The notes beneath the pieces are model-generated. The model searched no databases. It was given only the letters and a program-made list of their open reading frames with translations, and was not told the origin of the DNA. Shown piece after piece: positions 1 through 64,000 of a stretch of DNA of 64,000 bases. Source of the DNA: Pomphorhynchus laevis (taxonomy: Eukaryota > Acanthocephala > Palaeacanthocephala > Echinorhynchida > Pomphorhynchidae). The stretch lies in contig WNNJ02002380.1 in assembly GCA_012934845.2 (NCBI GenBank), positions 62,001-126,000 of the forward strand. Reading direction: 5' to 3'. Position 1 is the first letter of the stretch. The number at the start of each line of letters is the position of its first letter. Both the position numbers and the translations under genes were made by a program.

Positions 1-790
1 GTAGATTGTTCCATACAGTGCGCACCCTATCTGGTAAACCTCTGCATACATCTCTGATGTGCCGTTTTGTCATGATGTGAATGCCGTGACCTCACGACGG
101 TTTATGGATGCCAATGTCATCATCAAGTCTGATATTAATAGATACTTTTCTATTGATGTAACGCCCTTCAAGTGAATTCTACTTTCAAATGATAAGCCTC
201 TTATCAAGGGAACCAAATGCGTTGCTTTGCGTAGCACCTTTTCAATATTCGTATGCTCAGTTTTTGATTGAGGATGCATGTCTTGCGATGCATATAACAC
301 GTGACTCAAAATCAACGATTCGTAAAGTGGTTTAAATGACGGAATGTTGACTCTGCGAATAGTTCTGCGTAGCATAGCAAGTTAGTTTTGACTGCAGCGG
401 AGTAGATATTTGTTTTTAGGTCATCTGTTATTATTACACCTAGGTCCTTGTATGAGTTGACAACGTTTATTTGCCTTCCGCTCACTTCATAGTTTGCAAT
501 ATGTCGCCTGCGTTCAATGTGCACATGAGCACATTTTTCTGAGTTTATAGTCAGATTCATTGCACCTACCCAATGCTGCAAGTTCGATATGTCGAATTGT
601 AGGATGTGCACGTAGTTGTCGTTTTTGATGGCCCGTCAAATTTTAATATCATCTGAATATAGAATACAGTCAGAAGCTATAAGTGGTATTACGCTATTGA
701 TGTATATATTAAAGAGCGTTGGGCTCAGGACTGAACCTTGTGGACTTAAGGAACTGAAGTCAAATACAAAACGCTTATGATGTTATTTAG
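1..790 (-). mobile_element. CR1-like LINE fragment, RT palm to C-terminus
   Basis: Reading the minus strand from about 770 to 70 gives a broken non-LTR reverse transcriptase. A SPQGSVLSPTLFN-type motif lies near 745-705, the catalytic YxDD appears as LYSDD near 660, then LTINSEKCAHVHI (thumb side) and a C-terminal domain with SHVLYASQ and KVLRKATHLV. Two separate open stretches (611-312 and 375-70) and an in-frame stop after the SDD motif show it is dead. Endonuclease and ORF1 are missing. It resembles LINE-A at 8.96-10.5 kb but is too diverged to be called the same family with confidence. A non-LTR RT copies its own RNA at a nicked target; this copy can no longer do so. Confidence 0.75.
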
Positions 791-1403
791 CTGCAGCGCG
801 ACATCGATTCAGTGGTCAGATGGTGTAGTGTAAATGGTTTTATTTTGAATCAAAATGAGTGCAAACATATAAACATAGAGTCCAATAAAATTGTAAAAAC
901 ATATACAATAGACAACGTGAGCGTTGAAAATGTAAGCGGACCTGCCAAGAGCGAATTCGGCAACGATCAAAGATTGCGTCGCTAAACTGTTGAATATCCT
1001 TCGTGCTTCGACAATCAATATCAGCTCAGTTGATAGGTGCAATATGTTGGTGCAATATGCCAGGTTTATCGTTAACATTGCCGACAATGAATTTTGGTTT
1101 TAATAGACAAGATATATACGCCAGAGTAACATATATTAAATGAAGATCAGATAAGACTTTGACGAGGTAGAGGACTACTCAGAAGTTTATGATCATATGA
1201 TGTTGTAATAACATTTGTATATATGTATATTCAAAATAGTATATTTATACTATTCTACATAATATATGTTATCGTTTTGCAGATAAACGGTTTCCTTGTC
1301 GACTAATTATTTCTAGTAATCTAAGAACTTACATAAATATATTATGCATATAAACGAAATTTTATTTTTCATCGATCGCAACTGAAATCTTATATTTTGT
1401 CAA
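791..1403. other. AT-rich stretch without a gene; contains a donor-like segment
   Basis: No protein family is recognised here. Positions 1300-1394 are about 97% identical to 7386-7480 in the filler inside LINE-A, so this stretch or a relative was copied there. The rest is AT-rich sequence with no clear motif. Confidence 0.5.
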
Positions 1404-1763
1404 TCAAAATATGTTGCTATATAACATAGTAATCAAAATATTTACTATTGGTAAATATTTTTCCATACTTAAGGGAGTTAGCCGGAATAGTGAGACTGTC
1501 GGTTCCCGTATTCGCTCATATTGATTATCCTTTTCTTTAATCTGAAACCCGAAGAAATAAGTGTCATCGTTTTTAATGTTCAAAATCATATCATAATCTT
1601 CTGACCTTTCTATTATTTTGCCAATGTCATCATCGATTTTAGTGTTATCACCTTCAGTTATAGAAGACCGTTCGTTCATGTAGTCGTTTCCAAATGGTTT
1701 AAGGCTTCGATTGGATACCTTCCATATTATGCCCGAATCGTTTCGAATTATTAAATAATCCAT
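1404..1763 (-). CDS. Hypothetical 119-aa ORF beside gypsy-3
   Basis: An open frame of 119 codons starting MDYLIIRNDSG, rich in Asp, Glu, Asn and Ile, with no recognised domain, signal peptide or zinc motif. It lies downstream (minus sense) of the decayed gypsy-3 RNase H region, so it could be a tail of that element's pol, but the usual integrase motifs are absent. Chance retention of an open frame in AT-rich DNA is also possible. No function is proposed. Confidence 0.25.
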   Translation of the reverse strand: MDYLIIRNDSGIIWKVSNRSLKPFGNDYMNERSSITEGDNTKIDDDIGKIIERSEDYDMILNIKNDDTYFFGFQIKEKDNQYERIREPTVSLFRLTPLSMEKYLPIVNILITMLYSNIF

Positions 1764-2269
1764 ATTTATGTTGGTTAGCTTCAGGATTCTTCTTTAATGT
1801 CGTATTTAGAGGTAGCATCGAAGCGTTTTAGAAGAGCGGTCGGAAGATCTTATCTAGTAAGGTAACGCTTTACTTTGTTAAAACCTTTTATATTCTGAAT
1901 GAATGTAGGAAGAATATTCACATAAGGAAAATATCTGGCTCGTACACTTCTTAACGTTTTGAGTGCTAATATACCGAACAGTGAAAGAAAAAGAAACACG
2001 GATTTACTCGTATATTGCGGTAAGCAAATACAAGCAACCGCTAGTAGATCTCGGCAAAAGGCCTTTTAGTCGATTGATAGTCGATCCATCGGTACTGTTG
2101 GTTTAATCAGGCAAAATTTCATTTTTGGTAAGTAACAGCAAGGCTTCATTTCGCCACAAGCATTACAATTGGATGTTATTTGTCTCACTTCCTAGGTATA
2201 ATATGGTAAGTTGCATGGGCGAATGAAACTCTAATTTCGTAGATATAATTTGACAGCTACATCAACCAA
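1764..2269. other. Intergenic or decayed element DNA
   Basis: No gene or repeat can be supported. It lies between the hypothetical ORF and the first recognisable gypsy-3 RNase H motif and may be its integrase region decayed beyond recognition. Confidence 0.35.
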
Positions 2270-2954
2270 CGAGCTAGTTTCTCATCTTTTATATTCCCTT
2301 AATTTTTGATCAAATAGGTTTCCAGACGCGGATTGATTCGACTATGTCGTATGCTTCTTTTTAAATTATGTGATGCTTTTTCATATTGATTTAAGATCCT
2401 TGAAAATAATGCAACTGGTCGTTGATTTTAAAGCAGAGTAGCGCCTATAGTCTAGTTCAATGAATTGGTTTCTAATGTAAAAGCAATATTTTCGTCGATT
2501 GAGTAAATAGCAGCTTGAATTATGTCTTCATTTATGTCGTTATTTGCGTTTAATCGCGAGATTTTAGTGAAATATTATATTCCAGCATGTAAGCGGATAA
2601 ATCTTTGATGAAAAATTTTGATCCATCGACTATGACAAGCAAAAAATCTCATAAGCCTATTGAGAGATTTTTATCATAAGGGATTTTTAAATCGAAAAGC
2701 GCTAATAAACGATACGGATCAAGTTGCAATATTTTTTCCTGGATTTCGTAACCCAGTGGTTAATTACTTTCACATCATATTTACATTTAGATTTGTTTAT
2801 TTCGAGTCCATGTTTAGTCCCAGCCTTTTCGAATCTTTCCAGGTTTGCATTATGTACCACTTTGATTGTACATATTATTATGTCGTCGAGATAAGAATTT
2901 ACAAATTGATGACTTCTATAGAGACTCCCATCGGAATTTTGGTAAATTGATATA

Positions 2955-3797
2955 TATAATAGTAGTGCACGGATGTTCTGAGTAAACAACGGTCCAGGAT
3001 TTCTTTCGAAATACGGCATTTATACTAAATGAAGTTGCTTGATAGACTGGACTTCGATTCACGACTTTCAGTCACCATGTCACTTCTAGACGACCACTTC
3101 AGCATCGAAATGATGAGTACCCGGCAACACTCATCAGTAGAATGAGGTACACACTGGTCGTTTCGGTTGCCTGTGTGACATTGTGAATAAAGGCGTTTCC
3201 GACACTTTGCTTAATTGTCTGAGGCTTACGCTCTTAACCAGATCGAATTGCTGTGCGGACCATCCTTAAACACTAGGCAGAGGTTGTTGCTGAATTGTCG
3301 CTGCACTCGTTGGATCCTAAATGGATGCGGCAGGTATAATAGTAGTGCACGGATGTGCTGAGTAAACAACGGTCCAGGATTTCTTTCGAAATACGGCATT
3401 TATACTAAATGGTGTTGCTTGATAGACTGGACTTCGATTCACGACTTTCAGTCACCATGTCACTTCTAGACGACCACTTCAGCATCGAAATGATGAGTAC
3501 TCGGCAACACTCATCAGTAGAATGAGGTACACACTAGTCGTTTCGGTTGCCTATGTGACATTGTGAATAAAGGCGTTTCCGACACTTTGCTTAATTGTCT
3601 GAGGCTTACGTTTCTAAGCAAAGTGTCGGAAACGCCTTTATTCACAATGTCACACAGGCAACCGAAACGACCAGTGTGTACCTCATTCTACTGATGAGTG
3701 TTGCCGGGTACTCATCGTTTCGATGCTGAAGTGGTCGTCTAGAAGTGACATGGTGACTGAAAGTCGTGAATCGAAGTCCAGTCTATCAAGCAACACC

Positions 3798-3800
<3 letters not shown>
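2955..3800. repeat. 380-bp tandem duplication plus inverted fold-back copy
   Basis: A unit beginning TATAATAGTAGTGCACGG starts at 2955 and again at 3335, giving a period of 380. The second copy stops at 3610. After 6 bases, 3617-3800 is the reverse complement of about 3410-3593, a stem of roughly 184 bp with a loop of about 23 nt. The inverted arm shares some variants with copy 1 (CCCGG, ACTGGTCG) and one with copy 2 (GGTGTTGC). The unit contains AATAAAG and could be an LTR or nonautonomous element; identity unknown. It sits inside the gypsy-3 RT region. Confidence 0.85.

Positions 3801-3879
<79 letters not shown>
3800..3879. repeat. (TA)n microsatellite, about 80 bp
   Basis: Uninterrupted TA dinucleotides directly follow the inverted arm of the fold-back. 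Open frames across it on both strands only spell Tyr-Ile repeats and are not genes. Confidence 0.98.
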
Positions 3880-3882
<3 letters not shown>

Positions 3883-4810
3883 CAATTCTTCAAAAGCTGT
3901 AAAGTGATGTTCAGAAGTACGAATCCCAATTTGGTAGTACGTCTCTTTTAAATCAATGCGATAATAGTTAGTGTTTTTGAATAATTTGTTAACCATTTGA
4001 GCAATCTTTGGCAGGGGATATGCGTCGAGTAATGAAAAGCGATTTATTGTGCGAAAAGGTAAACGACTAACCGTTTCTGACCGTTGGTTGGAGAAACTAC
4101 CATTACATAAGATCTCCAAGGAGAACCGCTTTCCTCAATAATGCCTTTTGATAACATTGTCGATTTGTTAACAATAAACTGCTGCTCTTCTTTGCTTATT
4201 TGTGGTTATCGGATGTACATTTGTACTTAGGTTCGAAAGTAGTCTTGATGTTTCTAGTCGCATAATTGCAGAAAGTGACATAACAACGTTCTGCCGGGGA
4301 CTTCAAAGTCGATTGACATATTTTAATGTTCTATCAAGAAATGAACACAGAATTACGCATGAACACATATTCGGTTATACACAAAACTGCACTTGTGTCA
4401 TATGGTTTCTCCTGCTGGACATGTCGTACGAGAAAGGCTAGGTCCACCGCAAGAGTAGCAGGACATGTGGTTATTCGATTTTGAGTTAACTCTAATTTGA
4501 TTCATACTTTCCTCAGGTTCAACATAGTTTCATTTTGTTTGAGTGGGAGGATTATCGTACGTTCCATGAGTTACCGCAGCATTCATTGAAGAATTTATTA
4601 TATCATATCAACTAGGATGATATAGAGTAAAATTTTGTTGAGCCGTTGCTAAAGACTCGAAAATGGATACTGCTCTGTCTAAAACAAGTTGATCGAATTC
4701 GAGTAATCTTTATCTGATGCCGTCTGATCCAAAGCCTCGTATAAATGAGAATCTAATAAAATCTTACTCTTAAGAGTAAATGTAGACATTATACTACTGC
4801 ATATATATAT

Positions 4811-4841
4811 CTTCATTCTGCGATTGAATCGCAGAATGAAG
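4811..4841. repeat. Perfect 14-bp inverted repeat with TGA loop
   Basis: CTTCATTCTGCGAT at 4811-4824 is the exact reverse complement of 4828-4841, with a 3-nt loop. It lies between the end of gypsy-3 and the start of LINE-A ORF1, so it may mark an element boundary. It is followed by a GTTTTTACGGTAAAAA stretch that also occurs near 11739. Confidence 0.85.
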
Positions 4842-4932
4842 GTTTTTACGGTAAAAAAGAAAATGGGAAAGACATAAGACGAGAGCTAAGAAACAAACCC
4901 ACAACAATAGCGTTAAGTGTAGTTCTGATTCA

Positions 4933-5955
4933 GTGTACGCTGATACTGCCTATGAACAACACGAAGTTGCGTGTAGTAAATCTGGATGCGATGTATGGAC
5001 AACCGTCGCAGTGCTGTTAAGCCGATCTAAGCACATATTGTCAAAGGAATTTCTCTGTGGATTCTGTGCTTCTGAATTACTACAGTTGACCACAAATTGC
5101 AATCATTCCGAGCAAACCTCAACCGTCATTGTGGATGAGTCACATGCTGATCAGCTATCAGTCTCTAGTACCTGTAATAGAAACAGTCATATGACGAAAT
5201 CGTGTCAAGGTACCAGCAGTCGCTTGTTTAGCAATATCATTCATTCGAACGATATGAATTATCAAGTAAAACCATTACAAATATGCGATAATTATGCAGT
5301 ATCTGTCGAGGACAGCACGGACAGCCCTGAGTTTCCTTCTGCGGAAAAAGAAATTAATCATACGCCTTCTACATCAATATCTGAACTTCATATTTCCCAC
5401 TGTGGAAGCGAAATCGACCATCTAAACAGTACCCCGATGAATAATGCAGTATCTTTTACCAATTGTGATAAATCAGTCTGTCTAAGCATACCAACATCAA
5501 ATCATGCATGCTCCTCTTCGGGTTCAGATGCTAGCTCTTCTAATCCTCATAAGTCTAGATCAAAAATTGTTGACCGATCACTTTGTCTAATAATTGGAAA
5601 TGTGATGGAGTCATCTTCATCGGACAACATTGAACGTGTACGTCATGACATTAAAGCCATTGAAATGTTATTTTCGTATTTAGTTCAGATATGCACGGAC
5701 AACGAGAGAAATACATTCAGGGTGATGAATATTTTTAGGTTGGGTAAGAGGGATAATATTGGAAACACGCGACTTTTAAAAGTTGCTCTATATTTAGATG
5801 TGATGTGTTCCTTAGCTCTATATAACGGGTTTCGTATAGCAGGGACCAACATCTGTATGATAAAAGATCTCTTACAAGAGGAAAGAAAATTACAGAAAGC
5901 GGCACTCACTGAACTTAAGTATCATAAAGCGAACGGTGAAAGATTTTATTATTAA
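4933..5955 (+). CDS. LINE-A ORF1 protein (partial, frameshifted C-end)
   Basis: The frame is open upstream to about 4855 with no ATG; position 4933 is GTG, so the true start is lost or further upstream. The N-terminus has a PHD-like Cys pattern (KCSSDS, then CSKSGCDVW, then CGFC). A long Ser/Asn-rich middle follows. The C-terminal part has the ORF1 core of CR1-like LINEs: IIGNVMESSSSDN, FRLGKRDN, RLLKVAL, then IKDLLQEERKL and ANGERF. This core binds element RNA in related families. After ERFYY the frame stops, but the next frame continues with IKNFRVVRR, the expected end of ORF1, so there is a late frameshift at about 5948. Bases 5948-5983 recur at 7351-7386. LINE-D ORF1 at 23.35 kb has the same core. 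Confidence 0.7.
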   Translation: MYADTAYEQHEVACSKSGCDVWTTVAVLLSRSKHILSKEFLCGFCASELLQLTTNCNHSEQTSTVIVDESHADQLSVSSTCNRNSHMTKSCQGTSSRLFSNIIHSNDMNYQVKPLQICDNYAVSVEDSTDSPEFPSAEKEINHTPSTSISELHISHCGSEIDHLNSTPMNNAVSFTNCDKSVCLSIPTSNHACSSSGSDASSSNPHKSRSKIVDRSLCLIIGNVMESSSSDNIERVRHDIKAIEMLFSYLVQICTDNERNTFRVMNIFRLGKRDNIGNTRLLKVALYLDVMCSLALYNGFRIAGTNICMIKDLLQEERKLQKAALTELKYHKANGERFYY

Positions 5956-6154
5956 AAATTTTCGGGTAGTGCGGCGCGGAATCTTTACACGTTTTTGGAT
6001 CCGTTCCAAACCTTCAGAAGTGAGCAAGGATGCTCTTCGTCTATTCTGTGTCACACCACCTATAATCTCCCTCTAGGATTTTATCCGAAAAATTATGCCT
6101 CCGTTATTACGGGGTTGTTCCCAACGTAGTTCAGTCTAGGAATATCTCCCCAAT

Positions 6155-7109
6155 TTGCGCATACTTTACACAAACATACTTAGCATTTACCATAAATTAG
6201 ATGAATTGACGGTGCCTTTGTTGAAGACGTGTTACTATATAATAGCTCTCACAGAGACCTGGCTAAGTATAGACATACTTGATTCTGAAATAAGTATCGA
6301 GGGATATACTCTCATTCGTGGGGATAGACAATGCCCCAGGGGTGGTGGTGTTGCTCTTTATATGAGAGACTCATTATCTATAAAAGTAGTCGAATCTAGT
6401 AATTCTTCGTCTGAATGTGATTATTTGTGTGTATCTATTAACCAAGGGATTAGGAACCTAACGTTCGGTATATTTTACCGACCTCCGTGTTCGTCAACTG
6501 CTTCTATTCAATCCTTTCTACTTAGTCATGTAAAAATGTCTAAAGAGGGATATTTGGTTATCGTAGGAGACTAATATGCCAAAAGTAAACTGGAAGGATT
6601 ATGTTCCCATTAATGGATGTGATCATGGCTCTTGTGAACTCTTAGAAGTTTTTAATACTTTAAACTTATTTCAGCATGTCCATGAGCATACGAGATATAG
6701 GAAGGATAAGTCTTCTTTACTCGACATTTGTCTTACTGTCAAGAAGAATGCAATTGGGAATATTAAGTACGGTCCTCCAATCGGTTCAAGTGATCATGCT
6801 ACGATCGATTTTCTTATTAACATTGATCTCAAGGTATCTTCTAATTGTAATAAATTTTCGAATTTCAAGAAAGCCGATTATTCCACCATTATAACTCTTC
6901 TCTCAAATATTCAATGGATCAACCTTTATATTTTAGGAATACAGCCAGCGTGGGACTTTTTCCGAAATACTTTACTCTCAATATTATTGGCACACACCTG
7001 TATGCTTTATTTGAAAAAGACTGAAGCATCATGTATGGGTGGATGCGTCCCTACGATCTCTTCTAGTAAAACGAGATCGCGCCTTCCTGGATTTCAAACG
7101 GGGTATTAG
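6155..7109 (+). pseudogene. LINE-A ORF2 endonuclease domain, frameshifted
   Basis: Apurinic-like endonuclease that would nick target DNA to start target-primed reverse transcription. Visible motifs in order: NILSIYHKLDEL, LTETWLS (catalytic Glu), RGGGVALYM, FGIFYRPP, then VIVGD. At about 6572 one base is missing, so the frame breaks at VGD and resumes in the next frame with N-MPKVNW; the unbroken form would be the GD-x-N motif. The second part carries SLLDICLTV and GSSDHATIDF, the last being the catalytic SDH. Further decay follows at 7109, where frames change again. Upstream is the ORF1 tail, downstream the EN-RT linker (7116-7275). Confidence 0.8.
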
Positions 7110-7350
7110 ATTTTTCTCCTTATACAAGGTTATTAGAAATAGAGTCACTTCGATTAAACGAAGTAAACGTCATACCTATATTACTACATGTGTAAGTTCT
7201 CTAATCAGAATTCTCGAAATATATTTAGTTTCATTCGTGGTCAGAGATATTCTCAATTGGATTCGTTTTGCTTAATAAACTCTGAGGGAAATTCTATCAA
7301 TAATGCGAGCGAAATTGCAGAAGCATTTGCTGATCCGCAATCAAAATTTG

Positions 7351-7502
7351 ATTATTAAAAATTTTCGAGTAGTGCGGCGCGGAATCGACTAATTATTTCT
7401 AGTAATCTAAGAACTTACATAAATATATTATGCATATAAATGAAATTTTATTTTTCATCGATCGCAACTGAAATATTATGTCGACTAATTATTGTCGACT
7501 AA
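7351..7502. repeat. Templated filler: patchwork of two copied segments
   Basis: 7351-7386 matches 5948-5983 (end of LINE-A ORF1, 35 of 36 bases). At the shared junction, 7386-7480 matches 1300-1394 at about 97%. Then GTCGACTAATTATT is repeated before the LINE-B insertion begins. Such patchwork at an insertion edge is typical of template switching or end-joining repair. Confidence 0.8.
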
Positions 7503-8401
7503 TCCGCAATCGTTCGTCCCCTCCTTAAGAAACAATCGCTCGACCCCTCCCTTCCTTCTAGCTATCGCCCCATTTCACTACTCCCTACTCTTTCTAAGCT
7601 CTTAGAACGCCTCATCTTAATACAAATCAACGCTTATCTCTCCTCATCCAATCTGTACCCTCCTTTCCAATCCGCTTTCCGCTCTAATCACTCCACAGAA
7701 ATCGCATGCATAAAAGTGTACAACGACTTACTCATTTCTCGAGACAAGGCTCTATATAGTGTTCTCATCTCCCTCGACCTCTCCGCCGCATTCGACATTG
7801 TCGACCACTCCGTCCTCCTTTCTCGCCTTCGTTATGATTACGGCTTTTCTTCCTCCTCCGTAGTATGGTTCGCCTCATATCTATCCGACCGTTCCTTTCG
7901 CGTCTGTTCTAATTCATCATCCTCCCTCCCATCCCTATTTTTTGCGGGGTCCCACAAGGTTCAGTCCTAGGTCCTCTGCTTTTCTCTCTTCTGCTTGGCG
8001 ATCTATCTCCGTTTATCAAACCTTACTCCTTTAAGGTCATGCAATACGCCGATGACATTCTAATCTATGCTCATGCACCCGCACATCGCATACACGATAT
8101 CGGCATTTCTGCCTCCAACTGTCTTTCTTCTATCTACAAACGTCTCTCCAATCTCCATCTCGTTCTAAACCCCGATAAGTCCAAAATAATGTTGAACCTC
8201 CCCCGTAAACCAAAGATATCTTCTCCCACTGTACCTTTTGTCTAATCGATCATCTCCATAGTCCACAATCTCACTTTCTTAGGATTCCATTTCGATGATC
8301 ATCTTTCCCTTAAACCCTTCGTCCGTGACAAGGTCCGCTCATCTAACTTAATTCTCCGTGACATCCGCCGTATCCGCCCCCTTATCGACTTCCGTTCTTG
8401 T

Positions 8402-8878
8402 ATGTCTTTTCTTTCATCGCTTCTTTTCCCTAAAATCGATTACTGCCTTAGCCTTTTCGCCAATTCTCCAAAATCCATCATCCTACCCCTACAACGAATA
8501 ATCAACACCGCCGTTCGAGTGCTCTTTCGTCTCCGTCGCTTCGACCACACATCCACATATTTTGCCCAACTCTCCTGGCCCACCATCCACATCCGCATCA
8601 AACTCCGCCTTCTTCTCGTTACCTTTCGTCTCATCGCTGTCGGCTCCCCATCGTTCATCAACCTTCCTTTCTTAGACGATACTCGCCCCACCTCGCTATC
8701 GCTTCGTTCCTGTCATACCCTCTTACTCCACGTTCCTAATTACTCCAACAACTACGGTCTCCGATCCTTCCTCGTCGCCGCCTCACTTGCCTGGAATCAA
8801 CTCCCTCTCGACGTCCGCCGCGCTCCCTCCTTTATCATATTCAAACACCTCCTCCGTTCACACCTTCTCGACACCTGA
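8402..8878 (+). CDS. LINE-B ORF2 C-terminal domain (158 aa)
   Basis: Longest intact reading frame of LINE-B copy 1. It covers the thumb and the C-terminal domain after RT. Residues 1-60 include KIDYCLSLFANSPKS and INTAVRVLFRLRRFDH; the end has SLAWNQLPLDVRRAPSFIIF then KHLLRSHLLDT before the stop. The family's function for this domain is RNA or DNA binding during target-primed reverse transcription (inference from the group). It is part of a longer ORF2 whose upstream part is in other frames because of small indels. Confidence 0.7.
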   Translation: MSFLSSLLFPKIDYCLSLFANSPKSIILPLQRIINTAVRVLFRLRRFDHTSTYFAQLSWPTIHIRIKLRLLLVTFRLIAVGSPSFINLPFLDDTRPTSLSLRSCHTLLLHVPNYSNNYGLRSFLVAASLAWNQLPLDVRRAPSFIIFKHLLRSHLLDT

Positions 8879-8909
8879 TTCACAGTCTTGTTTTGTTGTG
8901 GTCATGTAA

Positions 8910-8925
8910 GCGTGCGCTGGCACGC
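8910..8925 (+). other. LINE-B 3' UTR hairpin, copy 1
   Basis: Arms GCGTGC and GCACGC pair perfectly (6 bp) around loop GCTG. Conserved flanks are CATGTAA on the left and ATTTGCCAC on the right. Equivalent hairpins occur at 32804-32819, 38033-38047 and 40639-40654. In L2-type LINEs such 3' stem-loops are bound by the element's RT. Confidence 0.8.
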
Positions 8926-8955
8926 ATTTGCCACGTTAAAATAAATCGTTTTTTT

Positions 8956-10533
8956 TGATCACTATGAACTTCCTAGCGTATCAAGTCCTTAAAAGGATAG
9001 CGATCAGTCATTTTCATCTGATCACCCTATATTATCCAGTGTCGAATTATCTGTTCTGGATGTATTCGATGAGCTTAGAAAATCAAAACCTTCGTCCATT
9101 AGTGGTCCTGATAATATACCATCGATCGTATTGCAAGAGGCTGCATCAGCACTATGCTTTCCGCTTTGGCTTATTTACCATTGCTCCATAGATTCAGGAA
9201 TTTTACCTTTTGAGTGGAAAAAAACACCATTAAGCCCATTTTCAAGAAATGGTCAAGATCTGCTGCTGGGAATTATAGACCCGTGAGCCTTACTTGTGAG
9301 GCATGCAAGATTCTGGAAAAGCAAATTTTGCGCTCTCTGACATCATACCTAAAAAAATATTGTATTCTAAATGTTCATCAACATGGTTTCCGACATGGGT
9401 GGTCCACTACTACTAATTTAGTTAGTGCACGGGCTAGCTCGTGTGATTCCTTGAAAGCTGGACATGGAGTTGATATTCTGATTTTCGATTTATCAAAGGC
9501 CTTCGATAGGGTTAATCATACCATTTTAATTAAATTATTTGTTGTGGACATTAGAGGTAGTATCCTTCGATGGTTAAATTGTTTCCTCCAAGATAGGTTA
9601 TTTGCGATGAAAGTTAAAAACACCTTATCACGTTGGCGAACAATGTCGAGTAGCGTATCTCAAGGTTCAGTCATAAGTCCTACTCTGTTCAACATAAATG
9701 TCAATGACATATGTCATGTCAATTGCTCATTTTTGATGTACGCCGATGATATCAACATTTGGAATGATGTTCGGGATCTTTCAGATCATAACCGGATTCA
9801 GAAGGACATAAATTTCATACACTCATGGTGCAACTCACATGATCTTACTATTAACATAGAGAAGACCTATCACATGCATTTAGGTCAATTGATGTACTCT
9901 GGCTCGTACACTTTAGGCGGTGCTACCATTAAGAATGTTGATCAAGTCAAGGATCTCGGCATTATATTATCTAATAATCTGTCATCGGGTCTTTATGTAA
10001 GATATATTGTAAGCAAATATCAACGTATTCTAGGGCTACTACAAAGAACGCTAGGTTCAATAGATGTTGACTCATTTAGGGTGCTGTTTCCCTAGATTGT
10101 CCTTTCTCATATGCTATATGCTTTATCAGCAGTCTTTCTGCAATCTAAGGGTGATTTGCGTTTACTTGAGGGCATTCTCCGTAAAGCTAGCCATATAGTT
10201 TTTTCTATTCGAGATATTCCCTACCCTCAGAGACTACACGTTCTAGGCAGCGATGTTGAGACGTCCTTAATTAAAGCAAATTTGATGTTGGTGTGGAGGA
10301 CACTGCACTCTTTTAAGCACATTTTAAACCCTTTATTTACACTTTTTGCTAATGAAAATCTACGAGGACACAATCTTAAACTTGTACACAAACTGAGACC
10401 AAAGCGAAACCGAGGTGACATAAGACATCGAATTGTCAAACATTGGAATAAATTACCATCTACTGTTGTTGAGGCCACACATGTATCAGAATTGAAGAAT
10501 TATCTTTGTGTTGAATTCCGCCTTGAATCCTGA
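8956..10533 (+). pseudogene. LINE-A ORF2 reverse transcriptase and C-terminal domain
   Basis: Continuation of LINE-A after the nested insertion. From 9034: LSVLDVFDELRKSK, SGPDNIPSIVLQ, ILPFEWKK, then a frameshift near 9225. The main frame 9214-10095 (293 aa) holds GNYRPVSLTCEACKILEK (fingers), QHGFRHGWSTTTNLV, FDLSKAFDRVNHTIL (motif A Asp), SVSQGSVISPTLF (usual VPQG, here VSQG), FLMYADDINIW (catalytic YADD), and LTINIEKTYHMHL. A stop at 10096 splits off 10111-10533 (140 aa), the C-terminal domain with LRKASHIVFSIRDIP and KHWNKLPSTVVEA. All catalytic Asp residues are present, but the frame is broken. The same broad group as the fragments at 1-790 and 26.8-27.3 kb. Confidence 0.85.
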
Positions 10534-10589
10534 CTTGTTTTCAGCTACTCTGCTGTCTATTTTTTATTTCTCTCTTTTTACTGTGATGT

Positions 10590-11130
10590 CCCTATTTCGA
10601 CGCTTTGAGAGTAGGCATTGGATTTCAAACCATGGGGCACGATGCAAGCGACGGTGAGGGTTAGGCTTGAAGGGTAAGAGAATATGGAGAATGGATGTGA
10701 GTTCAGAGTCAAAAAGAAAGGCAAGATCGTGAGGAGAAAGATGTTATAGTGGGAGAAGATATAGACGATTTGATTAAAGCAGAGCGGAAAGGGGGTGGTC
10801 AAGATTTCTCCAAGGGCGACGTAGGATGATAGGTGTTGAAGCGGGCAGTGGTTGGAAGTGAGATCAAGATTTACGAGAAAGTGATCGGATAGACCAGGAT
10901 CGGAGATTGACAGTGAGGTGTAGGCAGCAAAACGATCAGGGACAGCGATGATGTCGAGTGCCCCGCCAAGGATATGTGTGGAGGCAGTGGATATGAGTTT
11001 GTAATTGTAGTTGGACAGAATGTTGATGAACCGGATGGAATCAGTGGAAGGGTGGTGTTCGAGGCGTATGTTCAAGTCTCCAACAATGATTGAAGGGATG
11101 GAGGACAAAGAACAGTGGGACAGGAGGTCA
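10590..11130 (-). mobile_element. LINE-B endonuclease fragment
   Basis: The minus frame 11108-10578 reads SIPSIIVGDLNIRLEHHPSTD, then FINILSNYNYKLISTASTHI, LDIIAVPD and DPGLSDHFLVNLDL. These are the GD-x-N and SDH parts of the AP endonuclease of LINE-B, closely matching copy c near 30355-30600. The N-terminal half of EN and the complete RT are missing, and the frame degrades after about 10800. It lies opposite in direction to LINE-A directly to the left. Confidence 0.8.
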
Positions 11131-11974
11131 GCACGTTTCCAAAGTTTAATTTTTTTTGACTGTCAGGGTCTTCTGGTTGTATCTTTCAACAAGTGTTTGA
11201 TGCGAGTTCGCTGAAAATTCTTATGGTAGTGATTGATCAATCGTATCATGATTTACCAATGCCATTGTTTCGTTCATGCAACATACCTTGCTTTTATTTT
11301 AGTAATAGATACTAAACTCGTAATATTCTTCCATTTCAAATATATAGTTATTACATGAACGAAAAGAAGCAAAAATTATTGATAAAAAATCCATATTTCG
11401 ATAGCTCCTGCAATCATCATCAGGATTACAATAAAATGTTTGTAATTATATGATAATATAGCTACAAACATTTATAACTATATAATAACTCTATGTTATT
11501 TCAGTGTTGAATAAATTGTCGTTATAGAATATAACAGATTAAACCATTGAGGTTTTATCAACACATCTAAAATAGAAATAAAGTTATTATAATGATGTTA
11601 ATTTAAAGATCATGACATTCTTTTATCATGAATTTCGGGCTGATATATTCAACTGGTACGAGGAAAATATGCACATATCTTATGTGTTTCACAAAAATCT
11701 ATAGACGGAATACGAAACGAAAAAATCGAACGAGCAGTTTTTACGGTAAAAATCTGTAACCTTTTCCTGTATCATCAAATGTAAATGCGAATCAAAGGTT
11801 GCAATAATTTGAGCGAACTATATTAAATTCCTCAACTTGTACATACCTGTGCTATAAACAATTACGACAAATTATATTATAAGAAGTGGTTGTTTCAGTT
11901 GATTGACTTGACCATTCAACAAACTCTACTGAGATTCGTACTATCAGCAATTGCGATCATATGAGCACTCCGAA
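11131..11974. other. AT-rich region without a gene
   Basis: No conserved protein motif on either strand. It lies between the LINE-B fragment and the gypsy-2 LTR. A TTTTTACGGTAAAAA stretch near 11739 also occurs at 4843. Confidence 0.5.
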
Positions 11975-12057
11975 TGTACCAAAAAGAAAGTAACCAATTG
12001 AAGTCTACATTTAAAATGACAACATTAAATGCTTTTAATAAACACGATTATATCGCA
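11975..12057 (-). repeat. gypsy-2 LTR (3' LTR), 83 bp
   Basis: Begins TGTACC and ends ATCGCA, with TG...CA ends. It is homologous to 34565-34656 (92 bp) but lacks about 9 bases that include the primer-complementary segment. In minus sense it is preceded by a purine-rich stretch (12058-12070, GGGGGTGAA read on minus), the polypurine tract position. Confidence 0.75.
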
Positions 12058-13895
12058 TTCACCCCCAGCAACATAGTCGGAAAGGTATTTAAGAGGAAAT
12101 CGATTTATTTTCGAACATTGAAATTCCATAGACAGTAATCTTTTATCTGGCAATCCAACAGAATAAATGTCAACATCGTTTTCAACATGCGACTTGTAGT
12201 TTTCGTGTGCATTGGTTGTAGGCGACTCGAGTTGTTCTGGAGAATGAAACGGGAGCTGTGGAATGTCGTTCAAAATGGTAGAATTGAGATTATGAGTCTG
12301 CTAAATGGTCAGTGGAGGCATTACTCTCGACACCATAGGAATACCTTACTATACATAATCTTGATTGACAGTAGATCATGTTTGTGGAAGTACATAACAA
12401 TGATATAATGGATTATAAAGCCTGAGGGAGGACGTATTGTCAAATTTGCAAAGGGTTTTCCAGGTTATCCAGACGCAAGCTAATTGCTTTCCACACTATT
12501 CCATTTAAACGCTCGACCATACCATTGGAGGAAGGATGATAAGGTGTAGAAAATGATAGAGAAATACCAAAAAAGACGAGCATCGATAAGTGTGAAGAAC
12601 TATGGGTACCCCAAAGATGGCAAAGATCTGATCTACGCATTTGATGACACTTTAGGAAGTGTCATAGCACGTGAAACCAAACAGAAACCGAGAAAACTCA
12701 TCAGCTGCCATTACAAGAAATTTGTTCCTGTTCATACTATTAAAGGCCAATTAAAATCAATCAAAAAGCGCTCAAAGGGGGCGTGATGCCTTTATTTACT
12801 GATCTCGAAGATGCTTGAAGAAACGAAGCTTTATCTTAGCACATCCTTTTCATTCAGATGTAATATGGCTGACATCATTAATCGTAAATGGCAAATTATG
12901 CTGCGTGTAGTGTCATAAACGAGTTATTCTTTGGTAACATGATTTTTGATGAAGATCTCTGAGGTCAGAGAGTTGAGAATCTACAGATGAGACAAAATGT
13001 TTAGAAAGAGCATCCGCCACAGTGTTATCAATGCTTTGCATTTACGTTATGTTTTGATTCAATAATATTTGCCATAATACGTTGAAATGGGGCACTACAT
13101 TCGTTAAACCAAAAAAGCCGAAGGAAGTGATATAGTCGCCTGTTTGATTCAAATCCTGTAAAGTGTTTTTCGTCGTCTCGTAACGGACTTTGATGATAAG
13201 CTTATTTTAAATCTAGCACACTATATTTTATCTTATATAAAATATAAGATAATTATAAGATTTTATCTTATATTTAGAGAGTTTGTAAATCAGTCATCGA
13301 TTCTCGATAGAGGAAACCCGTCAAGAGATGCGAAGCAATTTATTGATTGACTATAATCGATAGTCATTCTGATTTTGTGGCCTCGATTCTTTACAAGCAT
13401 TACTTGCTCCCTCCAGGGCGATTTACTGGGTTCTATTACCCAGCAGTACAGATAAGTTTTAGTCTCATGTTCAATAATTGCCTCGTCTTCAGTACTTTGC
13501 TTCTTGAGGCAATTGTGATATGTTTTACATCTCGAGAAAGGTAAGCAAATAATCTTGATAGAGGTAACGTTCATCCCTGAGCAGTTTACCAATAAGTAGC
13601 CTTCTTTTCAACGAAATTCATGGTTACTGCAGAACGCTGTCTCAAAAATGATATTCCCAGCATGACATCGTTGACCAGAGTTGGGAGAATGTAGAATTGA
13701 ACGTTTTTGCGTAAACAACTATTTTTAATTACATATGCAGGTGTTTTGTGGCTTACTTTACAAGCGTAGGATGTAGCAACCTTTGCTACGCCAAGATTCG
13801 CTGGAAATTTTTTTATAATTTCCTCTTTTCTCGTTAAACTCAAATGGTTAACTATGGAAAACCACATTCTATTCCGTATCTTTTGCAGCACTTTT
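11975..13895 (-). mobile_element. gypsy-2 degenerate 3' half: protease, RT, integrase, LTR
   Basis: Minus sense from right: aspartic protease remnant 13891-13586 (late motif VNDVMLGISFLRQ); RT start 13592-13290 (WVIEPSKSPWREQVMLVKN, RMTIDYSQSINCF); more RT near 13190-13060 (YSVLDLK, DDEKHFTGFESNRRLYHF, PFQRIMANII); then an abrupt jump to the end of RNase H (DNTVADALSK near 13020), so the YLDD segment and most of RNase H are deleted. Integrase follows: CAKIKLRF near 12820, DEFSRFLFGF near 12700, and TPYHPSSNGMVERLNGIVWKAI at 12640-12440, with the catalytic Glu context. The pol tail ends YLSDYVAGGECDI in the LTR. A 60-bp self-complementary TATAAGAT-type insertion lies at 13210-13270. Inactive. 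Confidence 0.8.
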
Positions 13896-13896
13896 C

Positions 13897-14164
13897 AACT
13901 CTATTCCTCAAGTTCACCTTCATTTGCATCTTCCTACGCTTACTAAATCCCGCCTCACCTCCATAAATCCTCATTAACGTGACTATCTCCTTATTCACGT
14001 TCCGTCATTTTCCTCAAACTATGGCCGGCATTCTTTTTTGCCGTATCTATTCTCTAAAATAAACTACCTACTGTCATCCGCTCAACCGTCTCATTTTCAT
14101 CCTTTAAACACAGTTTCCGCTTTAAAATAAATAAATAAAGGTTTTGTTAAAAAATACACAGCAA
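13897..14164 (+). other. Pyrimidine-rich LINE 3'-end-like segment
   Basis: C/T-rich plus-strand sequence ending in an AAATAAATAAATAAAG tail, like the 3' end of a LINE. No protein motif is clear; it may be a further LINE-B or related 3' remnant. It ends just before the target duplication of gypsy-1. Confidence 0.35.
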
Positions 14165-14169
14165 GATAA
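14165..14169. repeat. Target-site duplication GATAA, left copy
   Basis: GATAA directly abuts the left LTR; the same 5 bases follow the right LTR at 18028-18032. A 5-bp duplication is usual for gypsy integrases. Confidence 0.9.
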
Positions 14170-14290
14170 TGTCGTAATGTAAACGAAGTCTAAACCAAAG
14201 AGGTTTTATTTATCAATCTAGAAAACAATCAGTTTATAAAAACAGTTATAGATACTCATGTCAATTAGAGATTATTGACTATATACCACA
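14170..14290 (-). repeat. gypsy-1 3' LTR
   Basis: 121 bp, TG...CA. Differs from the 5' LTR at two bases. Contains AATAAA on the minus strand within the ATTGATAAATAAA segment (14217 to 14205), a probable polyadenylation signal. The pol stop codon lies inside this LTR at 14279-14281. Confidence 0.95.
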
Positions 14291-16513
14291 TTCTTCCCCT
14301 ACATAATAGTTTGAAAGATAAGCAGGTTGACCTCGCTGTCTTTTACTTCTTCGTACCTCGTTGTTAGATTGGTTGACTTGAGTAGTAATCGTCTGCCTAT
14401 CCAAATTCAAGTTTGATTGGGTTGATGTAGCTTCTTCGTTGCTATTTCCGTCCATTGCTTGGGAGGAGGCTTCCTCAAAGTTTGATAAGTTAAGATCTTG
14501 GCTTATGGATGTCGTTGTTGGATGTAGGAATTCCTTTTGGTTAGTATTGTTTGACTCTGCTAATGTCGTTCCATCTTCTGGCCCGGACCACGACAATGAT
14601 AGTTGATCTTCAGGGCAAGGTGCTAAGTCCCGCGTTGAAACCGTGGAAACGTGCCCACTTTTTAGTTGTATTCTAGCGTAGTGCTGGTTCGATTCTAGCA
14701 ACAGTGCTTCTTGTACCACATTGTCTCCTTTATTACGACAACGAACCAGAACCGGCCCCAAATTTAAAAGCCAACTTGGTAGCGAACGGCCTGTTGAAGA
14801 TCCTCGGTCGTACTTGAGCATACGTTCATGAGGCGTTGCGTTGGTAGATGTACACAGCAAACACCGAATTGAGTTCAGCACAGAAGGCAAAACTGACGCC
14901 CAAGACTGTATTGGTAATTTCGCATCCAACACCGATAACTGAATTCCACGCCATATCGTTCCATTTAATCGCTCACATTGGCCATTGCCCCGCGGATTGT
15001 AAGAAGAAGTTTGGCTTGTAGCAATCCCAAGTGAAGATGTAAACACTTTGAATTCGCGTGACACAAAAGCGCTTCCTCGGTCTGAGTGCAAATATTTCGG
15101 TGTCCCAAAAAGGTAGAAAAGCTGCTTTAAGCATGTTATAACTGATTCGGCAGAAGTATCGCAACACGGAAATGCCCACGGAAACCTTGAAAACTCATCG
15201 ACGACCGTCAGTATATATTTTGCGTTTGTTTTACTGGGAAGTGGACCCTTGAAGTCGATTGACAAACGTTCAAACGGTTGAAGTGATTTGATTAAGACGC
15301 TGGTGGGAGGACGATAGAATCTCGGCTTTATCTTTGCACACGTTGAACAAGAGTTTACAACTTCCCGTATATCACTTAAAGAAAATGGCAAATTCTTCGC
15401 CCTGACATAATGCCACAATCTTGTCTGACCAGGATGACATAGTGAACGGTGTAATTTTATTAAGTCGGATTGAGAAGTCGTTACGCCGGAGCATGCTAGT
15501 CGTGATAAAGCGTCCGCTGCTACGTTGTCAACGCCGGGACGATAAATGATCTCAAAGCGAAATTGGGATAACTCTAATCGCCAGCGTTCAATTTTTTCAT
15601 TTTTTATCCTATTCGAATGTGAAGACATCATATAAGCAACTGATCTTTGATCTGTAATAACTCGAAATGGACGTCCAATGAGGTAGTGACGCCATTCTTT
15701 AAGAGCTTCAATTATTGCCAGAGCTTCTAATTCAATCGCTGGATTGCGCTTTTCATGTTTGGAACAGTACTCACGAAAAAAAGCAACTGGTCTACCACGC
15801 TGGCTCAAGGTAGCCGCTATCGCTACTTTTGATGCATCTGTCTCTACTTCAAACGGTAAATTTTCATCTATACACGAACGGCAGGCACACATTAAAGCTG
15901 CTTTTATATCCTTCAAGCTCTTCATTGCTGATTCACCCATGGGAAAATTTGTCTCTGTAGCAAAATCTCGAGCGCGGTGCGCAAAACCAGGTATCCAGCG
16001 ACAATAGTAAGTTAACAACCCCCGCAGATGGGAATGTTCGGTTGCATCCGTCGGATTCTTGAGCTCGAAGATTGGTCTAGTTCGTCGTGGGTCGGGCTTA
16101 ATCATTCCGTTCTCAATACACTGTCCCAAAACGCTTATTGACTCGGATGCGAACACACTCTTGGTTTCGTTTAATGTTAGATGGTCTGCAATTAAAATGT
16201 CGTCGAGATACGAAAAGACACCAGACAATGCTTCTCTGTCAATTAAACTATTCATGATGCGCTGGAACACTGCTACACCGTTTGTGAGCCCGAAAGGCAC
16301 TCGTTTGTATTGATAAAGGCCTCCAACAGCCTCGAAAGCGGTGAACTCTTTTTCGGATTGTAAAATAGGTAGTTGATTGTAGGCATCTTTCATATCCACG
16401 CATGAGAATATTCGATAGTTCGAAAGCTTGTCTATTAAATCATCCGTTCGTGGCAAGGGAAATGCGTCGAGCAATGTGAATCGATTGATCGTCCGTGAAT
16501 AGTCGATCACCAT
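14279..16513 (-). CDS. pol: gypsy-1 pol: RT, RNase H, integrase (744-aa segment)
   Basis: The replication enzymes. The ATG at 16513 is internal (MVIDYS is the RT core); the natural frame runs from gag. RT: RFTLLDAFPLP, FSCVDMKDAYNQ (motif A), RVPFGLTNGVAVFQ, and catalytic SYLDDILIA at residues 101-109. Right after LIAD the text jumps to HLTLNE, so about 20 residues usual in the family appear deleted in frame. RNase H: TDAS (D226), ELEALAIIEAL, ITDQR (D288), VDNVAADALSR. Integrase: zinc ligands H355, H360, C389, C392; catalytic D420 (LSIDFKG), D478 (HSDRG), E514 (QCERLNG). The Ser/Asn-rich C-terminus ends YYVGEECGI, its last codons overlapping the polypurine tract and LTR. Upstream stops at 16559-16561 and 16577-16579 separate it from gag. 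Confidence 0.92.
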   Translation of the reverse strand: MVIDYSRTINRFTLLDAFPLPRTDDLIDKLSNYRIFSCVDMKDAYNQLPILQSEKEFTAFEAVGGLYQYKRVPFGLTNGVAVFQRIMNSLIDREALSGVFSYLDDILIADHLTLNETKSVFASESISVLGQCIENGMIKPDPRRTRPIFELKNPTDATEHSHLRGLLTYYCRWIPGFAHRARDFATETNFPMGESAMKSLKDIKAALMCACRSCIDENLPFEVETDASKVAIAATLSQRGRPVAFFREYCSKHEKRNPAIELEALAIIEALKEWRHYLIGRPFRVITDQRSVAYMMSSHSNRIKNEKIERWRLELSQFRFEIIYRPGVDNVAADALSRLACSGVTTSQSDLIKLHRSLCHPGQTRLWHYVRAKNLPFSLSDIREVVNSCSTCAKIKPRFYRPPTSVLIKSLQPFERLSIDFKGPLPSKTNAKYILTVVDEFSRFPWAFPCCDTSAESVITCLKQLFYLFGTPKYLHSDRGSAFVSREFKVFTSSLGIATSQTSSYNPRGNGQCERLNGTIWRGIQLSVLDAKLPIQSWASVLPSVLNSIRCLLCTSTNATPHERMLKYDRGSSTGRSLPSWLLNLGPVLVRCRNKGDNVVQEALLLESNQHYARIQLKSGHVSTVSTRDLAPCPEDQLSLSWSGPEDGTTLAESNNTNQKEFLHPTTTSISQDLNLSNFEEASSQAMDGNSNEEATSTQSNLNLDRQTITTQVNQSNNEVRRSKRQRGQPAYLSNYYVGEECGI
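14291..14300 (-). promoter_or_regulatory. gypsy-1 polypurine tract
   Basis: Minus-strand AGGGGAAGAA directly abuts the 3' LTR; the plus-strand DNA primer is expected to be left here by RNase H. It is also coding (pol C-terminus). Confidence 0.85.
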
Positions 16514-16576
16514 TCTTTGTTTTCCCTGAGAATTTGTAACAATGAGTGCTTGTGCACTCTAGGGGGATGAACTTGG

Positions 16577-17887
16577 TTATATGATGCCGTTTTCGAGAAG
16601 TCGCTTTACTTCTGATTTAATAAATGCGTCCTGACTAGGAGTTCGTCGACAAGATTTTGTTTGCAATGGACGAATATCGATACTCCTATGTTCAAATAAC
16701 GGATGTGGTTCAACATGCATTGCTTCCAGGGCCCCAATAACAATCGGTGCATGCATTCCTCCAAACTCCAGTGCAAGATGCTTGAAACGCCTGAGAAAAG
16801 GATGGCCCAAAATTACATCAGCACAAAGGTTGTCTAGAACAAAACACTTGACACCATAATATTTTTCGCCCATTAGCTCCAAATCGAGAGCAACTGTTTC
16901 CCTCAAAACGCTTTGAAAAGAAGACGATGCCATCCGAGCAATTTCGTAACACTTAGTAGTTGACCGTTTACAACGTTTTATCATGTTTGACGATATAAAA
17001 TTTGAACTGCTACCAGTATCTATCAGAGCATTCATTTTGATACCGTAAGCCATTATAGAAACCATGGCGTTCTTGAGACCCGGAGAAGAAAGCTGTGAAA
17101 TTTGAGCAATCTCTATTGAATTCAAGTCAATCGAATTGCGCTTCCTGGACATGCACATTTTGGCAAAATGACCGACTTTTTGACACGATCGGCATTTAAC
17201 TTTTAGCGCCGGGCATTGGGCTCGAGGATGTTTTGCATTTCCACAGAAGAAACAAGATTGACGGGTAGCATTAACTTGAATTGCCGGAGAGTCGTCCGTC
17301 ATATTTTCACTACTAGCTACAACATTAATAGGATCCATCATTTGCACAGGTTGACAAGAGTACGAGTTAGCTTGTAATTCGGCCTGTTCAAGCGATCGAG
17401 CAGCTTGAAAAGCGTCGTCAAGCGAAAGCTTTGACCGCTCCAATAAACGTTGACGGATGCTCGAAAAAGCCAACCCTCGAATAAACGAATCGCGAACGTA
17501 CTCATCGTGATAACGCTTCGCATTTACATCCTCAAAATCACATGATTTTGCTAAATGCAGTAGTTCATGTAGAAACTGATCAATGGTTTGTGGATAAGCT
17601 TGCTTGTACGTTGACAAAACGTGTCGTTGAAACACCACATTGCGCGGCTTTACGAACAAAGCCTCTAGAGCAAGCATTGCATCTGCAAATATTTCGGTAG
17701 ACTCGATGTATCGAAACAGATCTGCACTGATCAGGTTCGTTAATAGTGGCATTTTATGCTCTTCTCTAAGATCGGGAATACAAGAAAGAAACGCATTTAA
17801 TCGAGTTTTCCAATGCCTCCACTGTGTTTCTGAATCCGTCGAATCCTTTGACAATGAAAGCACATCTGGTTTCAACAGCTTGTCCAT
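16577..17887 (-). CDS. gag: gypsy-1 gag-protease (436 aa)
   Basis: Starts at the ATG 19 nt after the 5' LTR. Residues 1-170 form a helical Gag core (WRHWKTRLNAFLSC, IRGLAFSSIRQRL). Two perfect CCHC knuckles follow: CFFCGNAKHPRAQC and CRSCQKVGHFAKMC, for RNA packaging. The aspartic protease has ALIDTGSSSNFIS (catalytic Asp) and a distal ILGHPFLRR, where His stands in for the more usual xDFL. The frame then enters the RT linker (SEVKRLLENGII) and hits TAA at 16577-16579; a second in-frame TAG lies at 16559-16561, before the RT core. The stops look like point changes, not a frameshift: the frame is identical on both sides. Gag resembles the decayed gags of gypsy-2 and gypsy-3. Confidence 0.93.
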   Translation of the reverse strand: MDKLLKPDVLSLSKDSTDSETQWRHWKTRLNAFLSCIPDLREEHKMPLLTNLISADLFRYIESTEIFADAMLALEALFVKPRNVVFQRHVLSTYKQAYPQTIDQFLHELLHLAKSCDFEDVNAKRYHDEYVRDSFIRGLAFSSIRQRLLERSKLSLDDAFQAARSLEQAELQANSYSCQPVQMMDPINVVASSENMTDDSPAIQVNATRQSCFFCGNAKHPRAQCPALKVKCRSCQKVGHFAKMCMSRKRNSIDLNSIEIAQISQLSSPGLKNAMVSIMAYGIKMNALIDTGSSSNFISSNMIKRCKRSTTKCYEIARMASSSFQSVLRETVALDLELMGEKYYGVKCFVLDNLCADVILGHPFLRRFKHLALEFGGMHAPIVIGALEAMHVEPHPLFEHRSIDIRPLQTKSCRRTPSQDAFIKSEVKRLLENGII

Positions 17888-17892
17888 AACAA

Positions 17893-17905
17893 ATTGATAA
17901 ATAAA
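17893..17905 (-). promoter_or_regulatory. Putative self-primer binding site of gypsy-1
   Basis: Leader TTTATTTATCAAT (minus sense) begins one base after the 5' LTR and is perfectly complementary to ATTGATAAATAAA within the LTR (17954 to 17942). No tRNA 3'-end complement (TGG...) is seen at this place. See finding on self-priming. Confidence 0.6.
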
Positions 17906-17906
17906 T

Positions 17907-18027
17907 TGTCGTAATGTAAACGAAGTCTAAACCAAAGAGGTTTTATTTATCAATCTAGAAAACAATCAGTTTATAAAAACTGTTATAGATACTCATGTTA
18001 ATTAGAGATTATTGACTATATACCACA
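17907..18027 (-). repeat. gypsy-1 5' LTR
   Basis: 121 bp, TG...CA. On the minus strand a TATAAA box spans 17975 to 17970. The self-complementary segment begins 21 nt after the start of this box, so transcription plausibly begins in or near it. The segment holds AATAAA, usable as poly(A) signal in the 3' LTR. Confidence 0.93.
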
Positions 18028-18032
18028 GATAA
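18028..18032. repeat. Target-site duplication GATAA, right copy
   Basis: Matches 14165-14169. Confidence 0.9.
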
Positions 18033-18124
18033 TAATAAATGTTAATATATCCAGCTATCGAGTAAACCATAAATTAACAATTTTTCGTAATTCTTCTCTT
18101 TCTTCCCTGCACTATGGCCTCAAA

Positions 18125-18445
18125 TCAAGGGGGATCTGAGCCCCCCCAACCGATCCAACACGCCGCCTTCCGACTGAACCACCCGGGGTCTTTCACCCCC
18201 CGAAGAATCCAATCGGCGCGGACTATGCTGGGTAAACGAGAGACGAGGAGCTTAAGAAACCTTAGCCTTTGCTCTGGGGGACGTCCTCTTGAAAAGAAGA
18301 CTAATCCCGAGATAGCCCAGGTGCCCCAAAGGCGCACCTGGGTTTTTCCTTTCAATGACAGATGCTGGGCCCGTTTCAGGGCCCACCTAGCTTTCTTCAG
18401 AATACGTTTAAGTCTATCCAGGTCAGCTTTCGCCGACCAGTTCAC
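18125..18445 (-). CDS. LINE-C copy 1 ORF2 C-terminal domain (106 aa)
   Basis: Reads NWSAKADLDRLKRILKKARWALKRA, then QVRLWGTWAISGLVFFSRGRPPEQRLRFLK and LPSIVRADWILRGVKDPGWFSRK. This is the highly conserved end of LINE-C ORF2; the same block is found at 44146-44510, in part at 51100-51450 (+), and at 21887-22076 (+). No zinc knuckle is present. Function in the family: nucleic-acid binding after the RT, not otherwise known. Confidence 0.7.
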   Translation of the reverse strand: MNWSAKADLDRLKRILKKARWALKRAQHLSLKGKTQVRLWGTWAISGLVFFSRGRPPEQRLRFLKLLVSRLPSIVRADWILRGVKDPGWFSRKAACWIGWGGSDPP

Positions 18446-18496
18446 CGTAACGGTGAACCCTAGGTATTTTACTCGACTTGTGAAGGTGGGAAGTGG

Positions 18497-19032
18497 TTAA
18501 GAGACAAATATGTAGAAGAGCGAAGAGAGCCATAATCTCTTAAGTTTTTGCTTTGTAGCAGGGTTGCCATGAAAGACGACCACCTGTAATTTAGCGGAGT
18601 TTAAAATAAGATTGGATTTGGGTAGCTGGTCTTTTAATCTTAAAAAGAACCGGCTGATGTCAGAGACTACGTCTTTGCACCTGCGTCCAGAGAACAGGGC
18701 TGTGGTGTCATCAGCATACACTACAGAACGTTGTTCGCGTATTAATATTTTGAATAGGTTGATGAGCAAGCAAGATACAAGATAGGAGAAAGTGGTGATC
18801 CTTGAGGCACACTAGTAATAGGGTAGAACTGACGCGCATCAGGGTCGTCTTTATAATAAAATCGTTTGGTGTACAGCAGTATCTCTACCCTGTTCACAAT
18901 TCTCGCAGGCAACCCGAAGGACCTGAGAGAAGAGATCACAAAGGGAATGGAGATGCGGTCAAATGCAGCAGAAAAGTCAAGGAAAACAGCCACTACAAGA
19001 CGATGGCTATTATCCCGACAAAACTGTTCCAC
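18497..19032 (-). pseudogene. LINE-C copy 1 reverse transcriptase palm
   Basis: Two overlapping open stretches, 19032-18742 and 18769-18497, encode contiguous RT: FCRDNSHRLVVAVFLDFSAAFD (motif A), VEILLYTKRFYYKDDPDARQFYPI, VPQGSPLSPILYLA (motif B side), then in the other frame SVVYADDTTALFSGRRCKDVVSDISRFF with catalytic YADD. The change of frame near 18755 is one small indel. The upstream RT fingers (about 19580-19090) are in further broken frames. The C-terminal domain continues to the left. Confidence 0.8.
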
Positions 19033-19917
19033 CTCATCTACTGCTGAATGGACCGAGCGATCTTTGACGAACCCATGAAAACCAGGGGGATCAAGTTACG
19101 CCTAATTAAATGGTCGCGGATTTTACACGCAAGCACTTTTTCGAAAATCGACACGAGGGCATTTTGAATCGAAATGAGTCGCAGATCTTTAGGGCATGAT
19201 CAGGATTTTTTCTTAGGAATAAAAACTCTCTTACTAATATTGATGCCTGCTACATCGGATGGGGAGGCTAGAAGCATTGTGACAGCCACCTCTCTTCTCT
19301 GATTGGATGTCAAAAGCTGACAGACTCGAGAGGAAAGTGGAGCGACGGATTTGGAGTTGCCCTAAAGTGGCCCCCAGGAGTTAAGAATATCTGTTACAGA
19401 TAAGTCCCTACTCCTGAAGTTACCCCAGGGCGGGATTAGTTGAGGTGATTGAGTGGCTCCATAGTTGTGTAAAGCTAGTGACTCCTCCAAAACTTTTTCA
19501 AAGCCTGTCCTACCTATCCAACTCAATGCCCTATCCTTCCAACACACAAACTTCTCCTTCCTGAATAACTTCAAGAAAGAAGACTAAGACGGGTTAAAAC
19601 GAGCAATATTCGTCTTATCCCTACTCAGCTGGAACCTATATCTAGTGCTCCAGTATTCATTCGGAGTTGGATTGTATAAGCGACCTTTATAGGTAGTCGA
19701 TAAAATCGCGGTAGCTTGCGAAGAGAGCTAGGAATTAAATTCGGTGAAACACTCATTCCCTATTCTGGGAAAGAGTTGGATAGCCGCTTGAAAGAAGGCC
19801 ACCCTGATCGGATCAAAGTGAAATCATCTTATCAGCAACCAATCCTCCTCTATCCTCCAACGAATGAGGTCATGACAGGTGGGCAACTATTGACGCCACT
19901 GCTTTGTGCAGAGGGGT

Positions 19918-20277
19918 TTAAGCAACCACATCGAGTGAAGTAGTAAAATGAATGTCGAGGATAAAATTTGTTGATGTGCAATGAAAAGTGGGGGAGAATT
20001 GTTTGCGAATAAAGTAACCATTCCTGACTATGCGAAGTGATGCGTTGATCCAACGACCAGTTCTGTCGTTGAAGTCCCCTAGTATCATGTCATAGGCGCT
20101 GTCAATAATACCATCCAGGATGTCACGGTTCTTGTGAATCTCCCCTGGACGAATGTAGACATTGACTAGACTTAGGCGTTTACCGTTCTTTCGGAGTGAA
20201 ACTACCACACAAGACAGGGTTGGACATGAGTAGTTTAACAAGAGGGAGGACCTTAAGGAGCACTTAACTAAGGTCAA
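19918..20277 (-). pseudogene. LINE-C copy 1 endonuclease middle part
   Basis: Open frame containing LLNYSCPTLSCVVVSLRKNGKR, VNVYIRPGEIHKN and MILGDFNDRTGRWINASL, the GDFN motif of AP-type endonucleases. The N-terminal EN motif lies in a shifted frame at 20515-20290. Downstream frames are broken. Confidence 0.75.
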
Positions 20278-20879
20278 GAGTCCTTTAGATGAAGAGGAGT
20301 GTAGAGGGGTTATGTACGGAGTATAGTTGGAGCAAATATGCTTTGGGATAAATCGAGTAATGTCCTGGGGGAGACGGATAGACCGCGTCTTCTGAAGGAC
20401 AAGAACATCTGCATCTCTACCAGATAGAAGTCTAAGGGCAGAAGCATCTCTCGAATTCTACTGAAGGATATTCAGTGAAAAAGGCTCACGAGTATTCTGC
20501 ATTGTGATGAACTAGTTGAATTGGGGAATTACCAACCTAGACAGAGCTAGGAGCGGGAAGGTTTCACTTCCCACCACCAGCCCCATCCAGGAAAGGCACT
20601 AGCCCCTGGGCGGTATCTTCATTTCCCTTATTATGCATCTGCTTTAGAAGCTTGCCAATCTTGAGTGGGGTACGGCGTGAGCCGATGCCCCCTTTCGTTT
20701 GAAGTTTTAACCGTTGCGGTAGGTAGTGCAGGATTGGCAAATAGCATGGATATCGATGTAGCGAGGAGGTCCTGGAGTTCTTTTCTGAGGACCTGAAATT
20801 TGTTATCTATATAGGACGAGGACTCGCAGTCCGACGTTCGATAAGCCGACTGAGCATATGAATCCTGAGCAGGTTTAGG

Positions 20880-21748
20880 ATCTCTGAAAAATCTTGCTAG
20901 ATACTCCTTGAAGTGGGAGCACTTCCTGACCCCAAGCAAGATGCACCCCACCACAATTGCTGCATTTGAGTTCGTTTGTGCAAGGAAGATTTGTAGCCGA
21001 TTGGCGGTTTAGTTGACCACATATTCTGCAACTGGTCGCCTCACTGCAGCTGGAGGCTCAGTGCCCCCATCTATGGCACCGGCTGCAGTACGGGTAGGTG
21101 AATTCTTCTTTAGATATTACCTTGAACTTCAGGTTAAACCCCATAAAGGGGTTGCGTTGTGTCCGTTCCAGAAGCTCTGCTTGTTCAAGGGAGGCAGAGC
21201 AGAAGCCGACATTAATAGGCAGACCATTTTCCGGTCAAAGTTCTAACATTATGTATTTTGTAAGTTTGCGTTAGTATTGCCATATCGTTATCTCCCAGAG
21301 GGAGGGAAGGTTATTTATTTTAAGAGTTGCCAAGATTGGTTTCTTCTCAAATTTCGCAAATTCTCTGTGATTTTGCTCAAAAAATGTAGCATAACAGTCG
21401 AGGGTGGTTTCAGACGCAAACGATATTTTAATCATGCTCTCGTAGTATTTGACCGTGTTGTACACGACTCTGTTGCGAAAATTGATTGCGAAGTCTCTTA
21501 GAAATCGATTATATAGAGAATGACTTTCTGTAGGCTGTAACAGGGTTATAATACCGAATTTTTTTATCTTGGGGACTGGATGAAGTAACTCCTCCCCCAA
21601 CAATTGAAAAACCACGAACCTGGAAGGTAGTCGATGAATGGTCTTCTTTTTCCTGATTCTGCACATTTTCGGTTGAAATTTCTATTGTTTTTACAGAAAA
21701 ACTCGTTGTAATAAAGTTCTTTGAACCTCCGACGTTGTTACTTTCCAT
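20880..21748 (-). pseudogene. LINE-C copy 1 ORF1 (zinc-knuckle protein), broken
   Basis: Frames 21748-21509 and 21666-21271 hold the N-terminal and middle part (FLRDFAINFRNRVVYNTVKYYE, KPILATLKINNLPSLWE), parallel to copy 2 FLRDFALKCRNRILFNSVRT and KPIQATLKITNFPTHLEE. The Cys-rich part lies in a further frame near 21100-20950. The tail 20954-20631 is low similarity. The copy-2 ORF1 (46964-47881) is the intact reference in this window. Confidence 0.7.
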
Positions 21749-21828
21749 TCGTTTTTGTGTTTTTTAGTGCTACTGTTTCCGCTCTTTTTTCTTAATAATT
21801 GATTCAATTATTCTAACCCTTAGTCTTC

Positions 21829-21904
21829 TTTTCTAGAGGACGTCCTTTGGTCTTATTTTCTAGAGGACGTCCTTTGGTCTTATTTTCTAGAGGACGTCCC
21901 CCCA
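21829..21904. repeat. 27-bp tandem repeat, 3 units
   Basis: CTAGAGGACGTCCTTTGG-type units start at 21833, 21860 and 21887 with period 27. The GAGGACGTCC core is the coding sequence of the LINE-C C-terminal RGRPPEQ segment, so the repeat grew at the 5' truncation point of the adjacent LINE-C fragment. Confidence 0.9.
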
Positions 21905-22175
21905 GAGCAAAGACTAAGGTTTCTTAAGCTCCTCGTCTCTCGTTTACCCAGCATAGTCCGCACCGACTGGATTCTTCGGGGGGGGGGGTGAAAGACCCCG
22001 GGTGGTTCAGTCGGAAAGCGGCGTGTTGGATCGGTTGGGGGCTCAGATCCCCCTGGATTTGAGGCCGTGATCATGGAAGAAGACTTAACTTGCTGTGCTG
22101 TTTATTTCCTTTGATTTTCTGTAACTGCCCTGTTATTTATTTATATTAAGAAAATCTTTATTATTATTCTAACTC
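21887..22175 (+). mobile_element. LINE-C 3' fragment (+), C-terminal end and 3' UTR
   Basis: Plus strand codes GRPPEQRLRFLKLL, LPSIVRTDWILRG up to a stop, then a 3' UTR ending ATTTATTTATATTAAGAAAATC as in copy 2 (43997-44150). A G-run near 21980-21989 probably caused a frameshift. It is inverted relative to copy 1 (18114-21760). Confidence 0.8.
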
Positions 22176-22774
22176 TTTAAAAGTTCCACACGCTTCCACA
22201 CATCAATATCAACCTATTGTCATTGTTCATATTTTTTATTTGTTGTATATCCACAATAGCCACTTCAATAATAAACCTGTATTTAAATTTGATTTTGAGG
22301 AGGTTGATTCTCTAGAATATTAATGGAACTACAAGTATCAACCATCGATTTGAATAAATGTTCTATGATTTTTAAGGAGTAAAATAGTGGGGGTGAAACG
22401 ATAGTAGCGCTTAATCCGACAGTCGTTATGACTGCAGTAATAGTACGTTGGTTGTTTTGACTTGCAGACTTTTGCGAAATGTCCCTGCTTTTCGCAATTT
22501 CAAAAGGTACGTTCCGAGCTTAGCATGAAGAGTGTAGATGGTTGGACCTCCACAGATATTGCATATACTATACATTGACACACACTTCAAATTGAACTAC
22601 TTCAATTTTATTTAGTTCAATTTCGCATGATATGTTGACGATATTAATTAAGGAGTTGTACTGTATTAAATGATTGACGACGATCCATCGCAAGGTCGAA
22701 ATGATAGAGCCTGAGTATGTGCGGATTCGATTATTAAGTGGCCTAATTTATTATTTATTAATAATAAATAATTA
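22176..22774. other. AT-rich region without a gene
   Basis: No coding motif. A perfect 11-bp inverted repeat (ATTATTTATTA / TAATAAATAAT) lies at about 22750-22772, just left of the SINE candidate. Confidence 0.45.
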
Positions 22775-22950
22775 GCTCCGCGTGTCCGAATGGTAGAAGC
22801 CTGTGCACTGCAAACTCTGCGTACCGGTTCAAACCTCGAGCATGACTCTCTATTGACATATCTTTTTAGATGTCAAAGGCACAAGGTCGCGTTGTCGAAA
22901 GACTTAGGGGCACCCGCTGATAAAGCGGGTTCACTCTTCATTATTATTAC
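22775..22950 (+). mobile_element. tRNA-derived SINE candidate
   Basis: Starts with a tRNA-like head. A-box-like TGTCCGAATGG is at 22783-22793 and B-box-like GGTTCAAACC at 22826-22835, about 40 nt apart as in pol III tRNA promoters. The head does not fold into a clean cloverleaf (acceptor pairs 4 of 7), so a functional tRNA is unlikely. A body follows, then a 7-bp hairpin ACCCGCT/AGCGGGT with loop GATAA (22912-22930), and an ATT-repeat tail (22937-22950). This order (tRNA head, body, 3' hairpin, simple tail) is that of a SINE moved by a LINE partner. Only one copy is seen here. Confidence 0.6.
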
Positions 22951-23170
22951 TCAAATGTCAGGGAAATAGCTCAGAAGACATCTTCACAAATTTTAAAAAC
23001 CAAGTAGAATAAAAAAATGTAATGATATCATAAACACTTCAGAGACTTTAGAGATGGCATGAACGTATTTCGATTTACATAATTCATGGGCTCAAGCAGT
23101 AATCTATTCCAAGCAAGTACAATTTGCACAGCAAAATTTGTGGCATTTTTCTTCATGTAGAAAAAATATG

Positions 23171-23347
23171 TTGCGCCATACCCTTCCTTGAAGGGTATCC
23201 ACACCCTTCCTTGAAGGGTATGGATACCCTTCCATGAAGGGTTGCGCCATACCCTTGAAGGGTATGGATACCCTTCCTTGAAGGGTTGCGCCATACCCTT
23301 CAAGGAAGGGTTGCGCCATACCCTTCCTTGAAGGGTATGGCGCAACT
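23171..23347. repeat. Palindromic minisatellite
   Basis: Repeated CCCTTCCTTGAAGGG (nearly self-complementary) alternates with linkers TATGGCGCAA and TATCCACA, TATGGAT. At least eight CCCTTC...GAAGGG blocks in mixed orientation, with variants CCCTTGAAGGG and CCCTTCAAGGAAGGG. It directly precedes LINE-D. Spacers are not unique sequences, so this is not a CRISPR array. Confidence 0.9.
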
Positions 23348-23352
23348 CCCTA

Positions 23353-23964
23353 TTGCAACCCACACGAAACGCGGGATCGACAGACCATCAATTGGGTGAA
23401 ATCAGAAGTAGCGATTCGAGTGGGGCCATCGATAGAAAACAGAAGGTTAAAAATAATAATAAATCAGGAAATTATTTATCTTCCAATGGCCAGAACATTT
23501 CTTTGGACAACGCTCCTTCCACAAACTACCGTTCGCATCCAGATAGGTCTTGCAATATCCTATTTAGTGGTATCCCTGAATCAAAGGCCAGCAACTCACA
23601 AACACGTATGAATGACGATGTGTCCAGCCTCCGTACTGTGTTCTGTCAGTTATTCTTAGAAGGCGATGAGAAGCTAGCTTCTACTCTAAAGGTTACAAAG
23701 TTGTTTCGATTTGGAAAAAAGGTGGTAGAGAAACCAAGATTGTTGAAAGCTGTATTATCTTCCGCAAAACATGCAGGCCTTTTGCTCAAACGTGGTTTTC
23801 GATTCAAAGATTATCCACATTGTATTCTTAAGGATCTGAGTCTCGAAGATCGTTTAAAGTTGAAAGAAGCAAAAACAGAATTACGAAACCGGCTATCTGA
23901 AGGTGAAACGAACTTATGCATACGAAATTTTCAGGTTGACAGGTGGCGCCCAGTAGTTCGTTGA
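23353..23964 (+). CDS. LINE-D ORF1 (203 aa, N-terminally incomplete)
   Basis: Ser/Asn-rich start then the CR1-type ORF1 core: RSCNILFSGIPESKASNS, SLRTVFCQLF, VTKLFRFGKK, RLLKAVLSS, LKDLSLEDRLKLKEAKTELRNRLSEGE and IRNFQV. It matches LINE-A ORF1 residue pattern (FRLGKRDN, RLLKVAL, KDLLQEERKL). No PHD-like Cys cluster remains at the N-terminus, so the first part is missing or lies beyond the minisatellite. Role in the family: RNA binding. Confidence 0.7.
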   Translation: MQPTRNAGSTDHQLGEIRSSDSSGAIDRKQKVKNNNKSGNYLSSNGQNISLDNAPSTNYRSHPDRSCNILFSGIPESKASNSQTRMNDDVSSLRTVFCQLFLEGDEKLASTLKVTKLFRFGKKVVEKPRLLKAVLSSAKHAGLLLKRGFRFKDYPHCILKDLSLEDRLKLKEAKTELRNRLSEGETNLCIRNFQVDRWRPVVR

Positions 23965-24187
23965 AATCCCATAACGATCAACAGTGTCACTTAGCAGTAT
24001 CCAGTTTGAATCTTGCTACTTCGTTTGGAAAAGGTAGTTTCAACAGTCATTCATTGCAACTCTTGGGTAGCGTTAGTTTCAATTCTGATCTGGGACACTT
24101 AGTTTCATTCAACAATTTATTCACCGTTTCAAGTAATCCATTACCACAACCCACACGTTATTTATCGTTTGGTATTCTAATCGTAGT

Positions 24188-24889
24188 TTGCCTGCTCAAA
24201 TAGTGGAGTTGAAGTATTACATGCTTTCTCATTTGTATGACATTTTCTACGTTGCTGAATCCTGGTTTCATCAATATATTGTCGATATCACTGTCAACAT
24301 TCCTGGATTTCGCCTTCTACAAAGCGACAGAATATCGGGTAGGCGAGGTGGCGGTGTCGCCGCATATGTCAGAGAAAATTTTCTCGTATCTGAAGTGTTG
24401 AATGTTTGTGACTCTTTTGGGTCGTTTGAGACTCTATGCTTCCGTATCGATCACTCAGCTACCAGTATGAATTTCTGCGTCGTGTGTCTATCTCCGTCAG
24501 TAATTGCAGATACTGATCAACTAAAACTTATTTTACAATCGGTATGTTCCTCCCCTCACTTTATTCTTTTGGGCGATTTTAATCTTCCACGATCTAGATG
24601 GTCAGACAATGTCTTTTCTGATGGTAGTTCCACGGAAAGGGAAATATCTGAGGTCCTAGCTGAGGAACTCATGCTGATTCAGCACGTACAAGAACCAACT
24701 TGCTTAACTTCAAGATCGGATTCGGTACTTGATCTGGTGTTTTCCAGATATGTAGGAGACATAATCAAAGTTGATCATATCCCTCCTTTAGGAAGTAGTG
24801 ACCACTGCTTGCTCTCCTTGACGGCTGTCCCTTATTCCAGATTCTGTCCACCTAGCTCAAAATCTTCAAACGTCATTGGTCGAAAGTGA
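24188..24889 (+). CDS. LINE-D endonuclease domain (233 aa)
   Basis: AP-type endonuclease. Motifs: LYDIFYVAESWF (the usual LTETW, here VAESW, keeping Glu), GFRLLQSDRISGRRGGGVAAYV, HFILLGDFNLPRSRW (GDFN), SDSVLDLVFSR and LGSSDHCLLSL (catalytic SDH). All core catalytic residues are present. The preceding bases 24160-24187 in another frame read YLSFWYSNRS, the expected N-SRS start, so a frameshift lies at about 24180. It continues into the decayed EN-RT linker. Confidence 0.85.
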   Translation: MPAQIVELKYYMLSHLYDIFYVAESWFHQYIVDITVNIPGFRLLQSDRISGRRGGGVAAYVRENFLVSEVLNVCDSFGSFETLCFRIDHSATSMNFCVVCLSPSVIADTDQLKLILQSVCSSPHFILLGDFNLPRSRWSDNVFSDGSSTEREISEVLAEELMLIQHVQEPTCLTSRSDSVLDLVFSRYVGDIIKVDHIPPLGSSDHCLLSLTAVPYSRFCPPSSKSSNVIGRK

Positions 24890-25296
24890 GAAGAGAAGAT
24901 GTTTTGAGAGTTTACAACCAATTCCCGTGTACTTTCATGAATCCAGACTAGCTATCATTGAATATGATCACTGATTACCTACATAAATTATTTGATATTC
25001 TTGCACCTATGCGCGAATCCTCTTATGCTGCTAAGTCACCTGCATGGATAGATTCCGACGTCAGACAACTAATAAGTTCACGAAATTGTTTATAGAAGCT
25101 TCAGCGTTCTGACTCTAATTTCTCTGCTAGATATGTTCGAAAACTTTGTACTAGAGTGAAAGCAACAAAATGATGTTCATTCGAATCGTCTATCGCTAAT
25201 AATGTAACAAGAAATCCAAAACTATTCTGGGCTTATGTTCGTCGCAACAGAACCCTTGACACATAAATCAAGTATGTTATTAATGCGGAGGGATGT

Positions 25297-26176
25297 ATGA
25301 TAACTTCTCAGAGTGGTATTGTGGAATGCCTTGCTACGTCTTTTTCGCTACCGACACATAATTCACATAAAGCTTCTATCACTTCGCATGGTGTAGCATT
25401 AGGGCAATCTTCGCGTTTTCATCCAGTAACGATGAGTGAGATTGTAAGTCAGCTTGATCAGCTTGACCCATTTAGCTCTACTGGCCCTGATGACATTTCG
25501 CGGCCAATCAATCAATGTGGTATTCATTGACTTTTCAAGAGCATTCGATCGGGTGCCGCATGAGAGCTTGGTAGCATTACTATTTAACTACGGCATTCCT
25601 GTAATGTTGTGTAAGTGGATTCAAGATTTCCTACGTAATCGATTCTTTAGAGTGAGAGTTGGCACCCATCTTTCCACTCCCAGACGCGTTTACTGTGGTG
25701 TTCCGCAGGGTACCGTACTAGGACCTCTGCTGTTTATTGTGTTCCTTAACGATTTGTTGCTGCGGATTCAGAGTCCCTGTCTTGCTTTTGCTGACGACCT
25801 CAAACTATGGTATGTAGATGATATTGATCCGCTTGGCATTTCCCTGCAGGAAGACCTTAATGAAATATACCAATGGAGTGAGGCTACTGGTATGAAGATC
25901 AATGTTGACAAATGCGGCCACATGAAATTAGGAAGGCGTTGCAATGACCGTCGTTTTCGCCTAGGAACTTCAATTCTTAATGTCGTCATGGAGTATAGGG
26001 ATCTGGGTGTCATGGTGCATAGGACATTGAAATCCCGATCAAATACAGAGTTTGCCTATAGCAAGGCTTTGCGAGCTATGTACTGCGTCAAAAATGCATT
26101 TAATCGTATTAATCTATACGTCTTCAAACGGATTTACTGCGCTCTTGTTCGCCCGCATATAGAGTTCTGCGTGTAA
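25297..26176 (+). pseudogene. LINE-D reverse transcriptase with internal deletion
   Basis: Frame 25297-25530 ends with SQLDQLDPFSSTGPDDISRPIN (normally followed by the RT fingers). In the overlapping frame from about 25510 the text resumes directly at VVFIDFSRAFDRVPHESL (motif A), so RT blocks 1-2, about 130 residues, are missing. The rest is well kept: CGVPQGTVLGPLLFIVFLND, CLAFADDLKLWY (FADD active site), MKINVDKCGHMKLGR, YRDLGVMV. A stop at 26176 is followed by the C-terminal domain at 26243-26638 (LSHRALNAWSTLPGEI). Confidence 0.85.
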
Positions 26177-26769
26177 GCAGTTTTTCCATACACTAAGAAA
26201 GAGTTCAATAGACTAGAGTCAATTCTTCGCTGAGGTTCTCGAATGTGTATGGATGGATCATATTCATATCGTGAGCGGCTTGAATTTCTAAAGATACCAT
26301 ATTTGGGTCAGAGGCTATATTACCTAGACCTTGTTGCATTATGGCGAATGGTTAATGGGATAGATGGGTTTCCCTCGTGCTATGTTAAAGTTTGTTCTCA
26401 GACGCGTCGTGGCCACCCGTTGAAACTATTTAAGTTTCCCCACGGTAAAGAAGTGAGTTTGGCTAGGCTCTCACATCGAGCATTAAACGCCTGGAGCACG
26501 TTGCCAGGAGAAATAGCATGTACCAAGGATTTCTCTCAATTTAAAGTTCAACTTCGTCAGTGGATTAACGATCATGGCATTCCGGATGTATACAATATTA
26601 TGCAACCGCTATTTATTTTTTTATATTTTCCTATGTGATCAGTTGAAACAGCCATTTGGCTATAACTTGTAATACTAATAATAATGTTATAAGTCTTAGC
26701 ATGAATGGACGTCCACGTAATCTTGAGCCTTCGCGAATTTAGAATAGGCACCGTATCGGATCACTATCA

Positions 26770-27255
26770 TTATGCATTACATATTAAATTGTCTTGAGGT
26801 TGTTTAGTGCCATGAGAGAAAATAATAACCGCATATTAAGACTCTTAATCGTTCTTCATAGGTTAGATTATAGATGGTCAAAACCCGTTTAGACAAACGT
26901 CCTAATACCTGTTCAATTCGTAGCTCTTCACTTTTACTAACGGGGTAGGATACTGTCGAGCATTAATTTAATATAGATTAACATAAGATATTGAACAAAA
27001 CACGAAATGTGTCAATCTTCAGTTTACTAAAACTCATATGGATAATCCCAGAAATTCGGGTAGCTTTAGCACATTTAGCCTCAAGATTTTTCTTAATACT
27101 AAAATTATCAGACACAACTCCCAAATCGCGATATTCAATAACGAGTATAATGATTTGTGAGTCAATCAAATATGTAGTTGACAGAAATTTGTTGCCTATA
27201 TGCATGTGAACACATTTCGCTATATTATTTTTTTGTGCAAACAAATCAATCCGCA
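26770..27255 (-). mobile_element. LINE RT thumb fragment (LINE-A-like)
   Basis: Minus frame 27295-26978 carries AKCVHMHIGNKF, VIEYRDLGVVSDN and FSKLKIDTFRVLFN. A broken frame to the left shows the C-terminal domain (EELRIEQVLGRLSKR, LTYEERLRVL). Stops and shifts throughout. It abuts the first LINE-B copy of the array. Confidence 0.65.
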
Positions 27256-27259
27256 ACCT

Positions 27260-28395
27260 CTCACATAAGCACATATCAACACTCAACACGTCCACTCAAA
27301 CTACCCTCATTGTTTTCAATGTCCATCCTCCACCCACTAATCCTGTCACCATATACATTTCCCATCCCATTTTATCTTCACTCCCCGACACCCCCGTCCC
27401 GTCTCTCCTGTTTTGTTTCTCAATAATCGACATCCATTTATCCAAATTACCTCCACCAACTTCCACGATTTTTCCACTCATAATCTTTCCGCACATCGCT
27501 TGCCATTATCTATATTATCTTTATCCTCTATGTTTCTTCCGTCAAACCAACTCCTTCCAAATCCTCAGCAGCCAACTCTCCTATCGTGATCTCACCAATT
27601 CACGTTACTCGTCCTCCATTACGGAAACGCTTTCCGTCTCGCGATCGTTGCGTAATCGTCACAAATATCACACCTTCCACCTCCTTATCTCCACAAGCAC
27701 GTTTCGACCACGAGGTTTCCGCCTTCAGATCCATCCTCTCTTGTTCCTGCGGATAAACCGTCTTTTTTTCAACGACATCTCTCCTGTCGCATTCATCCGC
27801 CTTAACAAATTTTCCCAATCTAATCCTTCTCAGCCCACTCTCCTAAACATTGTTTTCAAGCATTGCTCTCACGCGTCCTCTGTCCGATCTCAACGATTTA
27901 AAATCATGTCTTCTTCAACCACTCGAGTTTTCCCCGATCGCACCCCTTCCGAAATCGCTCAAATCTCATCTGCCCGCATCGAAAAACGCCGTCGCGAGGA
28001 AAACGACGAAGCATCTCTCTCTACCCGAAACATAGACGGAAATTTTCAAGTTGTCCACACCCGTCCAGAAATTCGATGGCGCTTTATCTCCCCTATGTGT
28101 CTTCTCTGCTAGCCCCTTTCACCAACACACAAGATTTCCGCCGCGGCCTACTCAACACTGAATATATTCTCCATAAATTCAAACTTATCCTCAACATATT
28201 CACTAAGCAATCCATCGATCTCTTCTGCCTCACTGAATCTTGGCAGTCCGATTCCGACGACAACTCAATTCGCTGTTTGCTCTCTGCCGGTTGCTCACTA
28301 GTCGAATCCGCCCTCCTCCTTAGCTCATCCAATTCCTAAATTATCTAATTATGGCGGCATTGTCGCATTCGCCCGTCACCAGGATTAAGTTCTAG
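27260..28395 (+). mobile_element. LINE-B copy a: ORF1 region and start of endonuclease
   Basis: C-rich plus strand with broken frames; 27648-28112 is the longest (154 aa: SPVAFIRLNKFSQSNPSQPTLL, SSTTRVFPDRTPSEIAQIS, RIEKRRREEND), taken as the ORF1/5' region. The endonuclease begins at 28076: LLNTEYILHKFKLILNIFTKQSIDLFCLTESWQSDSDD, where LTESW holds the catalytic Glu. The copy is cut at about 28395 where copy b begins with a second CLTESW block. Confidence 0.7.
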
Positions 28396-30128
28396 GATTG
28401 TGCCTCACCGAATCCTGGCACCCCGATTCCGACGACATCTCAATTCACTGTTTGCTCTCTGCCGGTTGCTCACTAGTCGAATCCGTCCGCCCCCTCAACT
28501 CATCCAATTTCAAATTTCTCAAATTATGACGGCATTGTCGCATTCGCCCGTAGTCCCCGCGTCTCTTCGCAAAATCATTCCCCATTTTAGTCCATGCTCT
28601 TTTGAATTGCTCACATGTCGTTTTTCTAGTCCGATCACTCTAGATCTCGCCATTGTATACCGTGCTGGTTCATCAACTCCTAGCTTCTTACACACTGTTC
28701 TTTGTCCCCCATTCCTTCACTCATTGTTGGAGACTTCAATATCCGCCTCGAACGGCACTCTTCCACTGATTCCATCCGGTTCATCAACATTCTATCCAAC
28801 TACAATTACAAACTCATCTCCACTGCCCCACACCAATCATTGGCGGGGCACTCGACATAATAGCTGTCCCCAATTGTTTTGCTGCCTACAACTCCCTGTC
28901 AATCTCCGATCCTGCTCTATTCGATCACTTTCTCGTAAACCTTGATCTCACTTCCAACCACTGCCCGCTTCAACACCTACTATCATACGTCGCTCTTAAA
29001 TAAATCTGGACATACCTTTATTCCGTTCTGCCTTACTCAAATCGTCTCTATCTTATCCCACTATAGAATCTTCTTCTCCTTACTATCTTGCCTTTCTTTT
29101 CGACTCTAAACTCACACCCACTCTCGATATTCTCATGCCCTTCAAGCATTACCCTCACCGTCGCTTGCACCGTGCCCCACGGTTTGACATCCAATGCCTA
29201 CTCTCAAAGCATCAACTCCATCATGCTTTGAGAGTCTATCACCGCTCTCTCAGACATGATACCGCTCGCTCACTCCGTCTGCTCATGATTTCTATCTCGC
29301 TCTTCGCCGGTCTCATCTCAACCCATTACGTGCCCAATGCAACTCTATCTAGCAGCAAAAAAACCCACTTCATTCAACTCCAAGTCTCTCTGACATACTT
29401 TTTATTCAATCGCTACATCCTCCCGAAACTTGTTCATCTTCTCCCTGTCTCACTTGCCGAAATCTCATCTGTCCTCATGTCCTTGCCCAACAAAACCTCA
29501 TCTGTCGATCCCCTGCCAACCTCCATACTTAAATTAATGTGCATATCGATATCCCCTTTCCTCATCACCTTGTTCAACTCATCCATCCGCAGTCGTATAT
29601 TTTCTTCACACTGGAAATCCGCCATCGTTGGTCTCCTCCTCAAGAAACAGTCGCTCAAACCCTCACTTCCGTCTAGCTATCGCCCGACTTCACTCCTCCC
29701 TACTCTTTCCAAGCTCTTAGTGCGCCGTATCTAAATACAGATCAACGTTTATCTTTCTTCATTCAATATGTACCCTCATTCCCAATCCACTTTCCGCTCT
29801 AATCACTCCACATAAATCACTTGCATTTAATTTTACAACGACCTACTCATTTCTCATGACAGGCTCTATATAGTGTTCTCATCTCGCTCGAGCTCTCCTC
29901 CGCCTTAAACATCGTCGACCACTCCATCCTCCTTTCTCGCCTTGGTTATGATTATGAATTTTCTTCCTCCTCCGTAGCATGGGTTACCTTATATCTATCT
30001 GACCGTTTTTTGCGTCTGTTCAAATTCATGATCCTCTCCTCTCATCCCTATTTTCTGCGGGGTCCCACGAGGTTCAGTCCTAGGTCCCCTGATTTTCTCT
30101 TTTCTACTTGGCGATCTCTCTGTTTATC
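28396..30128 (+). mobile_element. LINE-B copy b: endonuclease and RT, decayed
   Basis: Starts at LCLTESWHPDSDDIS (28400) and continues through EN in several frames (28690-28960, FINILSNYNYKLIS region), the EN-RT linker (29135-29430), RT fingers at 29434-29734 (PLPTSILKLM, FSSHWKSAIVGLLLKKQSLKPSLPSSYRPTSLLPTLSKLL) and motif A near 29900 (ALNIVDHSILLSRL). It is broken off inside RT at about 30128 (GDLS-VYQ), where copy c's endonuclease begins. It is more diverged than copy c. Confidence 0.75.
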
Positions 30129-30816
30129 AAATTCTCTAATCATGGTGGCATCGTCACATTCGCGCGTCACCCCGCGTCTCTTCGCAAAATAAATCCCCCT
30201 TTCAGTCCTTGCTCTTTTAAATTGCTCACTTGTCGTTATTCTAACCCGATCACTCTAGATCTCGCCATTGTATACCGTCCTGGTTCATCAGCTCCTACTG
30301 CCATATTTTTTCACCGAACTCGCTGACCTCCTTTCTCATTGTTCTTTGTCCTCAATCCCTTCACTCGTTCTAGGCGACTTCAATATCCGCCTAGACCGCC
30401 CCTCTTCCACGGATTCCATCAGGTTCATCAACATTCTATCCAACTACAATTACAAACTAATCTCCACTGCTTCCACACATATACTTGGTGGGACACTCGA
30501 CATCATTGCTGTCCCCGATCATTTTGCTGCCTACACCTCACAGTCCATCTCTGATCCTGGTCTATCCGATCACTTTCTTATCACCCTTGATCTCACTCAC
30601 AACCACACCCCTCCTCACACACCTACAATCCTACGTCGCTCTTGGAAGAAATCTTGACCTCTCCCTTCTCCGCTCTGCCTTACTCAAATCATCTCTATCA
30701 TTACCCACAATAACAAATTCATCTCCTCACGATCTCGCCTTTATTTTCGACTCTGAACTCACATCCACTCTCGATATTCTCTTGCCACTTCAAGTCTCTC
30801 TCACACACACCGTCGC

Positions 30817-31518
30817 TTGCACCGTGCCCCATGGTTTGACATCCTATGCCCACTATCAAAGCGTCGACTCCCCCATGCTTTTCGAGTCTATCACCGCTCT
30901 CTCAGACGTGATTTCCGCTCGATCACTCCGTCTTTCCCTGATTTCTATCTTGCTCTTCACCGGTCTAATCTCAACCTACTACGTACCAAATGCAACTCCT
31001 TCTGGCAGCATAAAATCATCACTTCATTCAACTCTAAGACTCTCTGGCATACTTTTAACTCAATCCTTGCTCGCTCCTCTTCGCCGTGCAACATCAATGC
31101 CAATGATTATTCGTCATTTCTCCAGACTAAAGTATCCACCTTGCTCTCTCACACCACGGTCTCCATCCTATCCCACTCTGCACAGTCTAATCTCATCCTT
31201 CCGGAACTCTTTCATCTTCTCCCAGTCTCACCTACAGAAGTATCATCTGTCCTCATGTCCTTGCCCAACAAAACCTCACCTGCCGATCCCCTGCCTACTC
31301 ACATATTAAAATCTATATGCTCATCGATATCCCCATTTCTCACAATCTTGTTTAACTCGTCCATCCGCAGTCGTATCTTCCCTTCACACTGGAAATCCGC
31401 AATCGTTCGTCCCCTCCTTAAGAAACAATCGCTCGACCCCTCCCTTCCTTCTAGCTATCGCCCCATTTCACTACTCCCTACTCTTTCTAAGCTCTTAGAA
31501 CGCCTCATCTTTATATAA
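30817..31518 (+). CDS. LINE-B copy c ORF2 linker and RT fingers (233 aa)
   Basis: Long open frame: HRSLRRDFRSITPSFPDFYLALHRSNLNLLRTK (EN-RT linker), ISSVLMSLPNKTS-like VSSVLMSLPNKTSPADPLPTHIL, FSIRSRIFPSHWKSAIVRPLLKKQS, DPSLPSSYRPISLLPTLSKLLERLIF. The last stretch is RT block 1-2, where YRPIS is a hallmark. The overlapping frame 30485-31309 is the shadow. The frame ends at a stop just before motif A. Confidence 0.75.
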   Translation: MHRAPWFDILCPLSKRRLPHAFRVYHRSLRRDFRSITPSFPDFYLALHRSNLNLLRTKCNSFWQHKIITSFNSKTLWHTFNSILARSSSPCNINANDYSSFLQTKVSTLLSHTTVSILSHSAQSNLILPELFHLLPVSPTEVSSVLMSLPNKTSPADPLPTHILKSICSSISPFLTILFNSSIRSRIFPSHWKSAIVRPLLKKQSLDPSLPSSYRPISLLPTLSKLLERLIFI

Positions 31519-31931
31519 ATCAACGCTTATCTTCCTCATCAAATCTGTACCCTCCTTTCAAATCCGCTTTCCGCTATAATCACTCGACAGAAACCGCATT
31601 GCATAAAAGTGTACAACGACTTACTCATTTCTCGAGACAAGGCTCTATATAGTGTTCTCATCTCCCTCGACCTCTCCTCCGCATTCAACATTGTCGACCA
31701 CTCCGTCCTCCTTTCTCGCCTTCGTTATGATTACGGCTTTTCTTTCTCCTCCGTAGCATGGTTCGCCTCATATCTATCCGACCGTTCCTTTCGCGTCTGC
31801 TCTAATTCATCATCCTCCCCTCATATCTGTATTTTTGCGGGGTCCCACAAGGTTCAGTACTAGGTCCCCTGCTTTTCTCTCTTCTGCTTGGCGATCTATC
31901 TCCGTTTATCAAACCTTACTCCTTTAAGGTC

Positions 31932-32633
31932 ATGCAATACGCCGATGACATTCTAATCTATGCTCATGCACCCGCACATCGCATACACGATATCGGCATT
32001 TCTGCCTCCTACTGTCTTTCTTCTATCTACAAACGTCTCTCCAATCTCCATATCGTTCTAAACCCCGATAAGTCCAAAATAATGTGGATCCTCCCCCGTA
32101 AACCAAACATATCTCCTCCCGCTGTATGTTTTGCCGCATCGATCATCCCCATAGTCCACAATCTCACTTTCTTAGGCTTCCATTTCGATGATCACCTTTA
32201 CCTTAAACCCTTCGTCAGTGACAAGGTCCGCTCATCTAACTTAATTCTCCGTGACATCCGCCGTATCCGCCCCCTTATCGACTTCCGTTCTTGTATGTCT
32301 CTTCTTTCATCGCTTCTTTTCTCTAAAATCGATTACTGCCTTAGCCTTTTCGCCAATTCTCCAAAATCCATCATCCTACCCCTACAACGAATAATCAACA
32401 CCGCCGTTCGAGTGCTCTTTCGTCTCCGTCGCTTCGACCACACATCCACATATTATTGCCCAACTCTCCTGGCCCACCATCCATGTCCGCATCAAACTCC
32501 GCCTTCTTCTCGTTACCTTACGTCTCATCGCTGTCGGCTCCCCATCGTTCATCAACCTTCCTTTCTTAGACGATACTCGCCCCACCTCGCTATCGCTTCG
32601 TTCCTGTCATACCCTCTTACTCCACGTTCCTAA
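31932..32633 (+). CDS. LINE-B copy c RT palm/thumb (233 aa)
   Basis: Holds the catalytic QYADDILIYAHAPAHRIHDIG, NLHIVLNPDKSKIMWILPRK, NLTFLGFHFDDHLYLKPF (thumb) and YCLSLFANSPKSI, LQRIINTAVRVLFRLRRFDH. A small indel near 32455 shifts the C-terminal domain to another frame (equivalent to 8402-8878 in copy 1). Confidence 0.8.
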   Translation: MQYADDILIYAHAPAHRIHDIGISASYCLSSIYKRLSNLHIVLNPDKSKIMWILPRKPNISPPAVCFAASIIPIVHNLTFLGFHFDDHLYLKPFVSDKVRSSNLILRDIRRIRPLIDFRSCMSLLSSLLFSKIDYCLSLFANSPKSIILPLQRIINTAVRVLFRLRRFDHTSTYYCPTLLAHHPCPHQTPPSSRYLTSHRCRLPIVHQPSFLRRYSPHLAIASFLSYPLTPRS

Positions 32634-32803
32634 TTACTCCAACAACTACGGTCTCCGATCCTTCCTCGTCGCCGCCTCACTTGCCTGGAATCAACTCCCT
32701 CTCGACGTCCGCCGCGCCCCCTCCTTTATCATATTCAAACACCTCCTCCGTTCACACCTTCTCGACACCTGATTCACAGTCTTGTTTTGTTGTGGTCATG
32801 TAA

Positions 32804-32819
32804 GCGTGCGCTGGCACGC
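32804..32819 (+). other. LINE-B 3' UTR hairpin, copy c
   Basis: Same arms (GCGTGC/GCACGC) and loop GCTG as copy 1 at 8910-8925. Confidence 0.8.
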
Positions 32820-32850
32820 ATTTGCCACGTTAAAAAAACCTTTTTTACTT

Positions 32851-33655
32851 ATTTAACTTGATACAATACGCCGATGAAATCCTCATCTATGCTCATGCAC
32901 TCGCTTTTCTCATACATGATATCGCCATTTCTGCGTCTAACTGCCTTTCTTCTATCTACAAACGTCTCTCCCATCTTCATCTTGTTCTAAACCCCGACAA
33001 GACTAAAACAGTGTGGATCATCCTACGTCAATCTAGCATATCTCCTTCTGTATTTTTTGCCTCATCAATCATCCCTTGCTACGGACGAGCCGACCTTCGT
33101 CCGTTACAAAGTTTGCTCGTCGATCTTAATTCTTCGTGACATGAGACGAATCCGCCAGCTTATCGAATTCCGATCTAGTGTCTCTTTTTTCATCGCTTCT
33201 TTTCCTTAAAATATATTACTGCCTTAGCCTTCTCGTCAATTCTCAAAAGTCCATCAGCCTACCCTACAACGCATCATCAACTTCGCCGTTTGAGTGCTCC
33301 TTCGTCTCAGTCGCTTCGACCACATATCTACATATCTTACCCAACTCTCATGGTCAACCATCCGCATACAATTCCGCCTTATTCTCGTGACTTTTCGTCT
33401 AATCGCTGTCGGCTCCCCATCGTATATCAACCTCCCTTTCTTAGATGACACTCGCCCCACCTTTCTATCACTGCGTTCCAGTAATTCCTCTTACTCCACG
33501 TTCTTAATTACTCTAACAACTACGGTCTCCGATCCTTCCTCGCGCCGCCCTTCTCGCATGGAATTAGCTCCCACTCGACGTCCGCCGCGATCCCTCCTCT
33601 TTTACATTCAAATACCTTCTCCCTACCCACCTTCTCAACACATGATTTAGATTTT
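32851..33655 (+). mobile_element. LINE-B copy d: RT palm to C-terminus, diverged
   Basis: Begins directly after the tail of copy c. LIQYADEILIYAHALAF at 32858 has YADE where the catalytic YADD is expected. LHLVLNPDKTKTVWIILR follows, then in other frames the C-terminal domain (33294-33560: LSRFDHISTYLTQLSW, VGSPSYINLPFLDDTRPTFLSL) and WN/LPLDVRR-like end. The 3' hairpin is lost; the copy stops near the next minus-strand LINE. Confidence 0.8.
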
Positions 33656-33659
33656 TGCT

Positions 33660-34095
33660 TTTTTTGTGTGTGGTCAGAAATCATCTGTAGGATTTGTCTG
33701 TCCCTCTTACTAACTATACGACGATATATGTTGAGGTCGTTATTATAAATTAAGGTTATTGATCGCATTAAAGACGAAAGCTCGTTTACATACAAGTTGA
33801 ATAAGATAGGTTCAAAATAGATCCTTGTGGTACACCACCAGATATGTTAATACAATTCGACAATATACCATTATTTACGCGAACTGAGGCGTTTCTTTTT
33901 TAAAATAAACGCATATATAATCAATAACTAAATAATCGAAGCCATATCCTATAAGTTTGTTTATTAATATATGGTCAATAGTATCAAAGGCATGGGAGAA
34001 GTCGATAAATATTACATCGGTATCAACGCCGATGACAAATGCACTTACCCACTCGAGCGATCTTGTAAGCGTCTATGTTAGATAAATCGTTATTC
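33660..34095 (-). mobile_element. LINE RT fragment (another CR1-like family)
   Basis: Minus reading: FVIGVDTDVIFIDFSHAFDTIDHILINKL (motif A) near 34040-33950, GVPQGSILN near 33835-33810, then LYVNELSSLMRS and LIYNNDLNIYRRIVS near 33795-33690, where YNND replaces YADD. ORF 33795-33520 includes this last part. No EN. Decayed. Confidence 0.7.
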
Positions 34096-34129
34096 TCCAG
34101 GAATCTTTCACGTATGACGTTTGTTTAAA

Positions 34130-34535
34130 TGCCTGATACAAACACGCATCTTAGACCTCACTATGGTAATCAGCGAAGACTTCTTTGAACTCGATCAAAC
34201 GGACAAGCGATTCTAGTTTTCTGATAAATTGTTCAATCGGCGGATCAGATTGTTGGCTCAGGTTACTTAGTTGATGTCGAGGTAAACATCTCATCGTTGT
34301 CTCACAAGGACAGCAGATAAATCAGAGGTTGCACTTGTGTAGGAGTCGATGCCGTTTATAAAATCGAAAACTTGAACGGATATATGATTGACAAGCAATG
34401 CCAACTTATGTTCATCGGACGGTTAATTAATAGATGACAAAAACGCTTCAAAATGGTTTAACCAGTGACGCCACTCCTTTGAACAATCATAAGTGTCATA
34501 CAATATTTCGTGAATATAACGAGAAGTTTGTCCAT
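34130..34535 (-). pseudogene. gypsy-2 gag, decayed
   Basis: Minus strand from ATG at 34535-34533: MDKLL start as in gypsy-1 gag, then WRHW-type and a segment resembling RERFLENNDLS near 34110. Many stops. It starts 29 nt after the LTR at 34565. The gag core is in the same order as gypsy-1, supporting a shared clade. Confidence 0.65.
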
Positions 34536-34553
34536 AGTATACGCAGTACAATT

Positions 34554-34563
34554 TTTGAATAAA
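34554..34563 (-). promoter_or_regulatory. Putative self-primer binding site of gypsy-2
   Basis: Leader TTTATTCAAA (minus sense) begins one base after the LTR and is perfectly complementary to TTTGAATAAA in the LTR (34605 to 34596). Same layout as in gypsy-1 with a different sequence. Confidence 0.55.
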
Positions 34564-34564
34564 T

Positions 34565-34656
34565 TGTACCGAAGAAAGAGTAACCAATTGAAGGCTTTAT
34601 TCAAACATTAAAAAATGACAACATGAAATGCTTTTAACAAACACAATTATATGTCA
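34565..34656 (-). repeat. gypsy-2 LTR, 92 bp
   Basis: TGTACC...ATGTCA with TG...CA ends; homologous to 11975-12057. In minus sense a purine-rich tract (34657-34665, GGAGGTGAA) precedes it and gag follows, so it serves as 3' LTR of one copy and 5' LTR of the next. Confidence 0.75.
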
Positions 34657-34760
34657 TTCACCTCCAGTAATATATTCGGAAAGTTATTTAAGAGGAAATC
34701 GATTTATTTTCGAACATCGAAATTCCATAGACAGTAATCTTTTATCTGGAAATTCCAAAC
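34657..34760 (-). pseudogene. gypsy-2 pol C-terminal tail
   Basis: Minus reading LLSMEF then SKINRFPLKYLSEYITGGE, matching the gypsy-2 tail at 12025-12160 (KINRFPLKYLSDYVAGGE). Homology ends near 34760. Confidence 0.75.
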
Positions 34761-36555
34761 TGTATTCCAAACCTCGGGGATCTATATGCTACAATTTGTA
34801 ATCTTATTTCTCAGGACTGTAGAAACCTGAGAATCAAGATTTTGAGAATTATTGAATCAATTCGAGGAATTTGTCATTATTAAAATTTCTTAACAGACAA
34901 GTTTACCAAGAGTTTCTGGCAGAATTTCTTTTAAGTTAAGATGCAGAGCTTCCAACTAGATTTATCAGAAATGACTGGTCTATTCTCAACTTCGTCGTGT
35001 TTCAACCAGGGAATATGACTCGAATTGCGCGATTATATTCTCCAATCTAAGTGATCATATTCGATTTGTATTTATTATAAGGTAAATTATAGGGACCTCG
35101 AGTTCAATGTGATCAAGCAAATGTGACATCGTGTTAATACATTCGCATATATGGGACGGTAAAATTCAGCATATTGTATCTTACTTTGAGGATTGATAAA
35201 TTGAGTTTACGCAAATCTTGTATTTTATTCGAAACTTTCGCTCCTAAATATTTATTTCCAAATATAAAAAATGTAAAATACAGTCGTGTTGGAGAATTAA
35301 ATTCGTTTGCTTAGGATTTAAATTTGACAAGCCGTTTACTATCGAGTATAATTCTGCTTATTACGTATTTAAATATTTTATAATTAAAAGCGCTATGAAA
35401 AAATGTAATAAAAAGATAAAATGCATATATTCTTTTCAATGCAACTAAAATACCCACGGAAGAAATCTGTAATAACCAAACTATTTTTTAAATAATTGAA
35501 TTTATAAATTGATTGTTCATTCATTATTTATGAATTTTTTTCCTGGTGATGATAACAGATGTTATCGAAAATTCGAAATTTAATAAACATCACAATCAAT
35601 TTTTATAACAAAAATTTCTTATCGCGAAATATATGAATCTTTGAAAAAAAAAACCCAGAGAGGTAGTTCGTTGCATGCCAATCCACACAATTGTGATAAA
35701 TAATCTGGAGGGCTACGTATACTAAAGTGTTGTCGTTCAATCTACTTTTGTCGATATAATATATTCTCTCTTTTATTTACATGAATTCGCTAAGTCTTAA
35801 TCTGAATACATTTATCCATACCTTCTTTGTTTTCTAAAGAAGCACATATCTAATACATCCACTCACAACGTTTTTCCTATTATTTCTCAATGCACAAAAG
35901 ATTTCTTACGAATTGGAAGCACGCGATTGTTGTTCATAAGGAACATCCGCTATAGTACTTGAAATTACAGACCGGTAAGCCTTATAAGTCACGTGCGCAA
36001 ATTGTTACTGTGAATTGTGCATGATTATATAATAAAGCAAACGGGATCATATATCGTATAATTACAGGATAACGTCAGGTATATTACAGGAATCAATTTT
36101 GGGTCCGTTGCTATTGACATATTACAGATGGGGTATTATCAAAGTTGAAAAGTACACATCACGTAAATGCTGATAACCTTAAGATAACCTTTTTACTAGC
36201 CTGACATAAACCACAACTGGATAAACTGATACAATATACCATAGCGATATTTACATTAAGTAATCCACATACCATAACTTGATGGATTTATAAAATTGGC
36301 GTAGCGGTGAATTTATTGAAATGTACTTTAGTGAGCCCGATAAAATAATAGCATTAACCATCTATTACATAGGTTCACAGGTCATAGAGTCGTTCACACG
36401 GATCATATTTCATCTATATATTTAAAAGAAAAGGTGATAGGGGAGGTGTCGTAATGCTATATGGATGGCGTATGTAATGAAAGGTAGCTTTAAATACTTA
36501 AATTTTACAATTTTATACAATGCGCATGTTAGGTTTTGTATAAAATTTGTGATCC
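34761..36555. other. AT-rich region without a recognised gene
   Basis: No conserved coding motif, long ORF or clear repeat structure in either direction. Could include old element debris. Confidence 0.5.
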
Positions 36556-36840
36556 CTCTCCTTCCAGCAGACTAACTTTTTCTTCTTGAATATCTCCTAA
36601 AGGAAGGCTGGAAAGGATTAAAGAGAGCAATGCTCGCCCTATCTCTACTCAACTGGAGTATTAACTTAGAACTCCATCATTCTTTTGAGAGGGCCTGCCT
36701 GAGAGAAACAGATATCGGGAAAGTGTATCATTTTAGCTAGGACCTTGAGTTTATCGGAGTGGTATTGAATATACGACCTATAGGTAGTCGAACAATCGCG
36801 ATAGCTTGCGAAGAAATGTAGCTATTAAATCAGGCTGATC
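36556..36840 (-). mobile_element. LINE-C EN-RT linker fragment
   Basis: Matches the plus-strand text of LINE-C copies 1 and 2 (for example GTAGTCGA...ATCGCGATAGCTTGCGAAG against 19693-19725 and 45778-45810). Isolated scrap, minus orientation. Confidence 0.75.
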
Positions 36841-37839
36841 CAATTCAATTTTCCGCGCATCAAAATAGTCATTATTTCACTTGAAAGATATTGTGACGCG
36901 TTAGCAATTAAAACTAGATTTAATTCATTGTTTGGCAATGAATGATTTTGTTGGATAATAAAATGTTTTGTCGAATCATTAGATGATTTTCTTTTCAATC
37001 TGTTGTGTGTGAATAGTAGGAAGGCTGACTCGTTCTAAAATTCAATTTAATTATTGGATCACAATAATTAGTTTTAAAAAATAAATCATTATTATTTATT
37101 TAGAATAATTTACTAGAATAATTTGTTTTAAATTACGGAAAAAGTCATTTATTTTAAATTATGGATATATTCATTAAATTATGTGCAAACACAAAACAAG
37201 TTTGTTTAAGTATACAAATATAATTCCACTAAATTGTGCAAAACACATAATTCACGATTAAATAATCAAAAATATAACAAGTAACTATTTTTAATAATTG
37301 CACGTCTTTTAATAAATAAATTACAATTTTAATACGATCAAGTGTATTGATTAATATAATGTTTTGCTCGCTCACAACTAAAAAGTTAAGTTAAATTTGA
37401 TCATTTGATAATTTATCTTATCAAATTAAGATGAAAAGACTCCCTGATCACAATTTTAATTTAAACGATATTTGAAAATCAAATTTATCATAATTCTTTA
37501 TTGAAATTGGCACAAATGTTACTTTTTTTATCAATAAATGAACAAATCAGATCAGATGAGTACGTATTTTATATCTAAAAATATATAATAATATTGCTCC
37601 TCGGAATCGTCGTCCAGGCATAACAACGCAGATATGGGATATATTACAACTGCTTGTTTTTCGTTCTTCATATCCTCTATCTATTTATGATCTAGTCTTA
37701 TGAGGAAATATATCCTGCTTGATCTTCCTTCGCGTTATTAGATGCGTTTCAAGCTAGGGTCAAGATCAGCTCCGTACGAATCAAGATAAACTTTGTACGC
37801 TTTCGGTAGCTTCACATGATTTTAATCACAATCAATCAG

Positions 37840-38010
37840 ATCATATCAGCTTACTGAGTCTACGTATTTTATTATATAACATTTTATCATTAAATTTTAA
37901 ATAAAAATCAAATTTTATGAATTTAACTAATAAATAACTGACCATTTATCAGAATAGGGATTATAGGTCATTAGAAGGAACTGCCATGTTATAAGGTGTC
38001 GTATTAAAAA
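37840..38010 (-). repeat. Dispersed repeat R, copy 1
   Basis: Contains ACTGAGTCTACGTATTTTAT at one end and a GGTCATTAGAAGGAACTGCCATGTTAT block at the other, with TTTTATGAATTT...AATAAATAACTGACC between. Shared with copies at 38521, 43610, 54190 and 57380. A partial AATCAGATCAG...TACGTATTTTAT stretch lies also at 37545-37580. Confidence 0.75.
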
Positions 38011-38025
38011 GATTTATGTTTACGT

Positions 38026-38360
38026 GGCAAATGCGTGCCCCGCACGCTTACATGACCACGAAAACAAAAGACAATAAACAAAAATCTAAATCATGTGTCG
38101 AGAAGGTAGGAACGGAGGCGGTATTTGAATGTGATAAGGGAGGGAGCGCGGCGGACGTCAAGAGGGATCTGATTCCAGGCGAGTGAGGCGTCGACGAGGA
38201 AGGATTTGAGATCATAGTTGTTGGACTAATTAGGAACGTGGAGTAAGAGAGAATGACGGGAATGCAGCGATAAAGAGGTGGGGCGAGTGTCGTCTAAGAA
38301 ATGTAGGTTGATGAACGATGTGGAGCCGTCAGCGATGAGACGAAAAGTTACGAGAAGATT
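38026..38360 (-). mobile_element. LINE-B 3' end fragment
   Basis: Minus-strand C-terminal end of LINE-B (AFLVDAS...DLKS, LPLDVRRAP region, GRATCGAGAAGG text) plus the hairpin at 38033-38047 and an ATAAATC tail. The tail abuts repeat R copy 1. Confidence 0.8.
38033..38047 (-). other. LINE-B 3' UTR hairpin, third copy
   Basis: Arms GCGTGC/GCACGC, 3-nt loop (GGG on minus). Flanks CATGTAA and ATTTGCCAC conserved. Confidence 0.8.
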
Positions 38361-38520
38361 AATAATACATTATTATTAATAATAGTTTAAGTATTTTACT
38401 ACAATACTTTCATTACTAATTCTTTTTTACTAATACGTTCGTTATTATTCATCAATAGTTTCAGTATTTCTGACAGAGGTTTTATTACTGGGAAAACAAA
38501 GTTCACAGATCAATAATAAC

Positions 38521-38800
38521 TTGTCAGTAGAACAAATCAGATCAGAAAACTGAGTCGATGTATTTTATGTTATATATAAATTAAAAATAAAGATAAATAA
38601 TTATAAATATTAAAAAATTATTAAATATATAAAATTTTATAGAATTTGTATTTTATTATAATAAACAGAAGCAAATTTATATCACGTTAAAATTTAAAAT
38701 TTAAATTTAAAATAAAAATTAATTTTTATGAATTGACAAATAAATAGCAGACGTTGCACCAGAATAAGAAATAGAAATCACCAGGAAGAATTGATATGTT
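38521..38800 (-). repeat. Dispersed repeat R, copy 2
   Basis: AAATCAGATCAGAAAACTGA then ATGTATTTTAT at 38523-38560; TTTTTATGAATTGACAAATA and CACCAGGAAGAATTGATATG near the end. Internal AT-rich part longer than in copy 1. Confidence 0.7.
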
Positions 38801-39555
38801 ATTATTTCTCATTGACTTTAAATTGATTTTCTAATTAAAGTCAACTAAATTTTACATTAATTTTTTACTTGTACAGATCTGACTTTGATTTAATTAATTA
38901 ATTTCACCTAGTGATATGGAAACAATTTCCCAAATTAAATGTGTCTGAGAACACATATGTCATGAATACTGAATCATGAAAAGAAAAGCGTCGTTGTTTT
39001 GGAGGGGACTTGAGACAGTATATTGACTAGTGTTCTAAATTGTAGAATAAACTTAAAAACATGTCGACAAGGTCTTTGAAAATGGAAATTTCCAGCACAT
39101 TTTTGTTATTGCAATTTGTGGTTTTGTATATTATTAAAATGTATATGCTACAATTACGGAGATTAATTTTGAACTTCCTATCGATCACCGTGATGTTAGT
39201 GAACGCTATTTTGACATTTACTCACTATTAGTGAGTAATATATTATTTAAGTTTGATTTATACTCTTATTAATTATTGACCCAATTACTTGAAGATTTTA
39301 ACTGTTCTTGACAAAAATTTAATGATTCTATCCGTATCTATCCCATATAGTAATTTCATGGATAAAAGTTACTATAAAAATGACTTAATATGATCCAGAT
39401 CACTTTATTAGTGAATACCAGGTTGACATTTATTCACTATTATTATTTCGACAAACAGACGAGCAAAGCTCATAGTTGCACTGTCAAAAAATGAAAAAGT
39501 AAAGGAAAAAAAGAAAGACTTACAAACAAAAGTCAAAAAAGTTCATCTTTGAATG
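38801..39555. other. AT-rich region without a gene
   Basis: Nothing recognisable; a GTGAATA / TATTCACTATTA motif recurs near 39230 and 39410. Confidence 0.45.
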
Positions 39556-39559
39556 CTGA

Positions 39560-40610
39560 AACCGATCTTGAGTTGACAATTTCTTCACTTAATCGGTTCC
39601 ACTTACCTACGATTCGGTGTCCAAATTGTACAGTTTTAGAACGTATAACTCGGCGATGGGCTAAAGTAAAATTGTGTCCATGCAAAGCCCGACTTTTCCG
39701 AACAGTCATAAATTATCTTAAGACGTGATTTCCCTTGTGTAAAGCTTCCCATGTTGAACATATATCTCGCAGAAACCACAGGTCGCTTATAGAAACCATA
39801 CCAAGTTTTTTTAGCCTTTCATTATAAGGTAAGGCTTTAACTGAATTTACGAGCTTTGTTGCCCGGCGCAGCACATTTTCAATTCTACTTTTCTTGTATA
39901 CTGTTCTTGGGAACGAACATTGTGATGCATAGGTAAGATGACTGATCACAAATGCGTTGGCGAGTGCTCTAAATGAAACTGGACTCAACACACTAAAAGT
40001 TCTACGAATCATCCCAACCATTCGATTTGCTTTTGAGCAAGCCAACTCAGTATTCCAACTAGTCGAAAAATCATTCGCAACTAATATTCCAAGGTCGCTA
40101 AGACGAGTTACTACTTTAATGTTCTTATCCTCAAAATGATAAGTTGGGTACACATTAAGACTGCGTGATTGTAAACGCATACAAGCACACTTTGATATAT
40201 TTAGTGATAGACCATTCATATAAGCCCAGTTGGAAATGCTGTCGATATCCGATTGAAATAGCACCGTGTCCGAATCTGACCGGATAGCCTGCCAAATTTT
40301 TAGGTCGTCCTCATATAAGAGAGTGCGAGTTCAAAATGGAAGAAAGGTCATTAATGAAAATACAGAATAACAATGGGCCGAGGACCGAACCCTGCGGAAC
40401 TCCAACATTGACCGGATAAGGATCAGAAAGAGAACCATTTACAACAACCTGATAGAATCTCTTAGATAAAAATTCTTTTATCCAGCGAATAATAAGTGGA
40501 TCAATGTTTAGAGCACGCATTTTCTGAATCAAGATGTCATGTGGAACCATATCAAACGCTTTTGAAAAATCAAAAGCATTTATTAGTGAGAAAGTGTCAT
40601 GTACTATTTA
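39560..40610 (-). mobile_element. LINE-E, CR1-like RT from motif A to C-terminus
   Basis: Minus sense: INAFDFSKAFDMVPHDIL (motif A) at 40590-40535; frame 40550-40311 with IRWIKEFLSKRFYQVVVNGS and VGVPQGSVLGPLLFCIFINDL; then one inserted base and LLYEDDLKIW near 40320-40295, where YEDD stands for YADD; frame 40264-39713 with LSLNISKCACMRLQS, LSDLGILVANDFS, FVISHLTYASQCSFPR and ENVLRRATKLVNSVKALPYNERLKKLG. The 5' side (EN, fingers) is missing: a LINE-B 3' end adjoins at 40610. Related to LINE-A and LINE-D. Confidence 0.82.
39713..40264 (-). CDS. LINE-E RT thumb and C-terminal domain (183 aa)
   Basis: Open frame beginning just after the catalytic loop. SISNWAYMNGLSLNISKC matches the post-YADD helix of CR1 RTs; IENVLRRATKLV and LRDICSTWEALHKGN match the C-terminal domain (compare LRKASHIVFSIRD in LINE-A). 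The catalytic loop is in another frame to the right, so this is a fragment of a dead ORF2. Confidence 0.75.
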   Translation of the reverse strand: MLFQSDIDSISNWAYMNGLSLNISKCACMRLQSRSLNVYPTYHFEDKNIKVVTRLSDLGILVANDFSTSWNTELACSKANRMVGMIRRTFSVLSPVSFRALANAFVISHLTYASQCSFPRTVYKKSRIENVLRRATKLVNSVKALPYNERLKKLGMVSISDLWFLRDICSTWEALHKGNHVLR

Positions 40611-40611
40611 A

Positions 40612-40890
40612 AAAATGATTTATTTTCAAGTGGCAAATGCATGCCGGCGCATGCTTACATGACCAAAACTACAAAAAAACAAAGATCTAAATCATGTGTC
40701 GAGGAGGTGGGTACGAAGGTGGCATTTGAATGTAATAAAGGAGGGAGCGCGGCGGACGTAGAGTGGGAGCTGATTCTGGATGAGTAAGGCGGCGACGAGG
40801 AAGGATCAGAGACCGTAGTTGTTAGAGTAATTGGGAACGTGGAGTAAGAGGGAATTACTGGAACGCAGTGATAGATAGGTGGGAGTTAAT
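40612..40890 (-). mobile_element. LINE-B 3' end fragment
   Basis: Minus-strand C-terminal end of LINE-B (WNQL/APTLRPPRSLL-type text, TCGAGGAGG) with the hairpin at 40639-40654 and AAAATAAATCATTTTTT tail abutting LINE-E. Confidence 0.8.
40639..40654 (-). other. LINE-B 3' UTR hairpin with compensatory change
   Basis: Arms GCATGC/GCATGC, loop CGGC (GCCG on minus). Relative to the other copies one G-C pair became A-T on both arms, so pairing is preserved. Confidence 0.8.
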
Positions 40891-41039
40891 ACTTTAAGAT
40901 ACTAAATCACATATATGATGCTGAAAAAAATAATTTTGCAAACTCGTTTTGTACTGAACGATTATTGTTCTGTCATATTTGATTTTTTTAAATTTATTAA
41001 TAGATAATATTTAATGTTTTAGAATAAAGATTGAACGTC

Positions 41040-41200
41040 ATTAAAATCTGCTGTTATCATGCTTCGATCCCTATGTTTCAACCCAACACAACATCGTGTC
41101 GAATGCATGTCAATGATGTATTTCTTTTGATGTAATTTTGTTATATAGAGTCGTCTCTTATCCTAGCACAGAGTATATTATGTACTACTGTATATCCATA
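41040..41200 (-). repeat. Dispersed repeat R, partial copy with RT-tail side
   Basis: TGTTATCATGCTTCGATCCC...TCAACCCAACACAACATCG, AATGATGTATTTC, then TATATTATGTAC...ATATCCATAAAAAT, parallel to 54540-54680, including remnants of the RT stop region. Diverged. Confidence 0.6.
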
Positions 41201-41656
41201 AAAATATTTCACATAAAAATATTACAAAAAATAATGTTGTCCCAATTTTTTTGTTCCGACAACTTTTTGTTGTCGAAAATATAATAATGTAGTGATTTAT
41301 TAAAGCCACTCCGCCTTTCGGCTTGGGCATATAAAAAACATTATAAGATAACAAATATAAAGTCAGAACAGTTGTCTTTCTTCTTATTTCTTTAGCTGTG
41401 TAAAATTTCATTGATTGGCTCAAATTGATTGTACGTGACACAGGTACGCATCGTCAGCCGAAATAAGCCTATAAGCCTACCCCCACTTCAGCGTATCTAT
41501 TGTTTTTAAAGATAAACAAGACAAATGAGCACAGGAAAATACATGTAAGAGTGATGAGCATGATGTGTTGCAAATACAGCATACACAAGTTGATGATCGT
41601 TCATGTATGATTCTTTTTTTACAGAACTAGGGCTGATACCCGTCCAGCGAAGCTCT

Positions 41657-42004
41657 TCAGATTAAAGTGCGCTTACTTGCAAGAGTGGTACGCCAAGCTG
41701 ATTGAAGAAAATCAGGAGTATGATAGATATCCTGATAAAGTTTAAGTACTTTGCCGTAGAAGAAATTTAGATTTTTAAGAAAACCATCAGTCAAAGGAAG
41801 ATTCATCTCTTTCTGCAATGAAACTGATAAAGGAGGCAACCTTGCTAGAACTTGAACAGCCGTGGATGAAGTTTTTGGAGATACGCCTACCAACCTTTTT
41901 ACAAATCTTGACAGGCACTTATCTAATAAAATATAATAATATCTTTTATTATTTAATAATAAAATACATAGCTTCAGCATTTCATAATGAGATGTATAAC
42001 ACAT
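41657..42004 (-). CDS. Hypothetical 115-aa ORF
   Basis: Open minus frame with LLDKCLSRFVKRLVGVSP, LARLPPLSVSLQKEMNLPLTDGF and FYGKVLKLYQDIYHTPDFLQSAW. The composition is less biased than the AT-rich surroundings, so it may be an exon or element fragment, but no family is recognised. An overlapping plus frame (41818-42117) is less protein-like. Confidence 0.25.
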   Translation of the reverse strand: MCYTSHYEMLKLCILLLNNKRYYYILLDKCLSRFVKRLVGVSPKTSSTAVQVLARLPPLSVSLQKEMNLPLTDGFLKNLNFFYGKVLKLYQDIYHTPDFLQSAWRTTLASKRTLI

Positions 42005-43605
42005 TGCTATATCTAATAATAATGAGTTTTGGACTTATTTTAATAGAATCAGTAAAGTATGAAAAGCGGAATCCACATGAATTTGTCAATAAAAATAATA
42101 AAATATATCACTTTTAGATAAATCTTTAGAGTTTTGTTTGACAAACAAATTCATTATAATTACAATGTTTTGAATTAGTTTTATTTACCGGGAAAATAAA
42201 TAATATACTTTTTGAGACAACTTAACAAAATGGTTTCATGATTGTCTGTGCGAATTTAATAAGTTTGATAAACTTTCCATGCTGATTCATTTGTTAAACG
42301 TTTCAAATTTAATAGTCAGATTAATCGAATCCCCTAACCAATTTTTTAGAATAATTAATTTGATTATAATATTAAAATCAAATAGCTTTATAGTGATGCT
42401 TTAGACGGTAATATGTGGATTACTGAACATTAAAAAGCCTTGATTTGGGCTTGATAAAGCTGGATAAGTACGCTATCGTCGAAAGCTTGCACACGTTTTT
42501 CAACAATAAATCTTTTCGTGCCTAAAGTGCCTGTTAACCTATAGGTTAACAAGCATTATAGGTTAATTATAGCATTATAGGTTAATCTGTTAACCTATAA
42601 TGCCTGTTAACCCCTTTTTTACATGAAAGCAAATCTTGATTATTAAAAACCATAAATATATTGATAGTTTTTATTTATAGTTTATGCGTATACTTTAATT
42701 TTGTGAAAATATATTCTTTATTTTGTGAAAATAAAAAAAGGATATGCGCGATTAATTTATTTTTTTGTGACACACCCACTGCATTTTTTTGCTACCAATC
42801 CATCACCAAAAAATTTACCTACTACCTTTGTATGTTAAATGATGCAGAAATTGCACATTGTCCTATAAAAATATTGGTTTTGTTATTCATTTCACATTTT
42901 AAACTAAAAGTATCTTCTGTCTTGTTTTTATTTTTCATTTTTATATTTTGCTTCAACATTGTTTTTTACTTAATTCTTCGGTATTCTATATAAAAAGAGC
43001 ACTCTCTATATTCATAGTTTTTAGATCTCATTCTAGTAATTTTACGCAATAACAAAATTAATATTTCTAAATTCATAGATACACTATTTCAGTGATATGA
43101 CTGGTAGAAAATAAGAAATACACTACAAAGTCAGATTTTATTACATAAATACATGAAACCATTTAAGATGGAGAAAAATACAATGAAAATACGAGACTCA
43201 TTTTGGAGGCGCACAAGGTAAATACATAAACGTAATCTCTTAAACGCGTTGATGATTTTTAATGTATTTTTATTAAAGAATAAAAAGTTACAAATTTTTA
43301 TTGTGATTTAAATTTGACATATTTTGCTGCACTGATAAATTACTATGCCTTCTTGATTATATTGCCTTCTTGATGTATAAGAAGAGTAAGAAGACGCATG
43401 TAAAACAAAGTTCAACAAGTCGTTTTAAAATAGTAACAAACCATCGATTTTATTGTTCATACATCCGTTCTGGCTATTAGAACTATAGAAGTTGCAAAGT
43501 ATATTTTAAATGCACTGTCTTTGAAATACAACTTACAATTTAACATCACTTGACCGGATGTCGAGTCGTGGAGACGGTCTACAAATCAGGTTTCTTAAGG
43601 CGTCG
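42005..43605. other. AT-rich region; GTTAACCTATA repeat cluster
   Basis: No gene supported. At about 42533-42612 GTTAACCTATAGGTTAAC is a perfect 18-bp palindrome and the text CATTATAGGTTAAT / GTTAACCTATAATG recurs in both orientations. Confidence 0.5.
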
Positions 43606-43858
43606 TAATCATCAATACTATACTAAATCAGGTTATAAAGTATATTACTATACAAGTATATATATAATTAAATAATAAATAATTATAAATAATAAATAAT
43701 TTTATATAAGATTTTATATAATTTATATCAAGTTAAAAGTTAAAATTGAAATTTAAAATAAAAGTCAACTTTTATGAATTGACTGATAAATAATAGACGA
43801 TATATTCGAGAATAAGGATTAAAGGTCATCAGGAGGAACTACTATGCTATCAGATTTC
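43606..43858 (-). repeat. Dispersed repeat R, copy 3
   Basis: TATATCAAGTTAAAAGTTAA..., TTTTATGAATTGACTGATAA, GAATAAGGATTAAAGGTCAT and CAGGAGGAACTACTATGCTA, matching copy 4 at 54400-54560. Confidence 0.75.
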
Positions 43859-44145
43859 AACCCCTATTTGAAAGCTTCCTTTCAAAAAGGAAGTAAATTT
43901 TTTGTAAATTTTCATATTTGCTCTATTCACCTATTTTAAAGTTAAATCCTTAGTCTTTCCATAAAGTGCCCTAGGCATCCTCAGAACGTACCAAGTCATG
44001 ATTTATTAAATAAATAAATAAATATTTTCTTAATAGAAAGATAACACGAGGCAACAGAACAGAACACAACACATCAGTCAGTACTTCGACAACGTTTGAT
44101 ACACAGCAGAACCATAATTGTTCATCTATAGTCTTTCAAAACCTC

Positions 44146-44616
44146 CTACAAGCTGATGTCCAGAGGAATCAGAGCCCTATAACCAAACCAACTCGCAGCC
44201 TCACGACTGAACCACCCGGGGTCTGCCACCCCTCGAAGGATCCAATCGCGGCGGACGATGCCAGGTAAGCGGGACACGAGCAGTTTCAAGAATCTTAGCC
44301 TTTGCTCAGGGGGACGTCCTCTCGAAAAGAAGATTAATCCCGAGATAGCCCAGGTACCCCAGAGACGTACCTGGGATTTCTCCCTTAATGACAGATGCTT
44401 AGCCCGTTTCAGGGCCCATCTAGCTCTCTTCAGGATACGTTTAAGTCTATCCAGGTCAGCCTTAGCTGACCAATTCACGGTCACAGAAAATCCCAGGTAT
44501 CTTACTCGACTAGAAAAGACAGGGAGTGGTTCGTTGGGCAGTAAGGAGGATAGAGCAGAGAGTGCTAATCTCTTAAGCTTTTTCTTCGTCGCAGGGGCGA
44601 CATGAAAAACAACCAC
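44146..44616 (-). CDS. LINE-C copy 2 ORF2 C-terminal domain (156 aa)
   Basis: Continues from the RT (frame change near 44630). Reads RYLGFSVTVNWSAKADLDRLKRILKRARWALKRA, VRLWGTWAISGLIFFSRGRPPEQRL and LPGIVRRDWILRGVADPGWFSREAASWFGYRALIP to a stop. No zinc finger. The same block in copies 1 and 3 and the 22.0-kb fragment makes it the best family marker. Confidence 0.8.
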   Translation of the reverse strand: MVVFHVAPATKKKLKRLALSALSSLLPNEPLPVFSSRVRYLGFSVTVNWSAKADLDRLKRILKRARWALKRAKHLSLREKSQVRLWGTWAISGLIFFSRGRPPEQRLRFLKLLVSRLPGIVRRDWILRGVADPGWFSREAASWFGYRALIPLDISL

Positions 44617-44634
44617 CTGCGATTTCGAGGTGCT

Positions 44635-45462
44635 TTAAATAAGGTTGGACTTGGGAAGATGGTCTTTTAATCTTAAAAAGAACTGGCAGATGTCAGAGAC
44701 TACGTCTTTGCACCTGCGTCCAGAAAACAGGGCTGTGGTATCATCAGCGTATACCACTAGACGTTTTTCGCGTTTAAATATTTTGAACAGTTGAATGAAG
44801 GCAGCAAGATACACGATAGGAGAAAGTGGTGAACCTTGAGGCACTCCTGTAATAGGGTAGAACTGACGTGCATCAGGGTCGTCTTCATAGAAGAATCGCT
44901 TGGTGTACAACAGTATCTCTACCCTGTTAACAATTCTCGCAGGCAACCCGAGGGACCTGAGAGAAGAGATCACAAAGGGAATGGAGATACGGTCAAATGC
45001 GGCAGAGAAATCAAGGAAAACAGCCACAACGAGTTGATTGCTATTCTCTTGACAAAACTGCTGCACCTCCCCAACTGTTGAATGGATTGAGCGACGTTTG
45101 ACGAACCCATGGAAACCAGGTGGGATTAAATTATACCTACTTAGATGGACGCGCATTCTACGCGCAAGCGCTTTTTCGTCGATCGAAACGAGGGAATTTT
45201 GAATCGAGATGGGCCGCAGGTCGTTTGGAGAGCGAACCGGACTTATCTTAGGGATAAAAATTCTCTTGTTTGTATTGATGACGGCTACATCAGAGGGCGA
45301 TGCTAAAAGCATAGTGACGGCCACTTCTCTCTTTAGATCAGCTGTCAAAAGCTGACAGACCTGAGAAGAGAGTGGAGCGGTGGACTTGGAGGTGCCCGGA
45401 AGAGGACCCCAGGCATTCAGGATCTCTGGAACAGAGAGATCCCTACTCCTGAAGTATCCCAA
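44635..45462 (-). CDS. LINE-C copy 2 reverse transcriptase (275 aa)
   Basis: Intact RT core. Order: MGYFRSRDLSVPEILNAWGP, INTNKRIFIPKISPVRSPNDLRPISIQNSLVSI (fingers, LRPIS), GFHGFVKRRSIHSTV, LVVAVFLDFSAAFDRISIPFVI (motif A), FYPITGVPQGSPLSPIVYLAAFI (motif B side), RLVVYADDTTALFSGRRCKDVV (catalytic YADD), LKDHLPKSNLI. All three catalytic Asp residues are present. The natural frame extends both ways: EN upstream and C-terminal domain downstream, each after one small frame change. Confidence 0.88.
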   Translation of the reverse strand: MGYFRSRDLSVPEILNAWGPLPGTSKSTAPLSSQVCQLLTADLKREVAVTMLLASPSDVAVINTNKRIFIPKISPVRSPNDLRPISIQNSLVSIDEKALARRMRVHLSRYNLIPPGFHGFVKRRSIHSTVGEVQQFCQENSNQLVVAVFLDFSAAFDRISIPFVISSLRSLGLPARIVNRVEILLYTKRFFYEDDPDARQFYPITGVPQGSPLSPIVYLAAFIQLFKIFKREKRLVVYADDTTALFSGRRCKDVVSDICQFFLRLKDHLPKSNLI

Positions 45463-45662
45463 GGCGGGATTGGTTGCGGTGATTGCGTGGCTCCATAATT
45501 ATGTAGGGCAAGTGACTGTTCCAAAACATTAGCAAGACCGATGCTACCAATCCACCCAGGTGCACTCTCCCTCCAACAAACAAATCTCTTTTTCTTGAAT
45601 ATCTTCCAGAAGAAAGACCGGGACGGATTAAGGGAAGCAATGCTTGCCCTATTTATATCAAT

Positions 45663-46567
45663 TTATATCTTCTCTATCGAGAGAGATTGACGCGCAGAAG
45701 AAGAGAGATTGGGAAGATGGAGCATATGTGCAAGGGTCTTGAGCTTTGTTGGAGTGGGATTAAAAAGGCGACCTTCATAGGTAGTCGATAAAATCCCGGT
45801 AGCTTGCGAAGATAGGTAGGAATTGAATTTCGTTAAACTCTCATTCCCAATTCGGGGGAAGCGCCGGACAGCTGCCTGAAAGACTGCCACTCTGATTGGA
45901 TCAAAGTGGAATCTCATCCGAAGCAGCATGTCCTCTTCTATCCGCCAACGAATTAGGTCATGAGAGGTGGACATATGTTTACCCGACTCTTCAGTACAGA
46001 GGGGTTTTAACAACCACCTCTCATGAATCAGTAGAAGGTCGAGGAGTGAGTTTGTTGTAGAGCAATGAAAGGTAGGGGATGGTGGTTTATGAATGAAGTA
46101 CCGGTTCCTAGCTCTGCGGAGTGCTGCATTAATCCAACGGCCAGTTCTGTCGTTGAAATCACTTAGTACCATGTCATAGCCGCTATCAATGATCCGATCC
46201 AGGAGGTCATGATTCTTGTGAATCTCCCCTGGACGAATGTAGACGTTGGCAAGACCGAAACGTTTACCGTTCTTACAGAGAGAAACTACTAAACAAGACA
46301 GGGCTGGACATGAGTAGTTTAACAAGAGGGAGGACCTTAAGGAGCACTTAACTAAGGTCAAGAGTTCTTGAGATGAAGAGGAGTGTGGAGGGGTTATGTA
46401 CGGTATGCTTTGAGATAAATCGAGTAATGTCCTGGGGAGACGATAGACCGCGTCTCCTGAAGGACTATAACATCTGCATCTCGGCCTGTGAGAAGTCTAA
46501 GGGCCGAAGCTCCTCCCGAATTCCACTGAACAATGTTCAGTGAAAAAGGATCACCCATACTTGACAT
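45663..46567 (-). pseudogene. LINE-C copy 2 endonuclease
   Basis: Starts MSSMGDPFSLNIVQWNSGGASALRLLTGRDADVIVLQETR (46567 to about 46440), with the N-terminal Asn and the QET Glu of AP endonucleases. After RFISKH a frame change near 46380 leads to frame 46361-45663: VNVYIRPGEIHKNHDLLD, MVLSDFNDRTGRWINAAL (usual GDFN is SDFN here), LLDLLL, STSHDLIRWRI (SDH appears as SHD) and the EN-RT linker. Whether SDFN is a mutation is open; copy 1 has GDFN. Confidence 0.82.
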
Positions 46568-46963
46568 AAAGTTGGCTCAGTTATACGGGAATACCGGAGC
46601 CTAAACATGACTAGAGATAGAAGGGTTACCCCCTCCACCACTAGCCAGGTCCACGACCGGCACTACCCCGCGAGCAGCATCATCATTTTCCAGGGAGATT
46701 ACAGGCTGAGAAGAGCCCCTTGCCTTCTTTTTCTTAAGGTCTATAATCTTTAGAGGGGGCACTGTTTCCAAACCAGGACGCTTGTTTGAAACAGGCATCT
46801 GAACATCTGGAGTCACAGGCTGCGGGCAGCATAGGAAGTTGCATAAGTTGGAAATCGAAGCTTCCAGACGGTTAGTGAGGCCTGAATTTTAACATCCATA
46901 AGTTTCAAAATATCAATGTCAGTCATCTTCCGTTCCGACGGTAAAGAAGAAGTAACACGGTGA

Positions 46964-47881
46964 TCAGCTGCAGGAACGCTGTTTTGAGAATAGGTTAGAA
47001 TACTTCTTAAAAAGAGGACATCTCATGAACCAGGATGGATGACCATCTCCACAATTACAGCAGCAAAGGGAAGCATCACATTTAACTTTAGAGGTAAGGG
47101 AAGAGCAGTTCCCAGAAGAACAGAGACCGCAAATCCTAGTTAGACTGCAAGACGACTCCCAGTGCCCCCACTGGTGACAAATGTTACAGTGAGGATATGT
47201 AAAACCATCCTCATTAATCTTAACGAATTTCAGGTTAACCCCCAGGAATGGGTTCGTACAGGAGCGATCCAGTATATCTGCTTGAGAGGAATCAGCAGTG
47301 GCAAATGCCACAGGGACTTCCAGACCAGCTTTATTAACTACTCTCCTCACAGAGGATAGCTTAAATAGCGCTTTGAGGGAGGCTACATCGTCCTCCTCCA
47401 AATGAGTGGGGAAGTTTGTAATTTTTAGTGTAGCCTGAATAGGCTTAACAGAAATCTTACCAAAGTCTTTTAATTTGAGATCAAAATAAGATGCATAATC
47501 AGTAAGCAGGTCCGAATTACCGAAAGAAACCTTTAAATTATTATCGAAGGTTCTAACCGAATTAAACAGGATTCTGTTTCGGCACTTTAATGCAAAATCA
47601 CGAAGGAATACATTAAAAAGATCTTGCCTTTTTATTGGAATATTACTAGTGATAATACATAAATTCTTGGCTTTAGGAATAGGGAGAAGAACACCCCCAT
47701 CAGCGTGCAATTTTAAGAAATCTCTTACCTTGAGCTCCACCAGTGTTGAGAACTTACCACCAGGAACAGACGAAATTCCACCAGGAACAGACGAAATTCC
47801 ACCAGGAACAGACGAAAATTCCTTTGAATTTGAACAAGTTTTGGAGGTTTTTGATCCTCCGCAAGCGCAACAATCGTTCAT
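46964..47881 (-). CDS. LINE-C copy 2 ORF1, zinc-knuckle RNA-binding protein (305 aa)
   Basis: Start taken at the ATG 47881 (MNDCCACGGSKTSK); the frame is open further upstream without ATG. Three exact 7-residue repeats SSVPGGI/K follow (residues about 23-43, period 21 bp). Middle domain: LFNVFLRDFALKCRNRILFNSVRTF, KPIQATLKITNFPTHLEEDDVASLKALFKLSS, RRM-like in the Jockey group. C-terminal Cys clusters: CNICHQWGHWESSC, CGLCSSGNC, CCCNCGDGHPSWFMRC. In related elements this protein coats the RNA. Upstream ORF of a two-ORF LINE; ORF2 starts about 400 bp downstream. Confidence 0.85.
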   Translation of the reverse strand: MNDCCACGGSKTSKTCSNSKEFSSVPGGISSVPGGISSVPGGKFSTLVELKVRDFLKLHADGGVLLPIPKAKNLCIITSNIPIKRQDLFNVFLRDFALKCRNRILFNSVRTFDNNLKVSFGNSDLLTDYASYFDLKLKDFGKISVKPIQATLKITNFPTHLEEDDVASLKALFKLSSVRRVVNKAGLEVPVAFATADSSQADILDRSCTNPFLGVNLKFVKINEDGFTYPHCNICHQWGHWESSCSLTRICGLCSSGNCSSLTSKVKCDASLCCCNCGDGHPSWFMRCPLFKKYSNLFSKQRSCS

Positions 47882-47904
47882 TTTTTGATATCTACTCCAT
47901 GATT

Positions 47905-48285
47905 TATTAGCTATCCGCAATTGTACTAGCTGCGGCTGTGCTAGCCACGACTAATTATCCTCAACTAATTCCCGTAATAGGAATGCGCAGTGGCTTTATC
48001 GCTAGATACTTTATGATTGCCAAGCTTCTTATCTGTTCTCTAAAGCTCATACCACCCAGATTACAAATAAGCTTAATTCTGATCGTCTGTTTTTGGGATC
48101 TTGTTCTATGGCATTACCCATAACTCAAAAACATATATTACGGTATAAGCGAAGATTGAACGATAAATAGAAAACTTTGATGTGTGTCCATATACCGCTT
48201 CACCACATAGATATGTACATATAACTCATTACTGCGTTGGTCGTAATTAATCAAAAAATTAACATTTTTTCATTACTTGCTAGTA
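47905..48285. other. Spacer between head-to-head LINE-C copies
   Basis: No clear protein. Probably holds the two 5' UTRs, and may hold internal promoters (inference); no motif was identified. Confidence 0.4.
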
Positions 48286-48289
48286 CTGT

Positions 48290-51200
48290 TCATTTCCATA
48301 CTGAAATGTAGTGCAAAACGATCAAAAATTTCAATTGAAAGCCTATTATTTTTACGAATACAGGCATTTTTCTATTCCTACAAGCAAAGTAAGTAACAAT
48401 CTGATTTCTAATTTTTATCCGATACAAGAGGACTTTCCTACAGTGAAGAAGCTCCAGAATTTAATCAGTAGCAAGTATAAAGCACCAATTGAGAGACAAA
48501 AAGTATTCAACAGTCTTTACGAAAATTCACTGTTTTGTACAAGGATAGAGTTATTTTCAACTCAATAAGATACTATGAGTCGAAGGTACACATCTCATTC
48601 GCTTCCCGCGACATTACTATTCCATAACAAAAATATTTTAATGAAAATCTGTCTCAGTTTAGGGAAATTGCTTTCAAATCGATACAAGCGTCTGTTAAAA
48701 TCTCTAACATATGCTGACCTTGACAACGACGATTTCAAAACACTTAAAAATCTATTTAAAATTTCAAATATTCGATGTATAAATGGGAGGTATGGTTTTC
48801 ACCTCCTACTCGTCTTCACAATCTCGGTAGATAACGCCGAAATTATATCAAAATCCAAATGCAATCCGTTTGGGTTGCATTTGGATTTGATAGTCAATTC
48901 CCGTGGGCAAATGACTCTCTCTGTTGAGGCCGGAAGTGTAAAGGGGAACCTTTCCGCCACTGGTTTCAACATCTAGAGGGGGCTTTCCCACTCCGGTACC
49001 ACTATCTCAATGGGAAGTAATCACCAACCGTTTTCACTTACTATCCTTTAGTGAAACTCGGGGGAGCTTCTGCCCTTAGCCTTCTATGTGGTAGAGATAC
49101 AGATGTTATAGTCTTGTAGGAGACGCGATCTATCCGTTCTCCACCGAACATTACTCGATTTATTCCAAAGCACATAACCTCCCACTTTACTACGTATATA
49201 ACTCCTCCTTACTCCTCTTCATCTCAAGGTCTTTTAACCTAAATGAAGAGATCTTTAAGCCAGTCATCTTACTAAACTATCCTTGTCCAGCCCTTTCTTG
49301 TTTAGCAATATCACTATTTAAGAACGGTAAACGTATCAGCATAACCATTGTCTATATCCGGCCTGGAGCAATCCACAAGAACCGTGACTACTGGACCGTA
49401 TATTGGGTAGCGATTATGACATGTTACCTGGCGATTTCAACGACAGAACTGGTTGTTGGATTAATGCTGTACTTCGCAGATCTAGGAACGTTTTTCTAAT
49501 ACATAAACCACCACCCCCACCTTTCATTGCACTACAACAAATTCTCTCCTCGACATTCTACTGCTACACGAGAGGTAGCTCCTAAAGGCTACCTGTATTG
49601 AGCAGTCGCGATAACAACTGTCCACCTCGCACGACTTACTCTGTTAATGGTTAGAAAAAGATACGTTGCTTAGAAGGAAATTCCACTTTGATCCAATCAG
49701 AGTGGACTGCTTCAAGGCAACTATTCAACTCTTTCCTGCTGTAGGAAATGCAAGTTTGACCCGATTCAATTCCAACCTCTCATCGCAAGCTCCCGCGATT
49801 CTTTCAACTACCTTTAAAGGTCGCCTATACAATCCCACTCCAAGAAAACTCAAGGTCCTAGCTACAATAATGCTACACCTTCCCAATATATCTATTTCCG
49901 TCAGACAGGCCCTCTCGAAAGAATACTGAAGCTCTAGATATAGATTCCAGCTGAGTAGATATAGGGCGAGCATTGCTCGCCTTAACCCTTCTCTATTTTT
50001 CTTTTGTAAGATATTCAAGAAGGATAAGTTTGTCTGCTAGAGGGAGACAGCTTTGGGTTGGATAGGTTGTATAGGCCTTGACAAAGTTTTGGAGGAGTCG
50101 CTATCCCCACATAATTATGGAGCCAGTCAATCTCCCCAACCAATCCCGTTTTGGGGTGACTTCATGAGCAGGGATTTATCTGTTCCAGATATCTTAAACT
50201 CACACGGGCCTCTTCCGGGCACCTCCAAATGCCATGCGCCACCCACTCTTTACTCATGTTTGTCAGCTTTCGACAGCGTTAGAGAAAGGAAATCGCCATT
50301 ACCCTGTTACTAGTAACCCCATCCAATGTTGCAGGCATCAACATTAGCTGAAGAATATTTTTACAAAATAACAAATCGAGTTCATGTCCTAAAGATCTGC
50401 GGACTATTAGAATTCAAAACTCCCTCATCTCCATATACTTCAAAGCGCTTGCACGTTGAATCCCCGACAATCTAAGTAAACGTGATTTAATCGCACCAGG
50501 TTTTCCAGGGTTTGTCAAAGGTCGCTCGGTCTATTCGGCAGTTGGTGAGATGCACCGGTTCTATCATAACAACAATCGTCAGCTCGTTGTGGCTGCATTC
50601 CTTGATTTTTCTGCTACATTTGATTTCCATTCCCTTTGTTATCTGTTCTTTTAAGTCCCTCGGTCGTCTGCGAGAATTGTTAACAGGGTGGAGATACTGT
50701 TGTACACCAAGCGGTTTATTTATGAAGATGACCCTTGTTCAGTCAGTTCTACTTTATTACAGGTGTGCCGCAAGGCTCTCCACTTTCTCCTGTCTTATAT
50801 TTTACTGCCTCCATTGAACTTTTCAAAAAAATTTAAACACGATTAATATCTGGTGGTATACGCTGATAAAACCACAGCCCTGTTTTCTGGACGCAGGTGC
50901 GAAGATGTAGTCTCAGACATCAGCCGTTTCTTTTTAATATTAAAAGATCAGTTATACCTATCCAATCTTATTCTCAACTACTCCAAATCACATGTGGTAG
51001 TATTTATTAGCACTCTTGAGACAAAAAGAACTCAAGATATTAGTATTCTGCTTTATCTTCTAGAATGAACAACCAACCACTCCCCTCCTTCACAAGTCTA
51101 GTAAGATATCTGGGGTTCACCATTACGGTGAACTGGTTGGCGAATGCGGACCTGGATATATTTAAACGTATCCTAAAGAGAGCTAGTGGGCCCTGAAACT

Positions 51201-51490
51201 GACCCAGCATCTGCCATTGAAAGGGAAATGCTAAGTACGCCTTTGGAGTAATTTGGGAATCTCGGGATTTTTTATTTTCAAGAGAACGTGCCCGATTGCA
51301 AATACTAAGGTTTCTCAAGCTCCTCATCTGGAGATTACCGACCATAGTCCACTTAGACTGGACTCTTATGCGGGATATACCCTGAATGGTTCAGTAGGAG
51401 GGCGAAGCGCTGGTCCGGCCGGGGGCTTATATCCCTCTGGACCTGAGGCCGTAAAGTTTACAATAGAGACATGCGGAATGATGAGATAGA
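48290..51490 (+). mobile_element. LINE-C copy 3, decayed
   Basis: Plus-strand copy. ORF1 at 48311-48976 (KVFNSLYENSLFC; DDFKTLKNLFKISNIRCI, matching copy 2 DDVASLKALFKLSSVRRV) lacks a readable zinc-knuckle part. ORF2 EN at 49010-49560 (PFSLTIL then stop where Trp is expected, ALSLLCGRDTDVIVL, LPGDFNDRTGCW), linker 49666-49929, RT 50053-51068 (FRGDFMSRDLSVPDIL, VYADKTTALFSGRRCEDVV where the active site is YADK instead of YADD), C-terminal part 51100-51450 (VRYLGFTITVNW, LKRASGP). Most diverged of the three. Confidence 0.82.
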
Positions 51491-52445
51491 ATTAGTAAAG
51501 AAAAATTCTGATTTATCTTGTTTAACTTCTTATTTAATCATGTATTTTGTTGAGAAAATATATTATTACTGCGTTGGCTGAACAAATATTGTTTAGTTCA
51601 TAATGCCACTTGACAACAATACACTGAAATACTTGAATTCATTCACATCAGGTAGTATCTTGTTTGCAGTGCGGATTGATGATGACTATTGACTCCTAGA
51701 CAAGTACATTGTAACTGCCTTAGAGATGTTAATTATTATGAATCTTGCTTGATATTCCATCGTGAATCATTCCTATCGGCACTGCAAATTCTCAGAACAT
51801 GAATCCAAAGTAAGACAAAATAATCTACAAAAAACATATGGTATCTAATAAAGCCGAATTAAAGACTGGCATTTTATGTAAGCAAGAAACAAGTGAAAAT
51901 GAAGGATAGATTTTTGTAAGAAAAAAGATATCCTTTAATTATTTATAATTTTAATTATAAATAATTCTGACTTTCTGTTTGTAACTCACACAACTTGTAC
52001 CTTTTTTTTATAAAACCTGCGACAGCTACCCGAAAATATTGAGGCACGCTACATTATCTTAGTGCCTGCCAAACTTCTATCAATAAACCATTTATCCAGA
52101 ACCATATATCTAGATTCACAAAACACGTGAACTGGTTGGGCGAATAAATTTAAATCTTAATTATTAAATTTAAACAATGCAAACACTTAAAATTATTAAA
52201 TTATAATCACTTAAATTTAAACAATAATATTAAATTTAAATAATAAAAAATTAAAATTATTTAATTTGATAATTTTAATAAATTTTAATTTTGTTTTCTA
52301 TATTAGTTTACAAATTGTACATTTTTAATAATTGTTAATTATTTAGTTTTTATTTTTATTCGTTTGTTTTTTATTTATAAAATAATTAATAAAATGAACA
52401 ATTGATAAGTCACCCACCCATGATCATTTTTGAACCAAAATAAAA
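51491..52445. other. AT-rich region without a gene
   Basis: Very AT-rich with AAATTTAAA-type simple sequence at 52150-52400. No motif recognised. Confidence 0.5.
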
Positions 52446-52649
52446 CTAATAATAGTATCCAAGGGAAGAAGCGTTCCAAGCGAGAACCAAAATGACGATG
52501 CTCTGAAAATCTCCAAGGAAATATTTCTTTTTTACTAAAGCATCATTGTAATTTTCATAATCACTTCTGGCTTTCGCAGCTACCATCTTACGGTATTTAT
52601 ACTCCCAATTGACATTAATAGCAAAAGTGCGAATATACCCATTTGGTAT
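52446..52649 (-). CDS. Possible exon or gene fragment, unidentified
   Basis: Minus frame open over about 67 codons with balanced composition: GYIRTFAINVNWEYKYRKM, then VAAKARSDYENYNDALVKKKYFLGDF and a hydrophobic end IVILVLAWNASSLGYYY before TAG at 52446. The last 17 residues could be a membrane segment. There is no in-frame start at the left end except an internal Met. To the right (52870-52750, minus) a further short ORF MDPTLNKVGLRISFNSP may belong to the same unit. Family unknown; chance is possible. Confidence 0.3.
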   Translation of the reverse strand: MPNGYIRTFAINVNWEYKYRKMVAAKARSDYENYNDALVKKKYFLGDFQSIVILVLAWNASSLGYYY

Positions 52650-54185
52650 ATTTCACATTTAGCCTCCTCGTTGTACAAAAAAGACGACAAAACTGACCTC
52701 AAGAAATTCGATCAAACATTGAAATTGAGAACACAGACATCAAAAAATGTCCGCTTGAATCGATTGCTACTTAGTCCATTGCACACGATATCTAGCCGTT
52801 CCTTTGGAGATTTCCCTCATTGTTGGTGAATTGAAAGAAATACGCAGGCCGACTTTATTGAGAGTGGGATCCATCCTTACAAAATGACAAAACTAGGATA
52901 GCGAATGGGTTATTGTATCTATCACTGCATTGTTCCAAATGAAGAGAAAGAAGTCACGATATAACGAAAATCAATTCCCGACATTCACAAGGGAAGCGCA
53001 CACACAATTAAAGTCATGTAGGTTAATTGTAGTTGGAGCATACCGGCAACATACAGTATCTATGAATTCATGGTAAAATATATGGAAGTAAAATTTCAAA
53101 GTAAAATTTTCGATTTTTTTAATGCTAGTTTTAAAATTGTTTTATTATTTACACAATTATTTAATTGTATAAAAAATAAAACAATTTTATAATTTGTATA
53201 TTTAATTTTTCAGATTTTTAATTTATTTTGCTTGCACATTACAAAACGCTTGAGAGTTCTTACAAAATGCTCAAGATTATACCGGCGCGTATAAAAAATT
53301 ACATATCAATATAATTGTATATTTAATTAAAAATATTCGAAATATTTTTTTATATGAATTGTGAACATACAACGTAAAAATAAATAAATTGAACAGATGA
53401 ATTGTTTAATTATACGCATATACATTTTAATTGCATTTCTGTAATTGTAATGTCTAATATTTTAAAACAAATGATTAAAGATTTTTCCAATTATGTCATT
53501 GGAGTGATTTATTCTCAAAACAAAGGGATGTTTAGAAGTACTTTGATTTTGCACTGCCTTCATTATTTAAATTATGATATCACATATAATGAACGACATT
53601 ACGTTTAACACTAAGTAATTTATTTATGTAATTTATAGTCGCGATCCGTAAGAGTTTCGAATGATTTTTGAAGATGCTACGATACCCCAGTTATGGACTC
53701 ATAAATCGTTTGTCTGGCCGAACTCATCAAAGAAATTTTATCTGAATTGTTAACTGTTTTCTCGTTTGTAGTTTCTTCATAATCATTTCGCTGATGTTCG
53801 TTGTAGTCTGGAATACCACCCGAGTTCGCCACACTCGAAGGACAAGCCCTCATTTAAAAGCGGTACATGCTCGCCATGTTGATTGCTTGGATACAAGAAT
53901 TCCAACTATGAAACCGCTATAGTCATAGTACATCTACTTATTGTCCTTGGCTACTTATTCGTCAAACAAATGTTTGCTTGTAGCAACTAACCTTCATATT
54001 TAAATTTGTTCCGACAGAACAAATCTATTATCAATTTGTTCCGACAGAATAAATCTGTTATCATCACTAATATTTAATTGTAATCAGTACTCTTCTCCAA
54101 TCAGTTAGGAGTCTGACGCTCGCTTAGTTTAAACCAATTTAACTAATTTATTTTGAAAATAAATTTATTAATTTTATTAAAAATC
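52650..54185. other. Region without a supported gene
   Basis: AT-rich; a frame at 53402-53608 (68 aa, MFNYTHIHFNCIS) has no recognised motif. AAATTTGTTCCGACAGAA is repeated at about 54002 and 54033. Confidence 0.45.
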
Positions 54186-54189
54186 TTAA

Positions 54190-54661
54190 ACATTAAATGA
54201 GCCAACTGAGTCTACGTATCCTAGATTACTTATCCACAGCATAATCGTGTCTAATTGCCGTGACGCTGTTATTAGAATAGAATACGGCTTTGGATAAATT
54301 AAATAAGTTAACTAAGTCTACGTATTTTATATTGCAAATTAAAAATTATGCAAAATTAAAGTTAAATAGTTAAATAATATAAAATTAATTAATAATAAAT
54401 AATTGTAATAAGATTTTATATAATTTAAATCAAGATGAATTATAAACTGAAATTAAAAATAAAAAATCAATTTTTATGAATTGACTAATCAATAACAGAT
54501 GTTGTATCAGAATAAGGATTAGAGGTCATCATGAAGAACTGCTATGTTAATAGATTTCGATCCATATTCCTCGACCCAACATAGCAGCGGGGCCAAATAC
54601 ATGCTAATGATGTATTTCCTCTGATAAAACTATCTAGTATCTTATTCTAATACAAAGTATA
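54190..54661 (-). repeat. Dispersed repeat R, copy 4, as 3' flank of the RT gene
   Basis: Begins just after the RT stop codon (minus sense) and runs to GAGTCTACGTAT-type ends at 54205 and 54310 (two nested ends). Contains the hairpin 54539-54587 with a perfect 10-bp outer stem. Because copies 5 and 6 also carry the RT's last codons, R is probably this element's 3' region. Confidence 0.7.
54539..54587 (-). other. Stem-loop in repeat R
   Basis: CTGCTATGTT (54539-54548) pairs perfectly with AACATAGCAG (54578-54587). Inside, minus sense ATGGAT-CGAA-ATCTAT forms a second 6-bp hairpin with a CGAA loop (one G-U). The copy at about 57495-57560 keeps the inner GG-CGAA-CC pattern but not the whole outer stem. 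Confidence 0.6.
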
Positions 54662-55195
54662 TTATTTATTATCCATCCATAAAAATTTGCCACTTAAGAG
54701 TTTAAATTTATTCTTTATATTATTGTGTTGATTTATATATTTTACTATTTTCTGCTTGATGTTATTTTTATAGTAACCTAGTTTAAAATATGTATCTATT
54801 AAATTATTTAAATGATTTTGAAGAAAGCCAATATCATTACATATTGTTGCAATTCTTAAAATTTCATTATTTAATGTATTATATTTTATATTATATGGTA
54901 TGCATGAATGCTCATGCAAAAATATGTTTCTTGTAAATTTAAATATGTCATCTTTACGATATAAATTAATAGTAGTTTTAGTTAATGTTAATTTAATGTT
55001 CATATCTAGATATACACCTTCTTTATCATTAATATTGGTTTTGTTAAGAATAAGGCTTTCTGGATAAATGTGTTCACTAATTGAATAAAAATTATTAGAA
55101 TTAAATACACATATATCATCAATGTATCGAAACATATATTTCATATATTTATATAGTTTAGATTTAGTTTTTTTAACAGTTATAAACAAATTCAT
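54662..55195 (-). CDS. Reverse transcriptase C-terminal part, possibly Penelope-like (177 aa)
   Basis: Minus frame MNLFITVKKTKSKLYKYMKYMFRYIDDICVFN carries the RT catalytic YIDD at residues 24-27 (after MFR). Then IYPESLILNKTNINDKEGVYLDMNIKL, LYRKDDIFKF, NIFLHEHSCIPYNIKYNTLNNEILRIATICND and LIDTYFKLGYYKNNIKQKIVKYI. Spacing of (F)RYxDD, YLDxxI, YRKxD, HxCxP and GY matches RTs that carry only a single-subunit palm such as Penelope-like elements, but the class is not certain. The N-terminal RT fingers are missing, so the element is truncated at 55200. Followed by repeat R. Confidence 0.6.
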   Translation of the reverse strand: MNLFITVKKTKSKLYKYMKYMFRYIDDICVFNSNNFYSISEHIYPESLILNKTNINDKEGVYLDMNIKLTLTKTTINLYRKDDIFKFTRNIFLHEHSCIPYNIKYNTLNNEILRIATICNDIGFLQNHLNNLIDTYFKLGYYKNNIKQKIVKYINQHNNIKNKFKLLSGKFLWMDNK

Positions 55196-55303
55196 ATTCT
55201 ATAATAATTGTATATAGTTTACAAGTCAACGTATTTTTTAACTTTGACCGGTCCGCGATGTCAAAAACGTTGGGGACCACCGTTATATTGTATGCATGAA
55301 TGC

Positions 55304-55534
55304 TCATGCAAAAATGTTTCTTGTAAATTTAAATATGTCATCTTTACGATATAAATTAATAGTAGTTTTAATTGATGTTAATTTAATGTTCATATCTAGA
55401 TATACACCTTCTTTATCATCAATATTAGTTTTATTAAAGATAAGACTATCTGAATAAATTTGTTCACCAATTGAATAAAAATCATTAGAATTAAATACAC
55501 ATATATCCTCAATATATCGAAACATATATTTCAT
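55304..55534 (-). pseudogene. Second partial copy of the YIDD reverse transcriptase
   Basis: Nearly the same text as 54910-55150: MKYMFRYIEDICVFNSNDF, then KTNIDDKEGVYLDMNIKLTS and LYRKDDIFKFTRNIF. The active site reads YIED rather than YIDD. It lies in the same direction about 350 bp upstream of the first copy, separated by a short unique segment (55200-55303). Confidence 0.75.
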
Positions 55535-55559
55535 ATATTTATATAATTTAGATTTATAT

Positions 55560-56072
55560 CCGAATAAAGGACTAATTAATTTTTCTTAATATTTTTATAA
55601 TTTTCTTTATTTAATAAGGAAAAATTTTTCTAGTCTCACTTTTGTTCGAGGATTTGAAAAATTAATGCTCAATTTCTGACAATTAACTTTCGTTCTGACT
55701 TGTAAATGTCTCAATATTTGATATTATCGATTGCCATTAAGCGATTTTTAGTGACTACAATTTCGATTTAGCTCAATTTATGGCGAATACTCTCCTCGTG
55801 TATGCGTCAAGCATTTAAACAGCATGCGTCATTTTGATAATGACGTCATTTTACAAATAATTTAGATTTCAACTGAAATCCAAATGAATGACTACATGAA
55901 TATTTTAAATAATATTTGTTCGCAAGAAAAATTTTATTTTAATAAAATACAATATTTAGGTATTCTTTTGTAATTTAAAAATATAAAAATCTTAAATCTT
56001 AAATTTTTGTATGTTGTTAATTTACCAGTTTATTTTGTATTTAGCAAATAGTAATGTCTTTAATGTTAGTTT
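55560..56072. other. AT-rich region upstream of the Ca2+-ATPase exons
   Basis: No coding motif. An out-of-frame ATG (56054) precedes the chosen start and reads to a stop at 56078-56080. Confidence 0.4.
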
Positions 56073-56536
56073 ATGTTTAATATTAGGAATTCGATATCAG
56101 CGGTCAATCCGTTTTCTTTAAAAAGGCGAACTTTCACTAATGTTGACAAGCCAAATGCTTACGGTGTTAGCAATAGTATCCTCAAGAGCTTAATCGAAAA
56201 ACGAGGGATAGATGCTACTCGAGCATTAAATTCAACTTTTGGAAGTGTTCATGAGTTGGTCAAGCGCCTTGAATCTGACGAACAATACGGTATACTTATT
56301 AAGACTTTGGATTTTTAGTTATTAAAATATTCTAGGCTTGTCGAGTGATCCAGAAGTAATTCAAAATCAGCAGGAGTTTTTTGGAAAAAACTACATACCA
56401 CCGATACCACCTCAATCTTTGTTAGCACTGTGTTTCGAGGCTATTAAGGATCCATTGTTACTTGTCCTTCTTGGATGTGCAGTTCTATCAATTGGCTTGT
56501 CATTCTATCATCCTCAAGGTGTCGCTACAACCACAG
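56073..56536 (+). CDS. Plasma-membrane Ca2+-ATPase (P-type IIB), N-terminal exons
   Basis: Two exons joined by a 46-bp intron (56290-56335; donor after TACG, GTATAC; acceptor TTCTAG). Joined frame: exon 1 72 codons and one base, exon 2 from 56336 giving GLSSDPEVIQNQQEFF, NYIPPIPPQSLLALCFEAIKDP, then first membrane segment LLLVLLGCAVLSIGLSFYHP, and a donor GTAATT at 56537. This order (helical ALRALM-like start YGVSNSILKSLIEKRG, GSVHELVKRL, GLSxDP, IPP, M1 with SIGLSFYHP) is diagnostic of PMCA pumps, which export Ca2+ with ATP. ATG 56073 is chosen, though TATTAG at 56081-56086 could be a splice acceptor instead. No later exon (phosphorylation site DKTGT, further membrane segments) is seen to 64000, so the gene is truncated or has an intron above 7.4 kb. 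Confidence 0.82.
56290..56335 (+). other. 46-bp spliceosomal intron
   Basis: GTATAC...TTCTAG, phase 1 (splits a Gly codon). Removing it restores the conserved PMCA frame YG-LSSDP. Very short introns are typical of compact invertebrate genomes. Confidence 0.8.
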
Positions 56537-56559
56537 GTAATTTTTATTTGAATCAATAA

Positions 56560-57375
56560 AAAGTTTGATAAGATTAAAATCGTTTCTAAATAATGGATTT
56601 CTCATGAAATTCCATTTTTAAATTTATTTAAGAAGTTAATTTCATTATTATTAATGAAATTAAATTAATAAATTTTATTGATGAAAAAAAAATTTTAAAT
56701 TCTCTAAATTATATACATAATATATTCTCTCTCTATATATATGGAATGAAAACCTGCATTATAATTTGAAAATAAAAGCGAAAACCTTATAGCAGTCAAG
56801 GCTATGAAACCTAAAATGTAATACCTAGCGCTGTGAAGGTAATCTATATGTCTACCTCGCAACTTTCAATGCAGCAATGTTGCTTTTCTGTTTTAAACTA
56901 CTAATTATTTTAATTTTTTAACATTGCTGTTTTTATTTTAAACTATTGCTATATTATTTTATATTTTTAACGTTTAGTATTAATATTATGTTTAGTCTAA
57001 TATTATGCACAGTAAACTTATGCTCAGTAAAATCGTAAAGCCGTGGTTCGATTAAAGATAATTTTCAAACATACGAACAAAACTTTCTACTATCACAAAA
57101 CAGAATACAACAAATAAACACATAAGAACAGCTCGATTAACATTTTTTTATTATATTTTATCATTTAACATTTTTTATTTGTTGTTCAAGTAGTCCAATT
57201 GCTTAAATTAAGCAATTCTTAAACTCTGCTACATATTTTGTATTATAAATAAATCCAAAAATTTAAATATATTAATCTTAAAACGACTTTATGAAGAAGT
57301 ATAAAATAACAACATATTATTAAAATATTAAATTCACAATTTATAAATCAACAAATTCAAATTTAAAATAAATTC
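56560..57375. other. AT-rich region without a gene
   Basis: No further PMCA exon or element motif is found. Confidence 0.5.
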
Positions 57376-57379
57376 AAAA

Positions 57380-57670
57380 TCTTAAGTGGAAATTTTTTAT
57401 GGATGGATAATAAATAATATACTTCGTATTAGAAATAATACTAGATAATCGAATTTTATAAATGTAAATACGTCATTAGCATGCATCTGGCCCCACTACT
57501 ATGATGGGTCGAGGAATAAGGGCCGAAACCTGATAACGTAGCAGTCCTCCTGATGACCTCTAATCCTTATTCTGCTAAATCGTATTAATTATTAATTATT
57601 TATCTTTATTTTTTATTTATATGTAGTATAAAATACGTAGACTCAATTATCTGTTTAGATTTATAAACTG
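57380..57670 (+). repeat. Dispersed repeat R, copy 5 (opposite orientation), with RT tail codons
   Basis: Starts with AAATTTTTTATGGATGGATAATAAATAATATACTT, the same last codons and stop (FLWMDNK in the 54.66-kb gene), then the hairpin region (57495-57560), GATGACCTCTAATCCTTATT, and AAATACGTAGACTCAATTAT at the end. So the same 3' segment moved on its own or the rest was lost. Confidence 0.75.
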
Positions 57671-58020
57671 ATTAATCCTTAATTACTATTAATTCAAATA
57701 AAGATTTGACGTCATTAAAAGGAACTGTTATAAGGTATTGAACAAGGTCGAACAGGGTATCGACCCTTGTTCCTCGATTTTTTATGATACCAAAATTTCG
57801 TGTATTTTAAGCGCATAAGTAACATATTTGATAGGAATTTTAAATTAAAATAAAACTATACGCAGCGATTTATATTTCATAAAAAAATAAAAAATATATT
57901 TCTTAGCGCATAATAAATTTATAATATAAATTCATTTATTTTTTATAATTATTGTAATAATAATTATTATAACTAACTGTCATATTTGCAGGCCCACAAG
58001 AATAAAATAAAAAATTTGAT
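57671..58020. other. AT-rich region without a gene
   Basis: Short GTCATTAAAAGGAACTGTTATAAGG stretch near 57711 is another scrap of repeat R. Nothing else recognised. Confidence 0.4.
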
Positions 58021-58900
58021 GATAAAAATGCTAATGAAATTGATAGATGATTGCTAAGAAGGTACATTGAGGAAAAGTGATAGATTCTGTTTGAAGATAC
58101 AGAATTACGTGGATAAAATGACTGTACTGGGTAACTTGTGCCATAGGCACGGCAATTAAGAAAGAACGTATGCTAAAAGATGTGCGGTAACGGACATCTT
58201 TTAAAGGAATCACTTTCTATGAAAGTGACATTTTAGTAGACATAAGCCAAGATGATTTATTTAATACAGAAAGGGTTGATTGTAAGATGTGATTTTTAAA
58301 GTGGTAAAGAGCCGCTAGTGAGAATTGCAATCGGAAACGTCGATTCAATTAAAAATGCAGAGGGCAGAAGAGAGGTGATCGAAATTCTGAAGGCGAAAAA
58401 TTGTACAGATAGTGGAATTAAACCTTTTTGGAATGAAGTTAAATGCTTCGTTAGCGAAATTATTAGAAGGTAGATAGATAAATATCGACGAGAAATAAAA
58501 AGGAAGGAAAATTGATAGTGAAGGCGAGATGTTTTTGTATAGATTGAATGTCACGAAGTATAAGAAAGGGCGAATAGAATTTACGCCGGCTTTTGGGAGA
58601 AATGTGAGATGCTTATTAAAAGAGACGCCTTATTAAAAGAAAAGTGAAATTTGCTTCACATTGAAGTTGAAAGTAGCGAAAAGACAAGCAAGATCGAAGC
58701 CAATAAATGGCGCAGGAAGAAGCCAAATACATGAAGAGGTTTGGGGCGGTAAGTATGTTATGAGGAAGGCAAATAATATTTGTGTACGTGCAATCTGTTA
58801 TTTGTGCATGTATTTTGCGCTCAAATAACTGAAAGATAGTCGACTGGGAAGAACGGGGTCTCACCCAAATACCTTTCGATTTATCTTTATTACTCGAATG
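58021..58900 (-). mobile_element. Old LINE-B-like copy, C-terminal domain
   Basis: Minus frames: 58554-58345 ends FIPKRFNSTICTIFRLQNFDHLSSALCIF, matching LINE-B LPLQRIINTAVRVLFRLRRFDHTSTYF; 58213-58031 has SFSIRSFLIAVPMAQVTQY, matching LRSFLVAASLAWNQLP. Upstream (58864-58616) is pyrimidine-rich RT remnant. Far more diverged than the 27-33 kb copies. No 3' hairpin seen. Confidence 0.65.
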
Positions 58901-60058
58901 GAATAATTATTAATTATTAATATCTACAATAATTATTAATATTAAAAATATAGAATAATGTTAAATATTGATAAGTAAAACATAAGTAAATTATCTAAAA
59001 CCTAATAAATACTTAATAACATTTAATACTTACAGTCGTGAAATGTCTTTTACTGACTTCTTTCAAAGCTTTTCTACGCACATATGCAGTATACTGTTGT
59101 ATTGTCCAATGATACGTTCCATGTGCTATTCAATTGTTCAGGGCGTTTAAACATCGAGAGGAATAGAAAAAGAAAATTATTGTTCACAAATTTTCGACTA
59201 TTGCAATAGTCCTTTTTCAAGTGTTATGTTATGATATGAAAAATATGATGTATTTATACAATAAAAACGGAAGAAACCAACGATGAAAACTATACCGATA
59301 TTGTAGTGTGCTATTAGTGATAGCCAAATTCCAATTGTCCTTATTACCATCCATCGTGTTAGAATAGCCATAAATGTGTTTACTTTCTCTAATCAGACGT
59401 ATAGAGAGGCTGTCTTCATTTCCCAAGACCTTAGAACTTAAAGATTAAGTTCGTGGTTATGATTAGGCCAATGATTGACTAATACTGATGAAGTATGACA
59501 CTTTTTTAAATTATATTTATGTTACTTAATTCTCGTTGTCAAGTCTTGTTTTTTTGCCCAAAATATTTTGCTGGACAATTCATTCATGGGATTTCATAAA
59601 TATACTGTTGAATATTGCGATGATCACATATATAAAATGAACTATTATTTTTTATACAATAATATATTAATTTATTTTATTAAAATATAGTAAAGTACAT
59701 ATTATTGACGCAGACCTGCCGTAAGGTACACGATATAGCTTAACCATACAGAAACTTCAAGTCATTTTATTTTATTTCTGAAACAAGAAAGAACGCAAAA
59801 TAAAGTAGAAAAATCTTACACATAAAATCATCACTATCTATTAAACAAGACAACATATGCTATTTTACGAATTGTGGTTGCTTTTCTCGAGAACGGCTTT
59901 GATAAAAAATTACAAAATGCAGATATTGGTGCCTTTAACGTCATGCTTACGTATTCTATTATTCTGTTTTGTAGTTTTGCTTTACCTCTTTTTTTGTGGT
60001 GTCAATAAATCAAAACTACAACGCATATACTTCCATTATGCTAAATGCATCACTTTGT
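58901..60058. other. AT-rich region without a supported gene
   Basis: Short frames (59229-59426 minus; 59857-60081 plus, with a hydrophobic PLTSCLRILLFCFVVLLYLF stretch) have no recognised family. Confidence 0.45.
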
Positions 60059-60450
60059 TAAGTATTTTGCCATCGTCTTAGTTCGATTCCTGTTGAAGAC
60101 ATTTTTCTCAAAAGATAAATGAAGTACCATTCTTTGAAATTGGGAAAATTATTTTGCAGTTTCAAAGAATACATGGCAAGTTCTAAATACTTCACTTTAA
60201 GTATTTTGCCATCGTATTAGTTCGATTCCTGTTGAAGACATTTTTCTCAAAAGATAAATTAAGCCCCATTCTTTGAAACTGGGAAAATTATTCTCCAGTT
60301 TGAAAGAATACATGGCAAGTTCTAAATACATCACTTTAAGTATTTTGCCATCGTCTTAGTTCGATTCCTGTTGAAGACATTTTTCTCAAAAGATAAATGA
60401 AGCCCTATTTGCTATTATTTTGCAGTTTCAAAGAATACATAGCAAGTTCT
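60059..60450. repeat. 139-bp tandem repeat, about 2.8 units, with internal hairpin
   Basis: TAAGTATTTTGCCATCGT starts units at 60059, 60198 and 60337 (period 139). Each full unit has ATTCTTTGAAA(C/T)TG ... CAGTTT(C/G)AAAGAAT arms of 14 bp around a loop of about 13 nt; unit 3 lacks the left arm. GTTCGATTCC in each unit resembles a pol III B box but no tRNA fold is made. Confidence 0.92.
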
Positions 60451-62340
60451 ATTGATATATTTGTGATAGCTTAGTTGAGTAAAAATAACTGGAATTAGAG
60501 TTATTTTAAGAAACTGCTAACTTTAAATAAAACTATTGCAAATATATATGTAATAGATTCAATTGAAGCTGATATATTGTTAGTCAAGCATTTTTGTAAA
60601 ATAACGAAATTTTACATATCAATGAAGTATGTAATTATATTATTATCTTTTAAAGTCATTTAATAATGCATTTTAATGACATTTTTAAAGCCATTTAATG
60701 AACAGAGTGTAATAACATTAATACATTTAATTAAAATTAATTCAGAGTAATAACAAAATATTATTAAATAATTTTACTATTATTAAATAATTTTAACAAA
60801 ATAAAATTATAGAACTTTATGGAAAGAATAAAATCAATGCCAAAAAAATGTTTTAATCGGTAGAGAACAATTTTTATCGAAACATCAAACTAGATTATTA
60901 ATTCTCACTGATATAAACTGTTTAATATTGCCATTAAATCAGCATGGAATTAATGATACGAAATAAATCTTCTGGAGGCTGTTTAGGGATATGGACATAC
61001 ATAATGTATTTTATAATATATATAAGTGTATATAATATCGGCAATAATTCCAGCGATAATATAGACAACATCAAGCATAGGAGTTGAACTAGATAATCTG
61101 TTACATAAAGCAGCACGTGAGTCGCACATAATCGTCAACTAATTTATTCGGATTGCGTTATCAACATTTAAAACAGTAATTATTGTTTCGATCAATTTGT
61201 GGGTAACATCTTTTGTAAAGTTGTATTGACAATAAATTGTTGTATTAAAAATTTAAGTAAATATAATATAAGTATATAACAGATAATATGTATGTTTTTA
61301 TTATAAACATATAATATATATGTGGCAGATTATCACAAGTTGAATTGATGTGATAATTAACTAGCAGAAAAATGCGATCTTATCGTCGTTCTCCCGCGTC
61401 TAGCTTAAATGATATCAATGTATTTCACGCAGAATGGTCTCACTCTCTTTTGAGATTCATGATTTAAGTTAGCCGATATTCAGGAGACCTGCGCTGGCAT
61501 TTGCCAGTGCTTTTGCTAATGATCCTATTTAAAGCAGTAGTGCTGATTTAGCACTCAATGTGAAATTACCAAAAATCTTTCTGGTACTTCATACACATGA
61601 CTCGTGTGCCGTCTGCCAGTCCTTCTCTGAATCCGGCAGTGGGAGGGATCCGGAACTGATTAGTCATTGTGATGACGAAACGGTACTTGCTACTGTTATC
61701 GTCGTTCTTCCGCGTCTGGCTAGAAATGGTATCAACTTTAGCAAGGGAATCACGAATGCAAATGTGCCTGGGTAAAGGTAAATAACCATTAGGACAAGAG
61801 AGTGCCTTCGTCACTGAATTACTTTTGTCGCATGAGCATCGCTTAGAAGCATGTTCTGTAAATAAGTTCATAAGATAGGACTTTAAATAATGAACTCTTA
61901 TGAAAACAGTATTTGCTGTTTGAGTCGAAAACGTTCGAATCATTTTTCGGATCTTTTCCGTTATACTGACTTTGTCGTAGCAAAATAAGAATGTGCTAAA
62001 ATAGCGGAATTGTAAGTACTCTTTCAACTGACAAAATTATTTTTGGGAGAAACAAGCACAAATTTAAATATTTATATTAAAAAATAAATAAATATTTAAT
62101 TTTTTAATATTTTAAGCGAATTGAAGTCGGAATGACTTTTAAATATATTTGTATTATTTGCATGAATTTCCGGTGTAATTGCTATCATTGTAAAGTTTTC
62201 CAATAAATGCACGAAAAGTTATTCAACTTTCTTCATTTTTTCGAAAAAATGATTTGAATTTAAAAAAATCTCAAAAATCTCAAATATGAACATACAATTT
62301 GTATTGCAGTGCTGCAATCTGCATATTTATCATGATCTAC
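60451..62340. other. Region without a supported gene
   Basis: A block at 61380-61760 has two similar texts (TTATCGTCGTTCTCCCGCGTCT near 61381 and TTATCGTCGTTCTTCCGCGTCT near 61697), a diverged direct repeat. ORFs on both strands (61560-61775; 62027-61566) show no known motif. Confidence 0.4.
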
Positions 62341-62390
62341 AATCAAAAGCTTTGGTAATTTGAGATTTTCCACAGAAAGTTATTAAACAT

Positions 62391-62643
62391 TTAATTTCAA
62401 AAACAGTAATTTTTAAAATTCTTAGAAGATTTGATCGATCAAACGATTACTATGGGGAGGATAAGGATTTATCGGGCATTGTCGTTTGAATTTCATATAC
62501 ATCAAATTCATCTTCCTAACATTGTTTATCACATATATAATACAATCTTTAATTTCCCTTTGATACACCCCCTTCTCTCATGTGATATGGTATGTACGTG
62601 TAATCGATTTTTCTAACAAACTCTGTAGATGTTTAAAAGCTTT
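62391..62643 (+). repeat. Merlin left terminal inverted repeat
   Basis: Pairs with 63748-64000. The part 62342-62445 (CTTTGGTAATTTGAGATTTT...GATCGATCAA) recurs at 62661-62758 as a direct repeat inside the element. Confidence 0.88.
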
Positions 62644-62660
62644 GGATCTATAATCCAAAG

Positions 62661-62758
62661 CTTTGGTAATTTGAGATTTTCCACATAAAGTTATTGAGCA
62701 TTTAATTTCAAAAACAGTAATTTTTAAAATTCTTAGAAGATTTGATCGATCAATCGAT
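62661..62758 (+). repeat. Internal direct copy of Merlin terminus
   Basis: About 95% identical to 62342-62440. It overlaps the transposase stop codon (62750-62752 on minus), so the gene ends inside a terminus-like repeat. Confidence 0.85.
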
Positions 62759-63560
62759 CAATCTAACATTTTTAAGGAATTGGAAAATAGCATCAAAACT
62801 GTTGTCGTTTCGGTGCCTTCTACGCCAAATAAATTCCACAAGATATGAGCCTATCATGGATCGATGTGACCCCATCGTCGTCTATTCCCAGATTTTAGCT
62901 GGTTCCATGTCGACTCTATCTGTTGCGTGTGGATACCGTCTGAAGTCACAAATTCAACAGAATGATTGACAGTCCTGTGCTGAAAGCTATATCCATCCAA
63001 GCTTTGCACTCCACAATAACCTTTCCAAAGATCGGAATGGATTATTGAGCCTGGCAGAATGCATTGCTTAATACAAGCATTTAGTGTTTCGGCGTTTCGT
63101 TAATCCACTGCATAAAGAAAAACTTCGGAGGACTCTTTGCAGACGCCGCTAAACACCCATTGTTGCGGTAATACGCGTCCCCTATTGTATTTGCGGCGTG
63201 CAAATACAGTTTCGTCGATTTCAACGACCATATCCTTACCCCCTATTTTGGTAGGATTGCACAAAATCTCAGCCGCACAGGCCTCACGCATGTAATTATT
63301 ATAATCGACAGCTGTATTATGATCGATATCGAATTCCTCTTCACAGAATTGAACTGTCGACAATTGTTTCGACCAACAATATATAAATACGATTGTTTTG
63401 GATAGGGATAATCGTGCTCCTTCAAACCATGTCCCTTCACGAACGGATGCGAAACATTGCACTGCGATTTTTGGTATCGCCAGTATATATTGTCTCCTCG
63501 ATTACTTAGTTTCATCGAATGCTTGCGACGACATATTTTTTCTAAAATATCTTTAGAATA
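62750..63560 (-). pseudogene. Merlin (IS1016/ISXO2-like) transposase, broken
   Basis: Minus sense from about 63560: N-terminal zinc-ribbon-like CRRKHSMKLSNRG, WRYQKSQC; then frame change near 63460 to ASVREGTWFEGARLSL; IGGKDMVVEIDETVFARRKYNRGR (first Asp, VEIDE) and QQWVFSGVCKESSEVFLYAVD; stop TAA at 63100-63102; the frame continues with RNAETLNACIKQCILPGSIIHSDLWKGY (second Asp), QHRTVNHSVEFV, HTQQIESTWN (third acidic, IE-x-x-W); then a further frame break near 62860 and SYLVEFIWRRRHRNDNSFDAIFQFL to the stop at 62750. The catalytic triad is present, but two frame changes and one stop inactivate it. About 260 residues in all, near the usual length. Confidence 0.88.
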
Positions 63561-63747
63561 TATGTTATTAATATAACGTTTGACATACTTCTTGGAATAA
63601 GTTCACGAGTCTGCAAGAATTTTATCGCATCCATTTCCGTAGTAATATTACTGCGTAACCAGTTTAGGTTTATATTACCAGACATCTGCTAATATTTACT
63701 AATTTACAAAATACTATGTTCACAGAGATTATAACAAAGAGGTATTA

Positions 63748-64000
63748 AAACTTTTGAACATCTACAAAGTTTGATAGAAAAATCGATTACACGTACATAC
63801 CATATCACATGGGAGGAAGGGGGTGTATCAAAGGGAGATTAAAGATTGTATTATATATGTGATAAACAATGTTAGGAAGATGAATTTGATGTATATGAAA
63901 TTCAAACGACAATGCCCGATAAATCCTTATCCTCCCCATAGTAATCGTTTGATCGATCAAATCTTCTAAGAATTTTAAAAATTACTGTTTTTGAAATTAA
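63748..64000 (-). repeat. Merlin right terminal inverted repeat (truncated by window end)
   Basis: Reverse complement of 62391-62643; runs off the window. Confidence 0.88.

What the first reader, a model, noticed from the sequence alone, without database searches (positions are those of the whole stretch)
17888..17975. gypsy-1 may prime reverse transcription with its own RNA (Tf1-like self-priming)
Seen: 19-nt leader; the 13 bases TTTATTTATCAAT (17905 to 17893, minus) start one base after the 5' LTR and are exactly complementary to ATTGATAAATAAA inside the LTR (17954 to 17942), which lies 21 nt after the start of a TATAAA box (17975 to 17970). There is no tRNA-like TGG primer site. Known: in Tf1/sushi elements the 5' end of the RNA folds back onto a primer-binding site adjacent to the LTR. 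Inference: same strategy here, in an animal element whose gag and pol form one frame, as in Tf1.
Basis: partly seen in the sequence, partly recalled or inferred. Interest (0 to 1): 0.78.

Follow-up and report, generated by a model that had tools for sequence, protein, structure and literature searches.

The report
Animal retrotransposons that prime themselves
A family of jumping genes of animal type, and many of its relatives, seem to start copying their RNA into DNA by folding back the start of their own RNA instead of borrowing a cellular tRNA, a trick known so far mainly from a different, fungal and fish, branch.

Summary
The window holds a 3.86-kb Ty3/gypsy LTR element (121-bp LTRs, 5-bp TSD). 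Its 13-nt primer-binding site (PBS) starts one base after the 5' LTR and is the exact reverse complement of an LTR segment. Of 38 insertions of the family, 34 keep the match; 4 have one private change. The strong evidence lies between families. In 43 of 60 further gag-flanking pieces of the same genome the leader pairs with its own LTR over at least 11 nt, against 29 of 3,000 shuffles. Two elements from other assemblies do so too. In 17 families with 14 different primers, cognate primers and PBSs fit (216 of 221 positions); none of 200,000 re-assignments reached that. RNAalifold finds the same helix, 9 of 14 pairs with compensatory changes. Twenty host tRNAs match the leader by at most 6 nt. 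So it works like Tf1/sushi self-priming, but is not shown to be a Tf1/sushi element: no chromodomain, and its RT lies in a clade of animal type apart from Ty3 and its fungal, plant and algal relatives (100/100). New details: the primer ends at the poly(A) signal and begins after TTNTAG. The RNA 5' end is unknown.

The parts
17907..18027 (-). 5' LTR, 121 bp, TG...CA
   Evidence: 2 differences in 121 from the 3' LTR
14170..14290 (-). 3' LTR, 121 bp
18028..18032 (.). target-site duplication TTATC, upstream copy
14165..14169 (.). target-site duplication TTATC, downstream copy
17942..17954 (-). self-primer segment in the LTR, ATTGATAAATAAA
   Evidence: exact complement of the PBS; same layout in 17 families
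17942..17947 (-). AATAAA poly(A)-signal hexamer forming the 3' end of the primer
   Evidence: sequence; primer ends on or within one base of AATAAA in 15 of 17 families
17955..17960 (-). TTCTAG directly before the primer: TTNTAG motif, initiator-like or 3' splice-site-like
   Evidence: TTNTAG in 12 of 12 families whose pairing ends at TAG
17970..17975 (-). TATAAA, starting 21 nt before the primer
17982..17987 (-). TATAAC, starting 33 nt before the primer (better spaced TATA-like box)
   Evidence: sequence
17888..17906 (-). 19-nt leader between LTR and gag ATG
17893..17905 (-). primer-binding site TTTATTTATCAAT, one A after the LTR end
16577..17887 (-). gag-protease ORF (436 aa; CCHC zinc knuckle, aspartyl protease)
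14279..16513 (-). pol ORF (744 aa; RT, RNase H, integrase core), same frame; this copy also lacks about 19 residues after the YLDD motif that other copies have
   Evidence: the gap inferred from match coordinates and the alignment
14291..14300 (-). polypurine tract AGGGGAAGAA before the 3' LTR

Best explanation
This is a Ty3/gypsy LTR retrotransposon that primes minus-strand DNA synthesis with its own RNA. The first 13 or so nt of R (ATTGATAAATAAA) fold back onto the PBS next to U5. The RNA is cut after AATAAA, in Tf1 by the element's own RNase H (recalled; a 1996 title in the reference list seen says so), and the new 3' OH is extended through the single A and U5. Because the next plus strand copies the primer, the PBS is rewritten from the primer in each cycle, which would explain why the two covary so exactly. 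Shown: the pairing, its fixed position, covariation, poor tRNA matches. Inferred: cleavage, extension, rewriting, and an RNA 5' end at the TAG just before the primer.
For: Exact 13-nt complement at the PBS position. 34 of 38 family insertions keep it. 43 of 60 leader pieces of other copies and families have at least 11 nt, versus 29 of 3,000 shuffles; the 43 carry 11 different primer strings, one of them in 15 pieces. Cognate pairing 216 of 221 positions in 17 families, 0 of 200,000 re-assignments as good. Both-side changes at 9 of 14 pairs in an unforced RNAalifold structure. Two elements from other assemblies, 46-47% identical in RT, with different primers and the same layout. Of the 43 PBSs, 40 have an A before them and 41 a CA before that base. 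tRNA match at most 6 nt.
Against: No RNA or cDNA data: the RNA 5' end, the cut and the extension are unseen. 17 of 60 pieces lack an 11-nt match. Of the first 13 five-prime pieces 6 lacked one: L089, L096 and L097 hold it with mismatches, L085 has lost most of the LTR, and in L091 and L098 no gag start was found, so those two copies stayed untested. The 17 representatives were picked because they pair, so 216 of 221 is not an unbiased rate; the re-assignments test only whose partner fits. The families are related, so these are not independent trials. The fold of the window leader alone is modest (z -1.83, 10 of 200 shuffles as good). Only 20 tRNAs (12 anticodons, no Leu) were compared.
Confidence: 0.88

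Rival explanations
1. tRNA priming: a full or half tRNA binds the leader, and the LTR/leader complementarity is incidental.
For: Most LTR elements do this (recalled); Mag-lineage mosquito elements have tRNA-Leu or tRNA-Ser sites (PMC3286476 passages).
Against: No TGG in the 19-nt leader. The longest match of 20 host tRNAs (12 anticodons), internal parts included, is 6 nt. It does not explain covariation in 17 families.
Confidence: 0.03
2. The helix is real and selected but serves another step (packaging, dimerisation, translation or poly(A)-site control in the 5' LTR), while priming is unknown. The AATAAA in the helix would fit masking of the 5' poly(A) signal.
For: The primer ends on or within one base of AATAAA in 15 of 17 families; poly(A) hairpins in R are known in retroviruses (recalled).
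Against: The 3' arm sits one base after a CA (41 of 43 pieces), or directly or one base after the measured LTR end in the window family and two others (in a fourth family the measured repeat runs into the PBS), where a PBS belongs; no other PBS was seen in the window leader.
Confidence: 0.07
3. Self-priming as above, but the primer's 5' end is made by splicing: TTNTAG| is a 3' splice site where a spliced leader or upstream exon is joined, so the primer would carry extra RNA at its 5' end.
For: T-rich tract, T at -6 and -5, free -4, then TAG in 12 of 12 families resembles a 3' splice site (the profile is recalled); pairing stops exactly there; branch-point-like motifs upstream by eye, not scored.
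Against: No common leader sequence follows the PBS beyond T or TG. In one family only about 35 nt of LTR lie upstream, room for a core promoter but hardly for an outron. -3 is T in 12 of 12, never C. YTAGATT also fits an initiator. The bdelloid leader was not found in the genome at up to 3 mismatches; other leaders were not tried. Host unknown.
Confidence: 0.18
4. Chance match in AT-rich DNA.
For: For the window alone 2 of 20,000 LTR shuffles reach 13 nt.
Confidence: 0.005

Closest known systems
Tf1/sushi chromoviruses (Tf1, Tf2, Tj1 of fission yeasts; sushi of fish; Tcn1-like plant elements)
   Same: PBS beside the LTR complementary to a segment of the element's own LTR; Tj1 also has a stop at the end of gag (PMC4600332 passages; PMC6317226 passages)
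   Different: No chromodomain; RT in a separate clade of animal type; primer ends at AATAAA; one base between LTR and PBS in the window family; LTRs of 85-121 bp in the four families measured
Mag lineage of animal Ty3/gypsy
   Same: Animal hosts; mosquito families listed with one or two ORFs and LTRs from 145 bp up; clear AATAAA and no conserved TATA box in Mag A LTRs (PMC3286476; PMC3601003; passages)
   Different: Mosquito Mag elements have tRNA-Leu or tRNA-Ser sites (one tRNA-Arg); kinship with Mag was not tested by tree
TAR lineage of plant Ty1/copia (Houba, Osr-1)
   Same: Predicted self-priming outside the chromoviruses (PMC6317226 passages)
   Different: Different superfamily and hosts
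Fungal GalEa copia elements with a Conserved Hairpin Site
   Same: No tRNA PBS, a hairpin after the 5' LTR (PMC5445492 passages)
   Different: Both arms lie downstream of the LTR; the authors found no complement in U5

Membership tests
Ty3/gypsy (Metaviridae) | gag, then protease-RT-RNase H-integrase between TG...CA LTRs with a short TSD | tested here: met
Tf1/sushi group | PBS next to the LTR complementary to the element's own LTR | tested here: met
Tf1/sushi group | Primer is the 5' end of the RNA, cut by RNase H | not testable with these tools
   no RNA or enzyme data
Tf1/sushi group | Chromodomain at the integrase C-terminus | tested here: not met
   no chromodomain at E up to 10 in the window integrase piece or up to 1 in two relatives; PF00385 in 0 of the 120 relatives listed of 973 found
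Tf1/sushi group | RT groups with chromoviruses | tested here: inconclusive
   window clade of 18 rows apart from 22 others (yeast Ty3, fungi, plants, algae, an ant- and a tick-labelled row, unnamed rows) at 100/100, but Tf1 and sushi were not in the tree
Mag lineage | PBS complementary to tRNA-Leu or tRNA-Ser | tested here: not met
   no TGG in the leader; tRNA-Ser matches 5 nt at most; tRNA-Leu was not in the set
Mag lineage | RT phylogeny | not tested
   no Mag reference sequence was in hand

The most novel reading that the evidence does not exclude
Self-priming is the ancestral mode of a large animal-wide, non-chromoviral Ty3/gypsy clade, an origin separate from Tf1/sushi, and its primer is bounded by two host RNA-processing signals: a 3' splice acceptor (or initiator) at its 5' end and the poly(A) signal at its 3' end. 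If the 5' boundary is a trans-splice acceptor, self-priming would let the element tolerate a foreign leader, since everything 5' of the primer is cut away from the template.
Probability: 0.2. Interest if true: 0.87.

Novelty: new variant of a known kind. Interest (0 to 1): 0.73.

Why it matters
Self-priming is described for the Tf1/sushi chromoviruses and a few plant groups. Here it appears in about 15 families of one genome and in two elements from other assemblies. The clade has listed relatives in insects, molluscs, cnidarians, echinoderms and tunicates, whose leaders I could not read. If general, tRNA-based annotation misses the PBS of a common animal clade; such elements would escape control by tRNA fragments; and the origin of tRNA priming could be tested on a tree. 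The boundary of the complement may also give a way to read RNA 5' ends from genomes.

Tried and rejected
Viral-contig scans with the window RT and the RT alignment: 7 and 148 stretches matched a pattern, none was confirmed as a relative. L101, a 30% relative from the genome-contig scan, showed no match of 9 nt or more in the 480 nt that I scanned and lies on the Ty3 side. Host identification: named relatives of a non-LTR RT in the window are two flatworms (Trichobilharzia, Spirometra), a bacterial MAG and a bird, at 32-39%. A degraded COX1-like piece reads TGA at Trp positions and has five of six AGG codons at Ser positions, which suits several invertebrate codes and not the cnidarian or tunicate one. 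Pomphorhynchus laevis was considered and dropped: 260.3 Mb in 4,021 contigs (passages) against 249.4 Mb in 3,242 contigs. The bdelloid spliced leader was not found. Papers on Cer1 trans-splicing and a tapeworm TRIM, passages only, gave no precedent. Searches (wrong frame; bad terms) failed; two papers by Levin's group are not held. L102 was fetched and not used.

Full report
What is there. On the minus strand, 18027-14170, lies a 3,858-bp Ty3/gypsy element. The LTRs are 121 bp, TG...CA, with 2 differences, and the TSD is TTATC. The gag-protease ORF is 17887-16577 and the pol ORF 16513-14279, in the same frame. This copy is broken: a stop separates the two ORFs, and about 19 residues just after the YLDD motif, present in other copies, are missing (inferred from match coordinates and the Ty3 alignment). 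Other copies have open frames of up to 1,235 codons.

By itself it is unlikely but not impossible: 2 of 20,000 shuffled LTRs reach 13 nt or more with the leader, and the single-strand fold is only modestly better than shuffles (z -1.83, 10 of 200 as good).

Within the family. In the 98 loci then held, 47 matches of LTR plus leader were near full length and gave 38 distinct insertion contexts; 34 have the exact pair and 4 carry one private change in primer or PBS, one of them a deletion. These come from the best-scoring 40 of 108 candidates, so worn copies are under-sampled. The family is too uniform for covariation.

Between families in the genome. Related RTs at about 49-66% identity were found. 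Of 13 five-prime pieces of such copies, 7 showed an exact pair of 11 nt or more (printed with a filter for ATAA in the primer; one search had none). L089, L096 and L097 hold the pair with mismatches; L085 keeps 19 nt of LTR; in L091 and L098 no gag start was found. Over the first five families cognate pairs were 64 of 65 Watson-Crick, and 1 of 120 assignments, the true one, reached that. Two searches with gag N-termini (150 places scored each) listed more. From them I took 60 pieces, leaving out rows that looked like families A, E and G; several of the 60 are copies of one family. Without any primer filter, 43 of 60 have at least 11 nt and 37 at least 13 nt of complement ending near the gag start; dinucleotide shuffles gave 29 and 6 of 3,000. 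The 43 hold 11 primer strings, one in 15 pieces. Of 321-nt window tiles, 27 of 796 reached 11 nt, the element and other repeats included. Of the other 17 pieces, 5 keep 9-10 nt at the right place; 11 of the 17 were printed in context: by eye seven show the same pair with one or two changes, two have an altered LTR end and two are badly worn; the other 6 were not looked at further.

Other assemblies. A genome-contig scan with an RT alignment returned three loci. L099 and L100, contigs filed under bacterial MAGs but carrying elements at 47 and 46% identity to the window RT, have their own primers of 14 and 13 nt; in both the PBS lies one base after ACA, the presumed LTR end. L099 groups with a sea-anemone protein in the tree. 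L101 does not show it.

Together: 17 families as I grouped them by eye, one well-kept representative each, 14 different primers, 216 of 221 cognate Watson-Crick positions against a mean of 158.4 and a maximum of 192 in 200,000 re-assignments. The representatives were chosen because they pair, so the number to weigh is the contrast with re-assigned partners. RNAalifold on nine sequences predicts the helix unprompted, with both-side changes at 9 of 14 pairs. L100 is misaligned there and counts as gap or break at many pairs.

Layout. The primer ends on or within one base of AATAAA in 15 of 17 families; the other two have AGTAAA and ATTAAA. The PBS follows a CA after one base in 41 of 43 pieces; the base before the PBS is A in 40 and G in 3. 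The LTR end was measured by comparing the two LTRs in four families only; in one of them (E, L087) the measured repeat includes that last A, in another (G, L079) it runs a few bases into the PBS. TAG stands directly before the primer in 39 of 43 pieces. In 12 of the 15 families of this genome the pairing stops exactly at TAG; in two it stops one base later, in one four bases later. In those 12 the motif is TTNTAG. The base after the PBS is T in all 12 and TG in nine (read). I read the boundary as the RNA 5' end copied into the PBS. A start site with initiator YTAGATT is my default, since one family has only about 35 nt of LTR upstream. The splice-acceptor look of TTNTAG is the most interesting rival.

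tRNA. Sixty-three tRNA genes were listed and 20 fetched, giving 12 anticodons. The longest complement to the leader region is 6 nt. tRNA-Leu and others were not in the set.

Placement. No chromodomain (none of the 120 relatives listed, of 973 found, bears PF00385). In that list the proteins named with an organism are from animals, apart from one filed under a bacterium. RT tree: 18 window-clade rows against 22 others at 100/100. Tf1, sushi and Mag were not available, so the clade has no name here. Published accounts seen as passages put self-priming in Tf1/sushi, Tcn1 and TAR elements (PMC6317226; PMC4600332) and tRNA-Leu/Ser in mosquito Mag elements (PMC3286476). In nine answered paper searches (seven of them on priming or LTR elements) I saw no report of self-priming in a non-chromoviral animal Ty3/gypsy element. 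The library is incomplete, and apart from the passages cited I saw titles and the starts of abstracts.

Verdict: self-priming very likely; a new variant of a known kind; not shown to be a Tf1/sushi member.

Noticed in passing
window 18143-18280 and 21899-22041: Inverted copies (85 and 59 nt, 96-98%) of a sequence with a tRNA-like stretch by eye (GGTTCAGTCGG...); with the 2,216 first-look candidates this suggests a tRNA-derived SINE beside the element. Rfam gave no match in the window.
   Followed up: no
window 9214-10092, 24188-24889, 31932-32633, 44635-45462: Reverse transcriptase and endonuclease ORFs of non-LTR type (the 31932 match is below Pfam's cut-off); named relatives of the first include flatworms and a bird.
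   Followed up: partly
window 23186-23321: Short AAGGGT-type repeats, four copies of 44 nt.
   Followed up: no
G000:C347, C451, C894, C1077 and others; C505, C786, C1256 and others: Self-priming families with many copies that score alike in the searched part and have long open frames, so probably recently active.
   Followed up: no
L099, L100, L101: Contigs filed under bacterial MAGs that carry LTR-type elements; their ends overlap by 145-190 nt, as in circular collapse of an LTR element.
   Followed up: partly
G000 families, base after the PBS: T follows the PBS in 12 of 12 families and TG in nine, opposite the G of TAG; unexplained (G-U wobble, shared ancestry or copied leader).
   Followed up: no
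L163 (G000:C2953:1-520): Degraded COX1-like piece with TGA at Trp and AGG at Ser positions, probably a nuclear copy of mitochondrial DNA.
   Followed up: partly
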